From the NCBI RefSeq assembly GCF_003722315.1, contig NZ_CP033580.1, forward strand, positions 1,301,001 through 1,365,000: 64,000 nucleotides of DNA, given 5' to 3'. Positions 1 to 64,000 of this stretch are shown one piece after another. A model generated the notes under the pieces. The model was not told the origin of the DNA and ran no database searches. It saw only the letters and a program-made list of their open reading frames with translations. This stretch comes from Thermoanaerobacter ethanolicus JW 200. GTDB taxonomy: Bacteria > Bacillota > Thermoanaerobacteria > Thermoanaerobacterales > Thermoanaerobacteraceae. The position numbers were made by a program, and so were the translations under genes. The first letter of the stretch is position 1, and each line of letters starts with the position of its first letter.

Positions 1-1277
1 ATAAATATACAGAAGGCAGAGAAGTGCCCCTTACTGTTTTTGATAAAAAAAGAATATTAGATATCAATGAAAGTTTTGGCAGGGAAGCTTTGAGAGTATT
101 GGCCTTTGCTTACAAAAAGCTTCCTCCTAAATTTCCAATGGTTGCAGAATTTATAGAAAAAGATTTGGTTTTTGTAGGATTGGAAGGGATGATAGACCCT
201 CCTCGAGGGGAAGTATATGGTGCAGTTTTAAAATGTAAGATGGCAGGAATAAAACCGGTTATGATAACAGGTGACCACAAGATTACTGCAACTGCTATAG
301 CAAAAGAATTAAAAATATTAGGGGAAAATGATAAAGTGATTACAGGGCAGGATTTAGATAACATGGAAGATAAGGACCTTGAGAAAGTTTGTACAAATAT
401 TAGTGTTTATGCAAGGGTAACCCCAAAACATAAGCTCAGAATTGTCAGAGTCCTTAAAAACAAAGGTTTTACAGTAGCAATGACAGGGGATGGGGTAAAT
501 GATGCCCCTGCTTTGAAAGAGGCAGATATAGGTATTGCTATGGGAAAAGGAGGAACAGAAGTTGCAAAAGAGGCTTCCTCTATGATTTTATTAGATGATA
601 ATTTTGCTACTATTGTGGCAGCTGTTGAAGAAGGAAGAATAATTTATGACAATATACGAAAGTTTATACGATTTTTGCTTTCTTGTAATCTTGGAGAAGT
701 TTTGACTATGTTTTTTGCAGCTTTAATGGCCTTAAAATTGCCTCTTGCTCCAATTCAAATATTAACGGTCAATCTTGTTACTGATGGGTTGCCGGCTTTA
801 GCTCTGGGGATGGATCCTCCTGAAAAAGAAATAATGATGATGAGACCGAGAAATGCTAAAGAAAGTGTATTTTCAAGAGGGTTGGGTATAAGAATCATTA
901 TAGTGGGATTTTTAATGGCATTGAGTACTCTTGGAGCATATGTATTTGCATTAAGTTATGGGACATTAGAAAAAGCTAGAACTATAGCTTTTGCTACATT
1001 AGTGATGGTAGAGCTGATACACGCCTTTGAATGTAGGTCAGAAAGAAATTTAATTTTTGAGATAGGGATTTTTACTAATCCTTACTTGGTGTTAGCAGTT
1101 TTGACATCATTTTTGCTTTTCTTAGCTACAATATATATTCCACCTTTAAGTGTTGTGTTTAAGACAACAGTGCTTACTGGCTATGATTGGCTGGTCGTGG
1201 TGTTTTTCTCTTCAATAGAATTTGTATTTAACAATCTTTATACTGCTTATATAGTACCATTAACTAAGGCGAAGTGA
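1..1277 (+). CDS. P-type cation (calcium-like) ATPase, C-terminal part
   Basis: The reading frame is open from the first full codon (position 3), so the true start lies outside the window; the GTG at 24 is internal. What remains is the end of the nucleotide-binding domain, the P-domain hinge with TGDGVNDAP, and six C-terminal membrane segments. The VNLVTDGLPALALGMDPPE stretch in the sixth core membrane segment, with its Asn and Asp, is typical of P2-type Ca2+ pumps of the SERCA/PMR1 kind. Such pumps export or sequester Ca2+ at the expense of ATP in the cytoplasmic membrane. The phosphorylated DKTGT motif is not in the window, so catalytic integrity cannot be judged. The last four residues and the stop codon lie inside a terminator palindrome shared with the convergent gene. 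Ca2+ specificity is inferred from family motifs. Confidence 0.9.
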   Translation, partial: KYTEGREVPLTVFDKKRILDINESFGREALRVLAFAYKKLPPKFPMVAEFIEKDLVFVGLEGMIDPPRGEVYGAVLKCKMAGIKPVMITGDHKITATAIAKELKILGENDKVITGQDLDNMEDKDLEKVCTNISVYARVTPKHKLRIVRVLKNKGFTVAMTGDGVNDAPALKEADIGIAMGKGGTEVAKEASSMILLDDNFATIVAAVEEGRIIYDNIRKFIRFLLSCNLGEVLTMFFAALMALKLPLAPIQILTVNLVTDGLPALALGMDPPEKEIMMMRPRNAKESVFSRGLGIRIIIVGFLMALSTLGAYVFALSYGTLEKARTIAFATLVMVELIHAFECRSERNLIFEIGIFTNPYLVLAVLTSFLLFLATIYIPPLSVVFKTTVLTGYDWLVVVFFSSIEFVFNNLYTAYIVPLTKAK

Positions 1278-1295
1278 AGTCACTTCGCCTTAGTT
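1262..1295. terminator. Bidirectional terminator formed by the ends of two convergent genes
   Basis: Two perfect 16-bp arms (1262-1277 and 1280-1295) are separated by only AG. Each arm contains the last four codons and the TGA stop of one of the two convergent genes, so both proteins end in the residues TKAK. Confidence 0.85.
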
Positions 1296-1615
1296 TGTAA
1301 TACTTTTAGAGAATATCGAAGTTCTAAATAATTTACTAATCTTGCTATTAGCTCTTTTTTGTCTTTTTCTAACCAATTCCATTTATGTCTGTAATCAGCC
1401 ACTACTGATTTTATAAAGTCATTGGGAATCTTGGAAGAAAATTTTTTGTAAACAAACAATCTTGAAACTTTCCCATCTCCTTTTTCTAAAGTAACAGGAT
1501 TTATTCCGTAACTTACTTTTTCTTTTTGTACCAATGCGTACCAGTTATAGTCATCAATTCTTCCGTAGATGATTCCATACTGGTTATTTTTACTTTCTAC
1601 TGTTATTTTGGGCAT
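1280..1615 (-). CDS. Conserved hypothetical protein, 111 aa
   Basis: I do not recognise this family with confidence. The ATG at 1615 is preferred because GGAGG lies eight bases upstream; the ATG at 1630 overlaps that ribosome-binding site. The product is soluble, lacks a signal peptide or membrane segment, and is rich in aromatic residues (Tyr, Trp) and lysine. It begins MPKITVESKNN and has a charged C-terminal helix with WNWLEKDKKELIARLVNYLELR. It is convergent with the P-type ATPase and ends in the shared terminator hairpin. No function is assigned. Confidence 0.65.
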   Translation of the reverse strand: MPKITVESKNNQYGIIYGRIDDYNWYALVQKEKVSYGINPVTLEKGDGKVSRLFVYKKFSSKIPNDFIKSVVADYRHKWNWLEKDKKELIARLVNYLELRYSLKVLQTKAK

Positions 1616-1672
1616 AAGGTATACCTCCAATAGTTTTCTCTATTAGAGTTTATGCCCTGTCCACAAAAATAT

Positions 1673-2080
1673 TCATGCTAATTCAGGAAACCACAGTGCT
1701 ATTTCTCTTTTTGCAGATTCAATACTATCTGAACCGTGAATAATGTTAAAAGTAGTACTAGAAGCAAAATCACCTCTTATCGTTCCAGGGAGGGCCTCTT
1801 CCACTTTAGTAGCACCGTTTAATAATCTAACTATTTTTACGGCGTTTTCTCCTTCTAGTACCATTGCAAAGACAGGACCTGAGGACATGTACTGTATTAA
1901 AGGTTTGTAGTAAGGCTTGCCTTTGTGTTCCTCGTAGTGCTTTTCTAAAAGCTCAATTGTTGGAGTTATTACTTTTGCCGCTTTAAGCCTTAAACCTTTG
2001 TTTTCATATCTTTTTAATATTTCTCCTATAAGCCCTCTCTTGACACCGTCGGGTTTTACTATAGCAAGAGTGGTTTCCAT
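1673..2080 (-). CDS. ndk: Nucleoside diphosphate kinase
   Basis: This cytoplasmic enzyme moves the gamma-phosphate of ATP onto nucleoside diphosphates through a phosphohistidine. The 135-residue length is normal for the family. The N-terminus METTLAIVKPDGVKRGLIGEI is characteristic, and the active-site signature NIIHGSDS contains the phosphorylated His. The ATG at 2080 has a good AAGGAAAGG-type ribosome-binding site. It lies only 5 bp downstream of the MFS gene on the same strand and is probably co-transcribed with it. Confidence 0.97.
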   Translation of the reverse strand: METTLAIVKPDGVKRGLIGEILKRYENKGLRLKAAKVITPTIELLEKHYEEHKGKPYYKPLIQYMSSGPVFAMVLEGENAVKIVRLLNGATKVEEALPGTIRGDFASSTTFNIIHGSDSIESAKREIALWFPELA

Positions 2081-2085
2081 TTAAA

Positions 2086-3483
2086 TCAATCCTTTCCTTG
2101 TATTAATTTAACATTATTTCTCACCAGAGAAGTAAAAGCGCATATCAATGAGAAAATCCCTGCAGTTATATAAGCTTCTTTAATCGCAATCATAAAGGCT
2201 GCATTAGAAGAAAATTTTAGAGCTTGATAAACTTTTAACCTGTTGGTAAATATCGCACTTCCTACTGCGATGCCCATTACCATTCCTACATTTCTCATTG
2301 TTGCAAGGAAGGCGGAGGCTACCCCTAATCTGTTTTTTGGTGCACTTCCCATTACTGCACTGTTATTTGGCGTTTGGAAGATAGCATTTCCTATTCCAAA
2401 AAGAGCAAGGCGAGCCATAATGGCAAACATAGTAGATTTTTCCGTTAAAGTTGCCATGAGAAAAAGGGCTGTTGCAGAAATTAGTGCACCAATAGTTGAT
2501 AAAATTTGAGCGCCGTATCTATCAGCTAAAATACCGCTTAAAGGTGCTACGACGAACATGACGAGAGGGAAAGAAGTCATGATTATACCTGCTTTTTCAG
2601 TAGTAAATCCTAGATGCTGAAGGAGGAAAGGGGTTAAAAAAGTCATCGTATACTGAGCCATAAAGTTTAGCAGGGTGCTTATGTTTCCAAAAGTGAAAGA
2701 CCTTATTTTCAAAAGGGAAAAGTCAAACATAGGAAACTCTACTTTGTTTTCTACGTTGATAAAAATTATCAAAGATGCTATTGATGTAACTAATGCGACT
2801 ATGCTTGTAAGAGACGACCAACCCCATGTTCCCCCTTCTGAAATAAAAAGCAAAAGGCTTGCAAGAAAAGCAAAGAAAGAAATAGAGCCATAAGGATCGA
2901 ATTTTTCAGCTACTCCTTTGTTGTCAGGGACCACAATATGAGCCCATATGTAACCTATTATACCGATAGGTACGTTTATGTAAAATATAGAACGCCAGCC
3001 TAAGTATTTCAAAAGAAGTCCACCTAATGTAGGACCTATCGCGAGACCGATTGATATAGACATAGCGTTGATGCCAAGAGCTCTACCTCTTTCGTTTGGA
3101 GGAAACACAGATGTAATTATGGCGGAAGACATTGACATAAGCATGGCGGCTCCTACTGCTTGAAAAGCTCTCATAATTATCAACATATATATGTTTACAG
3201 AAAGACTTAAAATCGCAGAAGAAATTGAAAAAGTCAAAAGGCCGTACTGATACAATTTTTTGTAGCCTAACATGTCACCAAGTCTTCCAAAAGTCATCAT
3301 TAAGCTACTTACAACTAAGAGATATGTCATGGAGACCCAGCTTACTGTTGTTATGTTAGTGTGAAAAATTTTTGTGAATTCTGGCATCGCTATGTTGACA
3401 ACACTTCCATCAATTGGTCCCATAATACTGCCTATGACGACTGCAGAAAGAATTACCCATTTGCTGTAATGTTTTTGTGTCAT
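2086..3483 (-). CDS. MFS transporter, DHA2 (EmrB/QacA) drug exporter type
   Basis: A 465-residue integral membrane protein with about 14 predicted membrane segments, the size of the DHA2 subfamily of proton-driven multidrug exporters. It carries the MFS loop motif GRLGDMLGYKKLY after the second segment and the antiporter-type motif (AIGPTLGGLLLKYLGWRSIFYINVPIG) near segment 5. The N-terminal GPIDGSVVNIAMPEF is also typical of EmrB/QacA proteins. The ATG at 3483 is preceded by GGAGG. The gene is divergent from the flippase gene and directly upstream of ndk. Substrate is unknown. Confidence 0.9.
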   Translation of the reverse strand: MTQKHYSKWVILSAVVIGSIMGPIDGSVVNIAMPEFTKIFHTNITTVSWVSMTYLLVVSSLMMTFGRLGDMLGYKKLYQYGLLTFSISSAILSLSVNIYMLIIMRAFQAVGAAMLMSMSSAIITSVFPPNERGRALGINAMSISIGLAIGPTLGGLLLKYLGWRSIFYINVPIGIIGYIWAHIVVPDNKGVAEKFDPYGSISFFAFLASLLLFISEGGTWGWSSLTSIVALVTSIASLIIFINVENKVEFPMFDFSLLKIRSFTFGNISTLLNFMAQYTMTFLTPFLLQHLGFTTEKAGIIMTSFPLVMFVVAPLSGILADRYGAQILSTIGALISATALFLMATLTEKSTMFAIMARLALFGIGNAIFQTPNNSAVMGSAPKNRLGVASAFLATMRNVGMVMGIAVGSAIFTNRLKVYQALKFSSNAAFMIAIKEAYITAGIFSLICAFTSLVRNNVKLIQGKD

Positions 3484-3603
3484 TTATATCCCTCCGATAT
3501 CATAGATTATACCACAAACTTTGGAAAAAGATAAATGTTGAAAAAAAAAGCATTGTACAATATAATTATAAAGGAATTTAAATAAAGAAACGGATGTGAA
3601 CAA

Positions 3604-4413
3604 ATGATAGATGCAAAAAGACTCATAATTGTAGCTTTCTTTACGATGGTTATAAATTTGATTGATACACTTTCTTATTCCATAAGACCTTCTGGTGTAA
3701 GAACTCGAAAGCTTGCTGTTGCTCTTTCGCTTTTTAACATTATGGCTGTGATATCAAGACTATCAAATATGATTCAAGCACCTTTTCTTGGCAGTATTGT
3801 AGATATGGCGATAAAAATGGACAAGGTTCATCTCCTTCAAAATGATATGAGAATTGTACTTTTTTCAGCTACATTAGGGGCATTGATAGGAGCACCCCTG
3901 ATGCCCACTTTTGTATCGATTTTTACTGTTGCCATAAATGGAATGGAAGGAGCTGGAACAGTCCCTAAGCTTATTCTTAAGGGGTTTAGATGGAGTAATT
4001 TAAAAAAGATAAAGAAAAAGATTGTTCTGCCAAGGCTGTCTATGTTAAAAGGTGTCTGGAAGGCTAACATACCAAAAACTTTTTTGATATATAACGTTAT
4101 TATTACTTCTATCTACACCACAGGTGTTATATCTTCACTTTACGCCGGAGCTATTATTCCTGAGTATAGAATTACAGCCAGTCAGCTTTCGGGTATTGTA
4201 AATGGATTTGCGACTGTATTGTTTACCGTTGTAGTTGACCCTGTGGCGGCTCTTATAACTGACCAGGCCTTAAGCGGTAAAAGGACCCAACATGATGTGG
4301 ACAGTATGGTAGTGCTTCTTGTGTTTGGGAAAATTTTGGGTACGTTGCTGGCTCAGCTTATATTTATACCAGCTGCAGATTTGATACTGTTTGTTACAAA
4401 ATTGATAGTTTAA
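3604..4413 (+). CDS. amj: Amj-type lipid II flippase
   Basis: The sequence, starting MIDAKRLIIVAFFTMVINLIDTLSYSIRPSGVRTRK, matches the Amj/YdaH family (formerly DUF2837), the alternative to MurJ. These proteins move the peptidoglycan precursor lipid II from the inner to the outer leaflet of the cytoplasmic membrane. At 269 residues it has the family length and several hydrophobic helices. It is divergent from the MFS gene. An IS30 element begins 32 bp after the stop codon. Assignment rests on recalled sequence similarity. Confidence 0.85.
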   Translation: MIDAKRLIIVAFFTMVINLIDTLSYSIRPSGVRTRKLAVALSLFNIMAVISRLSNMIQAPFLGSIVDMAIKMDKVHLLQNDMRIVLFSATLGALIGAPLMPTFVSIFTVAINGMEGAGTVPKLILKGFRWSNLKKIKKKIVLPRLSMLKGVWKANIPKTFLIYNVIITSIYTTGVISSLYAGAIIPEYRITASQLSGIVNGFATVLFTVVVDPVAALITDQALSGKRTQHDVDSMVVLLVFGKILGTLLAQLIFIPAADLILFVTKLIV

Positions 4414-4472
4414 CAAAAAAATAAAAAAATTTGGTTAGTTGTATAATTAAATGCAACAGATAAAAAAATAGA

Positions 4473-5699
<1,227 letters not shown>

Positions 5700-5879
5700 G
5701 GTTATATATGATTTGTTCCAAATCCTATATCTACATGATTTTCATTAGGTGTTGCATTTAATATTGCAATTTATAAAATAAAAAAATTTTAATACACTTT
5801 TTAAGAAAATGGTGTATAATAAAAATTAAAATAAGATTTAATTGCGCTAAGCAATTTGCAGTTAAAGGAGATGGGGCCA

Positions 5880-6368
5880 TTGTATTTCATTAGCCCAACG
5901 AAGGGAAAAATGGATATTGATAAAATGTTCGAAGACATCATGGAATTTGTTGAGGGAGACCGGCAATCTAATTACAAATTAATGGTGGGCACAGACTCTC
6001 AACCAGGTAAATCCGTATGTTTTGTTACTGCTGTAATCATATACCGAGAAGGAAAAGGTGCCAGGTACTATTATAGGAAATTTTATAATAAAAAGGTGTT
6101 GTCTTTAAGACAACGGATTTTTATGGAGGCTACTTACAGCATTGAAATAGCGAATCAGCTTTTTGAAAAGATCAATCAGACTGATAAAAAAGATATAAAT
6201 ATACAGATTCATTTAGATGTAGGGGAAAATGGTAAAACGAGAGATATTATAAAAGAAGTGGTTAACATGGTGTTAGGATGTGGATTTGAAGCACAAGTTA
6301 AGCCTGCATCTTATGGGGCTAGCAAAGTAGCAGATAAGCACACTAAAAGCATGGCTAATATTGGATAA
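5880..6368 (+). CDS. RNase H-like YkuK-family protein
   Basis: The product, MYFISPTKGKMDIDKMFEDIMEFV onward, resembles the YkuK (DUF458) family of small proteins with a predicted ribonuclease-H-like fold, found in spore-formers. The VGTDSQPGK segment has the first acidic residue expected of that fold, and HLDVGENGKTRDI a second. I prefer the TTG at 5880, nine bases after AAAGGAG (5864-5870); the TTG at 5856 and the ATG at 5871 are badly placed relative to that site. Precise function is unknown. An ISL3 element sits in the terminator T-run immediately downstream. Confidence 0.75.
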   Translation: MYFISPTKGKMDIDKMFEDIMEFVEGDRQSNYKLMVGTDSQPGKSVCFVTAVIIYREGKGARYYYRKFYNKKVLSLRQRIFMEATYSIEIANQLFEKINQTDKKDINIQIHLDVGENGKTRDIIKEVVNMVLGCGFEAQVKPASYGASKVADKHTKSMANIG

Positions 6369-6402
6369 GACCTCTTAAAAAGAAGAGGTCTTTTTTTATT
6401 TA
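6369..6402 (+). terminator. Terminator of the YkuK-like gene
   Basis: Stem GACCTCTT / AAGAGGTC (6369-6376, 6383-6390) followed by seven T. The ISL3 element inserted just after the T-run, duplicating TTTATTTA. Confidence 0.85.
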
Positions 6403-6600
6403 GGCTCTTTGTCAATAGTTGGGGTGGGTATTTTTTCTGAATGCCCACCTATAAATCTTATCACGTTATATGGTAATATTTGTAATTATTAGTTACAATA
6501 AGAGATATAGCTAGAAGTATGGGTGGGTATTTATCTATGCCTTTTTATCAAAGTTCTATAATATCCTTGAATATCCTTCATCACTAAAAATAGTATTACA

Positions 6601-7745
6601 TCAAGCATTGCAATATAATATCCTTTTCCTGAATCGATAAAAATTTCTGTAGCCATATGCAAGCCTTTTTAGTACTTTAATTTTATTGTTATAACCTTCT
6701 GTTACAGAATTAGTGTAAGGTATATCAAAGGCATTTGTTATTTCTTCAAACCAACGGTTAAATACTTGCACACATCTTTTAAATTCATCAATTTTGCTTT
6801 CTTTAGCTAACTGTATCCATCTTTTTAATTCTATTTTTGCCTCCTTTGAATTTTTGCATTTTAATACTTTATCATTAAATTCTTCTTTTAAAAGGTATGC
6901 TATTCTTAAGTCGTCACTGTACCAGAACATTACTTCCAATTCTTCTTTTTGTTCTGTTGTTAAAGTATCATATTTTGCAAGAAGTAGCTTACGGCTTCTT
7001 TTGAAATATTTTCTTTTATTGTCTGGTAGCTCTTTTTGTATTCTCTTTCTTACATTTTCTATCGCCCAATATATGTACCTTGTAAAATGAAATTTGTCTA
7101 TTGCTATTTTTGCTCCTTTGAAATATGCTTTTACTGTATCTGAAAAAGGCCTCCACATGTCTATAATAACCCACTTTACTTCATTCCTGTCTTTAAATCT
7201 TTTAAAATATCTAATATTTTTCTTTCTTTTGGGTCTACAATAATGCAATGATATTTCCTGCCTCCAGAGTTCCCTTTGAATTCGTCTATACTGATAACTT
7301 CCGGTAATGTTTTATAATCAGGTTCTACTCCTATTGTGTCTAAAAGTCTCATCACAGTCGTAATTGATACTCCTGTAACTTCAGATATCTCTTTCATGCT
7401 TTGCTGTTTTTTTAGTTGTTGTAGTATGTAAATAGATAATCTGTTGGTCATTCTATGGTAACGTGGTAAATAGTCTATATGTTCATAGAATTTTTTGCCA
7501 CAGTGTTTACAAACGTATCTCCTCTTTTTTAGTACTATCACTGTTGGTTTTCCAAATAGCGGTACATCTTTTATTCTTTGTACTCTATAATCATGAATCT
7601 TAGATGTTATTTCCCAGCACCTTGGACAAATATGTGGTTTCTGTTTCATCTTAATATGAAGCTCTATTCTGTTGTCATTTTCTACAACACCTTCCCAAAT
7701 TGTATCTTCAGATTTTAAGAAATTTGTGATATAATTACCTTGCAC
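6601..7745 (-). pseudogene. ISL3-family transposase, frameshifted
   Basis: The N-terminal half (7745 down to 7176) begins with a GTG start and has the ISL3 zinc-ribbon (CPRC...CKHCGKKF) and a helix-turn-helix (MKEISEVTGVSITTVMRLLDTIG), then VISIDEFKG with the first catalytic Asp. The C-terminal half (7248 down to 6601) continues in another frame with WVIIDMWRPF and NSVTEGYNNKIKVLKR, containing the second Asp and the Glu. The frames overlap around 7176-7248 near a run of A/T, so one indel joins them. ISL3 transposases are normally one ORF of about 400 residues, so this is a disabled copy or a sequencing error. The GTG start and ribosome-binding region lie in an inverted repeat (7742-7758 / 7798-7815). 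Confidence 0.85.
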
Positions 7746-7815
7746 TTATTCTGATGCCTCCTTTTGTTAGATTGTTTTAACCACTTCTATTATAGCAGGC
7801 ATTCAGAATAAGTGC
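7742..7815 (-). promoter_or_regulatory. Inverted repeat hiding the ISL3 transposase start
   Basis: GCACTTATTCTGATGCC (7742-7758) pairs with 7798-7815 with one bulged base. The arm contains the GTG start, and AAAGGAGG lies just inside the loop edge. Confidence 0.65.
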
Positions 7816-7959
7816 TCTCTTTTTTATAGATTTCTTTTTCCCCACCCCAACATTTATTATAGAACCTTTATTTAAAAATATTATTGAATAATATTTTTAA
7901 AAAGAATATAATGTTTTTAGAAAATAATTATTGTTAAAATATTTATGGGAGATGAGCTT

Positions 7960-9000
7960 ATGAAATACGTTTTGATAGGCAATGGTATTGCTGCTCTTAG
8001 TGCTTGTGAAAATATACGGAAAAATGACAGAGGAGGTAAAATAACCATTATATCAAAAGAACCTTATCCAACTTATTACAGATTGAAATTATCACAACTT
8101 TTAGGTAAGGATTTGAATTTTAAGTCTTTGTTGGTCAAGGAAGAAAATTGGTACACAGATAATGATATAGAACTTATGCTGAACACAAGTGTTAAAAAAG
8201 TTGACACAAAAAATAAAAAATTGATACTCTCAAATGATGAAATAATAAGCTATGACAGGCTCATAATTGCGACAGGAAGTTCAAGTTTTATTCCTAATGT
8301 CTTGGGGAGAGAGAAAAAAGGAGTTTTTGCAATAAGAAGTCTTGAGGATGTAAAAGACTTAAACGAGTTTATCAAAGATAAGAAAAAAGGCGTTGTAATT
8401 GGTGGAGGACTTCTAGGACTGGAAGCTGCCTGGACATTAAGACAAAATGGCTATGAAATTACAGTGGTAGAATTTTTCCCAAGACTTTTGCCAAGACAAG
8501 CAGATGAAGAAGGATCAATAATTTTGAAAGATATTATAGAGTCAAATGGGATAAATCTCCTTCTTGGAGCTGAAGTAACAGAAATTGCAGGGCAAACTGT
8601 AAATGGAATAATATTAAAAGATGGAACAAAAATGGATGCGGATTTTGTAATTTTTTCTTCTGGTGTAAAGCCAAACATTGATATAGTAAAAGAAACTGAA
8701 ATTAAGGTAAATAAAGGGATAATCGTAGATGAGTACATGAGAACAAATATAGAAGATGTTTATGCAGCAGGAGATGTTGCTGAGTTTAATGGCAAAATAT
8801 ATGGTTTATGGACAGTGGCAATGGCTCAAGGCAAGAATGCAGGTTTAAATGTTTCTGGCAATAAAACTCCCTATAAGGAAGTTACACCTTCAAGTACACT
8901 TAAAATAGCAGGTATTGACGTGTTTTCAGCAGGTGATATATCGGGCGAAGGAAATATATCAAAAGGATATAGGGGAAATAATGTATATTACAAACTATAG
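7960..9000 (+). pseudogene. NAD(P)/FAD-dependent oxidoreductase, 5' part of an interrupted gene
   Basis: This is the bulk of a pyridine-nucleotide-disulfide-type oxidoreductase (NirB N-terminal / rubredoxin-reductase-like family). An FAD-binding GNGIAALSA motif lies near the start, then ATGSSSFIP, an NAD-binding VVIGGGLLGLEAAW motif, and the second FAD motif VYAAGDVAEF. Start ATG 7960 has GGGAGATGAG upstream; the ATG at 7945 overlaps that site. An IS4/IS701-like element interrupts it at 8995 after NNVYYK, and the reading frame stops within the IS end. The missing C-terminal codons continue beyond the IS at 10395-10547, starting LYFKDGIIVGAILIGD. The gene was recently functional but is now split. 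Electron partner unknown. Confidence 0.88.
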
Positions 9001-9048
9001 ATGAGAAAAATTGATAACAAATATTACCATAAAATAGATGCACTACAC

Positions 9049-10245
9049 CTATGCTAACTGTAGTTCTGCTAAAATTTCATCAATAGGTACTTTATTATTA
9101 GCTCGCTCATACAGCCATTGAACACGCTGCTTTTGTACTTCTTTGCGTACCATTTTTATTCCTTGCCCAAATTTGCAATATTCGTCGCCTGAAGTCGTAC
9201 AATACAGGTATGTCAATGATATAAGCCATAATAATCTATCTATTGATTTTGTTGATCGTACTTGATATGTATTTAGTCCAAGATTATTCTTTGTCTGCCT
9301 AAAGAATATTTCTATAGGCCATCTTTGACTGTAGTAATTTAGAATAGTCTCGGTATCTAATTCAGTATCAGTACAGATAAATGCATGTAGAGCATTTTCA
9401 TTTTTAAAAGCTTTCTCAGGCCAGCACAATACTACTACAGCATTATCTATGCCATTTAAGGCTCCTTCATAGCGATATACCCAGTAATTAGAACCGTTTA
9501 CTGTAACGAGGCAAACTTCGTTCTTTTCGATATATTGGGCAAAATCTTTTATCTGAATTCTGATGCCTTGTGGATAGATAATCCTGTTAGTTTTTAATGC
9601 TCCTATGAGATGGTATCCTCTTTCGAAATGTGCTTCTATTACTTTTTTGTTTATGTACCATGAATCACATAGTCCATATGCTGGTCCTTTAGGTATTGGA
9701 AGCATAGATACCATTTCACATATTCTTTCGATTTTGCTTTTGCCACCTTTTTCATAGCGCTCAATGCAGTAAGGTAATACCACATTGCCGCAAGATAGCA
9801 TCATGGTAAGAAGTTGATGTCCCCAAACTTGCTTCCCTTTTAAATGTGATTGATGGAATCCTGTTGCCTGGATAGTATGTTTAGCCTGTAACGAAGGCTT
9901 TGTCTTCTCAGCAATAGTATCATCAAAAATCACAAATATCGGCTTGTTGCTAGTTTGGGATAATTCAAATATAATGCGAATAACTTCTCGCCTTATAGCT
10001 CTCCATGCATACTCTATATTCCAAACACCTTGGCTTAAGAATTTGCCAAACGTGGTTCTATGGCAATTAGCAAGGCTTAAATTAACTATATCTGTAACAG
10101 TACCACTATAACCTTTTTGAGTGGCAGCAATTATAAATTCTAAAATATGACGAATAACAGGTTTAGTAAAATATAATGCAAAATTTAATTTCATTAAGTA
10201 CTGGATTATTGATGAATTTTCTGTTATTCTTTTATTATGAGACAT
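9049..10245 (-). CDS. IS4-superfamily (IS701-like) transposase
   Basis: The DDE residues are visible in VIFDDTIAEK, YGLCDSWYINKK and the signature YSQRWPIEIFFRQTKNNLG, which fits the Y-(2)-R-(3)-E-(6)-K pattern of IS4-type transposases. The length, 398 residues, suggests an intact protein. Start ATG 10245 (MSHNKRITENSS) follows AGGAGTGGAG; the longer frame to 10311 runs through a non-coding terminus and begins with an unlikely hydrophobic stretch. Family name is a best match, IS701 versus another IS4 branch. Confidence 0.9.
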   Translation of the reverse strand: MSHNKRITENSSIIQYLMKLNFALYFTKPVIRHILEFIIAATQKGYSGTVTDIVNLSLANCHRTTFGKFLSQGVWNIEYAWRAIRREVIRIIFELSQTSNKPIFVIFDDTIAEKTKPSLQAKHTIQATGFHQSHLKGKQVWGHQLLTMMLSCGNVVLPYCIERYEKGGKSKIERICEMVSMLPIPKGPAYGLCDSWYINKKVIEAHFERGYHLIGALKTNRIIYPQGIRIQIKDFAQYIEKNEVCLVTVNGSNYWVYRYEGALNGIDNAVVVLCWPEKAFKNENALHAFICTDTELDTETILNYYSQRWPIEIFFRQTKNNLGLNTYQVRSTKSIDRLLWLISLTYLYCTTSGDEYCKFGQGIKMVRKEVQKQRVQWLYERANNKVPIDEILAELQLA

Positions 10246-10318
10246 TTGCTCCACTCCTATGATTAATATTGTTATAGGGTAACAACATATTAATACCATA
10301 GAAGCGAGCATTTGTCTC
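10239..10318 (-). promoter_or_regulatory. Imperfect inverted repeat around the IS701-like transposase start
   Basis: The 10239-10261 segment, which contains the start codon and Shine-Dalgarno, is complementary with a few mismatches to 10296-10318. Confidence 0.55.
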
Positions 10319-10387
10319 TATTTTTATTAAATTTTTTCATATAAGTTTGTTATGGTAATTTATGTTAGTGAATTTTCTCATCTATAG

Positions 10388-10547
10388 TTACAAACTTTAC
10401 TTTAAAGACGGTATTATTGTTGGTGCAATATTGATTGGAGATATTGGGAAAAGTACAAAGTTAAAAAATGCTATTGAATCAAAGCAAGACTTTTCAAGTA
10501 TTTTAAATAAAGGATTTGGAGCAAAAGATATAATTGAAACTATATAA
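10388..10547 (+). pseudogene. FAD-dependent oxidoreductase, 3' remnant
   Basis: The second half of the gene interrupted at 8995. In frame it reads YKLYFKDGIIVGAILIGD and onward to the natural stop at 10547, giving the family C-terminal dimerisation segment. It has no ribosome-binding site of its own and is not expected to be translated usefully. It is convergent with the PAP2 remnant. Confidence 0.85.
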
Positions 10548-10565
10548 AAAAGGCATAGATGAATT

Positions 10566-11336
10566 CTATGCCTTAATCGATTTTTCATTTAGTTTAAAAA
10601 TGTTAAATACATAAGGTGCACCAAGAGAAAGCCACAGTCCGCAAATTGCATACCTTATAGCGTTAAAAATATTTCCAGAAGGCAACACAAATTTTAATCC
10701 CTCTTTAAGTACAAAAAATACAATTATGCCAATTAGTAACTTCAAAATTTGCTTTTGAAGAGGAGCATGGACAGTAAAATCAAATTTTTCTTTGTCTATA
10801 AAATAACCTATTAAAGTACCAGAAATTAAACCCATGTATTCATAAATATCCTTCTGAGGGAAAATTAATATAAAAAGCGCAGAGATTAAAATTGACAAAA
10901 TAATTTTAAAAGATAAACTTATGTTAAAATTGCTTTCTTTCACGATGCTATCAATAAGTTCACTTAAAATTATTATTAAAACAGCTATCAATATTCCGCC
11001 AATAATATCTATCGGCCAGTGGACACCTAAATACATTCGCGAAAATGATACGAGTAATACGATGGCGATTCCTACATACCACAGCCATTTTTTTTGATAG
11101 TGTACCATTAAAGTTCCCCAAAGAGTTGTAGAACCTTGTGCATGGCCACTTGGGAAAGAATATCCTCCTGCCGATTGTGTAAAAATAGACCTTATTCCTG
11201 GATATCCTATGGGCCTGGCTATTTTTGTTGTCTCTTTCAAAACAGTATTTACATAGATAGAGCTTATCAAGATGAGTCCCAGCTTTAAACCAAATCTTTT
11301 ATCTACACACCAATAAAAGATTGGAATAAAAATAAA
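10566..11336 (-). pseudogene. PAP2-family phosphatase, C-terminal part of an interrupted gene
   Basis: Membrane phosphatase of the type-2 phosphatidic acid phosphatase family (lipid phosphate or undecaprenyl pyrophosphate phosphatases). All three PAP2 signature motifs are present: KETTKIARP, SFPSGHAQG and SRMYLGVHWPID. Several hydrophobic helices follow. The first about 33 residues are on the far side of an IS1380 element (13090-13188). An ORF entering from the IS supplies an ATG (MEIEFLICLL) but replaces the original N-terminus, so residual activity of a fusion cannot be excluded. Confidence 0.85.
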
Positions 11337-11568
11337 CTTGAATTCGGCAAGTAGCAAGCAAATTAAAAATTCAATTTCCATGAATGTAAAAAACGGTGTT
11401 TTGTTATAAGTTTTGCACTTTGATAACTGAATATTTACATTGAAAAAATAAAAGCTATATCGTTTTTTACGGTTAATTTACTCTTTTAAGGTACAGCAAA
11501 GCTAACCGTCTACTTGATATGGCGGTTTCTATCATTTGGTATATTTTTTGGTATATTCTATGTGTTTA

Positions 11569-12924
11569 CTATGTTAAGCAAAATACCATTAGCGCTTTTC
11601 GTATATACGTTATCACAGTCTTAAGAAACGGATTATTAGGGTAACGTATATGCCTATAACGTCCTTTCCCAACAAGATTACCAGGTACATTATATAATAT
11701 CCGCCTTATTGTGGTTATCTCATGATGCCTCATAAACTCTGGCAAGATAGTCCTTTTGAACCAATTATGGAGATTGTAAGCGATCATTTTGATAAGCAAA
11801 AATATTTCGTTGCAAAATTTGTTTCTTTGACTGTTTTGATCAAAAGCAAATCCTTCTTTTAGTTCATCTATTTTGTTTTCAATGTCGCAGCGTTGGTTGT
11901 ATTCATGAAATATCTCTTCAGGTGTCATGTACTCAATATTTGTTACTATAGCTTGATATTCATATTTGAATTCGTCTATATCCATACAAATCTGCCCTGT
12001 TTTGGGCTGTGGCAGTTTTTTGCGTATAATCACAATTCTGCGTACTTTATCCCATTTAGGCATTTTTGCATATATTTCATTTACACTAAAGGTCTTATCT
12101 ATTTCAGTCCAAGGATAAAGGTGTTCTCTTTGATTGACATAGTCTATAAAGCATCTGATCCATGCCTGATTTTTAGCTTTCATTACATATTCATAACCTT
12201 TAGATTCAAAATACAGTATATTATCGTAATCAAATGCTCCACGGTCAACGCGTACTCGCTTAATTATCCAATTTTCAGGAAGCTGTTCTTCGCAAGATTT
12301 TACAAAATCTAAGAAACCATGATTTGTGTGATGTTTACCTTCTTCAAGAGTAACATTAACAAGTTCATCAGTATTAGCAATAATGCCGATTTTCTCTTTG
12401 AAAGATGGTCGACCATGGTACCTTGGATTATAACCTACTGAAGCACCTTCCTGCTCTCCAAATATAGTACAAACTGTATCATCAAAATTCATAATGACTT
12501 CACGTTTCGTTCCTTTAGATTGCAAGGAAAGCAAAGTCTTGTTAATAAGTCTTAATTCTTCAAGAGAACTTTCAGGCATGGCTTTAATTAAGTCTCTGCA
12601 TACTTTTTCGCTGGGAACTTTATGTCCTTTAATTTCTGTGTATGCATTATCATATCTTAGTTGGTCCATGTGAAGAAAGCGAGTATTCCCTTGAATTACA
12701 GAATCAATCATAAAGTCAATAACCTCGGCTGGTTGAAAAACAGCATTTGGTGCTTTTTTAAAGGATAATATGCTTGAAAGAATTTTATTAAAGCCGATTT
12801 TTTCTTTAAATGCTTGGATATAGGTGAAAGTTACATTGTTTGATACTGTAAAATTGTCAAAAGTTGCTGGCAAAATATATTTTGAAAACCCCTTTTCTTT
12901 TGTAAGATTAAGTGTTAAACTCAT
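11569..12924 (-). CDS. IS1380-family transposase
   Basis: Full-length transposase of the IS1380 family, about 451 residues. A first catalytic Asp lies in VIMNFDDTVCTIFG, the second in VRVDRGAFDYDN, and the Glu in EYNQRCDIENKIDELKEGF. Start ATG 12924 (MSLTLNLTKEKGF) follows AAGGAG and is preferred over the ATG at 12966. The Shine-Dalgarno is embedded in an inverted repeat of about 20 bp. The frame is intact, so the element is potentially active. Confidence 0.95.
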   Translation of the reverse strand: MSLTLNLTKEKGFSKYILPATFDNFTVSNNVTFTYIQAFKEKIGFNKILSSILSFKKAPNAVFQPAEVIDFMIDSVIQGNTRFLHMDQLRYDNAYTEIKGHKVPSEKVCRDLIKAMPESSLEELRLINKTLLSLQSKGTKREVIMNFDDTVCTIFGEQEGASVGYNPRYHGRPSFKEKIGIIANTDELVNVTLEEGKHHTNHGFLDFVKSCEEQLPENWIIKRVRVDRGAFDYDNILYFESKGYEYVMKAKNQAWIRCFIDYVNQREHLYPWTEIDKTFSVNEIYAKMPKWDKVRRIVIIRKKLPQPKTGQICMDIDEFKYEYQAIVTNIEYMTPEEIFHEYNQRCDIENKIDELKEGFAFDQNSQRNKFCNEIFLLIKMIAYNLHNWFKRTILPEFMRHHEITTIRRILYNVPGNLVGKGRYRHIRYPNNPFLKTVITYIRKALMVFCLT

Positions 12925-12926
12925 AT

Positions 12927-12999
12927 TATGGAGATTCTCCTTTCTGTTAGTGTTTTTGTTTGTCACTTAAATTTTATCAGAAAAAGGGGAATCTCCATA
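12927..12999 (-). promoter_or_regulatory. Inverted repeat hiding the IS1380 transposase ribosome-binding site
   Basis: TATGGAGATTCTCCTTTCTG at 12927-12946 is complementary, with small mismatches, to 12978-12999. The arm contains the reverse complement of the AAGGAG site used by the transposase. Confidence 0.65.
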
Positions 13000-13084
13000 T
13001 ATTTTTTGCAAAAAATTTTTCACTTAATTTAGCCCTCAAATAGCTCTATTTGGGCATTTCGTAAATTCACTTGCCGAATCCAAG

Positions 13085-13188
13085 ATAAAATAAAAACCTG
13101 AGCTTCCCAACATGGTTACAGCTATAAAAAAATAATCTAAAAAAGGATTTGAAATTGTTTGAATAGCTTTTAATATTTCTGCTTGCAT
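13085..13188 (-). pseudogene. PAP2-family phosphatase, N-terminal remnant
   Basis: ATG 13188 (MQAEILKAIQTISNPFLDYFFIAVTMLGSSGFYF) follows GAGGTGATAAA. The frame enters the IS1380 end at 13084 and stops there. Its continuation is at 11336-10566. This carries the promoter and translation start of the broken gene. Confidence 0.85.
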
Positions 13189-13337
13189 TTTATCACCTCG
13201 ATATATATAATTCACCAAAAAAATTTATTTTCCTTCATGGTTAAAAAATTTAACAAAAATTTAAAGAAAAAAATAAAAAGTGTGGTAAAATTTATATAAG
13301 CATAATTTTGAATTTAAAAAATTGGGAGGTTATAGAA

Positions 13338-14084
13338 GTGAATTTTTTAGAGAGATTATATGGGATATTTTTTCAGCCGGTAGAAACTATAAAAGAGATT
13401 GTAATGGAAAAACCGATTTGGCAAGCTGCTGTTGTCATTATAGTTACAGGACTATTGACTGTGACAAGCAATTATAGGTTTACAATGGTTGGTACAGATT
13501 TTTTTACTTCCAGCTCAGGTATGCCTGATGTTGGGAGGCTAAGAGCTTTATTTGTTCCGATGGCTGTATTTGGGAGTATATTTATAGCTCCTTTGACTTA
13601 CTTTGTTTATGCAGCAGTGTATCACTTTTTAGCGGAAATTTTAGAAGGTAAAATGTATGCTAAAGTGGAAGATAATGTATTTTTTGATCAAATTGAAGAG
13701 AATAATGCTGAAATTGAACAAAAGGCAAGCGGTGAGAAAGAAGAGGTAGTAATAGGTACAGCAAAGGGATTGTATTCTGCAATAGGGTTTGCAAAACTTC
13801 CCATGATTTTTATGGTTGTTGTAAACTTATTTGTACGTTTGTTAAATTCAAGAGCTGGCTTAATACTTACGTATTTATTTTTAGCGATATTTACGGTATG
13901 GGTAATTGTTTTAGAAATTATAGCTATAAAGGAAAATTATAAAATGAGTACGGGGAATGCAGTGCTTGTATATTTTCTTCCTTACATAGTTTTGGTCGTT
14001 TTATTTATAATAATGATAATTTTTGTAGGTGCAACCTTTATAAGCATATTTTCAGAGGTTTTAAAAAATGTTCCTATGCAATAG
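13338..14084 (+). CDS. YIP1-family membrane protein
   Basis: A polytopic membrane protein with a short N-terminal segment MNFLERLYGIFFQPVETIKEIVMEKP, characteristic of bacterial YIP1-domain proteins, and about five hydrophobic helices. A soluble acidic loop (residues about 110-140, rich in Glu) separates the early and late helices. I choose the GTG at 13338, which has GGGAGG eight to ten bases upstream. Function of bacterial members is unknown. A terminator follows. Confidence 0.75.
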   Translation: MNFLERLYGIFFQPVETIKEIVMEKPIWQAAVVIIVTGLLTVTSNYRFTMVGTDFFTSSSGMPDVGRLRALFVPMAVFGSIFIAPLTYFVYAAVYHFLAEILEGKMYAKVEDNVFFDQIEENNAEIEQKASGEKEEVVIGTAKGLYSAIGFAKLPMIFMVVVNLFVRLLNSRAGLILTYLFLAIFTVWVIVLEIIAIKENYKMSTGNAVLVYFLPYIVLVVLFIIMIIFVGATFISIFSEVLKNVPMQ

Positions 14085-14107
14085 AGAATAAAGTTAAAGA
14101 CTTTGTA

Positions 14108-14134
14108 AAAGAGGAGGCTTTCTCCTCTTTTTTA
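14108..14134 (+). terminator. Terminator after the YIP1 gene
   Basis: AAAGAGGAG / CTCCTCTTT stem (14108-14116, 14122-14130) with a T-rich tail. Confidence 0.8.
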
Positions 14135-14232
14135 TTTCTATATTGTTTATTTGTCGAAAATTATTTTCTGTTTTTAAGCAGGATTTTTGAAATTTGTAAA
14201 GAATATATATTTATAGATAGGTGGTGTTGAGA

Positions 14233-14724
14233 ATGGGAGAAAATGGAAAAGTTTTAATTAAAGATTTAGAGAAAAAAGACAAAAAAATATTTTCCTTATG
14301 GTTGCAAGACATTAATGTGGTCAAATTTTTAATTGATTTGTTTAAAATATCTCGAGAGAAAGATAATGTTTTAAATATACCTTTTGGGAAGAATAGGAAA
14401 ATGTTTGTGTTGGAAACAAAAGAAGGCGTGAAATTAGGCTTTTGTGTGTTATACGATATTGACTGGCAACAAAAAAGGAGCAGCATGTATATTTATATTG
14501 AGAAGAAGGAAAATGTAGAATTAGAAACTGCTCAAGAAATAATTAATTCGTTGCTGAGAAGGACGGCTTTAAAGTATAATTTAAGAGATATTGAAGTCCA
14601 CACAAAAAATGACGTTTTTGCTAAATGTTTTACCAACATAGAAGACTTTAAAAAAGAAGAAGATGGATATAGTTTCCGAATAGCTTTGGATGAGATGAAG
14701 TTCCCAGCAAATATGGCCCGATAA
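14233..14724 (+). CDS. GNAT-like acetyltransferase, weak match
   Basis: A soluble 163-residue protein starting MGENGKVLIKDLEKKDKKIFSLWLQD. The layout (N-terminal helix pair, a VLETKEGVKLGFCVLYDIDW strand pair, MYIYIEKKENVELETAQEIINSLLRRTALKYNLRDIEVHTKND) is reminiscent of the GCN5 N-acetyltransferase fold. The canonical acetyl-CoA pyrophosphate loop is not clearly present, so activity is doubtful. Start ATG 14233 follows an AGGTGG-type site. The stop codon lies in the loop of the terminator. Confidence 0.45.
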   Translation: MGENGKVLIKDLEKKDKKIFSLWLQDINVVKFLIDLFKISREKDNVLNIPFGKNRKMFVLETKEGVKLGFCVLYDIDWQQKRSSMYIYIEKKENVELETAQEIINSLLRRTALKYNLRDIEVHTKNDVFAKCFTNIEDFKKEEDGYSFRIALDEMKFPANMAR

Positions 14725-14735
14725 GGGCCTTTTAC
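14715..14735 (+). terminator. Terminator overlapping the stop codon
   Basis: GGCCC (14715-14719) / GGGCC (14725-14729) with the TAA stop in the loop, followed by TTTT. Confidence 0.65.
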
Positions 14736-14790
14736 TTTTGATTTTTTTGTATTATAATTTTATTAAACTTGACAGGCAGGGAGTGTTTAC

Positions 14791-15306
14791 ATGAATATAC
14801 CAAACCTTCTCACTTTTATTAGGTTTTTGCTTATACCTCTTTTTGTTTATACTTTTTTTTATGTGCCTGAAGGAAACATTTATGCTGCACTGATTTTTAT
14901 ATTATCAGGTATTACGGATATTTTGGATGGTTATATAGCGAGGCACTATAACCAAGTGACAAAAATGGGTACTTTACTTGATCCTCTTGCGGACAAGTTG
15001 ATGATACTTACCGTTTTGACCAGTTTATGGATAAAAGATTTAATTCCTTTTTTTATTATTGCTATTTTAATGATAAAAGAATTTTCAATGATAATAGGAG
15101 CCGCAATACTTTACAAAAAACAAAAAATTGCTATACCCGCAAACAATTACGGCAAAACTGCTACTTTTTTCTTTTATATAGCTATAATTTTTTCAATTTT
15201 TGAATGGCCTTATAGTTTTACATTGATGATCATAGCTTTAGCTTTAGCAATTTTAGCATTTTTTATTTATGCTTTTGAATTTTATAAAAGAGCAAGGAGA
15301 AATTAA
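14791..15306 (+). CDS. pgsA: CDP-diacylglycerol-glycerol-3-phosphate 3-phosphatidyltransferase
   Basis: Membrane enzyme that makes phosphatidylglycerophosphate, the committed step of phosphatidylglycerol synthesis. The CDP-alcohol phosphotransferase signature DG(x)2AR(x)8G(x)3D(x)3D is fully present in DGYIARHYNQVTKMG and TLLDPLADK. The N-terminus MNIPNLLTFIRFLLIP is classical for PgsA. Length 171 residues and five to six hydrophobic segments fit the family. Confidence 0.95.
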   Translation: MNIPNLLTFIRFLLIPLFVYTFFYVPEGNIYAALIFILSGITDILDGYIARHYNQVTKMGTLLDPLADKLMILTVLTSLWIKDLIPFFIIAILMIKEFSMIIGAAILYKKQKIAIPANNYGKTATFFFYIAIIFSIFEWPYSFTLMIIALALAILAFFIYAFEFYKRARRN

Positions 15307-15364
15307 ACTTTTTACAAGGACAGGACGATATAAGAAATAGTATATCACTCTGGGGGGAGATATA

Positions 15365-17425
15365 TTGAAAAAAGCTATAAATTTAAAAAAAATGAGGAAT
15401 ATCAATGAAGTATTGAATCTTAAAAAGCAGGTAAAACTTTCGAGAATACAAACAAAATTAAGTTTAATGATTATTGGCATTGTAATTTCTTCTTTGGCTT
15501 TAAGCGGGTACATATCTTATAGGTTTTCTGCGCAAGAAATTACTAATTCGACATTATCTAATATGAGCAATAGTGTTAGCTCAGTTAATCAAGAATTAAA
15601 TCTTTATTTGGATAATACTGCAAGTAAACTCAGCTATTTTGCAAAGAGCGATTCTAATTTGTTAATTAAAGGAAATACAGAGGAAGAGACTACAGATAAA
15701 ATAAACAGTGTCCTTATAAATTTAAAAAATATGACTCCTAATGCCTCTTTGATTTATTATGGGACATCTGATAAAAAAATTTATACTTTTCCACATGTTG
15801 ATTTAAGTTCTGATTTTGACCCTACTACTAGACCGTGGTATACAGGGGCTGTGAAGGCTAATGGAAATCCTTTTTGGACAGATGCTTATAAAGATGAAGC
15901 AACTGGAAATTATGTAATTTCAGTATCTCAGTCCGTGTTGAATCCTCTTACTAATGAAGTGGTTGGCGTTGTAGGAATGGACTTAAATTTATATGGTATA
16001 GAAAATCTCCTAAAGGATGTCAAAATAGGACAGAATGGCATGGTCCTTTTAGTCGATAAAAATGGAATAGTTTTTTTGGATTCTACTAAAAAAATGATAG
16101 GAAGTAATTTCTATAAACAATCTTTTGCAAATTATGTTTTCAAAGAACAAAAAGGAGAAATACAAACACGCTTCAACAATGAAGACAGTGTTGTAATTTT
16201 TGATACTAATCCGACTACAGGATGGAAAGTCGTAGGAATTGTAAATAAATCTGATTATCTTTCTGGAGTGTCAAAAATTAATAATATTTTTATAGCAATT
16301 ATAATCATATTTTCACTCATTTCGCTAGTTATCGCTTATCTATTTGCTAGAAACTTTACAAGACCAGTCTACAAAATGTTAACAGCCATGAATAAATTAA
16401 AAGAAGGAGATTTAACTTCCTTTATTGATGCAAGAAGAAAAGACGAATTTGGAGTGTTAGAAAGGGAATATAATGATACAGTACAAAAATTAAGGGCTAT
16501 TGCAACAAAAGTTAAAGAGTCGAGTGTTTCTTTAATAGAAGCATCAACTCGTTTTAGAGAGATAAGCGACGAAACAGCACAATCAGTTCAAGATATTGCA
16601 AATGCCGTAGATGATATAGCAAAAGGGGCTAATGATCAAGCACAAGAAATATCGGTAAGCGTACAAAAGATATCGGAATTTGGAAATGATATAGATGAAA
16701 TTTTGAAAACTACCGAAGAAATGAAGAGATATTCAGATAAAGCAGAAGATGTCAAAGCTGATGGTTTGAAAAAGTTAGAGGCTTTAAAACAAAGTTCAGA
16801 GGAGACAAATAAGGCAACATTTTATGTTTTTGAAACTATTAACAAAATCAAGGAAAATTCTCATAAGATAAGTGCTATAACAGCAGTGATAGAAGAAATT
16901 GCGGATAAGACAAACCTTTTATCATTAAACGCTGCAATTGAAGCAGCCCGTGCCGGAGAAGCTGGACGTGGTTTTGCTGTTGTAGCCGAAGAAGTAAAAA
17001 AATTGGCTCAGCAATCTGCAGAATCTACCAATCAAATAAAAGACATAATAGAAAAGATGCAACAAGCAATTGATATGGCTACAAATGCTATGCAGTCGGC
17101 GGACAAAAGCATTGAAAAACAAAATCAAGCTGTAAAAGATACGCAAAATGCTTTTATGGAGTTTGAAGCTTTTATAAGTGGAATTACAAAAATGATAGAC
17201 AATATAAATTCCTTGATGAATGCCATGGAAGAAAAGAAAAATGAAATTGTCATATCGATGGAAAGTATTTCTGCAATTTCAGAAGAGACAGCGGCTTCTA
17301 CTGAAGAAGTAAGTGCTTCTACAGAAGAGCAGCTTTCAGCTGTAGAAAACCTAACAGATTCAGCTAAGAATTTAGAAGAGGTAGCAGTGAAATTAGATGA
17401 GGCTGTGAAGATTTTTAAAATTTAG
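15365..17425 (+). CDS. Methyl-accepting chemotaxis protein (dCache sensor)
   Basis: A 686-residue transducer. A membrane segment lies near residues 32-52, followed by a double Cache-type extracellular ligand-binding region to about residue 305 ([35 protein letters not shown]). A second membrane segment (about 312-332), a HAMP domain and a cytoplasmic coiled coil follow. The highly conserved hairpin tip [21 protein letters not shown] is at about residues 510-530. The start is TTG 15365 after GGGGGGAG. It signals to CheA/CheW, which are not in this window. The ligand is unknown; dCache domains often bind amino acids or small organic acids. Confidence 0.95.
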
Positions 17426-17434
17426 ATAGATTAA

Positions 17435-17475
17435 AAAGCGCTTAAAGGCCTTTACTTTTAAGCGCTTTGACATTT
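17435..17475 (+). terminator. Terminator after the chemoreceptor gene
   Basis: Perfect 12-bp stem AAAGCGCTTAAA (17435-17446) with 17457-17468; the downstream tail is only moderately T-rich. Confidence 0.7.
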
Positions 17476-17573
17476 TGTTTATTTTAATATATGTGATAAA
17501 ATAGTTATACACAGTATAGATGGGTATACCATAGGGGGGTGTTAATATAGAAATTAAAGAGAAGCTAAGGAAA

Positions 17574-18374
17574 TTGCAAGAATATTTGTCAAGGTTAGAT
17601 AACGCATTAATTGCTTTTTCTGGAGGTGTAGATAGCACTTTTTTGGCAAAAGTAAGTTACGATGTTTTAGGGAATAGAGTATTAGCTGTTACTGCCACTT
17701 CTCCGATGCATCCTAAAAGTGAATTAAAAGAAGCTGTAGAGCTTGCTAAAAAAATAGGACTCCCCCACTTGGTTGTGGAGTTTAATGATATTCTTGAAAT
17801 AGAAGAATTTAAAAAAAATCCTTTAAATAGGTGCTATATATGTAAATCCAATTTATTTTCAAGGTTTAAAGCTATTGCAGAAGAAAAGGGCTTCAAATAT
17901 ATCCTAGAAGGCACAAATGCAGATGATGTGTCTGATTTTAGACCAGGAAGAAGGGCTTTAAAAGAATTAGGAATTTTAAGCCCTTTGTTAGAATGTGGTA
18001 TAAAAAAAGAAGAGATAAGAATTTTATCTAAAGAGATGGGGCTTCCTACATGGTGGAAACCTTCTTATGCATGTCTTGCTTCAAGGATTCCTTACGGAGA
18101 AAAGATAACTTATGATAAGCTTTCTATGGTAGAAAAGGCAGAAGAGGATTTGAAAGACTTAGGTTTTTCAGGATTTAGAGTGAGATACCATGGAGATGTT
18201 GCAAGGATTGAACTTCCAAAGGAGCAGATGGAGACAATTTTTGAAGAAGGTATAAGGGAGGAAGTTGTAAAAAGGATTAAAGATGCTGGATTTAAGTATG
18301 TAGCACTGGATTTAGAAGGATACAGAACTGGCAGCTTAAATGAACCTCATGTGAAGGTGGTAAAAAATGTATAA
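17574..18374 (+). CDS. larE: ATP-dependent sulfur transferase LarE (nickel pincer cofactor synthesis)
   Basis: LarE adenylates the carboxylates of the LarB product and delivers sulfur, giving the thiocarboxylates that hold nickel in lactate racemase. The PP-loop SGGVDS is at residues 16-21. Cysteines occur in CYICK (87, 90), at 141, and in ACLASR (167). The TTG at 17574 has a poor ribosome-binding site. GGGGGG at 17534-17539 is instead ideally spaced for an ATA codon at 17547, in frame and giving a longer N-terminus (IEIKEKLRKLQ), so the true start may be there. It is first in the larE-larB-larC operon, overlapping larB by 8 bp. No larA racemase gene is in the window. Confidence 0.9.
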   Translation: MQEYLSRLDNALIAFSGGVDSTFLAKVSYDVLGNRVLAVTATSPMHPKSELKEAVELAKKIGLPHLVVEFNDILEIEEFKKNPLNRCYICKSNLFSRFKAIAEEKGFKYILEGTNADDVSDFRPGRRALKELGILSPLLECGIKKEEIRILSKEMGLPTWWKPSYACLASRIPYGEKITYDKLSMVEKAEEDLKDLGFSGFRVRYHGDVARIELPKEQMETIFEEGIREEVVKRIKDAGFKYVALDLEGYRTGSLNEPHVKVVKNV

Positions 18375-19125
18375 TGAGAAAATATTGCAAATTTTAATGG
18401 AGTTCAAACAAAACAAGTTATCAATAGATGAAGCGCTAGAAGCTTTAAAGAAACTTCCTTATGAAGATTTGGGATTTGCTAAAATTGATTATCACAGAGA
18501 GATAAGAAAGGGATTTCCTGAAGTGATTTTTTGTCAAGGAAAGACTCCCCAGCAGGTTAGAGAAATTGCTTTTAATATGTATAAAAATGGGAGTGATGTT
18601 TTAGGGACAAGAGCCTCACAACAACATTTTGAAGCAGTGAAAGAGGTAGTAGAAAAAGCAGTCTATTATGAGGAAGCTCGTATAATTTCTATAAGAAATA
18701 CGCCAATAAATAAGACAAAAGGCATAATTGGAGTAGTGGCTGCTGGAACTTCTGATTTGCCTGTTGCTGAAGAAGCGGCTATTACTGCAGAACTTATGGG
18801 AAACACTGTGAAGAGATTTTATGATGTTGGAGTTGCAGGATTACATAGGCTTTTAGATAAATTAGATGAAATCAGACAATGCCGTGTATTGATTGCAGTT
18901 GCTGGTATGGAAGGAGCACTTCCTACTGTTTTAGGAGGATTGGTTAGCTCTCCTATAATTGCAGTACCTACAAGCGTAGGATATGGTGCTAACTTTCACG
19001 GTTTGTCCGCTCTTTTGACTATGCTTAATTCCTGTGCCAGTGGCGTAAGTGTTGTAAATATTGATAACGGTTTTGGTGCGGCTTATTCTGCCAGTTTAAT
19101 AAATAGGATAGGGGAGAAATCATAA
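18367..19125 (+). CDS. larB: Nicotinate dinucleotide carboxylase/hydrolase LarB
   Basis: LarB carboxylates the pyridinium ring of nicotinic acid adenine dinucleotide and releases AMP, producing the dicarboxylated mononucleotide used by LarE. The C-terminal half has the AIR-carboxylase (PurE-like) features GVVAAGTSDLPVAEEAAITAE and VAGMEGALPTVLGGLV. At 252 residues it is full-length. It overlaps both neighbours (ATG inside the end of larE; its stop overlaps the larC1 ATG), showing translational coupling. Confidence 0.95.
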   Translation: MYNEKILQILMEFKQNKLSIDEALEALKKLPYEDLGFAKIDYHREIRKGFPEVIFCQGKTPQQVREIAFNMYKNGSDVLGTRASQQHFEAVKEVVEKAVYYEEARIISIRNTPINKTKGIIGVVAAGTSDLPVAEEAAITAELMGNTVKRFYDVGVAGLHRLLDKLDEIRQCRVLIAVAGMEGALPTVLGGLVSSPIIAVPTSVGYGANFHGLSALLTMLNSCASGVSVVNIDNGFGAAYSASLINRIGEKS

Positions 19126-19865
19126 TGAAAGTCTTATATTTTGACTGTTTTGCTGGAATTTCTGGAGATATGACTATTGCTTCATTATTATCTCATGTAG
19201 ATGTAGAAGAGTTTAAAAAGAAGGTAAAGAAGATAGCTTTGGACAATTTTGATATAGAGATAGGTGAAACGCAAAAGAACAGTATAAGTGCTAAGACTTT
19301 TAAGGTATTGTATGAAGAAAAGCATCATCACCATCATAGGCATATGAAAGATGTGAGAGAAATCATCGAGAAGAGTGATTTGGGAAAAGAAGTCAAGAAA
19401 ATGAGTATTGAGATGTTTGAGAAATTAGCAGAAGCAGAGGCAAAAGTGCATGGCAAATCTCCCGAAGAAGTGCATTTTCATGAAGTGGGGGCAGTAGATT
19501 CTATAGTAGATATAATAGGTACGGCGATACTTATAGACATGATAAAGCCAGATAAGATTGTTTCTTCTCCATTGCCAGTAAGTTCAGGCTTTGTAGATAC
19601 TCAACACGGTCTTATACCTGTGCCTGCACCAGCAACAGCTGAACTTTTAAAAGGGATACCTGTGTATAAAAGCGATATAGAAGGCGAAATTGTGACGCCA
19701 ACTGGTGCTTCTATTGTAAAAACTTTAGTAAATGAATTTGGTGGTATACCGGATATGACTATAAATTCTATAGGATATGGAGCTGGTACCAAAGATTTGG
19801 AAATACCAAATGTTTTGAGGACATATGTGGGAGAGGAAGAGGTAAAAAAAAACCTGAGTCATTGA
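19125..19865 (+). CDS. larC1: LarC nickel insertase, first part (LarC1)
   Basis: LarC is the CTP-dependent cyclometallase that inserts nickel into the pincer nucleotide. The family N-terminus YFDCFAGISGDM is at residues 5-16. A histidine cluster (residues 67-73), plausibly nickel-binding, and EVHFHEVGAVDSIVDIIG follow. The frame ends just after an A9 run. The second half of the protein continues in the -1 frame at 19862. In Lactobacillus plantarum the two ORFs are joined by programmed frameshifting, and the same architecture is visible here. Confidence 0.93.
   Translation: MKVLYFDCFAGISGDMTIASLLSHVDVEEFKKKVKKIALDNFDIEIGETQKNSISAKTFKVLYEEKHHHHHRHMKDVREIIEKSDLGKEVKKMSIEMFEKLAEAEAKVHGKSPEEVHFHEVGAVDSIVDIIGTAILIDMIKPDKIVSSPLPVSSGFVDTQHGLIPVPAPATAELLKGIPVYKSDIEGEIVTPTGASIVKTLVNEFGGIPDMTINSIGYGAGTKDLEIPNVLRTYVGEEEVKKNLSH
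19834..19853 (+). promoter_or_regulatory. Probable -1 programmed frameshift signal in larC
   Basis: The zero frame reads GTA AAA AAA AAC, giving the classical slippery heptamer A AAA AAC at 19847-19853. A Shine-Dalgarno-like AGGAAGAGG lies just upstream, the type of stimulator known from bacterial -1 sites. Slipping gives KKKPESLMILETNIDDM, restoring full-length LarC. Confidence 0.75.
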
Positions 19866-20296
19866 TGATTTTAGAGACTAATATAGATGATATGAATCCA
19901 GAGTTTTATCAGTATCTATTTGAAAAACTTTTTGAAAACGGGGCATTGGATGTGTTTTTGATTCCTATTATCATGAAAAAGCAAAGGCCGGGTACGCTCA
20001 TTACTGTAATTTGTGAGAAAGAAAATGCTGATAAATTAAAGGAGATAATTTTTAAAGAAACTTCTACTTTTGGCATAAGGTATTATGAAGTTTTAAGGCA
20101 TAAACTGGATAGGGATTTTTCAATTGTGGAAACTCCTTACGGAAAAGTAAGGGTTAAAAAGGGCTATTTAAATGGAAAACTTATTAAAGCGTATCCTGAG
20201 TATGAAGATGTTAAAGCCATTGCTGAAAAGACTGGGAATTCAATTAGCGATATTTACCGGAATGTGATAAGACACATTGATTTGCTATTTTTTTAA
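19862..20296 (+). CDS. larC2: LarC nickel insertase, second part (LarC2)
   Basis: Encodes the C-terminal domain of LarC, beginning LETNIDDMNPEFYQYLFEKLFENGALDVFL and including the basic GTLITVICE region that handles CTP and phosphate in the family. It overlaps larC1 by 4 bp in the -1 frame. Independent initiation at ATG 19862 or 19865 is possible but no strong ribosome-binding site precedes it, so it is probably mostly made as a LarC1-LarC2 fusion. A terminator hairpin that has received a foldback element follows. Confidence 0.92.
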   Translation: MMILETNIDDMNPEFYQYLFEKLFENGALDVFLIPIIMKKQRPGTLITVICEKENADKLKEIIFKETSTFGIRYYEVLRHKLDRDFSIVETPYGKVRVKKGYLNGKLIKAYPEYEDVKAIAEKTGNSISDIYRNVIRHIDLLFF

Positions 20297-20304
20297 AGAT
20301 TGAA

Positions 20305-20605
20305 AGCGGGGTTAACCCGCTCAGACTGTAGACAAACTTTCGTAAAGGAGATATTTTGCATAAGGAGCGACTTGTTACAAAGCGGTAACAAAACTTAGCA
20401 AGACCGAGGGGGGAGGCAGGGCCGAAGCCATGGATGGCGGAGGCGGGCACCTTAAGGCATGGATGCCGATTGTGCCCGGTACCCTGCCGGAGCCCGAAGG
20501 TCGAGCTTTAGTTTTGTCGCTTTGGAACATCGGAGCGACGATGCAAAATATCTCCTTTTGAATATTTTTTAACTTTGTCAACAAACTGAGCGGGGTTAAC
20601 CCGCT
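20305..20605 (-). mobile_element. Hairpin-targeted foldback element, copy A (267 bp, core 20322-20588)
   Basis: The core runs CAG...CTG. It is flanked by perfect 17-bp direct copies of the terminator palindrome AGCGGGGTTAACCCGCT (20305-20321 and 20589-20605). The near-terminal inverted repeat AAAGGAGATATTTTGCAT occurs on both sides, and the centre is strongly GC-rich. Relative to the copies at 34689 and 51290 it is inverted and lacks the 36-bp-loop module. Overlapping ORFs are proline/serine-rich and have no credible coding signals. Confidence 0.85.
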
Positions 20606-21936
20606 TTTAGTGTGAAATAAAAAGTAGTACCTATTTTTTCTTTGCTTTCTATTCCATATTTACTGCCGTGCAATGTCAATATTTCTTTTACTATTGCAAG
20701 TCCAAGCCCTGTGCCTGATTTGTTTCCTTTATAATATCTGTCAAAGATGTGCTCTAAATCTTTTTGAGGGATGCCGCATCCCGTATCTGATACTTTAATT
20801 AAAATTTCTTTATCTTGAGGCTCTGCAGTTATAGTAAGAATTCCGCCATTTTCCATACTCGCCATAGCATTGCTTATTATATTTATAATTACCCGTTTTA
20901 TCATTTCCCTATCCGCTATTACCTTAAGCTTAAGATTATTAAGCTTTACTTCTATATTTTTTTCTAAAATTTGAATTTCAAATATGTCTAAAGTTTCAAA
21001 TATAAGTTTTTCTAAATCTATAGGTTCCTCTTTTATTTCTACCATTCCTGATTGGAGCTTAGAAAGCTGTAACACGTCGTCTACTAATTTAGACATTCTC
21101 TCTGTTTCTTTAATCACTGTATTTAAATATTTTTCTCTTTTTTCTTTATCGTCTCCATAGTAGTCTAAAAGCATTTCAGAATATCCACGTATAAGGCCAA
21201 GAGGTGTTTTTAAATCATGGCTTATATTTGCAATCAGATCTTTTCTAAATTTATCTGTAATAGACAGCTGCTTTACCATTGTGTTCATAGATTTTGCAAG
21301 GTCTCCTAATTCATCTTCTTCTTTGTAATTTATTTTGACATCTAAATTTCCAGAAGCGATTTGGTGAGCAGCGTTTTTTAGTATTTGTATGGGTCGAGTA
21401 AATTTTTTTGACATATAGACGGATATAGATAATATGGCAATTAGTGTGATGACAAAAATCCACCAAAAAACTTGCTTAAAAAGATTGACAGAATCGTTTA
21501 TAGCGGCGATAGGAATGCTCATTATTAAAGTAGCGGGTTTTCCGTTATATAAAAAAGGTCTTACAATAGAAAGATATTCTATATGCAAAAAAGGATGCTC
21601 ATATTTTACAACTTTTACAGTGTTTGTAGGACGAAGAAATATTTCAGGGATTCCCAATCCCCTACCGTATCCTCTGTTATCTCCCGCGATTATTATGTTA
21701 TTTTCTGTTATTGCCACAACTCTGGCACTAGATTTGTCGATAAGTTTACTTATAAGTATTTCATCGTTGTTATTTATTGCTTCTACAATTTTTTCACTGT
21801 AATTTTTAAGTTGATTTATTTTGTAATAAGAGTATATCTTATTAATAAAAACTACTTGAGTAAGCCAAAACATAGATAAAATTATAAGGCCTATGATAAG
21901 GTAAGAGATAAAAAGCTTTTTTCTTATTCCTTTCAA
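20596..21936 (-). CDS. Sensor histidine kinase
   Basis: Membrane sensor kinase of 446 residues. Two membrane segments (about 8-30 and 152-173) bracket an extracytoplasmic sensor domain. HAMP, HisKA with the phospho-acceptor His in NISHDLKTPLGLIRGYSE, and the HATPase boxes NIISNAMASMENGG, DTGCGIP and GTGLGLAIVKEI follow. It is separated by 2 bp from its response regulator. Its last codons and TAA stop lie inside the terminator palindrome duplicated by the foldback element, so the coding sequence was preserved. The two secreted DUF2680-type proteins next door are likely targets of this system. Confidence 0.95.
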   Translation of the reverse strand: MKGIRKKLFISYLIIGLIILSMFWLTQVVFINKIYSYYKINQLKNYSEKIVEAINNNDEILISKLIDKSSARVVAITENNIIIAGDNRGYGRGLGIPEIFLRPTNTVKVVKYEHPFLHIEYLSIVRPFLYNGKPATLIMSIPIAAINDSVNLFKQVFWWIFVITLIAILSISVYMSKKFTRPIQILKNAAHQIASGNLDVKINYKEEDELGDLAKSMNTMVKQLSITDKFRKDLIANISHDLKTPLGLIRGYSEMLLDYYGDDKEKREKYLNTVIKETERMSKLVDDVLQLSKLQSGMVEIKEEPIDLEKLIFETLDIFEIQILEKNIEVKLNNLKLKVIADREMIKRVIINIISNAMASMENGGILTITAEPQDKEILIKVSDTGCGIPQKDLEHIFDRYYKGNKSGTGLGLAIVKEILTLHGSKYGIESKEKIGTTFYFTLKAG

Positions 21937-21938
21937 AT

Positions 21939-22613
21939 TTATTCACCATCCAATTTGTAACCTATTCCCCAAACTGTTTTTATGAGTTTGCGCTTTTCTC
22001 CTAATTTTTCTCTCAACTGTTTTATATGGGTGTCTACGGTTCTTAAATCTCCATAAAAATCATATCCCCATACTTCATTAAGGCACTTTTCGCGGGATAC
22101 AACTTTTCCTTTATTATCTATTAAGAGTTTTAAAAGGTCAAATTCTTTTGGCGTAAGGTCAATTTTTTCTCCATCAACCGTGACTTCTCTAGAACTTACA
22201 TTTATAGAAATTCCTTCATATTCTGTTTTCCCATCTTCTTCTGAAGCTCCATAAGTTCTTGACAAAATTGCTTTAACGCGAGCGATTACTTCTTTAGGGC
22301 TAAAAGGTTTTACAACGTAATCATCTGCTCCTAATTCAAACCCTAAAAGTTTATCATACTCTTCTCCTCTTGCTGTTATCATCATTACAGGCACTTTTGA
22401 CTTTTCTCTAATTGTTTTTAAAAGGCTCCAACCACTTATATCTGGAAGCATTATATCTAAAAGGATTATGCTTATATCTTTATTATTATTAAAATATTCA
22501 AGCCCTATTTTGCCATTTTCAGCTACCAATACTTCATATCCATTATTTTCTAAATAAGTTTTTAAAATATCTCTCATTCCTTCTTCGTCTTCAATTACTA
22601 AAACTTTTTGCAT
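21939..22613 (-). CDS. OmpR-family response regulator
   Basis: Receiver domain with the phosphorylated Asp in ILLDIMLPDISG and conserved Lys in VVKPFSPKE, followed by a winged-helix DNA-binding domain (LTPKEFDLLKLLIDNKGKVVSREKCLNEVWGYD, RTVDTHIKQLREKL). Start ATG 22613 (MQKVLVIEDE) is preferred over 22622. It partners the kinase directly downstream. A 42-bp motif found upstream of two neighbouring genes is the best candidate binding site. Confidence 0.95.
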   Translation of the reverse strand: MQKVLVIEDEEGMRDILKTYLENNGYEVLVAENGKIGLEYFNNNKDISIILLDIMLPDISGWSLLKTIREKSKVPVMMITARGEEYDKLLGFELGADDYVVKPFSPKEVIARVKAILSRTYGASEEDGKTEYEGISINVSSREVTVDGEKIDLTPKEFDLLKLLIDNKGKVVSREKCLNEVWGYDFYGDLRTVDTHIKQLREKLGEKRKLIKTVWGIGYKLDGE

Positions 22614-22677
22614 AAAAAACACCTCCCATCTTTAGTTTAATTATTTTTTACTCAGTTTACAACATTTAAAATTAAAC

Positions 22678-22719
22678 TTCACACTTTCCTCACAAATTAT
22701 ATAAAATTACGTCAAACTA
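22678..22719 (+). promoter_or_regulatory. Conserved 42-bp upstream box, copy 1
   Basis: Pattern TTCACAC-N5-TCACAAATT-N8-TTAC-N-TCAAACTA, repeated with identical spacing at 23769-23810. It lies in the divergent region between the response regulator and the first DUF2680 protein gene. Half-sites TCACA/TCACA/TCAAA are roughly one and two helical turns apart, as for OmpR-type regulators. Confidence 0.6.
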
Positions 22720-22771
22720 TTTGGGTATCATAAAGAATGAAAAGGAAAAATTTAAAAGGAGGTATCCATAT

Positions 22772-23665
22772 ATGAAGAGAAACAAATGGTTAATAGTTTT
22801 AGCAGTTGTATTGGCTTTAGCAATTCCTTTGACAGTTTTTGCAGCAAATACTGATTCACCACTGACAAACAGCATAAAAGGCTTTTTTGGAATTGACACA
22901 TCAAAGCTTACACCAGAGCAAAAGCAAATAATTACAGATTACAACAAAAAAATAGCCGACCTTGAAAAAGAGTTTATAAACAAACTCTTATCAGAAGGGC
23001 TTATAACTCAACAACAAGCAGATAATATAATTAAAAACATTGATAGCAAAGTTTCTAAAGCAAATCAAGACAATGTTCCCTTCTTCATTGGTGGCGGAAG
23101 AGGATTTGACAAAGGATATTTTGGAATAGGCCCAATTGATACTTCAAAGCTTACAGAACAACAAAAAGCAGCTTTGACAGAAATATACAAACAAATGGCG
23201 TCACTTCAGAAGGATATAGTAAACAAATTGGTATCTGAAGGATTATTGACTCAAGACCAAGCAAACAAAATCACAAGTGCGATAGATAATGCAATAGCTA
23301 ATGCTGATAAAAAAGGCTATGCTATGTTTGGTGGCAACGATGGATTAGGGTTTATTTTGAGAGGTGTTGATCCATCTAAATTGACAGACCAGCAAAAGAA
23401 TGAGTTAATCAATTATTACAAACAAATGGCACAATTGCAAAAACAATTAGTTGATAAATTTGTAAGCTTTGGAGTTATTACTCAGGACCAAGGAAATACG
23501 ATTAAAAATAGAATTGATACAATGGTAAAAAATATGGAACAAAACGGATTGCCTCAAGGATTTTTCAAACATTTTGAAGGAAAAAGAAGAGATTTTAAAG
23601 GTAAATGGCAAAATGAAAATAATCAACAGAATAGTGTTCCACAAAGCTCCAATAATTCGATTTGA
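22772..23665 (+). CDS. Secreted protein with three DUF2680 repeats
   Basis: Start ATG 22772 follows AAAGGAGG. A signal peptide (MKRNKWLIVLAVVLALAIPL, cleavage near TVFAA) is followed by three tandem repeats of about 60 residues, each with the pattern DTSKLTxxQK...Y...ADLEKEFINKLxSxGLITQxQA...I. These match the DUF2680 family. The C-terminus is basic and Asn/Gln-rich. The protein is exported, function unknown; repeats of helical hairpins suggest a cell-envelope binding or stress role. The conserved upstream box and the adjacent sensor-regulator pair suggest control by that pair. Confidence 0.8.
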   Translation: MKRNKWLIVLAVVLALAIPLTVFAANTDSPLTNSIKGFFGIDTSKLTPEQKQIITDYNKKIADLEKEFINKLLSEGLITQQQADNIIKNIDSKVSKANQDNVPFFIGGGRGFDKGYFGIGPIDTSKLTEQQKAALTEIYKQMASLQKDIVNKLVSEGLLTQDQANKITSAIDNAIANADKKGYAMFGGNDGLGFILRGVDPSKLTDQQKNELINYYKQMAQLQKQLVDKFVSFGVITQDQGNTIKNRIDTMVKNMEQNGLPQGFFKHFEGKRRDFKGKWQNENNQQNSVPQSSNNSI

Positions 23666-23689
23666 TGAATTTAATATTTGATTGTTAGA

Positions 23690-23718
23690 AGAGGTGGTGG
23701 GAAGCCATCTCTTTTTTA
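23690..23718 (+). terminator. Terminator after the first DUF2680 protein gene
   Basis: AGAGGTGG / CCATCTCT stem (23690-23697, 23705-23712) with one G-U pair and a T-run. Confidence 0.7.
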
Positions 23719-23768
23719 TATTGTCAAAACTTTATAGATTGCCAATACTCATATTAATTTAAACGAAT

Positions 23769-23810
23769 TTTCACACATCCTTCACAAATTCAATATGGTT
23801 ACCTCAAACT
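23769..23810 (+). promoter_or_regulatory. Conserved 42-bp upstream box, copy 2
   Basis: Same blocks and spacing as 22678-22719 (TTCACAC, TCACAAATT, TTAC, TCAAACTA), with different intervening bases, about 70 bp upstream of the second secreted protein gene. Confidence 0.6.
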
Positions 23811-23880
23811 AAAAGGTTATTATATAAGTGTAACAAATAAAAAACAAAAAACAAAAATCAAAAAAGGAGTGTGGTTTTAA

Positions 23881-24438
23881 ATGAATTTCAAAAAGGTAGT
23901 AGCAGTAGTACTTACAGGAGGTATGCTTTTAAGTGGAATAGCTGCTTATGCAGCCACAACTGGCAATACAGCTAGTTCTTCAACGCCACCTCAATATTCT
24001 ACGACAGCACCAAGATACGGAATGAGTAGAAATGCAGATTTTCTTGCAAAACTGACTGGTAAGACAGCAGATGAAATTTTAAGTGAACTTCAATCAGGGA
24101 AAACAATAGTTCAGATTGCAGAAGAAAATGGCATAACACTTGACAATCTGAAAAAAGCTTTAATTGAGCAAAAAGAAGGGTTTATAGACCAATTAGTTAA
24201 AGATGGTAAAATAACTCAGGATAGGGCTGACACAATCAAAAAAACCATTGAAGACAAGATAAATTCATGGGATGGAACCTGTCAATATGGTAAAGGTTCA
24301 GGTGTAGGTTTAGGTCTTGGACTTGGAAAAAATAGCAATGGCAATACAGGTGTAGGCTTGGGAGCAGGTTTTGGTGCTAAAGGAGCGCATAAAGGAGCAG
24401 GCTATAGAGGAAACTTTGGACCAACTGTTCAGCAGTAA
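23881..24438 (+). CDS. Secreted DUF2680-like, glycine-rich protein
   Basis: Signal peptide MNFKKVVAVVLTGGMLLSGI with cleavage near AAYAA, then a short Ser/Thr/Pro linker. A single helical region (DFLAKLTGKTADEILSELQSGK, KEGFIDQLVKDGKITQDRADTIKKTIEDKI) recalls the repeats of the upstream neighbour. The last about 50 residues are Gly-rich (GVGLGLGLGKNSNGN). It shares the upstream 42-bp box with that neighbour, so both are probably one regulon. Function unknown. Confidence 0.75.
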   Translation: MNFKKVVAVVLTGGMLLSGIAAYAATTGNTASSSTPPQYSTTAPRYGMSRNADFLAKLTGKTADEILSELQSGKTIVQIAEENGITLDNLKKALIEQKEGFIDQLVKDGKITQDRADTIKKTIEDKINSWDGTCQYGKGSGVGLGLGLGKNSNGNTGVGLGAGFGAKGAHKGAGYRGNFGPTVQQ

Positions 24439-24473
24439 TGAAAAAAGGCAAGGTTTGCGTTATCTGAACTCCA

Positions 24474-24510
24474 AATGAGGCAGGTCTTATAAACAAAGGC
24501 CTGCCTCATT
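24474..24510 (+). terminator. Terminator after the glycine-rich secreted protein gene
   Basis: 11-bp perfect stem AATGAGGCAGG (24474-24484) with 24500-24510. Confidence 0.75.
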
Positions 24511-24582
24511 GTATATATGTAAACAATGTAAAACTAAACTGTAATAATAGATAGGGTGCATGATGCATTATACGAATGAACC

Positions 24583-24966
24583 TTAAATACCTTTATCGTA
24601 ATCTTCGCCATATCTACGTGCCAAAATGCCTTTTAAGCGTTGGACTTCTTTCTCTAACTCTTTTATACGCTTGTTTTTTGCAGCGATAAGGACATCTTTG
24701 CTTGCATCCGTCATCTCCCGTTTTACTTGCTTTAGAGAAGGTAGTCCTTCTTGCTGTTTTCGGAGTGTATCAATACGGTCATAATGGTTATCATAAAGGT
24801 ATTTTTTTGAAACATTGGCTCTTTCAGCAACACTATTAAAGTTAATCTTCTCTTTTTCCTTCAAAAGTTGCTGTATGGCTTTATCAACTCTTTCCTGACA
24901 TTCTTCCGACTTCTTTTCTCTGGCTTTAGCAAGACCTTCAGTATTTCGCTTATGGTCACTTGTCAT
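24583..24966 (-). CDS. tnpC: Tn554-like transposition protein TnpC
   Basis: A small charged protein (127 residues) starting MTSDHKRNTEGLAKAREKKSEECQERVDKAI, with a helix-turn-helix-like stretch (NFNSVAERANVSKKYLYDNH) and a coiled-coil end (KRIKELEKEVQRLKGILARR). It resembles the TnpC/DUF6262 accessory proteins of Tn554 elements, which influence transposition frequency and orientation. Start ATG 24966 follows GGGGAGG and overlaps the end of tnpB. Confidence 0.8.
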   Translation of the reverse strand: MTSDHKRNTEGLAKAREKKSEECQERVDKAIQQLLKEKEKINFNSVAERANVSKKYLYDNHYDRIDTLRKQQEGLPSLKQVKREMTDASKDVLIAAKNKRIKELEKEVQRLKGILARRYGEDYDKGI

Positions 24967-26914
24967 TGTTTCTTTCCTCCCCGATATACTCACGACCTTT
25001 TTTACCTGCTTTATGGTGTATCTTTCCTTCCTTTAGTACCTTTAAAATCTCTTCATAACGCTTTAAAAGGCTCATATTCTTCTCAACCCATACAGTACGT
25101 CCTTGTGCTTTACCACGTTCAATAAGGGCCTTTGTCTCCTGTATTTCAAGTTCATACTGTGGTATAAAATCTGGAGTGGTACAAAGGTTTCTACAGGTAA
25201 GGCAAGGATTTAATTGTGTATGACATTCCTGCTTTTTAGGCTTCATGCAATACCCAAGAGGCATTCTCACAGCATCAAGATTGTGTCGGATGTACTCCCA
25301 TTCAATTACATCCTCATTCTGTATGTCAGAAATATTAATTTTTTTGATTTTACCTGATTCGTCAATCTTGAATAGCCCCTGTTTTGTTGCTTCTTCCCAT
25401 GATTTGCGCATGGTTGTATCAAGAATTTTAGCATAACAGAGTGTCATTTCAGGGGAAGCATGAGCCATCCACTTCTGAACATGCAAGATGTTCATTCCGT
25501 TATTGATTAATTCAACTCCTTTGGTATGGCGAAAAGCATGGTTGCCAAAGTGAAATACATTACCTTGGTCATCAGTAATATTTTGATTTTTAGAAAGACG
25601 ATTAAGTGCCTGTTGTATTAAATATCCTTGAGGGCAACGGCCTTTTCTTTTTCCATCAAACCTGACAAACAATAGATGATTGGGATTGTTGTCATCTGTA
25701 CTTTTTTCTTTGACTTCATCAACTACTGCTTGTACAACTGCATAGACTTCATCGGTAATTGGTATACGATGGTTTAAAATCTGTGTTTTTAGAATATCTC
25801 CACAAAGATACCAACCTTGGGAAGTACGGTCTAAACAAGTATCATAACGCAAATTAAGAATATCCGATATTCGCCAGCCACTGGCTCTTAATAGAAAAAC
25901 AATTGGGATGTATTCAGAAGGTGTTAAATGCTCCAGATTATCTTCCAACTGTTGAAGAACTCTTTCAGGAATATATTTAATATCATTTTCGGGCTTTTGA
26001 GGTTTTCTTGGAATATCCTCTTTGAATAATAAACATACAGATGGTAATTCAGGTGCTTCTGGATACATAGCACGTTGAATATAATCAAGGAAGATTCGTA
26101 AGGAAATTAGATATTCAATGTGCCTTTTTTTCCAACCAATTGTATATTCTCTATACCAGGATAAATAGTTCTCCATATGTTTTCGTGTCAGCATAGTTAA
26201 GTTTTTCCATGTAGGCTCTTGAGCATGAATGTATTTTGTAAATAGGCGTAGAGCCATAATGTCTGCTTCGCATTGTCCCTGTGAATTGTTGGTTGTTCTA
26301 AATTTTATAAATTTTTTAACTAATTCTCGAAATTCTACTGGTATATCTGAAAAATTGAGGTAATAATTAGATTTATTTTCTGTTATCTTTGCTCCAGGTA
26401 TCTTTCGGCAATCCCAAATATCCTTTTCATATTCATCACGAGTATCATAAAGATTGGTAAAGAAAGAATATAATTGGTTAAAAACCGTCTCGTATTGCTT
26501 ATTTGAAATTTCTCCGTCATCATTTATACTCATACCCTTGTCAACAAGAAAAGAACGCCATTGTAACAGAGCCTTGTCATATGTAATATCTACAATACTG
26601 GCTATGTGAGGATAATATTCATTAAGAAATTCAGCAAAACGGTTTAATGCAATACCATATGCAACAACGGTAATGAGCCTAATTTCCTTTTCCTGCAATC
26701 GGTAAGCATACATATACTTAACTTCATTTTTGATTGAAGAGCTAAAGGATGAAAAGTCAATAGTTTTATTGGATAAACTCCACTTTGCAGGGCGTAAGTC
26801 ATCAAAAAAGGAATCTCTAATATCCCAAACATCATTACCCCAATAACCACTCAATAACTTCCTAATTTCTTGCTTTTTTTCTACTGTTGGTTTAACTTGA
26901 TATGCAACACTCAC
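24956..26914 (-). CDS. tnpB: Tn554-like tyrosine recombinase TnpB
   Basis: A 652-residue tyrosine recombinase. The catalytic domain shows LRASGWRISDILNLRYD (first Arg), HAFRHTKGVELINNG (His-x-x-Arg), HASPEMTLCYAK (His and the Tyr nucleophile). A long N-terminal core-binding domain and a C-terminal Cys-containing segment (CHTQLNPCLTCRNLCTTPDF) follow the Tn554 pattern. The stop codon of tnpA overlaps its start by 4 bp. Confidence 0.93.
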   Translation of the reverse strand: MSVAYQVKPTVEKKQEIRKLLSGYWGNDVWDIRDSFFDDLRPAKWSLSNKTIDFSSFSSSIKNEVKYMYAYRLQEKEIRLITVVAYGIALNRFAEFLNEYYPHIASIVDITYDKALLQWRSFLVDKGMSINDDGEISNKQYETVFNQLYSFFTNLYDTRDEYEKDIWDCRKIPGAKITENKSNYYLNFSDIPVEFRELVKKFIKFRTTNNSQGQCEADIMALRLFTKYIHAQEPTWKNLTMLTRKHMENYLSWYREYTIGWKKRHIEYLISLRIFLDYIQRAMYPEAPELPSVCLLFKEDIPRKPQKPENDIKYIPERVLQQLEDNLEHLTPSEYIPIVFLLRASGWRISDILNLRYDTCLDRTSQGWYLCGDILKTQILNHRIPITDEVYAVVQAVVDEVKEKSTDDNNPNHLLFVRFDGKRKGRCPQGYLIQQALNRLSKNQNITDDQGNVFHFGNHAFRHTKGVELINNGMNILHVQKWMAHASPEMTLCYAKILDTTMRKSWEEATKQGLFKIDESGKIKKINISDIQNEDVIEWEYIRHNLDAVRMPLGYCMKPKKQECHTQLNPCLTCRNLCTTPDFIPQYELEIQETKALIERGKAQGRTVWVEKNMSLLKRYEEILKVLKEGKIHHKAGKKGREYIGEERNNDK

Positions 26915-28041
26915 TTTTTATCATTCTCCTTGGTTTTATTTTTTAACTTCATACGTTTTTCAGCCTGTTCCCAGTCTTTACGCATTTCTTCTTCGTCTGG
27001 ATGTGAATATATCTGCATAGGTGTTTGAACATTCGACCATCCGCCACGTTGCTTAATCTTTTCAAATCCCCAACCTTGCTTCCGAAGTGTATCAAAATGA
27101 CTGTGACGAAACATATGGGGAGTTACATATATGCCCGTTTTTTCACGTAACCTTTTAAATAGTGAAGCCACATCAGGATATTCCATAGGTTGATACTTGT
27201 TTTTTCCTGAAAGTTTAATAAAGACATGGTTTGTATCTACTTCATCAGTGTGATACTCTGCAACATAGTCCATATACAGGTTCATTAGGTCAGCAGATAC
27301 ATCTATCCTTCTTGGACTGCAAACTGTTTTAATATCAGCAAGGTTAGGCAATTCACCCCTGTCTTTAAGGTCAATCTTCCTTGCATCAATGATGAAATCC
27401 TCAAGCCATAAGGATAAACACTCACCTATACGGAATCCACTTTCCCAGAGCAGTTGTATAAGGAACTTGTCCCTCAAATTAGAACAAGCATCTATCAATA
27501 TAGCGATTTTCTCTTTTGAAATGGTTTTTGGGCGTTTTTTTGGGACTTTAACCTTTAAAATTTTCGTATTGTAATCCCTGTTCTTGTTAATATGATATAA
27601 GAAATCCTTAAATTCTCTCCGAGAACCTGGTATCTGCTTTTTAAGCCTTTGAGATAATTGTATAGAATAATCATCAATCTTCATTAGATAGTCATAAAAC
27701 TCAATAACACTTGATATGTAGGCATTAACAGTATTTGCTTGTAAAACATCTTGCGAAGGCTTTATTGATGATACTTTTACATTCCTATGTGGTGTTTGTA
27801 GCCATCTCATGAACTCTGCCATATCGTCTATGCTTATATCACGATAATCTCTGTCTTTTTGTTGAAGAAACTCAAAAAACTCCTTCAAATGATAACAGTA
27901 TGCACGAAGAGTGTTCCTTGCTTTTCCAGCATTATCTTTAAATTTTAAAAACCTATACACTGACTCTACTGGCTCACCGTCATCATCAACAAGCAAGTAT
28001 CGCTTCTGTCCTCCTAGTATAACTATTTCCTCCACTCTCAA
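26911..28041 (-). CDS. tnpA: Tn554-like tyrosine recombinase TnpA
   Basis: Tyrosine recombinase of 376 residues with an N-terminal SAM-like domain. Catalytic residues appear in LLWESGFRIGECLSLW, TPHMFRHSHFDTLRKQG, and GGWSNVQTPMQIYSHPDE (Tyr). It is first in the tnpABC set and probably promoter-proximal. Tn554-family elements need TnpA and TnpB together for site-specific insertion. Confidence 0.93.
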   Translation of the reverse strand: MRVEEIVILGGQKRYLLVDDDGEPVESVYRFLKFKDNAGKARNTLRAYCYHLKEFFEFLQQKDRDYRDISIDDMAEFMRWLQTPHRNVKVSSIKPSQDVLQANTVNAYISSVIEFYDYLMKIDDYSIQLSQRLKKQIPGSRREFKDFLYHINKNRDYNTKILKVKVPKKRPKTISKEKIAILIDACSNLRDKFLIQLLWESGFRIGECLSLWLEDFIIDARKIDLKDRGELPNLADIKTVCSPRRIDVSADLMNLYMDYVAEYHTDEVDTNHVFIKLSGKNKYQPMEYPDVASLFKRLREKTGIYVTPHMFRHSHFDTLRKQGWGFEKIKQRGGWSNVQTPMQIYSHPDEEEMRKDWEQAEKRMKLKNKTKENDKK

Positions 28042-28196
28042 GGGAACACCTCCTATGCAAAAATATTAATATACCAAGTATACTAAATATACTACAATTA
28101 TTCAATATATATTAATATTTACTTATGTATAAAAATAATAGATAGAGCATACACAAAATACTGTGTAGCCTATCTATTATCATAGTTTAGTTAAGT

Positions 28197-28745
28197 TCAA
28201 CCTTGCCTTTTTTCATTAGATTTTATAACAGGTTTTAATTTTAAAGTGAGATAGGAAGCGATAAATGCTTTGATTAAGTCGCCAGGTATAAAAGGAAGTG
28301 CCCCGGCTAAAATGGCTTTTTTAAATGGTATTCCTGTAACAAAAGAGAGCTGAGTTACTCCTAAAATATAAACAAAAATTATTGCAAATAAGAGATAGCT
28401 TATAAAAATATTAATAAAATTTGCTTTTTTATTTTTTAAAGTCAAAGAAATTAAAAAAGCTGCAAAGGGCCAACTTAAAATATATCCTCCTGTAGGTCCT
28501 ACTAAAACATTTAAACCTCCTGTAAGTCCAGAAAAGACAGGTATTCCAATTGCACCTAAAAGGTCAAAAATAAAAAGGCTCAAAAATGCTGATGTAGGAT
28601 TTAATAGACCTCCAGCTAACATTACTGCAAAAGTTTGTCCTGTGATAGGTACTGGAGAAAAAGGTAAGGGGATTTTTACAAAACCCATTATAAAAGTAAT
28701 AGCAGCAAAAAGAGAAGCTAAAATCATGTCTTTAGTTTTTATCAT
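28197..28745 (-). CDS. bioY: Biotin transporter BioY (ECF S-component)
   Basis: The membrane-embedded substrate-binding component of a biotin ECF transporter. It has six hydrophobic segments and the conserved region GFVKIPLPFSPVPITGQTFAVMLAGGLLNPTSAF, then GPTGGYILSWPFAAF. Start ATG 28745 follows GAGGAGG. The shared EcfA/EcfT module is not here. A BirA operator lies upstream. The Tn554-like element has inserted 6 bp beyond the stop codon, so the coding region appears intact. Confidence 0.95.
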   Translation of the reverse strand: MIKTKDMILASLFAAITFIMGFVKIPLPFSPVPITGQTFAVMLAGGLLNPTSAFLSLFIFDLLGAIGIPVFSGLTGGLNVLVGPTGGYILSWPFAAFLISLTLKNKKANFINIFISYLLFAIIFVYILGVTQLSFVTGIPFKKAILAGALPFIPGDLIKAFIASYLTLKLKPVIKSNEKRQG

Positions 28746-28798
28746 ATTTTTCCTCCTCATTGTATTATTACAACAATTATTATATTTTTTTTAAAAAG

Positions 28799-28833
28799 AA
28801 TTGTCAACTATTTTTACATAATGGTTAACAATT
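28799..28833 (-). promoter_or_regulatory. BirA operator upstream of bioY
   Basis: Dyad TTGTCAACT-N13-GGTTAACAA (28801-28831), extended by AA/TT on each side, equal in architecture to the Firmicute BirA box TTGTTAACC-N13-GGTTAACAA. Confidence 0.8.
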
Positions 28834-28835
28834 CT

Positions 28836-28869
28836 TTAAAAAAGTAACCCTCTTAAATTTTTAAGAGGG
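28836..28869 (-). terminator. Terminator after the bifunctional nuclease gene
   Basis: Stem CCCTCTTAA / TTAAGAGGG (28848-28856, 28861-28869), followed on the minus strand by TTACTTTTTT. Confidence 0.75.
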
Positions 28870-28880
28870 CCAGTAGAATT

Positions 28881-29303
28881 TTAACTATCTCTATCATCAA
28901 ATTTTAAATCTGCCATATCATAAGTGAATTCCGCTAAACGAATATTTATGAAAATTGGTATATCAGTTCGCATTGCCAAAGCTATCGCATCACTGGGTCT
29001 TGAGTCTAATTTTATAACTCTATCCCCTTGTTTTATATAAAGCTCTGCATAATAAGTGTCATCTTTTAAATCAGTAATTACAACTTTTTCAGGTTTTCCT
29101 CCAAGTTCTTCAATAACAGATTTTAAAAGGTCGGGGGTTAAAGGGCGAGGCGGTGTAATTCCCTGAAGAGGGATAGCTATGTTTTGAGCTTCCAGTGGAC
29201 CTATAACTATAGGTAAAACTTTCTTTTCCTCTTCATCTGTCAATAGGACAGAGAAATTTCCTTCTACGTCCATCGTAATTGCCTTAACATGAAATTTTAA
29301 CAT
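28881..29303 (-). CDS. Bifunctional nuclease (BFN/DUF151) family protein
   Basis: A 140-residue soluble protein with the BFN-domain hallmarks LPIVIGPLEAQNIAIPLQG and LDSRPSDAIALAMRTDIPIF. Family members have been described as nucleases acting on DNA and RNA, but the cellular role in Firmicutes is unclear. ATG 29303 has an AGGTG-type site. It is divergent from the GAF-LuxR regulator gene. Confidence 0.9.
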   Translation of the reverse strand: MLKFHVKAITMDVEGNFSVLLTDEEEKKVLPIVIGPLEAQNIAIPLQGITPPRPLTPDLLKSVIEELGGKPEKVVITDLKDDTYYAELYIKQGDRVIKLDSRPSDAIALAMRTDIPIFINIRLAEFTYDMADLKFDDRDS

Positions 29304-29430
29304 TTTTTACACCTCGATTTAAAACATCTTCTTATTATCATTATATCATACTTATGCAAATTTAATCTGATTGTTTTTACACAGTCCGAGAACTCGATAT
29401 AAATTGGGAAATATTAGGTGAAAAATGCAT

Positions 29431-29470
29431 TTTCGTTCCCAAAATCGACACTTTCGTTCCAAAATCAACA
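29431..29470 (+). promoter_or_regulatory. Tandem operator-like repeat before the GAF-LuxR gene
   Basis: Two direct copies of TTTCGTTCC(C)AAAATC(G/A)ACA (29431-29450 and 29452-29470) at a 21-bp period, about two helical turns. A TATAAT-like element lies 15-25 bp downstream (29486-29495). This 313-bp intergenic region has no other visible gene. Confidence 0.5.
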
Positions 29471-29615
29471 AATTTTATAAATTAAGTGATATAATATAAA
29501 AAATGGGCGAAAAGTATGTTAAATTTTGCTTTAAGCCCCAAAAATGGTAAAGTTGTTAAGGCACTTGTAAAATCCATAAAAATACAGGGAGTGATAATTA
29601 ATGAGGTGATGATAT

Positions 29616-30389
29616 ATGAAAAAGTTAATATTTAATGAAGTGCTTTATTCTCATAAAAGATGTTTAGAAATGGGACTTAAACAGTCTCTAGATACTCCTT
29701 TGATATTTTTAGAAGAGGAGGAGTTGCGGTTAAAAATAAGAGAAAATAACGAACTCATAGATGTTTTTAGAAAAAACGTTAATAGTATTTTCAAGCAACT
29801 CAAAGAGAGATACGTGTTTTTATTGACCGATACTGATGGGTACCTTTTGGAAATGGTATATGAAAAGAAAATCTATAATAATCTTGATAAATCAGGATTT
29901 AAAATAGGAACTTCTTTTAAGGAAGAGAGCTGTGGTACAAATGCTATTTCATTAGCGATGAGACTGAACCAACTAGTTTATTTAAAACCTGAACAACATT
30001 ATTGCAATATTTTTAAAGAGTGGTATTGCATTGCTATACCTCTTATTATTGATGATGAGATAATAGGATATTTAGATTTATCAACAATAAAAGATAGTAT
30101 GGTTGATGAAATGGTGGTGATTGTGGAATTATTGGCGTATAAGATTGTTAGTGACTATATAAGGATGTTTGGAAATAAAGCAAAGAATAGTAGAGTTAAG
30201 CTTAAAGAAGAACAGCTAAAAGTTCTAAAATTAGTTACGAAAGGATACAAAGATATCGTAATTGCAAAAGAACTTGGAATAAGCATAAATACCGTAAATT
30301 ATCATAAAAGAAATATTTTCAAAAAATTGGATGTTCGGAGTACAAGAGAGGCAATTGCTAAAGCAATTCGAATGGGTTTAATAGAGTAA
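29616..30389 (+). CDS. GAF-domain LuxR-type transcriptional regulator
   Basis: A 257-residue regulator. The N-terminal region contains a GAF-like sensor domain with the motif EESCGTNAISLA, as in AcoR-type activators. The C-terminal helix-turn-helix (LKEEQLKVLKLVTKGYKDIVIAKELGISINTVNYHKRNIFKKL) is typical of LuxR/NarL proteins. No receiver domain is present. It lies at the edge of the bacteriocin-like island and could regulate it, though the two are separated by an IS. ATG 29616 follows GAGGTGATGATAT. Confidence 0.85.
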   Translation: MKKLIFNEVLYSHKRCLEMGLKQSLDTPLIFLEEEELRLKIRENNELIDVFRKNVNSIFKQLKERYVFLLTDTDGYLLEMVYEKKIYNNLDKSGFKIGTSFKEESCGTNAISLAMRLNQLVYLKPEQHYCNIFKEWYCIAIPLIIDDEIIGYLDLSTIKDSMVDEMVVIVELLAYKIVSDYIRMFGNKAKNSRVKLKEEQLKVLKLVTKGYKDIVIAKELGISINTVNYHKRNIFKKLDVRSTREAIAKAIRMGLIE

Positions 30390-30643
30390 ATTGTATTTAT
30401 TACATTTTCTTTAGTTTGAGTTAATGACGGATGTTGTCTTGTTAGGAGAAGGATTTTTAACTATAACAGCATTACTTGATAAAGACTTAGTTTTGTACAA
30501 TATACTTTACCTCCAGGGACTTTATGGCCAACATTTATGTCTGTACAGCAAATTATTTTAACGGAAGAAAGATAAAAATACAACGCAAAACTTATGAGAA
30601 AATTCTAAAACTTTCTCATAAGTTTTGCGTAAATATATAGGGA
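30390..30643 (+). other. Intergenic stretch with a decayed reading frame and a strong hairpin
   Basis: From 30424 a short frame (MTDVVLLGEGFLTITALLDK) runs to an apparent frameshift near 30500, after which another frame continues to about 30573. I do not recognise it. A 19-bp perfect hairpin (30583-30601 / 30612-30630, arm starting ACGCAAAACTTATGAG) follows and probably terminates transcription. Confidence 0.5.
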
Positions 30644-30841
30644 TGTGCAAAATTAATTAAAATAATCATAATCAAAAACCAAAATATGTATTACATACAA
30701 TATATAGTAATCAACACTGACAATCAAACATAAAGGAAGTGGTAAGGGAAAAGAAAAGACAAAAAGAGGAGCTAAAAAAGGGCATAAATATCCTGTAGAA
30801 GTCAAATGTTAAAAAATGGCATGAAATAGATTCAATAAAAA

Positions 30842-32119
30842 TTAGGCCGATTGCATCAAAGCAACAAGAGATCTAAACTCATCATATTTGCCCAATTTAA
30901 TAGCTACAATAGCGACAGTAAGCAAAGTAATATGGCCAAAAGTATTAAGGTTGCTCACAGAATTAATATTTCTAACATAAGCCTTTTCAAAATCCAGAGC
31001 TTTAAAGCGGGAATTATATCTTTCTGATTCAATTCTCAATTTGTAGACGGCCTTAAAATATAGGGAGTCTCTATTAATAGAGGACCTATAATCAGAAGAT
31101 ATAATAGCATACTTAGTACAGCCTCTATGCTTTTTGCCATTAAAATATTTAGGATGATTTATAGGGCAGGCAGAATCATCCTTAGAATTACAGAACTTGC
31201 AAACAAATTTTTGCTTAATAAAACCATCAAAATATTGCTTGCCATCTTTAAGCATTTTAATACCCGCTTCACAGACCATATAACCATCATCAGTCAGAGG
31301 GGGATTTTTAGAATTACGCTTGTTAAGAGGAATAAAGCAATGACCGTGGAGAATATTTCTAACATAATTATAAAGTTTCTTAACATCATAGCCTTTATCA
31401 GCAATAAAATTAACATACTTAAGGTTAAACCACTTATTAGTCTTCTCAAGCAAAGATAAAGCGGCTTCAAAATCAGGGGCATCAGCGGGGGTAGTAGTTT
31501 CAGCGATGGGTAAACCAGAGATAGCATCAACAATAATGTGATTTTTATAGCCCCAATAAAACTTATAGCGTTTATTAGAAGAATCGTTAGAAGCAGAATA
31601 AACGCCTAATTTACAATCCTTATCTGACTTAGGCTGATTATCTTTAGAGAATTTATTTTTAGAAAAAGACTTAGGGTTATTTAACTTAGTGTTAGCTTTA
31701 ATAGGGGTAGAATCCATGGAAATAAACTCACCGGAGATAATACCCATATTTTTGAGGATATTGACCTGATTTTGAAAAATAGAGGTCAAATAATCATGAG
31801 AGAAGTCATTAATAAAACGGCGAAAAGTCCAATAAGAAGGAAGAGGTTTAGAAATGTCGAAGCCACAAAGATGAGCAATGATAAGATTATTGCGGAGATA
31901 ATCTAAAAGGTCAGAAATTGTGCCGAATCTTTCAGCTTTCATGACAATAAAAGCTCTAAAAAGTGCATGGTGAGAATAACCCTTACGGCCAGGACTAGAG
32001 GAAGGGAATTCAGGTATTGAAGACAGGTCAAGATTTTCAAACATAGAAGAATAGAAATCAATTTTAGACTGAGAGGTAAAGAGTTCAGGTATATTTAAAA
32101 GCAATTGAAGCTGGTACAT
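30842..32119 (-). CDS. IS1182-like transposase
   Basis: A 425-residue DDE transposase with an N-terminal DUF772-type region (LPSYWTFRRFINDF), the Asp of FISMDSTPIKANT, the Asp of FIADKGYDVKKLY, and a late Glu in YKLRIESERYNSRFK. A Cys-rich insertion (CKFCNSKDDSACPI) occurs before the Glu, as in IS1182 relatives. Start ATG 32119 follows AAGGAGG and is preferred over 32176. Its start region is within an inverted repeat. Confidence 0.88.
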   Translation of the reverse strand: MYQLQLLLNIPELFTSQSKIDFYSSMFENLDLSSIPEFPSSSPGRKGYSHHALFRAFIVMKAERFGTISDLLDYLRNNLIIAHLCGFDISKPLPSYWTFRRFINDFSHDYLTSIFQNQVNILKNMGIISGEFISMDSTPIKANTKLNNPKSFSKNKFSKDNQPKSDKDCKLGVYSASNDSSNKRYKFYWGYKNHIIVDAISGLPIAETTTPADAPDFEAALSLLEKTNKWFNLKYVNFIADKGYDVKKLYNYVRNILHGHCFIPLNKRNSKNPPLTDDGYMVCEAGIKMLKDGKQYFDGFIKQKFVCKFCNSKDDSACPINHPKYFNGKKHRGCTKYAIISSDYRSSINRDSLYFKAVYKLRIESERYNSRFKALDFEKAYVRNINSVSNLNTFGHITLLTVAIVAIKLGKYDEFRSLVALMQSA

Positions 32120-32197
32120 GTAGAATTTCCTCCTTCTTAAAAAATTTTTTATAGTGTATATATAATAATTCGACAAATGGGAGGGGAAATCCTACAT
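32118..32197 (-). promoter_or_regulatory. Inverted repeat hiding the IS1182-like transposase start
   Basis: ATGTAGAATTTCCTCC (32118-32133, containing the start codon and the GGAGG complement) pairs with 32180-32197 with one mismatch and a 2-base bulge. Confidence 0.65.
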
Positions 32198-32380
32198 AAA
32201 AGATAAAAAATTCAAGAGTGATAGGAAAAAAGTATGTCTGTAGAATGGCTTAAATTAAGGCTTCTGAATTTTGCACAAGTCTATAGAGTAAAAACTTAGA
32301 AGGTGATATAAATGCATAAAAATGAAAGCTAGCCAGTGTTGTTGAGGAAATCAGCTCTAGTTGCATTTTTCTGTAGTTTT

Positions 32381-32598
32381 GATTAAAGAACGTGAAAACT
32401 ACAGAAAAATGTAGTAGACAACGAAAAAAATTTTATGCTAAATTAAAGGCAGGATATAGAAATGGATGTGAGTTTAGGAAAAATCAAGAAAGAAAAGCGA
32501 GTTTCTTACATATATCGTAAGTGATAAAAAATTTGCCATGCATGGCAGGTTAAAATAGATGAAAATCGGCCGATTTGAATTACAAGAGAAAGGAGGAA
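32381..32598 (+). repeat. Bacteriocin leader region, copy 1
   Basis: About 218 bp, nearly identical to 33716-33931. Each copy precedes a double-glycine peptide gene. Features in order: the 3' arm of a hairpin (the full stem, about 17 bp, spans 32364-32411 in this copy), GTAGTAGACAACG, a 20-codon ORF, and AATCGGCCGATTT just before the ribosome-binding site. Confidence 0.8.
32462..32524 (+). CDS. Possible 20-aa leader peptide, copy 1
   Basis: ATG 32462 follows AGGATATAGAA. The frame encodes a 20-residue basic peptide beginning MDVSLGKIKKEKR and ending YIYRK, conserved in the second leader copy with one substitution (Val to Ile). Whether it is translated is unknown. It may be a relic of duplication or a cis-acting leader. 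Confidence 0.4.
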   Translation: MDVSLGKIKKEKRVSYIYRK

Positions 32599-32603
32599 AG
32601 TAG

Positions 32604-32879
32604 ATGGAGGCTGTAATACCAATGAATAAATTTATGGAATTGACAGAAGAAGATTTGATGGTTGTTGACGGCGGTGGACCAATGCTTGCTGCATATCCTG
32701 TTGATTGGAAAGGTTTATATAATGAGGTAGTTGGTGGGTTTCTAGGTGGAGCAGCTGGTGCTATAGCAACTGGTAATATAGAAAAAGCATTGGTATCAGG
32801 AATAGGGGGTGCAGTTGCTGGTGGAGTTAAATATTATGTTAAAAACCCATGGCCAACATACTTTTTCATGATATATTGA
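32604..32879 (+). CDS. Double-glycine leader bacteriocin-like precursor
   Basis: A 91-residue peptide with a classical leader (MELTEEDLMVVDGG, Gly-Gly at residues 23-24) and a Gly/Ala-rich mature region containing GGFLGGAAGAIATGN and GIGGAVAGGVKYYV, which fits class II bacteriocins with GxxxG helix-helix motifs. AAAGGAGG precedes ATG 32604. The leader would be removed and the peptide exported by a C39-peptidase ABC transporter; such a gene lies at 35220 but is broken. Confidence 0.8.
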   Translation: MEAVIPMNKFMELTEEDLMVVDGGGPMLAAYPVDWKGLYNEVVGGFLGGAAGAIATGNIEKALVSGIGGAVAGGVKYYVKNPWPTYFFMIY

Positions 32880-32947
32880 AGCTTTGCTTATAAAATTTTG
32901 TTAAAACTAAATATATCCATAACTATGTTATTTTAATTATATTAAAA

Positions 32948-33008
32948 AACTCCATGTAGTGAGAATAAGTATGAGGGTAATTACGTTAAATTCTCACTAC
33001 ATGGAGTT
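32948..33008 (+). terminator. Strong hairpin after the first bacteriocin-like gene
   Basis: Perfect 19-bp arms (32948-32966, 32990-33008; left arm AACTCCATGTAGTGAGAAT) with a 23-base loop. No T-run follows, so it may protect mRNA rather than only terminate. The rest of 32880-33229 is AT-rich with no gene seen. Confidence 0.65.
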
Positions 33009-33229
33009 ATCATTAAATAAATTAAAAATGTTAGTTGAAAAATATGTAAGTTTTTACTCAAAGATTCTTGCTTAAATTTTTTCTTGTTTTGTTTAGGATA
33101 TTTATAAATAAGATTATGAGAGAAAATTTTTTATTTTGTTTAAGATACATTAAATTATTATTGTAATTTTAATTTTTGATATTATTAAAGGGATAATAAA
33201 AAATAAGTTAAAAAGGGGAATAAAATACT

Positions 33230-33415
33230 ATGAAAAATTTAAGTTATACAAATTCTTTTATTTTTGGTATGATTGTTGGGCTAGTTTCAGCTTTGTTAAC
33301 AGAAAATATGAATTTTTATTCACGATTGATAGTGTCAATATTAGTTGGGTTAAGTATAGGTATTGTGTATAGAATTGTATACAATTTTTATTGGAGGCAA
33401 AAAAAGTCAAAATAA
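33230..33415 (+). CDS. Small membrane protein, possible immunity protein
   Basis: A 61-residue protein beginning MKNLSYTNSFIFGMIVGLVS with two hydrophobic helices and a basic end (YWRQKKSK). AAAAGGGG precedes the ATG. Its size, charge and location between bacteriocin-like precursor genes resemble immunity proteins for class II bacteriocins, but I see no family match. Function is a guess from context. Confidence 0.45.
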   Translation: MKNLSYTNSFIFGMIVGLVSALLTENMNFYSRLIVSILVGLSIGIVYRIVYNFYWRQKKSK

Positions 33416-33440
33416 AAAAGTTAAGTCTATATAATTAAAA

Positions 33441-33558
33441 CTTGAATTCGGCAAGTGAATTTATAAAATACCCAAATAGAGCCATTTGAGGGCTAAATTA
33501 AGCGAAAATTTTTTACAAAGAATATATGGAGATTTCTCTTTTTCCTGATAAAATTTAA
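33441..33558. repeat. Solo end of an IS1380 element
   Basis: Begins CTTGAATTCGGCAAGTG and matches, on the opposite strand and with scattered substitutions, the promoter-side end of the intact IS1380 (12960-13084), including part of the ribosome-binding hairpin arm. No transposase sequence follows. Bases 33559-33715 show nothing recognisable. Confidence 0.8.
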
Positions 33559-33715
33559 TGTTAACTAACCATGCTTAACAAAGCACAACCATGGATGAAA
33601 ATCTATTTTCGCATTAAAATATATGGAAAATAGAGTAATTCCTATAATAGTTAGGAATAGTAAGTACATTGTCTGGAAGGAAAATAAACAATAACCCTAC
33701 ATTTTCTTTAGTTTA

Positions 33716-33931
33716 GATTAAAGGACGTAAAAACTACATAAAAATGTAGTAGACAACGAAAAAAATTTTATGCTAAATTTAAGGTAGGATATAGAAATGG
33801 ATATAAGTTTAGGAAAAATCAAGAAAGAAAAGCGAGTTTCTTACATATATCGTAAGTGATGAAAAATTTGCCATGGATGGCAGGTTAAAATAGATGAAAA
33901 TCGGCCGATTTGAATTACAAAAGAAAGGAAG
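33716..33931 (+). repeat. Bacteriocin leader region, copy 2
   Basis: Near-identical to 32381-32598, upstream of the second precursor gene. The hairpin at the 5' edge is weaker here. The short frame starting MKIGRFELQ, which is closed by a stop in copy 1, runs on in frame into the precursor in this copy. Confidence 0.8.
33797..33859 (+). CDS. Possible 20-aa leader peptide, copy 2
   Basis: Same basic peptide as in copy 1 (MDISLGKIKKEKR... YIYRK), also preceded by AGGATATAGAA. Codons are almost completely conserved, so conservation could be of DNA or RNA rather than protein. Confidence 0.4.
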   Translation: MDISLGKIKKEKRVSYIYRK

Positions 33932-33938
33932 GGAAAAG

Positions 33939-34160
33939 ATGGAAGTTGTAATCAAAAATAGAAATTTTGATTTAGGTAATTTTTCTGAAAGAGGATTACA
34001 AGATATAACATCTGAGCAAGAACTTCAAGAAATAAATGGAGGTGCTTTGCCAATTCTTGCAGTGGCTGGGGCAGTAGCAGCAGTAGGAGGAGTAGTTTAT
34101 CTAGGAATTCAAATTGGTGAATATGTAGGAAAAGCTATTTATTATGCTACACATCCATGA
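33939..34160 (+). CDS. Double-glycine leader bacteriocin-like precursor (two-peptide type)
   Basis: 73 residues with leader ending SEQELQEINGG (Gly-Gly at 34-35) and a 38-residue mature part ALPILAVAGAVAAVGGVV... ending IGEYVGKAIYYATHP. GxxxG-like motifs suggest a helix-helix partner, as in class IIb (two-peptide) bacteriocins; the next gene encodes a likely partner. ATG 33939 follows GGAAGGG and is preferred over the in-frame ATG 33894 that belongs to the repeated leader. Confidence 0.8.
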   Translation: MEVVIKNRNFDLGNFSERGLQDITSEQELQEINGGALPILAVAGAVAAVGGVVYLGIQIGEYVGKAIYYATHP

Positions 34161-34199
34161 TTTAAGCTATAATAAAAGTGAGAGGAGGTATAATAAAAA

Positions 34200-34379
34200 A
34201 TGGAATTAATGAATGTTGTTGGGTTTAATGAAATTTCTGAAAATGAATTGTATGATATTAACGGTGGAATAGCTCCTGTAGTTATAGCAGGTATTATAGT
34301 AGGGGGAGCTTTTGTGATAGGCTTAGGTATAGGAGCTTATGTAGGATATAAAGAAGCAGAAAGAGCAGATAGAAAATAG
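34200..34379 (+). CDS. Double-glycine leader bacteriocin-like precursor, second peptide
   Basis: 59 residues. The leader MELMNVVGFNEISENELYDINGG-type ending (Gly-Gly at 22-23) has the F-x-E-I-S spacing of lactobin/cerein-like precursors. The mature part is IAPVVIAGIIVGGAFV... with IGAYVGYKEAERADRK. It shares the IGxYVG motif with the upstream peptide, and AGGAGG precedes the ATG. Spacing of 39 bp supports a two-peptide bacteriocin operon. Confidence 0.78.
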   Translation: MELMNVVGFNEISENELYDINGGIAPVVIAGIIVGGAFVIGLGIGAYVGYKEAERADRK

Positions 34380-34390
34380 AAAGGTAGCAC

Positions 34391-34437
34391 CTGTCAAGGG
34401 TAAAGGCTTTGTCCCAGCTAGCGCTGGCCCTTGACAG
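34391..34437. repeat. TGTCAAGGG-type hairpin
   Basis: CTGTCAAGGG (34391-34400) pairs with CCCTTGACAG (34428-34437), with an inner CCAGC-TAGC-GCTGG stem. It is related to the hairpin at 5612-5664. Confidence 0.65.
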
Positions 34438-34466
34438 AACCAATAGAAATTATGGAGGTAAAATAA

Positions 34467-34616
34467 ATGGATGGTGTCAATTTTTTGATGGAAAAATTAA
34501 ATAATTTTCCTGTAATTAAGGTTTCTTTGTTATTTATAATAGTTGCTCTTGTAGTATTAATCGGAATAAAAATAGGAGAAATAGTAGGAAAATTTGTATA
34601 TTATATGCTACACTAG
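34467..34616 (+). CDS. Small membrane peptide sharing the IGExVGK motif
   Basis: 49 residues beginning MDGVNFLMEKLNNFPVIKVS with one hydrophobic helix and the end IGIKIGEIVGKFVYYMLH. ATGGAGG precedes ATG 34467. There is no Gly-Gly leader, yet the end closely resembles the mature end of the 33939 peptide (IGEYVGKAIYYATH). It could be a leaderless bacteriocin, or an immunity peptide that mimics the bacteriocin. Unassigned family. Confidence 0.55.
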   Translation: MDGVNFLMEKLNNFPVIKVSLLFIIVALVVLIGIKIGEIVGKFVYYMLH

Positions 34617-34648
34617 ATGTTTTAATAGCACAGTTAGTTGGGAAAGCA

Positions 34649-35059
34649 CAATAATGTGGTGAAAGTATATACTTTCACCACATTATTTCAGTTTGTTGAC
34701 AAAGTTAAAAAATATTCAAAGGAGATATTTTGCATCGTCGCTCCGATGTTCCAAAGCGACAAAACTAAAGCTCGACCTTTGGGCTCCGGCAGGGTACCTA
34801 CGTCAGGTGGCATCCATGCCTTAAGGTGCCCGCCTCCGCCCTCCTTGGCTTCGGCCCTGCCTCCACCCTCGGTCTTGCTAAGTTTCCCGGCACTCAAGTA
34901 AGAAAGTTTATAAAGCAAAAATAGAAAAGACAAGCATACTTACTTGAGTGCCGGGCCGCTTTGTAACAAGTCGCTCCTTATGCAAAATATCTCCTTTACG
35001 AAAGTTTGTCTACAGTCTGCAATAATGTGGTGAAAGTATATACTTTCACCACATTATTT
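34649..35059 (+). mobile_element. Hairpin-targeted foldback element, copy B (331 bp, core 34689-35019)
   Basis: The core runs CAG...CTG, flanked immediately by two identical 40-bp copies of a terminator palindrome (34649-34688 and 35020-35059), each containing the 38-bp perfect palindrome whose half is AATAATGTGGTGAAAGTAT. It carries the AAAGGAGATATTTTGCAT terminal inverted repeats, a GC-rich centre, and a 36-bp loop (34903-34938) between CCCGGCACTCAAGTAAG arms. The overlapping ORFs on both strands are low-complexity and not supported as genes. Confidence 0.88.
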
Positions 35060-35219
35060 AAAAGTTAAGGTAAAGGTATATAGTAGATATGATTAGTAAC
35101 AAGTATTTAGGATTTGCAACATCAAAAATTATGAATTATATAAAGTTTCCTAAAAAAAGAAAAAATAACAAGACAGGTTTACTAATTAAGCTAAATAGAA
35201 GAGTAAAAGGTGAGATATT

Positions 35220-36300
35220 ATGAACATATTTAAGCGCTATGTATGCATTAAACAACATGACATAAAAGATTGTGGTGCTGCTTGTCTTGCGACGATATCG
35301 AAACAGTATGGATTAAAAATACCAATATCGAAAATAAGAGAAGCTGCAGGAACAGATAAACAGGGCACAAGTGCATATGGGTTAATAAAAGCAGCAGAAA
35401 AACTTGGTTTTACAGCTAAAGGAGTTAGAGCAAACAAACCCGAAGATATTTTTAATGAATTTCCGCTTCCTGCAATAGCCCATGTGATTATTGACGGGAG
35501 ATTACTTCATTATGTGGTAATACATAAGATAACAAAAAAAGAATTAATTATTGCTGACCCTGCAAAGGGAATCGTAAGATATACTCCTGAAGAATTTTTT
35601 AAAATATGGACAGGCGTACTCATTCTTATGGTGCCAACGGTTCAATTTAAAAAGGGTGATGAGACGCAAGGACTATTTTCAAGATTCTTTGCATTATTAA
35701 AACCTCAAAAAAGACTGATAGTACACATATTTTTTGTATCCCTAATATTTACTGTCTTAGGAATTATAGGCTCATTTTATTTTAAATTCTTAATGGATTC
35801 TATACTTCCAAATGGATTAGTTAAAACTCTTAATATGCTCTCAATAGGAATTATTGTATTATATATTTTTAAAGTTTTATTAAACGCCTTTAGAACGCAG
35901 TTACTTCTATATTTAAGCCAAAACATTGATATACCATTGATGCTTGGATACTACAACCATGTCATTGAATTGCCTATGAATTTCTTTGATACGCGGAAAG
36001 TAGGAGAAATAATATCTCGTTTTAATGATGCGGCAAGAATAAGGGAGGCTATATCAGGAGCGACGCTTACCATAATGATAGATACATTAATGGTTATAGT
36101 AGGTGGTGCTATATTATACAGTCAAAATCATATGTTATTTGGTATAACTCTTATTCCTGTTGTTTTATATGCTATTATTGTCTGGGTATTTAACAATTCT
36201 TTAAAAAGCATAAATAGAACAATGATGGAAAATAACGCAAAACTAACATCTTATCTTGTAGAATCATTAAACGGGATTGAAACTGTAAAAGCATTCAATG
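35220..36300 (+). pseudogene. Peptidase-C39 bacteriocin ABC exporter, 5' part
   Basis: The N-terminal C39 cysteine peptidase (active-site Cys in HDIKDCGAACLATISKQYG, His in LLHYVVIHKI, Asp in IIADPAKG), which cleaves double-glycine leaders, followed by the ABC membrane domain with SFYFKFLMDSILPNGL, FRTQLLLYLS and PMNFFDTRKVGEIISRFNDA. The frame breaks after GIETVKAFNG, where a group II intron starts at 36301. The nucleotide-binding domain is not in the window. If the intron cannot splice, which seems likely, leader processing and export from this locus are lost. Confidence 0.88.
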
Positions 36301-38285
36301 GTGCGCCACGTTCGGCTATAACTTTATCCTGACAAGATGAAGGAAAAGCCGACATGCCAATAATGGCATGATAACTGACTCACCGAATTCTGGAGGCGAA
36401 ACCCCTCCAGCCGTGCAGAGCTGACATCAATGAAGGCATGTCAAAGCCTGAGATGGCACGAGTGCTAATACTCCTGCATGCATCAACATACTGCTATATG
36501 CTGATGTACGAAGCCAGGTGAAGACGTACCCTGAAAATCCTAAACCATTGTGTGGCATGGATGAGTATAGGGGCGGGCATCCAGTCCCATGGAGACGCAA
36601 GAAAGGCACGCCTGAAGCTCCGTTAGCTTTTGCCGCTGAAAAGCGGAGACGATGGGAATCAAATGCAGTACTCATTGATTACTGCATTTGCATGAGCCTG
36701 AAATGACTCATGATAGCCGGTGAACAACTATAGCTCAAACGCCGGTGTAAATTCCCCGGAGTAGAGTGCCCTCCTAAAGGACGATAAAGGATAGGTGAGT
36801 CGGAACGTGGGAGAGCCTGTATGTGGAATGTAGCAGCATAATGAAACATACAGGAAGTCGGAGGTGTCATAGTAGTAATGACGTACTGTAACATAAACAG
36901 TACAGAACGAAGGACACCAGACGATTAGCTCTGTAATAATTCCCAAACCACCTTGGTAAGTCCCTGAAATATGGGTAACGTACCATGAGAAAGGAGTGAT
37001 GTCTCATGTATATAAACGGCAAGGTGGAAAATGAAACGCAACTCAAAGAAAAGCTAGATTTTATATATGCAAAAAGTAAAGAAGGCAGAAGTTTCCATGG
37101 ACTATGGGAATTAGCATTCAACCCAGTAACGATTGTTACAGCAATACACAATATCAAAAGTAACAAAGGAGCAAAAACTTCTGGTATCGACGAACAAAAC
37201 ATTGACTACTATCTACAACTGCCGTACGAAGAACTGATCGAATTAGTTATCAAAACAGCAAAAAACTATCACCATAAACCAGTCAGAAGAATCTATATAC
37301 CAAAATCAAACGGTAAAATGAGACCATTAGGTATCCCCACAATGCTTGACAGAATAACACAAGAATGTATAAGAATAATAATTGAACCAATAGTAGAAGC
37401 AAAATTTTATCCACACAGCTACGGATTTCGCCCTTACAGAGCAACCAAACATGCCATAGTGCAAATAATAAATTATATAAACTCAGCTAAAAATGATATC
37501 CCTAAATATGTAATTGAAGGAGACATCAGAGGCTGTTTTGATAACATAAACCACCGAATACTACTGCAAAAGTGCTATAGAATAGGAATACACGACAAAA
37601 GAATCCTGGCTCTAATCAAGCAAATGCTCAAAGCAGGCTACATTGAAAATGACCTACACCATTTAACCGAGCTAGGTACTCCTCAAGGAGCTATAATATC
37701 GCCAATACTTGCAAATATCTACCTCAATAACTTTGACTGGACGATTGGAAAAATGTATCAACAACCAGAACAAAAATGTAAGAAAATAGAAAAAGACAGA
37801 GAAAGACTCAAAAGAAGTGGAATACAGCCCAAATACCTAATAAGATATGCAGATGATTGGGTGATAATGACCACAACAGAAAAAGAAGCGCAGAGGCTAC
37901 TAAAATACCTTAAAAAATACTTCAGATACAAACTTAAACTTGAATTATCTGAAGATAAAACAGTAATTACAGATATAACACAGAAACCTATTAAATTTCT
38001 AGGCTTTCTAATAAAAGCAGATTATAAAAGAAAAACTCCCAATGACCCGAAACCAAATAAATTAATAGGAAAATCATACCCAGATCCTGAAAAAGTCAAG
38101 AAACAAATCAAGGAAATCAGTAAAGAAATCCACAAATTAAAAGAAATACCCGAAGATATAGATAAAGCCATACAAATAGAGAAGATTAATACAATGATAA
38201 TCGGAATAGCTGAATACTGGAAAACAAGTATCTGCTCAAACACCTTCAACTATATTGATGATAAAATCAACAAAAGTGCCTTCAT
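36301..38285 (+). mobile_element. Group II intron, 3'-truncated
   Basis: The 5' end GTGCGCC at 36301 fits the group II GUGYG consensus and falls inside a conserved exporter reading frame. A 700-base GC-richer, highly structured non-coding region (domains I-IV) precedes the maturase ORF. No domain V (GAGCC...GGTTC type) or VI was found after the ORF, and the maturase itself ends prematurely, so the 3' part is lost at about 38285. Confidence 0.8.
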
Positions 38286-38340
38286 GTCAATTCTCAAATT
38301 AAATCTCCAAAGATTTTCAAATTATAATGGCATTTTTTAA
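37006..38340 (+). CDS. ltrA: Group II intron reverse transcriptase/maturase, C-terminally truncated
   Basis: RT domains are clear: KMRPLGIPTMLDRITQECIR, the YVIEGDIRGCFDNINH block, GTPQGAIISPILANIYL, and the catalytic YADDWVIM. The maturase (X) domain starts (KINTMIIGIAEYWKTS) but the sequence departs from the family at about residue 425 and ends at 444, against about 600 for full-length LtrA-type proteins. DNA-binding and endonuclease parts are missing. ATG 37006 follows GAAAGGAG. Confidence 0.88.
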   Translation: MYINGKVENETQLKEKLDFIYAKSKEGRSFHGLWELAFNPVTIVTAIHNIKSNKGAKTSGIDEQNIDYYLQLPYEELIELVIKTAKNYHHKPVRRIYIPKSNGKMRPLGIPTMLDRITQECIRIIIEPIVEAKFYPHSYGFRPYRATKHAIVQIINYINSAKNDIPKYVIEGDIRGCFDNINHRILLQKCYRIGIHDKRILALIKQMLKAGYIENDLHHLTELGTPQGAIISPILANIYLNNFDWTIGKMYQQPEQKCKKIEKDRERLKRSGIQPKYLIRYADDWVIMTTTEKEAQRLLKYLKKYFRYKLKLELSEDKTVITDITQKPIKFLGFLIKADYKRKTPNDPKPNKLIGKSYPDPEKVKKQIKEISKEIHKLKEIPEDIDKAIQIEKINTMIIGIAEYWKTSICSNTFNYIDDKINKSAFMSILKLNLQRFSNYNGIF

Positions 38341-38496
38341 GTGCATAAAAGTATTTTTTCTCAAATTATCACAGCCTGATTAAAAATTTTTTTCACTTTT
38401 TAAGAGCATTACCGCCAAAATATGTTAATATCTGTTATTGGCAATTTGAATTAATTGATGTATAATAAAAAATGAGAGTAGCGAAAGCTACTACTC

Positions 38497-39306
38497 TCAC
38501 AAACTGATTTCATTTTGTGCCTGGTATATTACTTCTTCATCTATTTCTCTTAGCCTTTTAGAATACGCATAGAGAAGAGAAGCTGTTACCAGGTTATTTA
38601 TTATCCTTGGGAGCCCTTTTGTTAGAGAATATATTGCTTCATATGCTGATGGTGTAAATATATCATCCACCACTCCGGCTATTTTCATTCTTGTTTTTAT
38701 ATAATCTTGAATTTCTTCTTTTTTTAGCCCTTGCATCACATACTTTATAGAAATTCTTTGCCTTAGTGCACTGTTTACATTCAAGGCTAGTTTGTTTCTT
38801 ATGTGTGGTTGTCCTGAAAGTATCAATATATACGGGTTTTGAGAATCCATATTAAAGTTAAATATTATTCTCAAATCTTCAAGAACATCATTAGAAACCA
38901 GTTGTATTTCATCTAATATTATGACAGGAGTTATCTTCTGGCTATAGTAAAGTTCTGTTATCGCTCTTTGTATCTGGTGAAAGAGCGTTACTTTTTTGTA
39001 TGAGGGTGTTTCGCCTAAAATCATAGCCAATGCTTGATAGAATTCTCTCACTGTGAGTGTAGATAGAGCAAAGTAACATGGTTTAAATGTAGAACGGTTG
39101 AGGCTTTCAGCATATCTTCTTAATGCGGTAGATTTGCCTGAACCGGCCTCCCCAACGATAAGTCCTATACCCCTTGTTTCTTGTAAATATTTTAGCCTGG
39201 CATTTAATTCAGCAATGTCTTCACTTATGTAAAGGTCGTTTACACTTATCTCTTTAGAAAATGGATTAAATTTCATTCCAAAATATTGGGTAAACATTGT
39301 AAACAC
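38497..39306 (-). CDS. AAA+ ATPase of a Mu/Tn7-like transposon (ExeA/TniB-like)
   Basis: 269 residues. The Walker A motif GEAGSGKSTALRR lies near residues 52-64, Walker B in PVIILDEIQLV, and the arginine-sensor region in LSGQPHIRNKLALNVNSALRQRI. The N-terminus FGMKFNPFSKEI is typical of ExeA-like ATPases that act as target selectors with MuA/TniA-type transposases. It belongs functionally to the DDE protein at 41236-42552. AGGGAGG precedes ATG 39306. Confidence 0.88.
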   Translation of the reverse strand: MFTMFTQYFGMKFNPFSKEISVNDLYISEDIAELNARLKYLQETRGIGLIVGEAGSGKSTALRRYAESLNRSTFKPCYFALSTLTVREFYQALAMILGETPSYKKVTLFHQIQRAITELYYSQKITPVIILDEIQLVSNDVLEDLRIIFNFNMDSQNPYILILSGQPHIRNKLALNVNSALRQRISIKYVMQGLKKEEIQDYIKTRMKIAGVVDDIFTPSAYEAIYSLTKGLPRIINNLVTASLLYAYSKRLREIDEEVIYQAQNEISL

Positions 39307-39329
39307 CTCCCTCTATTATCTTTTATTTT

Positions 39330-39815
39330 CTCTTAATATCTTAGTTTTTCTTTAATTTTCTCATCACAACAAGAGCATCTCATGGCTTATATTATCATTT
39401 CTTACTTATCTAACCATTAAATAGGTAAGTTTAATAAACCTCATATCCTATTTCCATATTATGGCGGGATAGCTCCACTTATCTCATGGGGTTTACCCTC
39501 CCATGTCTTACTGGATCTTAGTCCTTAATTCCTTCGTTCTACCTGCCATGAGGTGGATGTCATTTCTGCTCCATTGCAGGGTCTTTGCCCGTATGGTGAT
39601 TATTCTTGTATGACAATTCCCGCTCTTGTTGTCAATATACCATCTTGACTAGTTGTTTTTGTTTTATTCCTTACTTTACCTTTTATGTCACGTCGTTCAC
39701 ACTTTCGTTTTCCCTAAAAATTAATTCTTCTTAAGGGTCAGCTTTTTAGATGTGAGTAATTTAAAGCTGAAGAGAAGATGATTAACCCTTAATTGATTTG
39801 ATAGTATGTTAGCAC
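39330..39815 (-). ncRNA. Candidate bridge/seek RNA region of the IS110 element
   Basis: About 490 bp downstream of the transposase contains no gene but has clear secondary structure. One hairpin is at 39734-39793 (TTAAGGGT and CAGCTTT pairing with AAAGCTG and ACCCTTAA). GC-richer segments at 39470-39600 include GGGATAGCTCC and CATGGGG...CCCATG. IS110/IS1111 elements encode a targeting RNA in such a terminal region. No boundaries can be set. Confidence 0.4.
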
Positions 39816-39818
39816 TTT

Positions 39819-41102
39819 TTATGCAGCTTCCTGTAAGGCTGGCCTCTTTATGTCCTTCATCATCTTGATTGGGTCATATTTTACTCCTTTTTTTAATATG
39901 ACATAAAATACCCTTATCAGTTTGTTGCACAATACTATTAGTGATTGCTTCTTTTTTAGCGGGTTTTGCGCTCTGGTAGTGTAATATTTGTGTAGTTCAC
40001 GAAACTCTTCGTTTTTTGCAACCAAGGCCATTACTGCATTAAATAGTACTCTCCTCAATCGCTTCCTCCCTCTTTTACTTATTGTCGTTTCTCCTTTATG
40101 TTTACCAGAGCTATTCTCTACTAGGTTTAATCCTCCTAGTTTTTGTATCTGTTTTGGATGTTCATATTTCTCAATATCTCCTACTTCTGCAATAAAACCT
40201 GCTACTGTATTTACTCCTATCCCTTTGATTTCTAGTAGTTCTTTAACCCCTGGTATCTCAACTATTAATTCTTCTATCTTCTTCTCTATTTCTTCAATTT
40301 GTTTTTTGAGAAATTCGTATTGTTCAATGAGAGTCTTTATCTCGTATTCCGCCATCTTTATGCCCTGCTTCTTCCCTATGCTCTCCTTAGCAGTTTCTAT
40401 CAGCTTTATAGCCCTTTTTTCTCCTACCCCTCTTTGTACTTCTTTCTTCCATATCGATATTATTTCTTCAGCACTCTTTTTTGCTATCTTCTCAGGCGTT
40501 GGAAATTCTCTTAATGTGATAAGTGCTGCTTTCCCTTCCCAGTCTGAAAATACGGTGTTAAACTCCGGAAAGTATATGTCCATCCATCTTGTTATTTGAT
40601 TTTTTGTCATCCCTATTTGTTTGTTCAACCTGTCTTTTATGTCCATCGCTACCCTTAATTCTGCATATACTCCTTCAGGTATTGTCGGCTCTACATATCT
40701 CCCATCTTTTACTAGCATTGCTATTGTTTTTGGGTCTTTTTTATCGCTTTTTGTGGGAGAATTGTCATCTAATTCTTTGCTCCTCTTTACATGAAATGGA
40801 TTAACCAATACTACCTTTATGTTATTGTCTTTAAGGTATTGGGCAAAACATAGCCAATATTGCCCTGTCGGTTCTATCCCTACTATTAGTTTGTTTTTCT
40901 TATGTCTCTCCATCAACTCTTTTGCCCATCTAAAAAATTTTGTCATACCTTCTCTATTGTTTTCAAATCTTAGGTATTTCCCATATTCTACTCCTCTGTA
41001 GTCAAATGCTCTGGCATAATGGCTTTCTTTTGCTATGTCTACTCCCGCAATTAATGTGTCTTCTGTTACTTGCAAAATCTTTTCATTTTGTGTATACTTC
41101 AT
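39819..41102 (-). CDS. IS110-family DEDD transposase
   Basis: 427 residues. The N-terminal RuvC-like domain shows AGVDIAKESHYARAF (Asp), LIVGIEPTGQYW (Glu) and TKSDKKDPKTIAML (two Asp). The C-terminal Tnp domain has the helix-hairpin region ELLEIKGIGVNTVAGFIAEVGDIEKYEHPKQIQKLGGLNLVENSSG with the catalytic Ser. The protein looks complete. The ATG at 41102 is preceded by AGGAGG, which is hidden in an inverted repeat. Confidence 0.95.
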   Translation of the reverse strand: MKYTQNEKILQVTEDTLIAGVDIAKESHYARAFDYRGVEYGKYLRFENNREGMTKFFRWAKELMERHKKNKLIVGIEPTGQYWLCFAQYLKDNNIKVVLVNPFHVKRSKELDDNSPTKSDKKDPKTIAMLVKDGRYVEPTIPEGVYAELRVAMDIKDRLNKQIGMTKNQITRWMDIYFPEFNTVFSDWEGKAALITLREFPTPEKIAKKSAEEIISIWKKEVQRGVGEKRAIKLIETAKESIGKKQGIKMAEYEIKTLIEQYEFLKKQIEEIEKKIEELIVEIPGVKELLEIKGIGVNTVAGFIAEVGDIEKYEHPKQIQKLGGLNLVENSSGKHKGETTISKRGRKRLRRVLFNAVMALVAKNEEFRELHKYYTTRAQNPLKKKQSLIVLCNKLIRVFYVILKKGVKYDPIKMMKDIKRPALQEAA

Positions 41103-41107
41103 TTTAG

Positions 41108-41178
41108 GTACCTCCTGTTTATTTTGATAATTCGAGGTAAGTTCTAGAACTTACACTCTGTATTTTATCAGGAGGTAC
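41108..41178 (-). promoter_or_regulatory. Inverted repeat hiding the IS110 transposase ribosome-binding site
   Basis: GTACCTCCTG (41108-41117) pairs with 41169-41178; the first arm is the complement of the Shine-Dalgarno. Within the loop is a perfect 18-bp palindrome GTAAGTTCTAGAACTTAC (41137-41154). Confidence 0.65.
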
Positions 41179-41235
41179 TTATTTTTTCAAAGTTCATTCT
41201 TCCTTATTTTTTATTCATTACAGGAATGCTCTTTT

Positions 41236-42552
41236 TTAATCAATGATATCGTTAAAGGATATCACTGTGTGTTTAATAAAATCAACTAACTCTTCATTTC
41301 TACTTACAGCATTTTTGTTTTGGGTGTATCCTATGGGAATTTTAGCATTATCATGAAAATTTACCTTATACGCTTCCCCCACTTTTTTGCCTTCATGAAA
41401 AAGTAGAAGAGGTGTATTATCCTTAAGCCACTGCGGGTCATATCTGACTTCTAAGCGCATACCTTTAAACTTTTCTTCTGTTTCATAAAGTATATTTTCC
41501 ACTTTAAGTGTAGCATCTTTGTTTACTTTACGATTTACTCTTATGAGAAAACATTCATTCAACATATCTATGTCTTTACACATATTTACCCTTGATATTT
41601 GAGACATGAAAAAATCTAAAGGACTCATGCCAATACTGCTGTGTTCTTTTCGGTTGTAATCATCCTCCAGCCATTTAAAAAACATCATATTGAGCTCATC
41701 TATACTCTTTATGGATGTAGGATCTATTGTGCTTAAAAATCTCATTCTCACCGTATGAAAGAATCTTTCTATTTTTCCTTTTGAATGAGGTGAAAAGGGC
41801 TCAGCATGAATAAGAGATGTACCTAGTGAGGCACAGATATACTCCAATTGAGTGCTTCTATATATCTTTCCATTGTCAGTGTAGAGCATTTTGGGTATTC
41901 CCCTTCTTAGCACTGCTTCTTTAAATGAGTCTCTTAAAGCTAAAAAATTCTGGGTATAGTAAAAGTGAGCATAGGTACACAGCCTGGAAGCATCATCTAT
42001 ATATGCAATAAGGTACGTTTGTCTCTTTGTTTTACCTTCTTTAATATATGGCCCATACATGACATCAGTCTGCCACAGTTCATTGATGAATTCATGGGAA
42101 AACCTCTTTGTTTTACCCTCTTTTTCTTTATCTAAAGATTTTACAGGAATGTTTTTCAAAAACCTATAGAATGTCGAAAGGGATACTTTATCCGGTGATA
42201 TTATTCCTTCTCCTATCAATGTCTCATAAAGAAGTTTGTTTGGCATTTCAGGATGTTCAAGCTTCTTTTGCTTTATTCTCTCTGAAAGTTCAAAGTCTAT
42301 CTTTCTGTATTTGCCTCTGTCGCTTCGATAACCCGGCTTTAACGCTTCTATACCGCCTCTTAAATACTGATATAGCCACCCTCTAAGTGTCTTGGGAGTA
42401 TATCTTCTCATTCCAAGATAAGGTATCTCAATAGGTTTATCGGAAAGAGCATCAAAATATTCTTTCTGATTTTTTACCTGTCCGTTTAGCACCGGACTTA
42501 TCAGTGAAAATCTCTTTAATGCTATAGCTTCTCTTGCTTTTTCATCAAGCAT
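41236..42552 (-). CDS. Mu/Tn7-like DDE transposase (TniA-like)
   Basis: 438 residues: N-terminal helix-turn-helix domains, a DDE integrase core with Asp in LWQTDVMYGPY, Asp in MLYTDNGKIY and Glu in SKGKIERFFHTVR, then a C-terminal beta-barrel-like region (LEVRYDPQWLKDNTPLLLFHEGKKVGEAYKV) as in MuA/TniA proteins. Presence of a separate ATPase gene and a DUF6431 gene supports assignment to a multi-gene transposon rather than a simple IS. The GGGGG ribosome-binding site may be partly paired with an upstream CCCCC (42611-42615). Confidence 0.88.
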   Translation of the reverse strand: MLDEKAREAIALKRFSLISPVLNGQVKNQKEYFDALSDKPIEIPYLGMRRYTPKTLRGWLYQYLRGGIEALKPGYRSDRGKYRKIDFELSERIKQKKLEHPEMPNKLLYETLIGEGIISPDKVSLSTFYRFLKNIPVKSLDKEKEGKTKRFSHEFINELWQTDVMYGPYIKEGKTKRQTYLIAYIDDASRLCTYAHFYYTQNFLALRDSFKEAVLRRGIPKMLYTDNGKIYRSTQLEYICASLGTSLIHAEPFSPHSKGKIERFFHTVRMRFLSTIDPTSIKSIDELNMMFFKWLEDDYNRKEHSSIGMSPLDFFMSQISRVNMCKDIDMLNECFLIRVNRKVNKDATLKVENILYETEEKFKGMRLEVRYDPQWLKDNTPLLLFHEGKKVGEAYKVNFHDNAKIPIGYTQNKNAVSRNEELVDFIKHTVISFNDIID

Positions 42553-42688
42553 TTATATGTTCCCCCTTCACTTTTTTGATTTCTTAATCGTAATTTTAGC
42601 TCATACCTGGGGGACATTAAAGGAAAAAGTTATGTTGCTAAGAAAAAATCAAAATTTTTATTTAAATCTTTCAGGTTTAATGCTAAAA

Positions 42689-43270
42689 TTATGTGAGAGA
42701 GGCCAGAAATGATTTTTGGCAATGAGCATAAAACCGTTGGGAGAAGAGTGGTACAATGCTTATTATGTCCAAAATCTCTCTGGCCCTCTCTCTTTGTGAG
42801 TCAGTCTTAGATAACTTTATGTAAGGGTTTATTTGCCTTAATCCGTATATGATAAAACTTAAATTATTCATTATCCTTTTGGTGTAAAAATATATATGCT
42901 GTCTTGAAAATAGTATGGTAGGGAAGTTTCTTTTTAAGTCACTTATGAAAGAACTGAGAGTTTTTTCTCTGAGAAGTGTCTCTTTTAAAGACTTTACAAT
43001 CATATTGAAAGAATACTGAAAATGAGGAATACAGAAATCAGGAAGGTAGGAAAGAGTCCTTTTGCACACAGGGCATATATATCTTCTTATGGCTATTTTT
43101 ACACAGTTAAGTCCGTCTAAATAATAGCGGTAATAAAACCCGTGCTTTTTTAGTTTTACTCTACACTTGCAATCGGGATAAGGACATCTATCTGGTGGGG
43201 CAGGGAAATTGTAATCTTTACCTTTATGTAAATATTCTTCAATGTTATCAACATGGAAAACTATTTGCAT
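42689..43270 (-). CDS. DUF6431-type zinc-finger protein of the transposon
   Basis: 194 residues starting MQIVFHVDNIEEYLHKGKDY. Two Cys pairs (CPYPDCKC and YICPVCKRTLSYLPDFCIPHF) form a likely zinc ribbon, as in DUF6431 proteins that accompany such transposases. A helical C-terminal region follows. It probably recognises DNA ends or regulates transposition. Start ATG 43270 follows GGAGAGG. A 15-bp inverted repeat (43293-43307 / 43326-43340) lies just upstream, between the gene and the element end. Confidence 0.75.
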   Translation of the reverse strand: MQIVFHVDNIEEYLHKGKDYNFPAPPDRCPYPDCKCRVKLKKHGFYYRYYLDGLNCVKIAIRRYICPVCKRTLSYLPDFCIPHFQYSFNMIVKSLKETLLREKTLSSFISDLKRNFPTILFSRQHIYFYTKRIMNNLSFIIYGLRQINPYIKLSKTDSQRERAREILDIISIVPLFSQRFYAHCQKSFLASLT

Positions 43271-43414
43271 AAGTAACCTCTCCAATTAAAACTAATGCTA
43301 AAGGAATCTGAAAAAAATTTATCAAATTCCTTTAGCATTAATTTTATCACAAGATTATTTAATCTGAAAAATTTTATCGGTTTTGGGCTGAATTAATTTG
43401 AGAAATGACAAAAA

Positions 43415-43783
43415 GGTTCTGAAGGAGCGGAAAGATTAGGAGCCATAGAAGGCCAAGTTCAGCATAACATAGCAAGACGTATGAAACGGCTTGGAGCTAG
43501 GTGGACAGAAGAAGGTGGAGACAGGATGAGTAGGATATTATCAGAAAAAGCGAATGGCAGATTAGAAGACTATACAATGCAGTGGCATTTAAAACAAGAA
43601 GAAATAAAAAAGATAATGCAGCCGACAAAGCAGGAGAAAAAAAGAAAATACGCGGAAGAAGACATAGAAGAATGGTTAAGAGTTTCATTACCGATACTGA
43701 AAGGTCCAGTTGCGAGCAAGCCATGGATAAAATACGTTTTAAAGGAATTAACACGAGCAAATGGATTAGCAGTAGGTATTTGA
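43415..43783 (+). pseudogene. ISLre2-family transposase, C-terminal fragment
   Basis: The frame from 43415 reads GSEGAERLGAIEGQVQHNIA... MKRLGARWTEEGGDRMSRIL, matching the conserved C-terminal block of ISLre2 (UPF0236) transposases. There is no start codon with a ribosome-binding site and most of the protein is missing. The preceding bases are the end of the Mu-like element, and in-frame sequence left of that element (about 38300-38351) could be the upstream continuation. Confidence 0.75.
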
Positions 43784-43985
43784 GGAGTAAACAATTCTAG
43801 TATATATTTTACATTAAAAAAGCAAAAAAGAAAGCGGATATTTATGATTTGTTGAAGTAATAATTTAACATAATTAGCAATATATATAAACTACTAATTT
43901 TAAACTCCTAGATTTTTAACGGTGAGGTCAGTTATAAAAATTTTTTACCTACAAAATCTTGACACAGACTTATGGAAATTGGCTG
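43784..43985. other. AT-rich intergenic DNA without a recognised gene
   Basis: No ORF with a credible ribosome-binding site and no strong hairpin; only poly-A/T runs. Confidence 0.6.
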
Positions 43986-44014
43986 TTGACAATTGGTGAG
44001 ATTTTATATATATT
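43986..44014 (+). promoter_or_regulatory. Promoter of valS
   Basis: TTGACA (43986-43991), 17-bp spacer, TATATT (44009-44014), upstream of the T-box leader. Confidence 0.8.
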
Positions 44015-44029
44015 ATATATCAAATAGAA

Positions 44030-44262
44030 TATGAGGCTATGAAAGAGAGGAGTAAGGGTATACTGGCTAAAGAGAGGGATATCCCATGGGCTGAAAGGAT
44101 TCCCGCCAAGGGTACACTGAAGGTAGCTCTGGAGCCTGTAAACCGAAGTTGAGTAGGTTTAAACGGGTCTGCCCGTTATAGCTTGAGTGATAAATAAAGG
44201 TGGTACCGCGAAATGCCCTTTCGCCCTTTGTGGGTGAAAGGGTTTTAAAATTTTACGGAGGG
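44030..44262 (+). ncRNA. T-box riboswitch upstream of valS
   Basis: The leader contains the diagnostic T-box AAGGTGGTACCGCGA at 44198-44212 preceding a terminator (CCCTTTCGCCC / GGGTGAAAGGG with TTTT, about 44217-44253). Upstream Stem I features GAAAGAGAGGAGTAAGGG are typical. Uncharged tRNA-Val would stabilise the antiterminator and switch valS on. I did not fix the specifier codon. Confidence 0.92.
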
Positions 44263-44272
44263 AGTGTAAGGC

Positions 44273-46912
44273 ATGAAAGAGATAGCTAAAACCTACAATC
44301 CAAAGGAATTTGAAGATAGAATTTATGCTTTTTGGATGGAAAAAGGATATTTTACTCCTAAAATAGACCCTGAAAAACAGCCATTTACCATTGTTATACC
44401 GCCTCCAAACATAACAGGGCAATTACATATGGGACATGCACTTGACAATACTTTGCAGGACATATTGATAAGATGGAAAAGAATGCAGGGTTATGCAGTT
44501 TTGTGGATACCTGGCTCAGACCATGCCAGCATTGCGACGGAGATAAAAGTTTTAGACACGATAAGAGAAGAAACGGGGCTTACAAAGAAAGAAATAGGAA
44601 GAGAAGAGTTTTTGAAAAGGGCATGGGCATGGAAGGACAAATACGAAAACCGTATTTTAAGCCAATTAAAAAAGTTGGGTTCTTCTTGTGATTGGACAAG
44701 GACACGCTTTACTATGGATGAAGTATGTTCAAGGGCGGTAAGAGAAGTTTTTGTTTCACTCTATGAAAAAGGGCTCATATACAGAGGTGATAGGATAATA
44801 AATTGGTGCCCAGACTGCAACACTGCTTTATCTGATGCGGAAGTGGAACATAAAGAGCAAAAAGGGCATTTGTGGTACATCAAATACCCCATAAAAGGTG
44901 AAGATGGATATGTAGTTATAGCTACTACAAGGCCAGAGACGATGCTGGGGGATGTAGCAGTTGCTGTAAATCCTGATGATGAAAGGTATAAGGATGTGGT
45001 AGGTAAGACTTTGATACTGCCACTTGTAGGAAGGGAGATACCTGTAATTGCTGACAGCTACGTTGATCCTTCATTTGGAACTGGTGCTGTTAAAGTGACG
45101 CCTGCTCACGATCCAAATGACTTTGAGATGGGGACAAGACACAATCTTCCATTTATCAACATAATGAATGAGAATGCGATAATCAATGAAAATGGAGGAA
45201 AATATAAAGGTCTTGATAGGTATGAGGCGAGAGAAAAGATAGTAGAAGACCTCAAAAATCTCGGACTACTTCTAAAAGTTGAAGACCACGTTCACAATGT
45301 GGGACATTGTTACAGGTGCGATACGGTAGTTGAACCTCTACTTTCCAAGCAGTGGTTTGTAAAGATGGAGCCTTTAGCGAAACCTGCTTTAGAAGTTGTA
45401 AAAGAAGGAAAAATTAAGTTTGTGCCAGAACGGTTTGAAAAAATATACATTAATTGGTTAGAAAACATAAAGGATTGGTGTATTTCAAGGCAATTATGGT
45501 GGGGACACAGAATTCCTGCCTGGTATTGTGATGACTGTGGTCATATAACTGTATCGCGTAAAGACCCGGAAAAATGTGAAGCTTGTGGAAGTACCAACAT
45601 ACATCAAGACGAAGATGTATTAGATACTTGGTTTAGTTCTGCACTTTGGCCTTTCTCTACTATGGGTTGGCCAGAAGAAACAGAAGATTTAAGATATTTC
45701 TATCCGACAGATGTACTTGTTACGGGATATGACATAATTTTCTTCTGGGTTGCAAGAATGATTTTTATGAGTTTGGAATTTATGAAAGAAGTACCATTTA
45801 AGCATGTTTTGATACATGGTTTAGTCAGGGATGCTCAAGGTAGAAAAATGAGCAAATCTCTTGGCAATGGAATAGACCCGTTAGAGGTTATTGAAAAGTA
45901 TGGAGCAGACACTTTAAGGTTTACATTAGTCATAGGAAATGCTCCAGGAAACGATATGAGGTTTAGTCAAGATAAAGTTGAACTCAGCAGAAACTTTGCA
46001 AATAAATTGTGGAACGCTTCAAGATATGTGTTGCTGAATTTAACTGATAATGATACTAATCTTTATACAGAGGGGTTAACTATTGCTGATAAGTGGATTT
46101 TGACAAGGTATAACAATATAGTAAAAGAAGTGACAGAGAATTTAGAAAAATTTGAGTTAGGAATAGCTGCGACAAAACTTTATGACTTTGTGTGGAGCGA
46201 ATTTTGCGATTGGTATATAGAACTTAGTAAACCTGTGTTATACAGTGATAACCTTGAAGCTAAAAAGGTTACAAAGTCTGTTTTAAGATATGTGCTTGAT
46301 AATACTTTGAGGCTTTTGCACCCCTTTATGCCTTTTATAACTGAAGAAATATGGCAGAATTTACCTCATGAGGGCGAGAGCATAATGATTGCTGAATGGC
46401 CGAAATACAAAGAAGAACTGGATTTCACTGAAGAAGCGAAAAATGCTGAGATTATAATGGAAGCTATTAGGACCATTAGAAATTTAAGAGCAGAAGCAAA
46501 TGTTTCCCCTTCTAAAAAAGCAAAAGTTATTGTGACTGTTGAAAATGAAAATTATGTAAAGATGTTTGAAGTGGGTACAAATTATATAATGAAACTTGCA
46601 GGTGCTAGCGAAGTTGTAATTGAAACAGATAAAAGTAAAATTCCTCATAAAGCTTTGAGTGGAGCAATAGAAGGAGGATTGGTGGTACTTCCACTTGAAG
46701 ATTTAATAGACTTAGAAGAAGAGATAAAGAGGCTTAATGAAGAAAGACAAAAAGTGATAAGCGAAATTGAAAGAGCACAAGGGCTTTTAAATAATGAAAA
46801 TTTCGTTAAAAAAGCGCCAGAAAAAGTAGTCAGTGCTGAAAGAGAGAAATTAGAAAAATATACTACGATGCTTAAAAACATAGAGGAAAGACTTAAGTTA
46901 TTAAAGAGTTAA
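44273..46912 (+). CDS. valS: Valyl-tRNA synthetase
   Basis: Class Ia aminoacyl-tRNA synthetase of 879 residues, the normal size. The HIGH-type motif is in [14 protein letters not shown], the KMSKS motif in [11 protein letters not shown], and the editing domain has [10 protein letters not shown]. The anticodon-binding domain and the C-terminal coiled coil ([24 protein letters not shown]) are present. It is controlled by the T-box leader. The gene is followed at 17 bp by a GNAT gene. Confidence 0.98.
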
Positions 46913-46929
46913 CCTCTAGGGGGATTTGT

Positions 46930-47466
46930 ATGTTATCTTTGTTTAAAAGGCCCAAAAAAGAGTCTCAACTGGTTATAAGAGAGGCTAAGGTAAAAGATGC
47001 GAGGGGGATAATAAAGCTTTTAAACAGTGTTGGAAGAGAAAAATTGTATATGGTGTCAGAGACATTTAATTGGTCTGAGGAGGAAGAAAAACAGCTTATT
47101 AAAAATTTAGACCGCAACAAAGATTTGATCCTAGTGGCAGACTACGGTGGTGAAATCGTAGGCTGCCTTACTCTCTTTCGTTATTATGGAGGAAGGTCTC
47201 CTAAAGTACAACATGTAGGAGAAATAGGTATAAGTATAGACGCTCGATTTAGGAATATAGGAATCGGAACAAAGTTGTTTACGGAAGCTATTAATTGGGC
47301 AAAAAGCAAAGGCTATGAAAAACTTTGCCTCAGTGTTTTTAGTACCAATGAAGTAGCAATACACCTTTATAAGAAATTTGGTTTTGAAGAAGAGGGTAGA
47401 AGAAAAAAACAGTTTAAAATTGGTGATGAATACGTAGATGAGGTTTTGATGGGATTGTTTTTGTAA
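46930..47466 (+). CDS. GNAT-family N-acetyltransferase
   Basis: 178 residues. The acetyl-CoA loop is clear in ISIDARFRNIGIGTKLFTEAI (R-x-x-G-x-G/A pattern) and the C-terminal NEVAIHLYKKFGFEEEGRRKKQF is typical of RimI-like and polyamine-type acetyltransferases. It probably acetylates the amino group of a protein or small molecule; the substrate is unknown. A GGGGG site precedes the ATG. It follows valS closely and may be co-transcribed. Confidence 0.88.
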   Translation: MLSLFKRPKKESQLVIREAKVKDARGIIKLLNSVGREKLYMVSETFNWSEEEEKQLIKNLDRNKDLILVADYGGEIVGCLTLFRYYGGRSPKVQHVGEIGISIDARFRNIGIGTKLFTEAINWAKSKGYEKLCLSVFSTNEVAIHLYKKFGFEEEGRRKKQFKIGDEYVDEVLMGLFL

Positions 47467-47494
47467 AATCCGTTTATATGGGAGATGGGCTTAA

Positions 47495-48784
47495 ATGAAC
47501 TATGAAGAAGCAATTAGCTACATACATGGTACATACAAATTTGGCATAAAGTTGGGATTAGAAAATATAAGAAGATTATTAAATTATATGGGGAATCCTC
47601 AAAAAAACCTTAAAATTATCCACGTTGCTGGTACAAATGGAAAAGGCTCTACATCAGCTTTTATAAGCAACATTTTGCAGCAGGCTGGATATAAAGTAGC
47701 TTTATATACTTCTCCCTACCTCGAAGAATTTGAAGAGAGAATGAGAATAAATGGAGAAAATATTTCCAAGGAAAAGTTGATTTATTATGTTGAATATATA
47801 AAGCCTATAATATCTCGTATGGTGGAGGAAGGATACAATCATCCGACGGAATTTGAAGTGGTAACTGCAATTGCTTTTAAATATTTTTATGATGAAAAAG
47901 TGGATTTTGTAGTTTTAGAGGTAGGACTTGGAGGTAGATTTGACGCAACAAATGCTATTGATTTTTCATTAGTTTCTGTTATAACCACTATTGATTATGA
48001 CCATACAGACAGATTGGGACATACTTTAGGAGAGATTGCATATGAAAAGGCAGGCATTATCAAGCGAAATGGAGTGGTGGTAAGTTTTTATCAACAGCCA
48101 GAAGCATTGAAAGTCATCATAGAAGCATGTGAGGTAAGAAATGCTTATTTGACTGTACTTGAAAAAAGTAACGTAATTATAAAAGAACAAAACCCTGATT
48201 TTCAGATTTTTGACTACAAAAAATACAAGGACTTAAAAATTACTTTATTGGGAGAACATCAGATTTACAATGCTGCTTTGGCGATTGAGAGCGTAGAAAA
48301 ATTGAAAATGTATGGATACGAAATCACAGAAAAAGATATAAGGGAAGGGCTTTACAGGGCAAAATGGCCTGGAAGATTGGAAGTAATGAGAAAAAAACCC
48401 TACGTAGTAATAGACGGTGCTCACAATCCTCAAGGAATGACTGTTTTGAAAGAGTCTCTAAAATTATTTAAATATGATAAATTGATTTTAGTAATTGGAA
48501 TGCTTAAAGACAAAGATACACAGAAGATGTTGGATATAATTGTGCCAGAGGCAGATATTATAATAACAACCACCCCAATAAGTGAAAGAGCTTATAAGGC
48601 AAGTGAACTTGCAGAGCGGATAGAAAAAGAAAAAGTGATTGCGATTGAAAATATTGAAGAAGCGGTAAAATACGCCCTGGATATAGCTAAGGAAGAGGAT
48701 ATGGTACTTTTTTGTGGTTCATTGTACATGATTGGTTATGTGAGGCCTATGCTTAAAAAGGTAATAATTAAGACATATTTTTAA
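47495..48784 (+). CDS. folC: Folylpolyglutamate synthase / dihydrofolate synthase
   Basis: 429 residues. The P-loop HVAGTNGKGSTSAFIS, the substrate motif LEVGLGGRFDATNAI, the VITTIDYDHTDRLG block and the C-terminal VIDGAHNPQGM are all typical of FolC. It adds glutamate to folates, retaining them in the cell. GGGAGATGGG precedes the ATG. Confidence 0.97.
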   Translation: MNYEEAISYIHGTYKFGIKLGLENIRRLLNYMGNPQKNLKIIHVAGTNGKGSTSAFISNILQQAGYKVALYTSPYLEEFEERMRINGENISKEKLIYYVEYIKPIISRMVEEGYNHPTEFEVVTAIAFKYFYDEKVDFVVLEVGLGGRFDATNAIDFSLVSVITTIDYDHTDRLGHTLGEIAYEKAGIIKRNGVVVSFYQQPEALKVIIEACEVRNAYLTVLEKSNVIIKEQNPDFQIFDYKKYKDLKITLLGEHQIYNAALAIESVEKLKMYGYEITEKDIREGLYRAKWPGRLEVMRKKPYVVIDGAHNPQGMTVLKESLKLFKYDKLILVIGMLKDKDTQKMLDIIVPEADIIITTTPISERAYKASELAERIEKEKVIAIENIEEAVKYALDIAKEEDMVLFCGSLYMIGYVRPMLKKVIIKTYF

Positions 48785-48826
48785 TATAATGTAAGGTGTA
48801 AAGGCCGTAATGAGAAGGTGGTTGTT

Positions 48827-49060
48827 ATGGAAATGACAGGGACTGCGTTGTTACGGGAGATAGATAAAGCACTAAAGGCGATGAAAGAAGCAGAAAGAAA
48901 TTTAGAAATGCTGGAAAATGACAACTACCTTAAGATAAAGTTAGCAAGGCTAAAGTACGATTTTGCAAGACAAGAATATTTGAGACTCTTAAGGATTGCT
49001 AAAGAACAAAAAATCAAATATAACATGAATGAATTGATGGAAAAAATAATAGACGTATGA
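48827..49060 (+). CDS. Small DUF2508-like helical protein
   Basis: 77 residues starting MEMTGTALLREIDKALKAMKEAERNLEML, entirely helical and charged, resembling DUF2508 (YaaL-like) proteins of Firmicutes, in which ALKxMKEAExN and the later YLRLLRIAKEQK recur. ATG 48827 follows GAAGGTGG. No function known. It lies 43 bp after folC. Confidence 0.6.
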   Translation: MEMTGTALLREIDKALKAMKEAERNLEMLENDNYLKIKLARLKYDFARQEYLRLLRIAKEQKIKYNMNELMEKIIDV

Positions 49061-49063
49061 TAA

Positions 49064-49088
49064 AAGCGGTCTTTCGACCGCCTGATTT
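49064..49088. terminator. Terminator between convergent genes
   Basis: AGCGGTC / GACCGCC stem (49065-49071, 49076-49082). Confidence 0.75.
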
Positions 49089-49260
49089 ATTGTTCAGGTA
49101 TTTTAATTTCTTCTTGAAAATCGCACTTAAAATCTTTATAGGTCACACAAAAACTGTTGCAATTATGGATACATGTAATTGCATTACATTTCTTCAACGT
49201 TCTAATTGGTGCATTTACTGGTTTTGAAGAGCGCATAAATTCTAACTCCAAATAAGTCAT
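49087..49260 (-). CDS. Cysteine-rich DUF1540-like small protein
   Basis: 57 residues from ATG 49260 (MTYLELEFMRSS); GAAAGGG precedes it. The KCNAITCIHNCNSFCVTYKD... KCDF pattern (six cysteines) resembles DUF1540, a probable metal-binding family common in Clostridia. Function unknown. The 230-bp region from here to the tRNA holds no gene. Confidence 0.6.
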   Translation of the reverse strand: MTYLELEFMRSSKPVNAPIRTLKKCNAITCIHNCNSFCVTYKDFKCDFQEEIKIPEQ

Positions 49261-49490
49261 ATCAATCGCCCTTTCCAATTTGATAGTTTTATTATACACT
49301 TAATTCATTTATCTGTCAATTGCAATTATAAAATTTAGAAATTCATTTTAGAGCCAAATTTCTCAGAAAGTTTGCTACTAATAAGTGTTTTTTGAAAAAA
49401 ATAATTAAATAGTTTTGAGTTTGGGTAGGGCTATAACTTTATTTTGTTTATTGAAAAAAGGAAAGGAGTATGATAAAATGAATAATGTGT

Positions 49491-49565
49491 CGGGGCATGG
49501 CGCAGCGGTAGCGCGCGCGGTTCGGGACCGTGAGGTCGCAGGTTCAAATCCTGTTGCCCCGACCA
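49491..49565 (+). tRNA. tRNA-Pro(CGG)
   Basis: Acceptor CGGGGCA / TGCCCCG, D-arm GCGC-AGCGGTA-GCGC, anticodon stem CGCGG / CCGTG with loop TTCGGGA (anticodon CGG), T-arm GCAGG-TTCAAAT-CCTGT, and encoded CCA. Confidence 0.95.
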
Positions 49566-49674
49566 TTATTACAGCCATGCGGGTTTTAAGACTTATCAAC
49601 AGGCTAAAAGAACAAGTGGTTGCAGGTATGATACAGGGCCACCTCGGTGGTAAATTTGTAAAAATATTGAAAGA

Positions 49675-49703
49675 CGCTCACAATTTAAGTGAGCGATTTT
49701 TTA
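49675..49703 (+). terminator. Terminator between the tRNA and the propeller gene
   Basis: CGCTCAC / GTGAGCG (49675-49681, 49689-49695) followed by ATTTTTT. Confidence 0.8.
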
Positions 49704-49775
49704 TGGAGTTATTGGTTTCTCAAATATATCCTCCTGCATATTATGGAATTATGCTAATATGTGGGGGGATGTGTT

Positions 49776-50693
49776 TTGTACATTTACATTGCTAATATGG
49801 GAGAAGATATTATTGAGCGAGTTAATTTGGAGACAAATTACAGAGATTTTGCAAAGATTAATTCATATAACAATAAACATCTGCCCTTAAATGTCTATTC
49901 TAAATATTTATGTGGTCCTCATCGATTAATTTTAGATAAACAGAGACAGAAACTGTATTCTTTAAATGCTTATGATAATTCAATTAGTATAATAAACCTA
50001 GACGATTTTACTTCAGAAATTTCTCTGTATGTAGGTAATTATCCTAATAATGGCATTATGCATGGAGATTATATATTAGTGGTTAATGGAGACTCAGACT
50101 CTATAAGTATTTTTGATATTGAAGAGAAAAAAGTGATAGGGCAAGTTAAAGTGGGAAGTTTCCCCCAGGACATAATTTACAATGAAAAGTATGATTTGAT
50201 TTTTGTGAGCAATATGAATTCTGATGAAATTTTATTAATCGACCCTTATAGTTATAGGATTGTAGATTTTATTGTGACAGGGGCAAGGCCTATAGGAATG
50301 ACTTTCTCTGAAGATTGGGACTGTTTGTATGTAATAAACAGTTATTTTGAAACGGGGATAAATGGAAAAATTTCCATGATAAACCTGCAAAGTTTGAAAG
50401 TAACTGGGGAAATAGGAGTAGGAAAAGTTCCTACAATGGTACGGAAAAAGGAAAACTTTTTGTATGTGCTTAATTCTTGCTCTAATACGCTGTGCAAAAT
50501 AGATTTATTTACAAAACAGAAAAAAGAAGTTTATTGTGGATATGCACCTGGGTATTTATGTATTTTAGATAAATATGCTTATGTTTCTTCTGCAGAAGAA
50601 AACAAAGTGAATATAATTGACATTGATGAAATGAGGGTAGTGAAGTTTATTGAAACAAGAAAAGAGCCCCAAGGCCTTGTTATTGACCTGTGA
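49776..50693 (+). CDS. YncE-like beta-propeller protein
   Basis: 305 residues with seven-bladed-propeller-type repeats: KLYSLNAYDNSISIINLD, YILVVNGDSDSISIFDIE, LIFVSNMNSDEILLIDP, CLYVINSYFETGINGKISMINL, YVLNSCSNTLCKIDL, AYVSSAEENKVNIIDID. TTG 49776 is preferred because GGGGGG precedes it at a good distance. There is no signal peptide, so it is probably cytoplasmic. Function unknown. Its 3' end overlaps the convergent DUF4364 gene by 14 bp. Confidence 0.75.
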   Translation: MYIYIANMGEDIIERVNLETNYRDFAKINSYNNKHLPLNVYSKYLCGPHRLILDKQRQKLYSLNAYDNSISIINLDDFTSEISLYVGNYPNNGIMHGDYILVVNGDSDSISIFDIEEKKVIGQVKVGSFPQDIIYNEKYDLIFVSNMNSDEILLIDPYSYRIVDFIVTGARPIGMTFSEDWDCLYVINSYFETGINGKISMINLQSLKVTGEIGVGKVPTMVRKKENFLYVLNSCSNTLCKIDLFTKQKKEVYCGYAPGYLCILDKYAYVSSAEENKVNIIDIDEMRVVKFIETRKEPQGLVIDL

Positions 50694-51195
50694 GGACTTT
50701 TATTATGTATGCATATACGTCTTGAGATTTTTGTTTCCAATTATCGCAGATAAGTTTTGCCTGCTCGCTGTTTACTACATTTATGTTTAGCTCAATCAAA
50801 ACTATATCATTTTCTACGACTTTGCAATTAGCTATATATTGGTTTTCGTCTTTTTTGTAATAAGTGGCTATATATTGAGATTCCTGTTTTATTTTTTCTT
50901 TGTTTAAAAGGATGTATTCGTCTATTTTTTGCCGTGTTTCAAAGGGGATTCTTGTGAAAAATAGTTTTAAAATGTTTATACCTTCTTCAGTAATAAAATA
51001 TTTTTCTTCTTCTAATTTTATAAAGCCAGTTTCTATTAATTCGTCAAGGTACTGTCTTAAATAGAAATAGTTCATAAGTTTGTTATCTAAGATAATTTTG
51101 CTTATTTGCTCGTCTGTAATAGGCATATTTATTCTGTTTAAGATGTATAGTATAATTAACTTGTTTTCTGCTAATTCTTGTATTTCGTAAGCCAA
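50680..51195 (-). CDS. DUF4364-family winged-helix protein
   Basis: 171 residues. The N-terminal region ENKLIILYILNRINMPITDEQISKIILDNKLMNYFYLRQYLDELIETGFIKLEEEKYFITEEGINIL is a winged helix as in DUF4364 proteins, which are thought to regulate transcription. A TTG at 51195 follows GAGGTGG and is preferred to the ATG at 51210. Targets unknown. Confidence 0.85.
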   Translation of the reverse strand: MAYEIQELAENKLIILYILNRINMPITDEQISKIILDNKLMNYFYLRQYLDELIETGFIKLEEEKYFITEEGINILKLFFTRIPFETRQKIDEYILLNKEKIKQESQYIATYYKKDENQYIANCKVVENDIVLIELNINVVNSEQAKLICDNWKQKSQDVYAYIIKVLTGQ

Positions 51196-51266
51196 GTTAC
51201 CACCTCGCATTATTACTATATGTGGTATGTTTAAGTTAATTCTATCACAAAATATACAATAATAAA

Positions 51267-51642
51267 AGAGAGTATACGAAATACTCTCTCAGTTTGTTGA
51301 CAAAGTTAAAAAATATTCAAAGGAGATATTTTGCATCGTCGCTCCGATGTTCCAAAGCGACAAAACTAAAGCTCGACCTTCGGGCTCCGGCAGGGTACCG
51401 GGCACAATCGGCCTCCTTGCCTCAGGTGCCCGCCTTCGCCATCCATGGCTTCGGCCCTGCCTCCACCCTCGGTCTTGCTAAGTTTCCCGGCACTCAAGTA
51501 AGTATGCTTGTTTTTTCTATTTTTGCTTTATAAACTTTCTTACTTGAGTGCCGGGCCGCTTTGTAACAAGTCGCTCCTTATGCAAAATATCTCCTTTACG
51601 AAAGTTTGTCTACAGTCTGAGAGAGTATACGAAATACTCTCT
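51267..51642 (+). mobile_element. Hairpin-targeted foldback element, copy C (330 bp, core 51290-51619)
   Basis: Same orientation and boundaries (CAG...CTG) as copy B. It is flanked by identical 23-bp copies of the SASP-gene terminator palindrome (51267-51289, 51620-51642; core GAGAGTATACGAAATACTCTC-like). Arms CCCGGCACTCAAGTAAG at 51486-51502 and their complement at 51539-51555 bracket a 36-bp loop that is the reverse complement of the loop in copy B, with one difference. Confidence 0.88.
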
Positions 51643-51652
51643 TTTTCTCTTT

Positions 51653-51952
51653 CTATCTTTGCATATATTCTGATTCACTTCCTGCAGCACCTTGTGGACC
51701 GCCCTGTGCAGGAGTAGAACCATATATACTGATGCCCCTTGCCATGGCAGATTCAGCAAAATGAACCATTCGTCTTAACATTTGTCCTCCTACTTTGCCG
51801 CAATCTCGGCTACTTACATATCCCCAATAATCTTCAGAACCTTGCTTAACTGGAAGGCCAAGCTCTGATGCGATTTCGTATTTCATATTATCAAGGGCTT
51901 TGTGAGCCTCTGGTACCATTTTTGGACGATCATTCCAACTACCTCTTGCCAT
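51653..51952 (-). CDS. Alpha/beta-type small acid-soluble spore protein
   Basis: 99 residues. The family signatures MKYEIASELGLPV and GYVSSRDCGKVGGQMLRRMV are present. These proteins coat and protect DNA in spores and are degraded at germination. The C-terminal tail is Gly/Ser/Gln-rich. It shows the organism belongs to a spore-forming lineage. The terminator downstream is the duplicated hairpin of copy C. Confidence 0.95.
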   Translation of the reverse strand: MARGSWNDRPKMVPEAHKALDNMKYEIASELGLPVKQGSEDYWGYVSSRDCGKVGGQMLRRMVHFAESAMARGISIYGSTPAQGGPQGAAGSESEYMQR

Positions 51953-52088
51953 TTAAATCCCTCCTTACTCTTTCTCATACTTAATTTGTGTAGGTGGATA
52001 AAAAATATACTTGAAAAATTTTAAAAAAATATATTTTGTTGTGTTAAAATATTTATGTGCATAAATTTTACTAAAAGGGTTGATAAAG

Positions 52089-52778
52089 ATGGAAAAACAA
52101 AAAATTTTAGAGCAAAAAATCAAAGAGTGGGGAGCGTCTTTAGTGGGTTTTTCAAATCTTACAGGTATCCTTCCCGATACTCTTTCAGATATTCCGTATG
52201 CCATTACAGTTGTAATAAAATTAGCGGATAGAATAGTGGATGAAATTGAGAATAAGCCGACTCACACTTATTATCACCATTACCGTTCTGTAAATACGCT
52301 AATTGACCAGATAACCTTAAGAACAGTTCTTATTCTTGAAGAATGGGGCTATAAAGCATTAGCTGTTCCTGCTTCTCAATCGATTGCTGATTTGGGGGAA
52401 TACAGGGGACTTTTTCCACATAAAACTGCTGCTACAAGAGCAGGAATAGGTTGGATAGGAAAAAATGGCCTTCTTGTGACTTATAAATATGGTCCACGGA
52501 TAAGATTAGGGACTGTCCTCACAAACATGCCTTTTGAAACAGGGGCTCCTGTTACTGAAAGTAAATGTGGCAGCTGCAAATTATGTGTAGAAGCCTGTCC
52601 TGCTATGGCACTTTATGGTACTCTATGGAAAGAGGGAATGCCGAGAGAAGAAATAGTTGATGCAAGAGCCTGTAGCGAATATATGAATAAAAATTTTAAA
52701 CACATTGGAAGAGGATATGTATGCGGTATTTGTATGGAAGTGTGTCCTTATGGAAGGAAAAAATCTATTGACAGGTGA
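52089..52778 (+). CDS. QueG-like double [4Fe-4S] iron-sulfur protein
   Basis: 229 residues starting MEKQKILEQKIKEWGASLVGFSNL. Two ferredoxin-like clusters are seen: CGSCKLCVEACPAMALYG, and a later CSEYM... CGICMEVCPYG. The ATRAGIGWIGKNGLLVTYKYG segment is the epoxyqueuosine-reductase-like core. It may be a cobalamin-dependent reductase, but it is shorter than QueG (about 380 residues), so the substrate is uncertain. The downstream regulator's promoter lies inside its last codons. Confidence 0.78.
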   Translation: MEKQKILEQKIKEWGASLVGFSNLTGILPDTLSDIPYAITVVIKLADRIVDEIENKPTHTYYHHYRSVNTLIDQITLRTVLILEEWGYKALAVPASQSIADLGEYRGLFPHKTAATRAGIGWIGKNGLLVTYKYGPRIRLGTVLTNMPFETGAPVTESKCGSCKLCVEACPAMALYGTLWKEGMPREEIVDARACSEYMNKNFKHIGRGYVCGICMEVCPYGRKKSIDR

Positions 52779-52822
52779 AAAGGTTTTTGATAAAATGAAA
52801 CCAAACAACCAAAACGTTTTGG
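52768..52822 (+). promoter_or_regulatory. Promoter and operator of the first LacI regulator
   Basis: TTGACA (52768-52773), 17-bp spacer, TAAAAT (52791-52796). The palindrome CCAAAACGTTTTGG (52809-52822) lies at the start of transcription, consistent with autoregulation. Confidence 0.75.
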
Positions 52823-52838
52823 AAAAGGTGGATATTAA

Positions 52839-53849
52839 ATGGCAGTTACAATAAGAGATATAGCAAAATATGCGGGTGTATCTGTTACGACGGTTTCAAG
52901 AGCTTTAAACGGATATCCGGATGTAAGTGAGGAAACCCGCGAGAGAATTAAAAAAATAGCGGAAAAACTTAATTATACTCCAAACTCTATTGCAAGAGGA
53001 CTTGTCACAAATAAGACTCATACGGTTGGATTGGTTGTTTCTGAGTTAATAAAGCCGGGGGCGTATCATCCTTTCTTTCTCGAAGTGCTTGCAGGAATAA
53101 AAGCAGGATTAAGAAAAGATAAATATGACCTTATACTTTTTACTGTAGACCCGGAAAGCCAAGATGCCACTTCCTATGAGAAGCTTTGCAATGACAGAAA
53201 AGTGGAAGGGGCTATTGTAGAAGGCTTAAGATTGAGTGATCCTTACATTAAAGAAATAAAGAAAACACAAATTCCCACTGTTTTGATTGATATACCAATA
53301 CTTACTGATAAAGTGGGATATGTAAGTTCGGATAACGTTCAGGCAGCTTTTGAGGCTACAAGTTATCTTATAAAGTTGGGACATAGAAATATTGGATTTA
53401 TAAATGGGCATAATGATGCGGCTGTAAGTTTTGAAAGGTTAGAAGGTTATAAAAAAGCTCTTGAAAAAAATAATATACCTTACAAAGAGGAATATGTAGT
53501 TTTTGATGATTTTACTCAAGAAGGTGGATATAATTCTTTTAAGACGTTGGTTTTTGAACATCCGGAAATAACTGCTGTATTTCATGCTTCTGATTTGATG
53601 GCAATAGGGTCTTTCAAAGCAGCAAAAGACTTAGGAATGAAAGTGCCTGATGACATCTCTATTGTAGGTTTTGACGATATTGAACTTGCATCCCTTATTA
53701 CTCCTGGACTTACTACTATAAGACAAGATACTTTTAAGATGGGATATAATGCAGCAAAACATCTTTTATCTATTATAAAAGGGGAAAAGCCTCAGCATAT
53801 ATTAATACCTCATAAACTTGTAATTAGAGATTCAGCTAGAAAGATATAA
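52839..53849 (+). CDS. LacI-family repressor of the kojibiose-type operon
   Basis: 336 residues. The N-terminal helix-turn-helix VTIRDIAKYAGVSVTTVSRALNGYPDVSEETRERI is classical LacI, followed by a periplasmic-binding-like sugar domain (GFINGHNDAAVSFERLEGYKKAL, IVGFDDIELASLITPGLTTIRQD). It probably binds the CCAAAACGTTTTGG-type operators before itself and before the phosphorylase gene. The inducer is likely a glucose disaccharide. Confidence 0.9.
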   Translation: MAVTIRDIAKYAGVSVTTVSRALNGYPDVSEETRERIKKIAEKLNYTPNSIARGLVTNKTHTVGLVVSELIKPGAYHPFFLEVLAGIKAGLRKDKYDLILFTVDPESQDATSYEKLCNDRKVEGAIVEGLRLSDPYIKEIKKTQIPTVLIDIPILTDKVGYVSSDNVQAAFEATSYLIKLGHRNIGFINGHNDAAVSFERLEGYKKALEKNNIPYKEEYVVFDDFTQEGGYNSFKTLVFEHPEITAVFHASDLMAIGSFKAAKDLGMKVPDDISIVGFDDIELASLITPGLTTIRQDTFKMGYNAAKHLLSIIKGEKPQHILIPHKLVIRDSARKI

Positions 53850-53864
53850 TTTTTTTTAAAAAGT

Positions 53865-53882
53865 ATCCAAAACGTTTCGGAT
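53865..53882 (+). promoter_or_regulatory. LacI-type operator before the phosphorylase gene
   Basis: ATCCAAAACGTTTCGGAT, an 18-bp imperfect palindrome centred on CG, related to CCAAAACGTTTTGG at 52809. Confidence 0.65.
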
Positions 53883-53912
53883 AGAATTTTTGGTAAGGAT
53901 GGAGGTATATAA

Positions 53913-56240
53913 GTGGTAAAGCACATGTTTTTAGAGGATGTAAACAATTTAATAAGTGATGACAAATGGCTTATTTTCCAAAATGAGTATAATACAGAGG
54001 TAAATCCTCGATATGAGACCCTTTTTACACTTACAAATGGTTACATGGGCGTAAGAGGTACTTTTGAGGAAGGAAACGAGGGAGAAAGGTCGGGAAATTT
54101 TATTGCAGGAATTTTTGACAAGTCAGATGCGCAGGTTAGAGAAATTGTAAATGCTCAAAATTGGTTGAGAATAAAGTTGTATGTTGAAGGTGAAGAATTA
54201 AGTTTGGATAAATGCCAGTTGATAGAATTTAAAAGAATTCTTGATATGAAAAAAGGTATTCTATTTAGGAGTATGTTGATAAAAGACAGCAAAGATAGAA
54301 TTACTCGAATTGAGGGATACAGATTTTTAAGCCGCAGTGACCGTCATCGTTCTGCAATTAAGCTATTTGTAACACCTGTAAATTACAGTGGTGTTGTAGG
54401 TATAGAGAGCATTATTGATGGGACTGTTTTAAATTCAGCAGATAGCCCAAAGTATAGAGTAAAGCATTTGAAAGTGGCTAACAATAGTAGTCTAAGTAAA
54501 AATGGAGTTTATCTTGAAACAGCAACTGTTGACGATGATACCCGCATAGCAACAGGTAGTACAGTGAGGATATATCATCATGAAGATGAAGAAAAAAATA
54601 ACGTAGCTAAATTTAAAAGGTTTTTGCCTTTAGGTGAGAGAAGTATTGAGTACTTTGAGTTTGACGGTACAGAGAACAAAACAGTAGTAATTGACAAATT
54701 TGTAATAACTTATACCTCCAGAGACGTAAGAAAAGACCTGTTAAAGACGACGGTGGAAAAAGAACTCTTTGCTTTTGCTGGAGAAGGTATTGACAAAGAG
54801 TTGCAGAGACATATTGAGGTATATGAAGAACTATGGTCTGTTGCAGATATAAATATTGAAGGGGATGAAGAAGCAGATAAAGCTTTGCGTTTTAATATTT
54901 TTCATCTCATGAGTTCTGTCAATGAAAATGACCCCCTGGTAAGTATTGCTGCGAAAGCTCTTCATGGTGAGGGATACAAAGGCCATGTATTTTGGGATAC
55001 TGAGATATTTATGCTTCCCTTTTTCATATATGTGTATCCGCAGGCAGCTAGAACACTTTTGATGTACAGGTACAATATGCTTGATGCAGCAAGAAAAAAT
55101 GCGACTTTAAATGGATATAAAGGAGCACAATATCCTTGGGAATCTGCAGACACAGGAGAGGAAGAGACACCTAAATGGGGATTTGATTACAAAGGAAACC
55201 CTGTAAGGATATGGACAGGAGATTTAGAGCATCATATAACTGCTGATATAGCTTTTGCAGTGTGGGAGTATTTTAGAGCGACAGAGGATATTGAGTTTAT
55301 GTTGAATTATGGTGCAGAAGTCATTTTTGAGACTGCAAGGTTTTGGGTATCTAGATGTGAATATGTAAAAGAATTAGACAGGTATGAAATAAACAATGTC
55401 ATAGGTCCTGACGAATTTCATGAACATGTTGATAATAATGCTTATACTAATTACCTTGCAAAATGGAATATTAAAAAGGGACTTGAACTAATCAATATGT
55501 TAAAAGAAAAATACCCTGAACATTATTATGCTATATCAAACAAGATATGTTTGACAAATGAGGAAATGGAAAAGTGGAAAGAAGTTGAAGAAAAAATATA
55601 TATACCTTATGACAAAGACAAAAAGCTGATAGAACAATTTGAAGGTTATTTTGACAAAAAAGATTATGTTATTGATAAATTTGATGAAAACAATATGCCT
55701 ATATGGCCTGAAGGTGTTGATATAACGAGATTGGGTGATACACAACTTATTAAACAGGCTGACGTTGTAATGTTGATGCTTTTGTTAGGCGAGGAATTTG
55801 ACGAAGAGACGAAAAGAATCAATTACGAATATTATGAAAAGCGGACTATGCACAAGTCTTCTTTAGGTCCAAGTATGTATGCCATTATGGGTTTAAAAGT
55901 TGGGGACCACAAAAACGCGTACCAATCTTTTATGAGAAGTGCCAACGTTGACCTTGTGGACAATCAGGGTAACACTAAAGAAGGTTTGCATGCTGCATCT
56001 GCTGGTGGTACATGGCAAGTAGCTGTTTTTGGATTTGGCGGAATGGAAATTGACAAAGAAGAGATATTAAATATAAATCCGTGGCTGCCAGAAAAATGGG
56101 ACAAACTTTCCTATAAAGTATTCTGGAAAGGCAATTTAATTGAGGTAATTGTTACAAAAGAGGACGTGTCAGTAAAAAAATTAGAAGGAAAAGGAAATAT
56201 AAAAGTAAAGGTAAAAGGGAAAGAGATTACGTTACAATAG
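53913..56240 (+). CDS. kojP: Family GH65 phosphorylase, probable kojibiose phosphorylase
   Basis: 775 residues, GTG start after GGAGG. Family-65 enzymes cleave alpha-linked glucose disaccharides with phosphate, releasing beta-glucose 1-phosphate with inversion. The catalytic Glu is in NNVIGPDEFHEH (Glu 501), the phosphate/substrate region near GHVFWDTEIFMLPF, and HKSSLGPSMYAI fits. Kojibiose phosphorylase of T. brockii is recalled as 775 residues, so kojibiose (alpha-1,2) is the best guess; trehalose or nigerose phosphorylase cannot be excluded by sequence inspection. Beta-phosphoglucomutase downstream would convert the product to glucose 6-phosphate. Confidence 0.88.
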   Translation: MVKHMFLEDVNNLISDDKWLIFQNEYNTEVNPRYETLFTLTNGYMGVRGTFEEGNEGERSGNFIAGIFDKSDAQVREIVNAQNWLRIKLYVEGEELSLDKCQLIEFKRILDMKKGILFRSMLIKDSKDRITRIEGYRFLSRSDRHRSAIKLFVTPVNYSGVVGIESIIDGTVLNSADSPKYRVKHLKVANNSSLSKNGVYLETATVDDDTRIATGSTVRIYHHEDEEKNNVAKFKRFLPLGERSIEYFEFDGTENKTVVIDKFVITYTSRDVRKDLLKTTVEKELFAFAGEGIDKELQRHIEVYEELWSVADINIEGDEEADKALRFNIFHLMSSVNENDPLVSIAAKALHGEGYKGHVFWDTEIFMLPFFIYVYPQAARTLLMYRYNMLDAARKNATLNGYKGAQYPWESADTGEEETPKWGFDYKGNPVRIWTGDLEHHITADIAFAVWEYFRATEDIEFMLNYGAEVIFETARFWVSRCEYVKELDRYEINNVIGPDEFHEHVDNNAYTNYLAKWNIKKGLELINMLKEKYPEHYYAISNKICLTNEEMEKWKEVEEKIYIPYDKDKKLIEQFEGYFDKKDYVIDKFDENNMPIWPEGVDITRLGDTQLIKQADVVMLMLLLGEEFDEETKRINYEYYEKRTMHKSSLGPSMYAIMGLKVGDHKNAYQSFMRSANVDLVDNQGNTKEGLHAASAGGTWQVAVFGFGGMEIDKEEILNINPWLPEKWDKLSYKVFWKGNLIEVIVTKEDVSVKKLEGKGNIKVKVKGKEITLQ

Positions 56241-56245
56241 TCAAA

Positions 56246-56279
56246 AAGGTACAGGCAGGTGGTAACCTGCTATACCTTA
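56246..56279 (+). terminator. Hairpin between the phosphorylase and transporter genes
   Basis: AAGGTA...GCAGGT / AACCTGC...TACCTT. It lacks a strong T-run and may be an attenuator or mRNA stabiliser. Confidence 0.55.
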
Positions 56280-56383
56280 AAATAAATTGATTAAGTTTTA
56301 AGGGGGGATAAGTGAAGTTGAAGTAAAATTTTAAGTCCTCAATCAGATATTTTACTATAAAATTATGAAAGGGGAAAGTGGTA

Positions 56384-57646
56384 ATGAGTAAAAAACTTTT
56401 AAGCATCTTTGTTTTGACGATCTTTGTATTAGCTACTGTTTTAGCTGGTTGTTCATCCAGTAAAAATAATACCTCCAGTGCCAATGAGACAAATACACAA
56501 AAACAAGAGACGGTGAAACCAGTTACTATAAAATTAGGTATGTGGTCTTCATCTCCAGCAGAAAAGAAGATAGTGGATGACCAAATAGCTAAGTTTAAAG
56601 AAAAATATCCAAATATAGATGTGCAAATTGAGACAATTGTGGGAGATTACATGCAAAAATTACAAACAGAACTGGCGTCAAATACAGCACCAGACATATT
56701 CTATCTTGACAGCATGCCTGCACCACAGCTTATGTCTTCAGGAGTTTTAGAGCCATTAGATGATTATATTAAGAAATACAATGTGGATGTAAATGATTTC
56801 GAACCTGCTTTGCTTTCCGCTTTTCAGTGGGAAGGAAAAACTTATGGTTTGCCAAAGGATTTCAATACTCTAGCTTTGTTTTACAACAAAGACATGTTTA
56901 AAGCCGCTGGAATAAATGAACCTCCAAAAACATGGGAGGAATTAAGAGATGTAGCTAAAAAGTTGACAAAAGACGGTGTCAAAGGTTTGGTTTTATCAGC
57001 AGACCTTGCAAGATTTGATGCTTTTATAAATCAAAATGGCGGTTCAGTATATCAAGATGGAAAAGTTACTTTAAATCTGCCAGAGAATGCACAAGCTCTT
57101 GATTTTTATGTAGGCCTCATTACAAAAGACAAAGTTGCTGACACACCACAAAACATGGGAGAAGGCTGGAATGGAGATGCTTTTGCTGCTAAAAAAGCTG
57201 CAATGGCAATAGAAGGTGGCTGGATGATACCATTCCTCAAAGAAAAAGCTCCTGATTTAAACTATGGTATAGCAGAGCTTCCAGCAGGAAAGCAAAAATC
57301 TACAATGGCTTTCACTGTTGCATATGTGATGAATAAAAACAGCCAACATAAAGATGAAGCATTTAAGCTTATTGAATTTTTAACCGGTAAAGAAGGACAG
57401 CAATTTGTAGTAGATTCAGGTCTTGCACTTCCATCGAGAAAGTCTATGCAAGAAGGATTTAAGGAGAAATATCCTGAAAGAGCTGCCTTTGTAGATGGTG
57501 CTTCCTATGCAGTACCATGGCAGTTTGGCTTGTATGGCACAAAGGTAGTAGATGCGGCTAATAAAGCCTGTGAAGCATTAATAATGAAGCAAATAAGTAG
57601 TGCTCAACAAGCTCTTGACAATGCACAAAAGGAAGTTGGACAATAA
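56384..57646 (+). CDS. Sugar ABC transporter substrate-binding lipoprotein
   Basis: 420 residues with lipobox LAGC (MSKKLLSIFVLTIFVLATVLAGC), so the mature protein is anchored by a lipid-modified Cys outside the membrane. The MalE-like fold is evident in FKEKYPNIDVQIETIVGDYMQKLQ, TYGLPKDFNTLALFYNKDMF and AMAIEGGWMIPFLKEK. It delivers a disaccharide, probably kojibiose or a related glucoside, to the two permeases downstream. ATG 56384 has AAGGGGAAAG upstream. Confidence 0.93.
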   Translation: MSKKLLSIFVLTIFVLATVLAGCSSSKNNTSSANETNTQKQETVKPVTIKLGMWSSSPAEKKIVDDQIAKFKEKYPNIDVQIETIVGDYMQKLQTELASNTAPDIFYLDSMPAPQLMSSGVLEPLDDYIKKYNVDVNDFEPALLSAFQWEGKTYGLPKDFNTLALFYNKDMFKAAGINEPPKTWEELRDVAKKLTKDGVKGLVLSADLARFDAFINQNGGSVYQDGKVTLNLPENAQALDFYVGLITKDKVADTPQNMGEGWNGDAFAAKKAAMAIEGGWMIPFLKEKAPDLNYGIAELPAGKQKSTMAFTVAYVMNKNSQHKDEAFKLIEFLTGKEGQQFVVDSGLALPSRKSMQEGFKEKYPERAAFVDGASYAVPWQFGLYGTKVVDAANKACEALIMKQISSAQQALDNAQKEVGQ

Positions 57647-57655
57647 TTTAAACAA

Positions 57656-57683
57656 GCAGCACCTTACTAAAATAAGGTGCTGC
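57656..57683 (+). promoter_or_regulatory. Intra-operon hairpin after the binding-protein gene
   Basis: Perfect 11-bp arms GCAGCACCTTA / TAAGGTGCTGC with a 6-base loop. Such hairpins often let the binding protein be made in excess over the permeases. Confidence 0.65.
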
Positions 57684-57721
57684 AATTATGATTTTTTAAG
57701 GTTGAAGGGAAGGATGTATTT

Positions 57722-58621
57722 ATGGAAGCTAAAATGACTATGAAAAAGAGGTATTTATACGAAGCTTTGTCAGGGTATGCTTTTGTGTTACCTTTTATTG
57801 CTTCAATATCTATTTTTTTGATAGGACCATTAATTTATGCTTTTATTATAAGTTTTAAAGAATTTTCTTTTTTAAATCCTGAAGCAAGCCGATGGGTTGG
57901 ATTTGCAAATTATATAAAGTTATTTAGCGACCCGACATTTAAAAGGGCTCTTTTAAATACAACACTTTATTCTTTAGGAGTAGTGCCAACACAGCTAATT
58001 ATTGCCTTAATACTAGCATTAATTGTAAATTCGAATATTAAAGGTAAAACATTTTTTAGAGTTGCCTATTATATACCAACTGTTACATCCACAGTTGCAG
58101 TTTCTGTAATATTTTTATATCTATTTAAAGCAGATGGTTTAGTTAATGCTTTGTTAGCTAAATTTGGCATACAAGGACCTGCTTGGTTTAATGATGTAAG
58201 GTTTGCGCTTCCTTCTATCATGATGATGGCGATATGGTCTTCTGTAGGTAATTACATGGTGATTTTTCTTGCTGGATTACAGGATATACCATCAGAATTG
58301 TACGAGGCGGCGGAAGTAGATGGAGCTAATAAATTTCAAAGGTTTTTCAAAATTACCCTTCCAATGTTGAGGCCAATAGTGTTTTTTAATCTAGTAATGT
58401 CATTAATTGGTACTTTTCAGGTTTTTGACCAAGCCTATGTAGTATCGCAAGGGACTGGTGGGCCTCTTGATGCTACAATGACAGTCGTGCTGGATATATA
58501 TAGGACAGGCTTTAGAGATTTTAACATGGGTTACGCTTCAGCTATGGCTTTTGCATTATTTGTAATAATCTTGATATTGACTCTTATACAGCGAAAGCTT
58601 TTCAAAGAAGAAACCTATTAG
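57722..58621 (+). CDS. Sugar ABC transporter permease (MalF type)
   Basis: 299 residues with six membrane helices. The cytoplasmic EAA loop EAAEVDGANKFQRFFKITLPML is present, which docks the ATPase. No ATP-binding subunit is encoded here, so a shared MsmX/MalK-type ATPase encoded elsewhere is likely. Preceded by GGGAAGG. Confidence 0.93.
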   Translation: MEAKMTMKKRYLYEALSGYAFVLPFIASISIFLIGPLIYAFIISFKEFSFLNPEASRWVGFANYIKLFSDPTFKRALLNTTLYSLGVVPTQLIIALILALIVNSNIKGKTFFRVAYYIPTVTSTVAVSVIFLYLFKADGLVNALLAKFGIQGPAWFNDVRFALPSIMMMAIWSSVGNYMVIFLAGLQDIPSELYEAAEVDGANKFQRFFKITLPMLRPIVFFNLVMSLIGTFQVFDQAYVVSQGTGGPLDATMTVVLDIYRTGFRDFNMGYASAMAFALFVIILILTLIQRKLFKEETY

Positions 58622-58634
58622 GAGGTGGCAATAG

Positions 58635-59444
58635 ATGAAAAAGGTGTTGCGGCTTTTATTTTATATCGTTGTAGTAGGATATGCAGTAATTACACTTGGT
58701 CCTTTTATATGGTCTATAATAACATCTCTAAAACCCACCAGTGAATTAAATACTTTTGCTGTAAATATAAAACATTTAACTTTAGATAACTATAAAATGA
58801 TAATTACAAAATTTCCTTTTTTAAGGTGGTTTATAAATAGTGCTATAGTTGCAGCTATAGTGACGTTTGGCAATATCCTGTTTAATTCTATGGCAGGGTA
58901 TGCACTTGCAAGAATAAATTTTCCTGGAAGAAATTTATTGTTTATGGTTGTGCTTGCTCTCATGATGGTACCAGGACAGGTAGTGATGGTGCCAACTTAT
59001 ATCCTTCTCAGCAAATTAGGCTGGGTGAACACTTACATGGGCCTTACAATTCCATTTTTGACTAGTAATTTTGGAATATTTTTAATGAGGCAATTTTTCT
59101 TATCTCTTCCCAAAGAGTTAGAAGAAGCAGCTACAATTGACGGTTTGTCACGATTTGGGATTTTCTTTAAAATAGTTTTGCCTTTGTCTAAACCTGCTCT
59201 TGCAACTCAATTCATTTTTATGTTTACTGGCAATTGGAATAGTTTCTTGTGGCCTAGCCTCTTGACGTCTAGTGATGATATGTATACACTGCCGGTAGGA
59301 CTTAATTCCTTTTACGGCCAATACTATCAATTTTGGAATCAGGTAATGGCAGGAGCTATACTTTTGACGTTACCTACTATATTGATATTCTTAATATTCC
59401 AGAGATATTTTGTAAAAGGAATATCTACAACGGGATTAAAATAA
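58635..59444 (+). CDS. Sugar ABC transporter permease (MalG type)
   Basis: 269 residues with six membrane helices and the EAA loop EEAATIDGLSRFGIFFKIVLPLS. It is the second membrane subunit, 13 bp downstream of the first. Confidence 0.93.
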   Translation: MKKVLRLLFYIVVVGYAVITLGPFIWSIITSLKPTSELNTFAVNIKHLTLDNYKMIITKFPFLRWFINSAIVAAIVTFGNILFNSMAGYALARINFPGRNLLFMVVLALMMVPGQVVMVPTYILLSKLGWVNTYMGLTIPFLTSNFGIFLMRQFFLSLPKELEEAATIDGLSRFGIFFKIVLPLSKPALATQFIFMFTGNWNSFLWPSLLTSSDDMYTLPVGLNSFYGQYYQFWNQVMAGAILLTLPTILIFLIFQRYFVKGISTTGLK

Positions 59445-59465
59445 ACGTTACGAAGGAGGAATAAA

Positions 59466-60113
59466 ATGGCAAGATATCGTGGAGTAATTTTTGATTTAGA
59501 TGGTGTTATTACAGATACTGCAAGGTATCACTATTTAGCATGGAAAAAACTTGCTGATGAGTTAGGGATATATTTTGATGAAGTTATTAATGAGAGGTTA
59601 AAAGGTGTAAGCCGCCTACAATCTTTAGAGATAATTTTAGAGAAAAGTGATAAAAAATATTCTCAAGAAGAAAAAGAATATTATGCAAATAAAAAGAATG
59701 AGTACTATAAAGAGATGATAAAGAGAATTACACCTGAGGATTTATTGCCTGGAGTGGAGAGATTCATTGAAGAGCTTAAAAAACGAGGTATTAAAATAGC
59801 AATTGCATCTGTCAGCAAAAATGCTTTTACTGTTGTTGAAAATTTAAAAATAAGAGATCAGTTTGACTATATAGTGGATGCAAATGAAATTAAGCATGGA
59901 AAACCTGACCCTGAGATATTTTTAAATGCAGCGAAGCATCTTGGGATTCCTCCGGAGAAGTGCATTGGAATAGAAGATTCGGCTGCGGGAATTACTGCAA
60001 TAAAAAAAGCAGGAATGTTTGCAGTAGGAGTGGGCAATCCTGAAACAGTAAAAGAAGCAGACTTAATTTTAAAGGATTTAAGTGAAGCAGATAAAATATT
60101 AGAATTGCTGTAG
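59466..60113 (+). CDS. pgmB: Beta-phosphoglucomutase
   Basis: 215 residues of the HAD superfamily. The nucleophile motif FDLDGVITDTARYHY (Asp-x-Asp) is followed by a cap domain with HYLAWKKLADELGI and RLKGVSRLQSLEII, and conserved KHGKPDPEIFLNAA and IGIEDSAAGI. It converts beta-glucose 1-phosphate to glucose 6-phosphate, completing use of the phosphorylase product. It is the last gene of the operon, followed by a terminator. Confidence 0.95.
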   Translation: MARYRGVIFDLDGVITDTARYHYLAWKKLADELGIYFDEVINERLKGVSRLQSLEIILEKSDKKYSQEEKEYYANKKNEYYKEMIKRITPEDLLPGVERFIEELKKRGIKIAIASVSKNAFTVVENLKIRDQFDYIVDANEIKHGKPDPEIFLNAAKHLGIPPEKCIGIEDSAAGITAIKKAGMFAVGVGNPETVKEADLILKDLSEADKILELL

Positions 60114-60119
60114 TGTGGA

Positions 60120-60152
60120 AATATTCCCCTGTGTTTTGGGGAATATTTTTTA
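60120..60152 (+). terminator. Terminator of the phosphorylase operon
   Basis: AATATTCCCC / GGGGAATATT (60120-60129, 60138-60147) and T-run. Confidence 0.88.
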
Positions 60153-60162
60153 TAAAAAACTC

Positions 60163-60212
60163 TTGCATTTTTAAAAGAATCGTAATATAATGTAACTGTA
60201 AGCGGTTACAGT
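60163..60212 (+). promoter_or_regulatory. Promoter and operator of the second LacI regulator
   Basis: TTGCAT (60163-60168), 17-bp spacer, TATAAT (60186-60191), then ACTGTAAGCGGTTACAGT (60195-60212) over the start site. The core TGTAAGCGGTTACA also fits the cre consensus TGWAANCGNTNWCA. Confidence 0.8.
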
Positions 60213-60234
60213 AAATTAAGAAAAGGGTGTCAAA

Positions 60235-61248
60235 ATGGCGACAATAGACGATGTGGCAAAATTAGCAGGTGTTTCTATTGCAACTGTTTCGAGAGTTTTT
60301 AATAATAGCCCTTTAGTAAGTGAAAAAGCAAGGCAAAAAGTTTTAAAAGCTGCAGAAGAGCTGGGATATAAACCCAGTATGCCAGCCAGAAGCCTGGCGA
60401 TGAAGAAAACAAACACTATAGGGCTGATTGTGCCTGATATATCAAACCCTTACTATGCGGAAGTAGTAAGAGGTATTGAAGATGTCTGCAATATTTATAA
60501 ATACAATATTACTTTGTGCAATGCAGACAATAAAAGAGAAAAAGAATTTCAATATATAGAAATGCTAAAAAATCGGTGGGTTGATGGAATAATATTTCAC
60601 TGTGACTATTTTTCTGAAGAGCATTATGAAGTCTTTAAAAATGACAATATAAAGGTGGTACTTGCAGGAAGAACAACAAAGTTTGATGTGCCTTATGTAG
60701 GGATTGATAATTTTAAAGCGGCTTATGATGCAGTGAATTATTTGATATCATTAGGCCACAAGAGGATTGGAATTATTCATGGCCCTCTTGATGACATGAA
60801 AGAGACAATAGATAGCGTAGACAGGCTAAAAGGGTATAAGCAAGCTCTTATTGATAATGGCTTACCAATTTACGATGAATTTATTAAAGAAGCAAATTTT
60901 AAGTATAAAGGCGGATATAATGCGGCGATGGAAATGTTAAAAGGCGAGATGAGACCCACTGCTATTTTTGCGATAAGTGATATTATGGCAATGGGAGCAA
61001 TAAATGCGGTGTTTGACAGCGGGCTTTCCTGTCCTGAAAATGTATCAGTAATGGGTTTTGATAATATTGACTTGTCAGAAGCAACAAGGCCTTCTCTCAC
61101 TACTGTATCACAGCCTATGTATGAAATAGGGGCTGTTGCAGCTAGAATGCTTATAAAAATGTTAAATGGGGAAGAAATTGATGATTATCAAATAATTTTA
61201 AAACACAAAATTGTGGTAAGAAATTCTTGTATATCTTCAAAAGATTAA
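60235..61248 (+). CDS. LacI-family repressor of the second sugar operon
   Basis: 337 residues. Helix-turn-helix ATIDDVAKLAGVSIATVSRVFNNSPLVSEKARQKV, then a sugar-binding domain with GLIVPDISNPYYAEVVRGIED, LGHKRIGIIHGPLDDM and VMGFDNIDLSEATRPSLTT. It probably recognises the TGTAAGCG/CGCTTACA palindromes at 60195 and 61266, which flank the gene. Sugar unknown. Confidence 0.9.
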   Translation: MATIDDVAKLAGVSIATVSRVFNNSPLVSEKARQKVLKAAEELGYKPSMPARSLAMKKTNTIGLIVPDISNPYYAEVVRGIEDVCNIYKYNITLCNADNKREKEFQYIEMLKNRWVDGIIFHCDYFSEEHYEVFKNDNIKVVLAGRTTKFDVPYVGIDNFKAAYDAVNYLISLGHKRIGIIHGPLDDMKETIDSVDRLKGYKQALIDNGLPIYDEFIKEANFKYKGGYNAAMEMLKGEMRPTAIFAISDIMAMGAINAVFDSGLSCPENVSVMGFDNIDLSEATRPSLTTVSQPMYEIGAVAARMLIKMLNGEEIDDYQIILKHKIVVRNSCISSKD

Positions 61249-61265
61249 ATTTTGTTTTATTTTTT

Positions 61266-61287
61266 AAATTGTAAGCGCTTACAATTT
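61266..61287 (+). promoter_or_regulatory. Palindromic operator before the second transporter operon
   Basis: A perfect 22-bp palindrome; its core TTGTAAGCGCTTACAA matches the operator upstream of the adjacent LacI gene and the cre consensus. Confidence 0.75.
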
Positions 61288-61340
61288 TAAAGCATGAAAA
61301 GCGCAGTGAAGATTTTAAGTTTAGGAAAGGAGAATATGGC

Positions 61341-62198
61341 ATGGCTTATGTAAACTTCGTAAAGAAATACAAACTTGAAATTGCCATGGTTTTACCATTA
61401 CTATTATATATTTTGGGTTTTACTGTATACCCTATTATTCAAACTATTACTTTAAGTTTTCAAGACCAGTATACTAAAGCATTCACATTGGCAAATTATA
61501 AAGAGATTATAGGAAAAACAGAATTTAAAAATGCTTTTTTCAATACCATAGCTCTTACATTTATAAGCCTCACTTTGGAAATGACTGCAGGCCTCGTCAT
61601 TGCGCTTATTTTAAAAAGGAATTTTAGAGGAAAAGGGCTTTTGAGGTCTTTGATGTTGGTTCCTATGGGAGTTCCTACACTTGTATCAGGTGTCGCTATG
61701 ACATATATTTTCGGATTAAATGGTTATTTTAATGAACTTTTGGAAAAATTACACTTAATTAAGCTTCCTGTAGATTGGGCGAGCGGTGGTTTTAAGACAT
61801 TGCTTATGGTTTCTGTAGCTGATATGTGGAAAGTTACCCCACTGGTCATACTATTGCTTTTGGCTGGTCTTGAAAGTATACCAGATGAAGTTTATGAAGC
61901 TTCCAATATTGACGGGGCAACTGCGTGGCAAACTTTTAAATATGTGACATTGCCACTTTTAAAGCCCTCTATAACGATGGCCTTGATATTAAGAGCGATA
62001 GATGCTTTTAGAATATTTGAACTTGTACTTGTTCTTGCAGGCCGTGCTACTCCTGTTATTTCTACTTTTGCGTATGATGAGTATAATAATTATGCAAATG
62101 CTTATACATCTGCGGCAGCATCTACAATATTGCTCCTAATAATAGCAGTATTTATAGTGAGCTACTTAAAAATAGCTGGTACTAAGGAGGAACAATGA
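61341..62198 (+). CDS. Sugar ABC transporter permease (second system, MalF type)
   Basis: 285 residues with six membrane segments and EAA loop YEASNIDGATAWQTFKYVTLPLL. Its stop overlaps the next permease start by 4 bp, so translation is coupled. In this operon the permeases precede the binding protein. Confidence 0.93.
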   Translation: MAYVNFVKKYKLEIAMVLPLLLYILGFTVYPIIQTITLSFQDQYTKAFTLANYKEIIGKTEFKNAFFNTIALTFISLTLEMTAGLVIALILKRNFRGKGLLRSLMLVPMGVPTLVSGVAMTYIFGLNGYFNELLEKLHLIKLPVDWASGGFKTLLMVSVADMWKVTPLVILLLLAGLESIPDEVYEASNIDGATAWQTFKYVTLPLLKPSITMALILRAIDAFRIFELVLVLAGRATPVISTFAYDEYNNYANAYTSAAASTILLLIIAVFIVSYLKIAGTKEEQ

Positions 62199-63028
62199 TG
62201 AGAAAAATAGATATTAGTGAAAAGATTTCAAATACAGCGTATATTCCAATAGCTATAATAGCGGCAATATTGATGATTATACCAGTATATATACTTTTTA
62301 TAACTTCTTTTGCAGTGCCAAGTGATATATTAAAGCCTCATCCAGACTTTTTCATCACTCGCTTTACTTTGGACCATTGGAAAGACGTATTTCTTTCAGG
62401 AAATATATGGCCTCCTTTTAAGAAAAGTTTTGTAGTGGCAACAATGACTACTATCATCGCAATTATAATAGCTGCTCCAGCGGCTTATGTTATAGCGAGG
62501 ATGCCATCGAAAATAAAATACGCAGTAGTATTATCACTGTTTTTTACAAGAATGTTTCCTGATGTAGGTATTGCTCTTCCGATAGCAGTTGAGTTTATAA
62601 AATTAAATTTAATGGACACTTATTTAGGATTAGTTATGGCACACCTTATTGTAAATTTACCTTTTGCAGCATGGATATTGGTTGGAACTTTTGAGACAAT
62701 ACCAAAGGACTTAGAAGAAGCTGCATTGGTTGATGGAACAAGTAAATTGACGGCATTGATGAGGATTATAATGCCAATTGCACTTCCTGGTATAGCTGTT
62801 ACTGCTATATTTGTGTGGCTGAATTCCTGGAATGAATTTACTTATGCTCTTTACTTGACTATTTCAGACAGGACTTTGCCTCTTCAAACTTACTATTATG
62901 TTCAAAGAGGAGGAATTTTTGATTCTGCCACATATGCGGCAATACTCACAATCCCTGTAATGCTTGTGACATTCTTCTTACAAAAGTACATGAAGAGTGG
63001 TTATCTTGCAGGGGCTGTTAAAGGTTAG
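62195..63028 (+). CDS. Sugar ABC transporter permease (second system, MalG type)
   Basis: 277 residues with six membrane segments and EAA loop EEAALVDGTSKLTALMRIIMPIA. It is partner to the preceding permease. No ATPase gene is seen. Confidence 0.93.
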   Translation: MMRKIDISEKISNTAYIPIAIIAAILMIIPVYILFITSFAVPSDILKPHPDFFITRFTLDHWKDVFLSGNIWPPFKKSFVVATMTTIIAIIIAAPAAYVIARMPSKIKYAVVLSLFFTRMFPDVGIALPIAVEFIKLNLMDTYLGLVMAHLIVNLPFAAWILVGTFETIPKDLEEAALVDGTSKLTALMRIIMPIALPGIAVTAIFVWLNSWNEFTYALYLTISDRTLPLQTYYYVQRGGIFDSATYAAILTIPVMLVTFFLQKYMKSGYLAGAVKG

Positions 63029-63035
63029 CATATAC

Positions 63036-63056
63036 GTATCCGAATTTTTCGGATAC
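63036..63056 (+). promoter_or_regulatory. Hairpin between permease and binding-protein genes
   Basis: GTATCCGAA-TTT-TTCGGATAC. It may be a processing or stabilising hairpin, although its ATCCGAA half-sites resemble those of the operator at 53865. Confidence 0.5.
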
Positions 63057-63100
63057 TGTATATATAAAAAAATTAAATTTTAAGGAGGTTTTCTGAAGTT

Positions 63101-64000
63101 ATGAGGAAGTTTTATGCTAAGGTAATAGCAGTATTAGTGATTCTCTCCCTTTTGGGTACCCTTATCGCAGGATGCGGGAGTAAAAATGTGTCAGATGCTA
63201 GGAAAAAAGTCTTGAAAGTTTCAATGGGACTTGGAGAAGCAGAATGGAAAGTGATGAAGGAAGATATTTTCCCACCATTTGAGCAAAAGTATGGTGTAAA
63301 AATTGAGCCTCTTCAAATTGAAGCAGGAGACCTTATTAAAAAGTTAGATGCTATGCACAAAGCAAATGCGATGGATATAGATATTATAACTCAAGATAAC
63401 ATGCAACTTGCTCCGCTTGTGGCAAAAGGGCTTGTGGAAGATTTGTCTCAGTATAGAGACATGATACCAAAGGAAGTAATACCAAGTCTTGTGCCAGTAG
63501 GAGAGTTTGATGGAAAGTTGTACTTTATGCCGTATAGACCAAATGTAGAAATAGCTTTCTACAACGAAGATAAATTCAACGAATACGGTTTAAAACTTCC
63601 TACAAATTGGGATGAGCTTTTGCAGGTTGCAAAGACTTTTAAAGAAAAAGAGGGCATAGGCAGAGTTATAATTAAAGAAAATTTGGGGCCTGACAGCACA
63701 GTTCAAATGTTTGACCTTATAAGGTCTGCTGGTGGTGACCCAACAGTATTGAATGATGAAGGTTCAATAAAAGCATTTACACTCTTGAAAGAATTACAGC
63801 CATACCTCTCTCCTGACTCAAAGAAAGCTGACTGGAATACACCTGTAGAATATCTCGCAAAAGATAGTGTATATTTGGTTGAAAATTGGCCTTACACTGC
63901 AAACGTTCTTGTAGAGCAGTATGGCAAAAAGAACATTTTGGCATATCACGGTTGGGCAGGTCCGGTTAAAGAGTCCCACGTTTTAGGAGGAGAAGTTATA
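63101..64000 (+). CDS. Sugar ABC transporter substrate-binding lipoprotein (second system), partial
   Basis: The frame is open to the window end (300 codons seen). The signal peptide MRKFYAKVIAVLVILSLLGT ends with lipobox IAGC. MalE-like features include VKIEPLQIEAGDLIKKLDAMHKANAMDIDIITQDNM, GKLYFMPYRPNVEIAFYNEDKFNEYGLKLPTNWDELL and YLVENWPYTANVLVEQYG. AAGGAGG precedes ATG 63101. It follows the permeases, with which it forms the second importer. Sugar unknown. Confidence 0.9.
   Translation, partial: MRKFYAKVIAVLVILSLLGTLIAGCGSKNVSDARKKVLKVSMGLGEAEWKVMKEDIFPPFEQKYGVKIEPLQIEAGDLIKKLDAMHKANAMDIDIITQDNMQLAPLVAKGLVEDLSQYRDMIPKEVIPSLVPVGEFDGKLYFMPYRPNVEIAFYNEDKFNEYGLKLPTNWDELLQVAKTFKEKEGIGRVIIKENLGPDSTVQMFDLIRSAGGDPTVLNDEGSIKAFTLLKELQPYLSPDSKKADWNTPVEYLAKDSVYLVENWPYTANVLVEQYGKKNILAYHGWAGPVKESHVLGGEVI

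Follow-up and report, generated by a model that had tools for sequence, protein, structure and literature searches.

A short membrane protein of 49 amino acids (34467–34616, forward strand), encoded directly downstream of a probable two-peptide bacteriocin gene pair and resembling the mature form of one of the two peptides, BacB, is quite likely to be an immunity protein, by whatever mechanism it acts. The window analyzed here is a 64-kb stretch out of a complete 2.91-Mb Thermoanaerobacter genome. An immunity role had been proposed in the first-pass annotation, and it is in accord with the cassette position of the gene, its orphan copies, and a size and transmembrane (TM) layout like those of known small class IIb immunity proteins.

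The bacteriocin genes are located in an island (29377–43982, not strand-specific) that has a BFN/DUF151-like gene on one side and the valS T-box leader on the other. Because the genomes G002 (same species) and G004 are without this 14.6-kb insert and have its flanks joined, with homology ending at 29376 and restarting at 43983, the insert is regarded as strain-variable; the same site in G003, G005, and G010 is occupied by bacteriocin genes. The Rfam search of the island gave only the T-box and a group II intron, the remaining matches being far below gathering scores. A GAF and LuxR-type regulator (29616–30389, forward strand; Pfam GerE and GAF) inside the island is a possible regulator of the cassettes; its close orthologues (85–91%) are confined to G005 and G010, each of which has arrays at the same locus. 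The ORFs of the bacteriocin cluster lie at the positions given below, and a Shine-Dalgarno-like sequence precedes each of them. The bacteriocin-like island of the first-pass annotation is real, and its ORF positions and the family membership of the peptides were confirmed; the pair and the 49-aa gene were correctly listed there, but it had been missed that bacA has a partner gene for a 61-aa protein, that the exporter gene, slightly beyond the range given there, is broken, where the island begins and ends, and that relatives have cassette arrays.

The pair consists of bacB (33939–34160, forward strand; 73 aa, mature 38 aa, zipper G21-G25-G29) and bacC (34200–34379, forward strand; 59 aa, mature 36 aa, zipper G18-G22-G26). 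Their products score 25.0 and 37.6 bits, respectively, against TIGR03949 of NCBIfam, the lactobin A/cerein 7B family of class IIb bacteriocins, and both are over its curated cut-off of 21.5 bits, in support of the two-peptide pair recognized earlier. The Gly-Gly leaders and IGxYVG motifs reported for the two peptides were also seen: the leaders end in EINGG (BacB) and DINGG (BacC), which are double-glycine leaders, the motifs read IGEYVG and IGAYVG, respectively, and a GxxxG motif is present in both mature peptides. Class IIb peptides have GxxxG motifs, through which helices are known to make contact, and they form pores (PMC8538875). As judged from sequence features, BacB and BacC are a probable two-peptide (class IIb) bacteriocin. 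Two adjacent double-glycine precursors with GxxxG motifs, a small membrane protein after the pair, and, in relatives, a C39-ABC exporter and an HlyD-like gene are shared with the lactobin A/cerein 7B family, whereas the thermophilic anaerobic host, the exporter broken in this strain, and a putative immunity protein resembling one peptide are differences from it. The sequence search of BacB against PDB gave chance-level matches only, and our literature search, which was not exhaustive, yielded no publication about class II bacteriocins of Thermoanaerobacter. In G003 and G005, bacB (the copies at L049 and L051) is a pseudogene in which one and the same GGA-to-TGA substitution replaces the first Gly codon of the cleavage site by a stop codon; the sequence after it is undamaged, as are bacC and the 49-aa gene.

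The 49-aa product had been described as leaderless with an end like that of BacB. This holds for the C-terminal ends (IGEIVGKFVYYMLH in the 49-aa product, which has no leader, and IGEYVGKAIYYATHP in BacB), but the likeness is not of the end only, as it spans 35 of the 38 mature residues. Residues 3–37 of mature BacB align without gaps to residues 15–49 of the 49-mer, with 16 of 35 identical (46%), and the local BLOSUM62 score of 78 (z = 12.4, compared with z = 3.2 for the 49-mer and BacC) was reached by none of 5000 shuffles, also when the hydrophobic/polar pattern was kept, which argues against a convergence of glycine-containing TM helices. In the ranking of the 441 window ORFs, the 49-mer came first, followed by scores of 52 (BacC) and 36, and when the complete 2.9-Mb genome was searched with a profile built from the 49-aa family, only the 49-mer itself and BacB (E 9.4e-5) were matched. 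The GxxxGxxxG zipper, at G33-G37-G41 in the 49-mer, is in register across BacB, BacC, and the 49-mer; small residues in the N-terminal half number 8 of 17 in BacB versus 2 of 17 in the 49-mer. At the DNA level, the aligned stretch is identical at 58/105 positions, which does not exceed what is expected from the protein similarity (P = 0.30). The likeness therefore does not come from recent copying of DNA, and a recent duplication of the end of bacB was rejected.

The 49-mer has a strongly hydrophobic TM stretch and is not clearly cationic (four K+R, three D+E), and its topology is ambiguous when judged by charge. AlphaFold2 predicted a short helix at residues 2–12 and a single long helix at 15–48, with a mean pLDDT of 88. 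No Pfam or NCBIfam family was found for the protein, and a profile search of PDB gave no match. After the gene comes a terminator-like hairpin (34650–34687, forward strand) with a 17-bp stem and a T-rich tail. In 34650–35060 of the window, a 38-bp palindrome is present on either side of some 330 bp with inverted-repeat ends, an arrangement that resembles a small mobile element and suggests an insertion between the 49-aa and exporter genes.

Arrays of bacteriocin-immunity cassettes are found in related genomes, at L110, L111, and L052 in G001, L112 in G014, and L049 and L113 in G003. In the arrays of G001, G014, G003, and G010, membrane proteins follow the bacteriocin gene or genes, and some of them are CPBP/Rce1-like (Abi-type), a type already known among class IIb immunity proteins (PMC6957408). 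In the present cassette, the place held in these arrays by membrane-protein genes is taken by the 49-aa gene, for which immunity is accordingly the most likely function. In G003 and G005, an exporter fragment comes directly after the 49-aa gene.

The likeness to the neighboring peptide is specific to this cassette. When 28 bacteriocin peptides were paired with the immunity candidates of their own cassettes, cognate pairs other than BacB and the 49-mer gave z values of −0.9 to 3.0, except one at 6.8, while 746 non-cognate pairs gave a mean z of 0.36 (sd 1.14, maximum 6.3); for cassette G001_13a (z −0.6) the default leader cut was used, and the conclusion is unaffected. The pair at 6.8, from G014, was rejected as a mimic because the match is short, Gly-rich, and located within an M48 peptidase. 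Mimicry as a general property of cassettes was also rejected, as only BacB and the 49-mer stand out and no other pair of the related arrays gives a convincing match.

Copies of the gene are also found apart from bacteriocins. Solitary copies of the 49-aa family are present at two further sites in G003 and at one in G083 (a different family), where the orphan (L136, 9721–9873) encodes 50 aa and lies beside a transposase at the end of a long CRISPR array. The family had no match in IMG/VR or plasmids, and a GTDB contig scan gave only Thermoanaerobacter sp. A7A, whose contig is part of the same-genus genome G005. Seven genomes from a different genus of the same class, a genus we take to be Caldicellulosiruptor, have diverged 48-aa relatives that stand alone, and in three of these seven no C39 exporter match was detected. 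The 48-aa orphans at L087, L089, and L090 are near two-component systems and genes for FtsX-type or DrrA/SagH-like ABC transporters, and these neighborhoods are possibly antimicrobial-peptide resistance modules. Where compared, the 48-aa orphans gave pN/pS of about 0.3, the value for G005b versus the window being excluded because of a misaligned frame; the Thermoanaerobacter copies are too alike for selection on the protein to be seen, and in the G083 copy constraint seems to be relaxed.

Since the 48-aa relatives have no neighboring bacteriocin, the family may have an unrelated membrane role. As a small membrane protein, the 49-mer would then serve in housekeeping or stress and resemble BacB by convergence, and the relatives near two-component and ABC-transporter genes in the other genus, under purifying selection and without a bacteriocin, fit this. 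We consider it improbable, in view of the gapless alignment described above and because BacB has more residues in common with its linked 49-mer than with the orphans: of the 15 positions at which both sampled 48-aa orphans depart from the 49-mer, BacB agrees with the 49-mer at 7 and with an orphan at 3. These counts weakly suggest that BacB and its linked 49-mer are matched as a pair.

The first-pass annotation had also suggested that the 49-mer might itself be active, as a third bacteriocin peptide without a leader. The protein does share shortness and lack of a leader with leaderless bacteriocins, is bacteriocin-like, and adjoins the pair, but it is not clearly cationic, its TM stretch is strongly hydrophobic, and no dedicated operon for leaderless export was seen nearby. 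Because intact relatives of it also occur without the pair and in genomes with no detected C39 exporter, a third exported peptide is disfavored, and we give this role very little weight.

For immunity, we propose the following mechanism. The bacB, bacC, and 34467 genes would form one three-gene unit read as a single transcript, and the 49-aa protein would be a membrane-resident relative of BacB, in which an amphipathic N-terminal helix may take the place of the cleavable leader, a bulky hydrophobic TM stretch may replace the glycine/alanine-rich N-terminal half of BacB, and the C-terminal GxxxGxxxG zipper with its flanking charges and tyrosines would be retained. In the membrane of the producer, this zipper would pair with incoming BacC (or BacB), and the resulting dead-end heterodimers, unable to assemble a pore, would protect the cell. 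Mixed helices of the 49-mer with the bacteriocin peptides are plausible because the three share the in-register zipper, and we put the chances of immunity through such unproductive pairing at about even. A broader reading, in which the immunity protein shares ancestry with a bacteriocin peptide, acts in a dominant-negative manner through the zipper, and spreads as an orphan in a cassette-exchange system, is held more tentatively, at somewhat below even chances.

The 49-mer might also be an immunity protein that works otherwise, e.g., by shielding a receptor of the target cell, with the likeness to BacB reflecting shared ancestry or the receptor. Receptor-linked immunity has been proposed for class IIb bacteriocins (PMC8538875; PMC6957408), and the cassette position and orphan copies fit it as well. 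AbpIM, a characterized class IIb immunity protein of 55 aa, showed no mimicry of the Abp118 peptides (p 0.42–0.87) and thus, unlike the 49-mer, does not resemble its own peptides, which also fits receptor shielding and means that immunity of this kind can do without mimicry. Receptor shielding alone, however, leaves the BacB-specific likeness and the kept zipper unexplained, and we regard it as rather unlikely.

Production of the bacteriocin by this strain is another matter. The C39-type exporter linked to the pair is truncated here: only the 5′ part of a peptidase-containing ABC exporter gene is present (35220–36301, forward strand), with the C39 domain (Peptidase_C39, 143 bits) and a partial TM domain (ABC_membrane, 135.6 bits), while the ATPase half is missing. 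The fragment aligns with residues 1–364 of an intact 740-aa protein. A group II intron (36302–38340, forward strand; maturase at 37006–38340) lies inside the exporter gene, with group_II_RT_mat at 319.7 bits and Rfam group-II-D1D4-5 at 36370–36587; Rfam gave no match to domain V, the 3′ end of the intron was not found and has apparently been lost, and insertion sequences come next. The missing 3′ half of the exporter gene was sought in the rest of the genome without a close match, the best candidates (38–41% identity) being other ABC transporters, and the broken gene is the sole C39 peptidase over the family cut-off in this genome. The exporter is intact beside the arrays in G003, G005, G010, G001, and G014, and in the first three of these the 740-aa exporters and HlyD-like genes are beside valS. 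Because the dedicated exporter is broken, bacteriocin production by the usual route is unlikely in this strain; from the gene structure, production has probably ceased, which may leave immunity as the sole function.

A third double-glycine bacteriocin beside the bacB/bacC pair is predicted at bacA (32604–32879, forward strand), a class II precursor of 91 aa that matches Pfam Bacteriocin_IIc at E 1.4e-5 and 25.4 bits, slightly below the cut-off of 27.1. It is followed by a gene for a 61-aa membrane protein (33230–33415, forward strand), and the two genes together have a 98% identical counterpart in contig 13 of G005. As membrane proteins of 62–67 aa also come after the BacA-type toxins of L051 and L111, the 61-aa protein is the probable immunity protein of BacA. 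Upstream repeats of about 250 bp precede bacA (32367–32617, forward strand, with a promoter-like site at 32415, short palindromes, and an RBS) and bacB (33702–33952, forward strand), and are 93% identical across 253 aligned bases. The palindromes TGCCATGCATGGCA and AATCGGCCGATT in these repeats could be operator sites. A regulatory motif was also sought by aligning the upstream regions of multiple cassettes, and none was definable as the alignment was too ragged.

Many of the cassettes of G001, G014, and G003 end in 5′ exporter-gene fragments, many of which stop near nt 233–245, and in G001 and G014 a sequence common to the cassettes comes after these fragments. Since cassettes are 92–96% identical between genera and exporter genes only 76–79%, the cassettes move independently of the exporter, and the pattern looks like cassette exchange between thermophile genera by homologous recombination at conserved flanks. 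Immunity genes kept without the toxin are also known from the type VI orphan immunity arrays of Vibrio cholerae, in which displaced modules accumulate through homologous recombination (PMC5361080); the arrays found here differ from these in being complete bacteriocin-immunity cassettes that end in 5′ exporter fragments. In G027 (L114–L119), many C39 exporter genes, several of them broken, were observed within about 80 kb and at a second site.

Class IIb immunity proteins of only 42–55 aa have been described (CbnZ 42, EnkIaz 52, BrcI 53, and AbpIM 55), and CbnZ, with one TM helix and a gene directly downstream of cbnXY, raised resistance 250-fold (PMC6957408). Because small single-TM immunity proteins are established, the kind of gene found here is already known; the 49-mer is like them in size, in being a small membrane protein, and in the adjoining of its gene to those of the peptides. 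AbpIM, the one of these four that was compared, has no sequence similarity to the 49-mer (p 0.42). Such proteins reportedly share little similarity among themselves (PMC6957408), and since they differ so widely, similarity to a characterized member is not a defining feature. A report of an immunity protein resembling its own bacteriocin was not found in our search, which covered part of the literature.

The mechanism of class IIb immunity was still called a mystery in 2019 (PMC6957408). If true, the proposed mechanism offers a testable answer to how these immunity proteins work, and, given the resemblance to BacB, the dominant-negative model could be put to the test with a few point mutants of a single protein of 49 residues. 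The arrays suggest how thermophiles switch bacteriocin types around one fixed exporter, and the orphan copies in non-producers would, if the model is true, predict protected strains.
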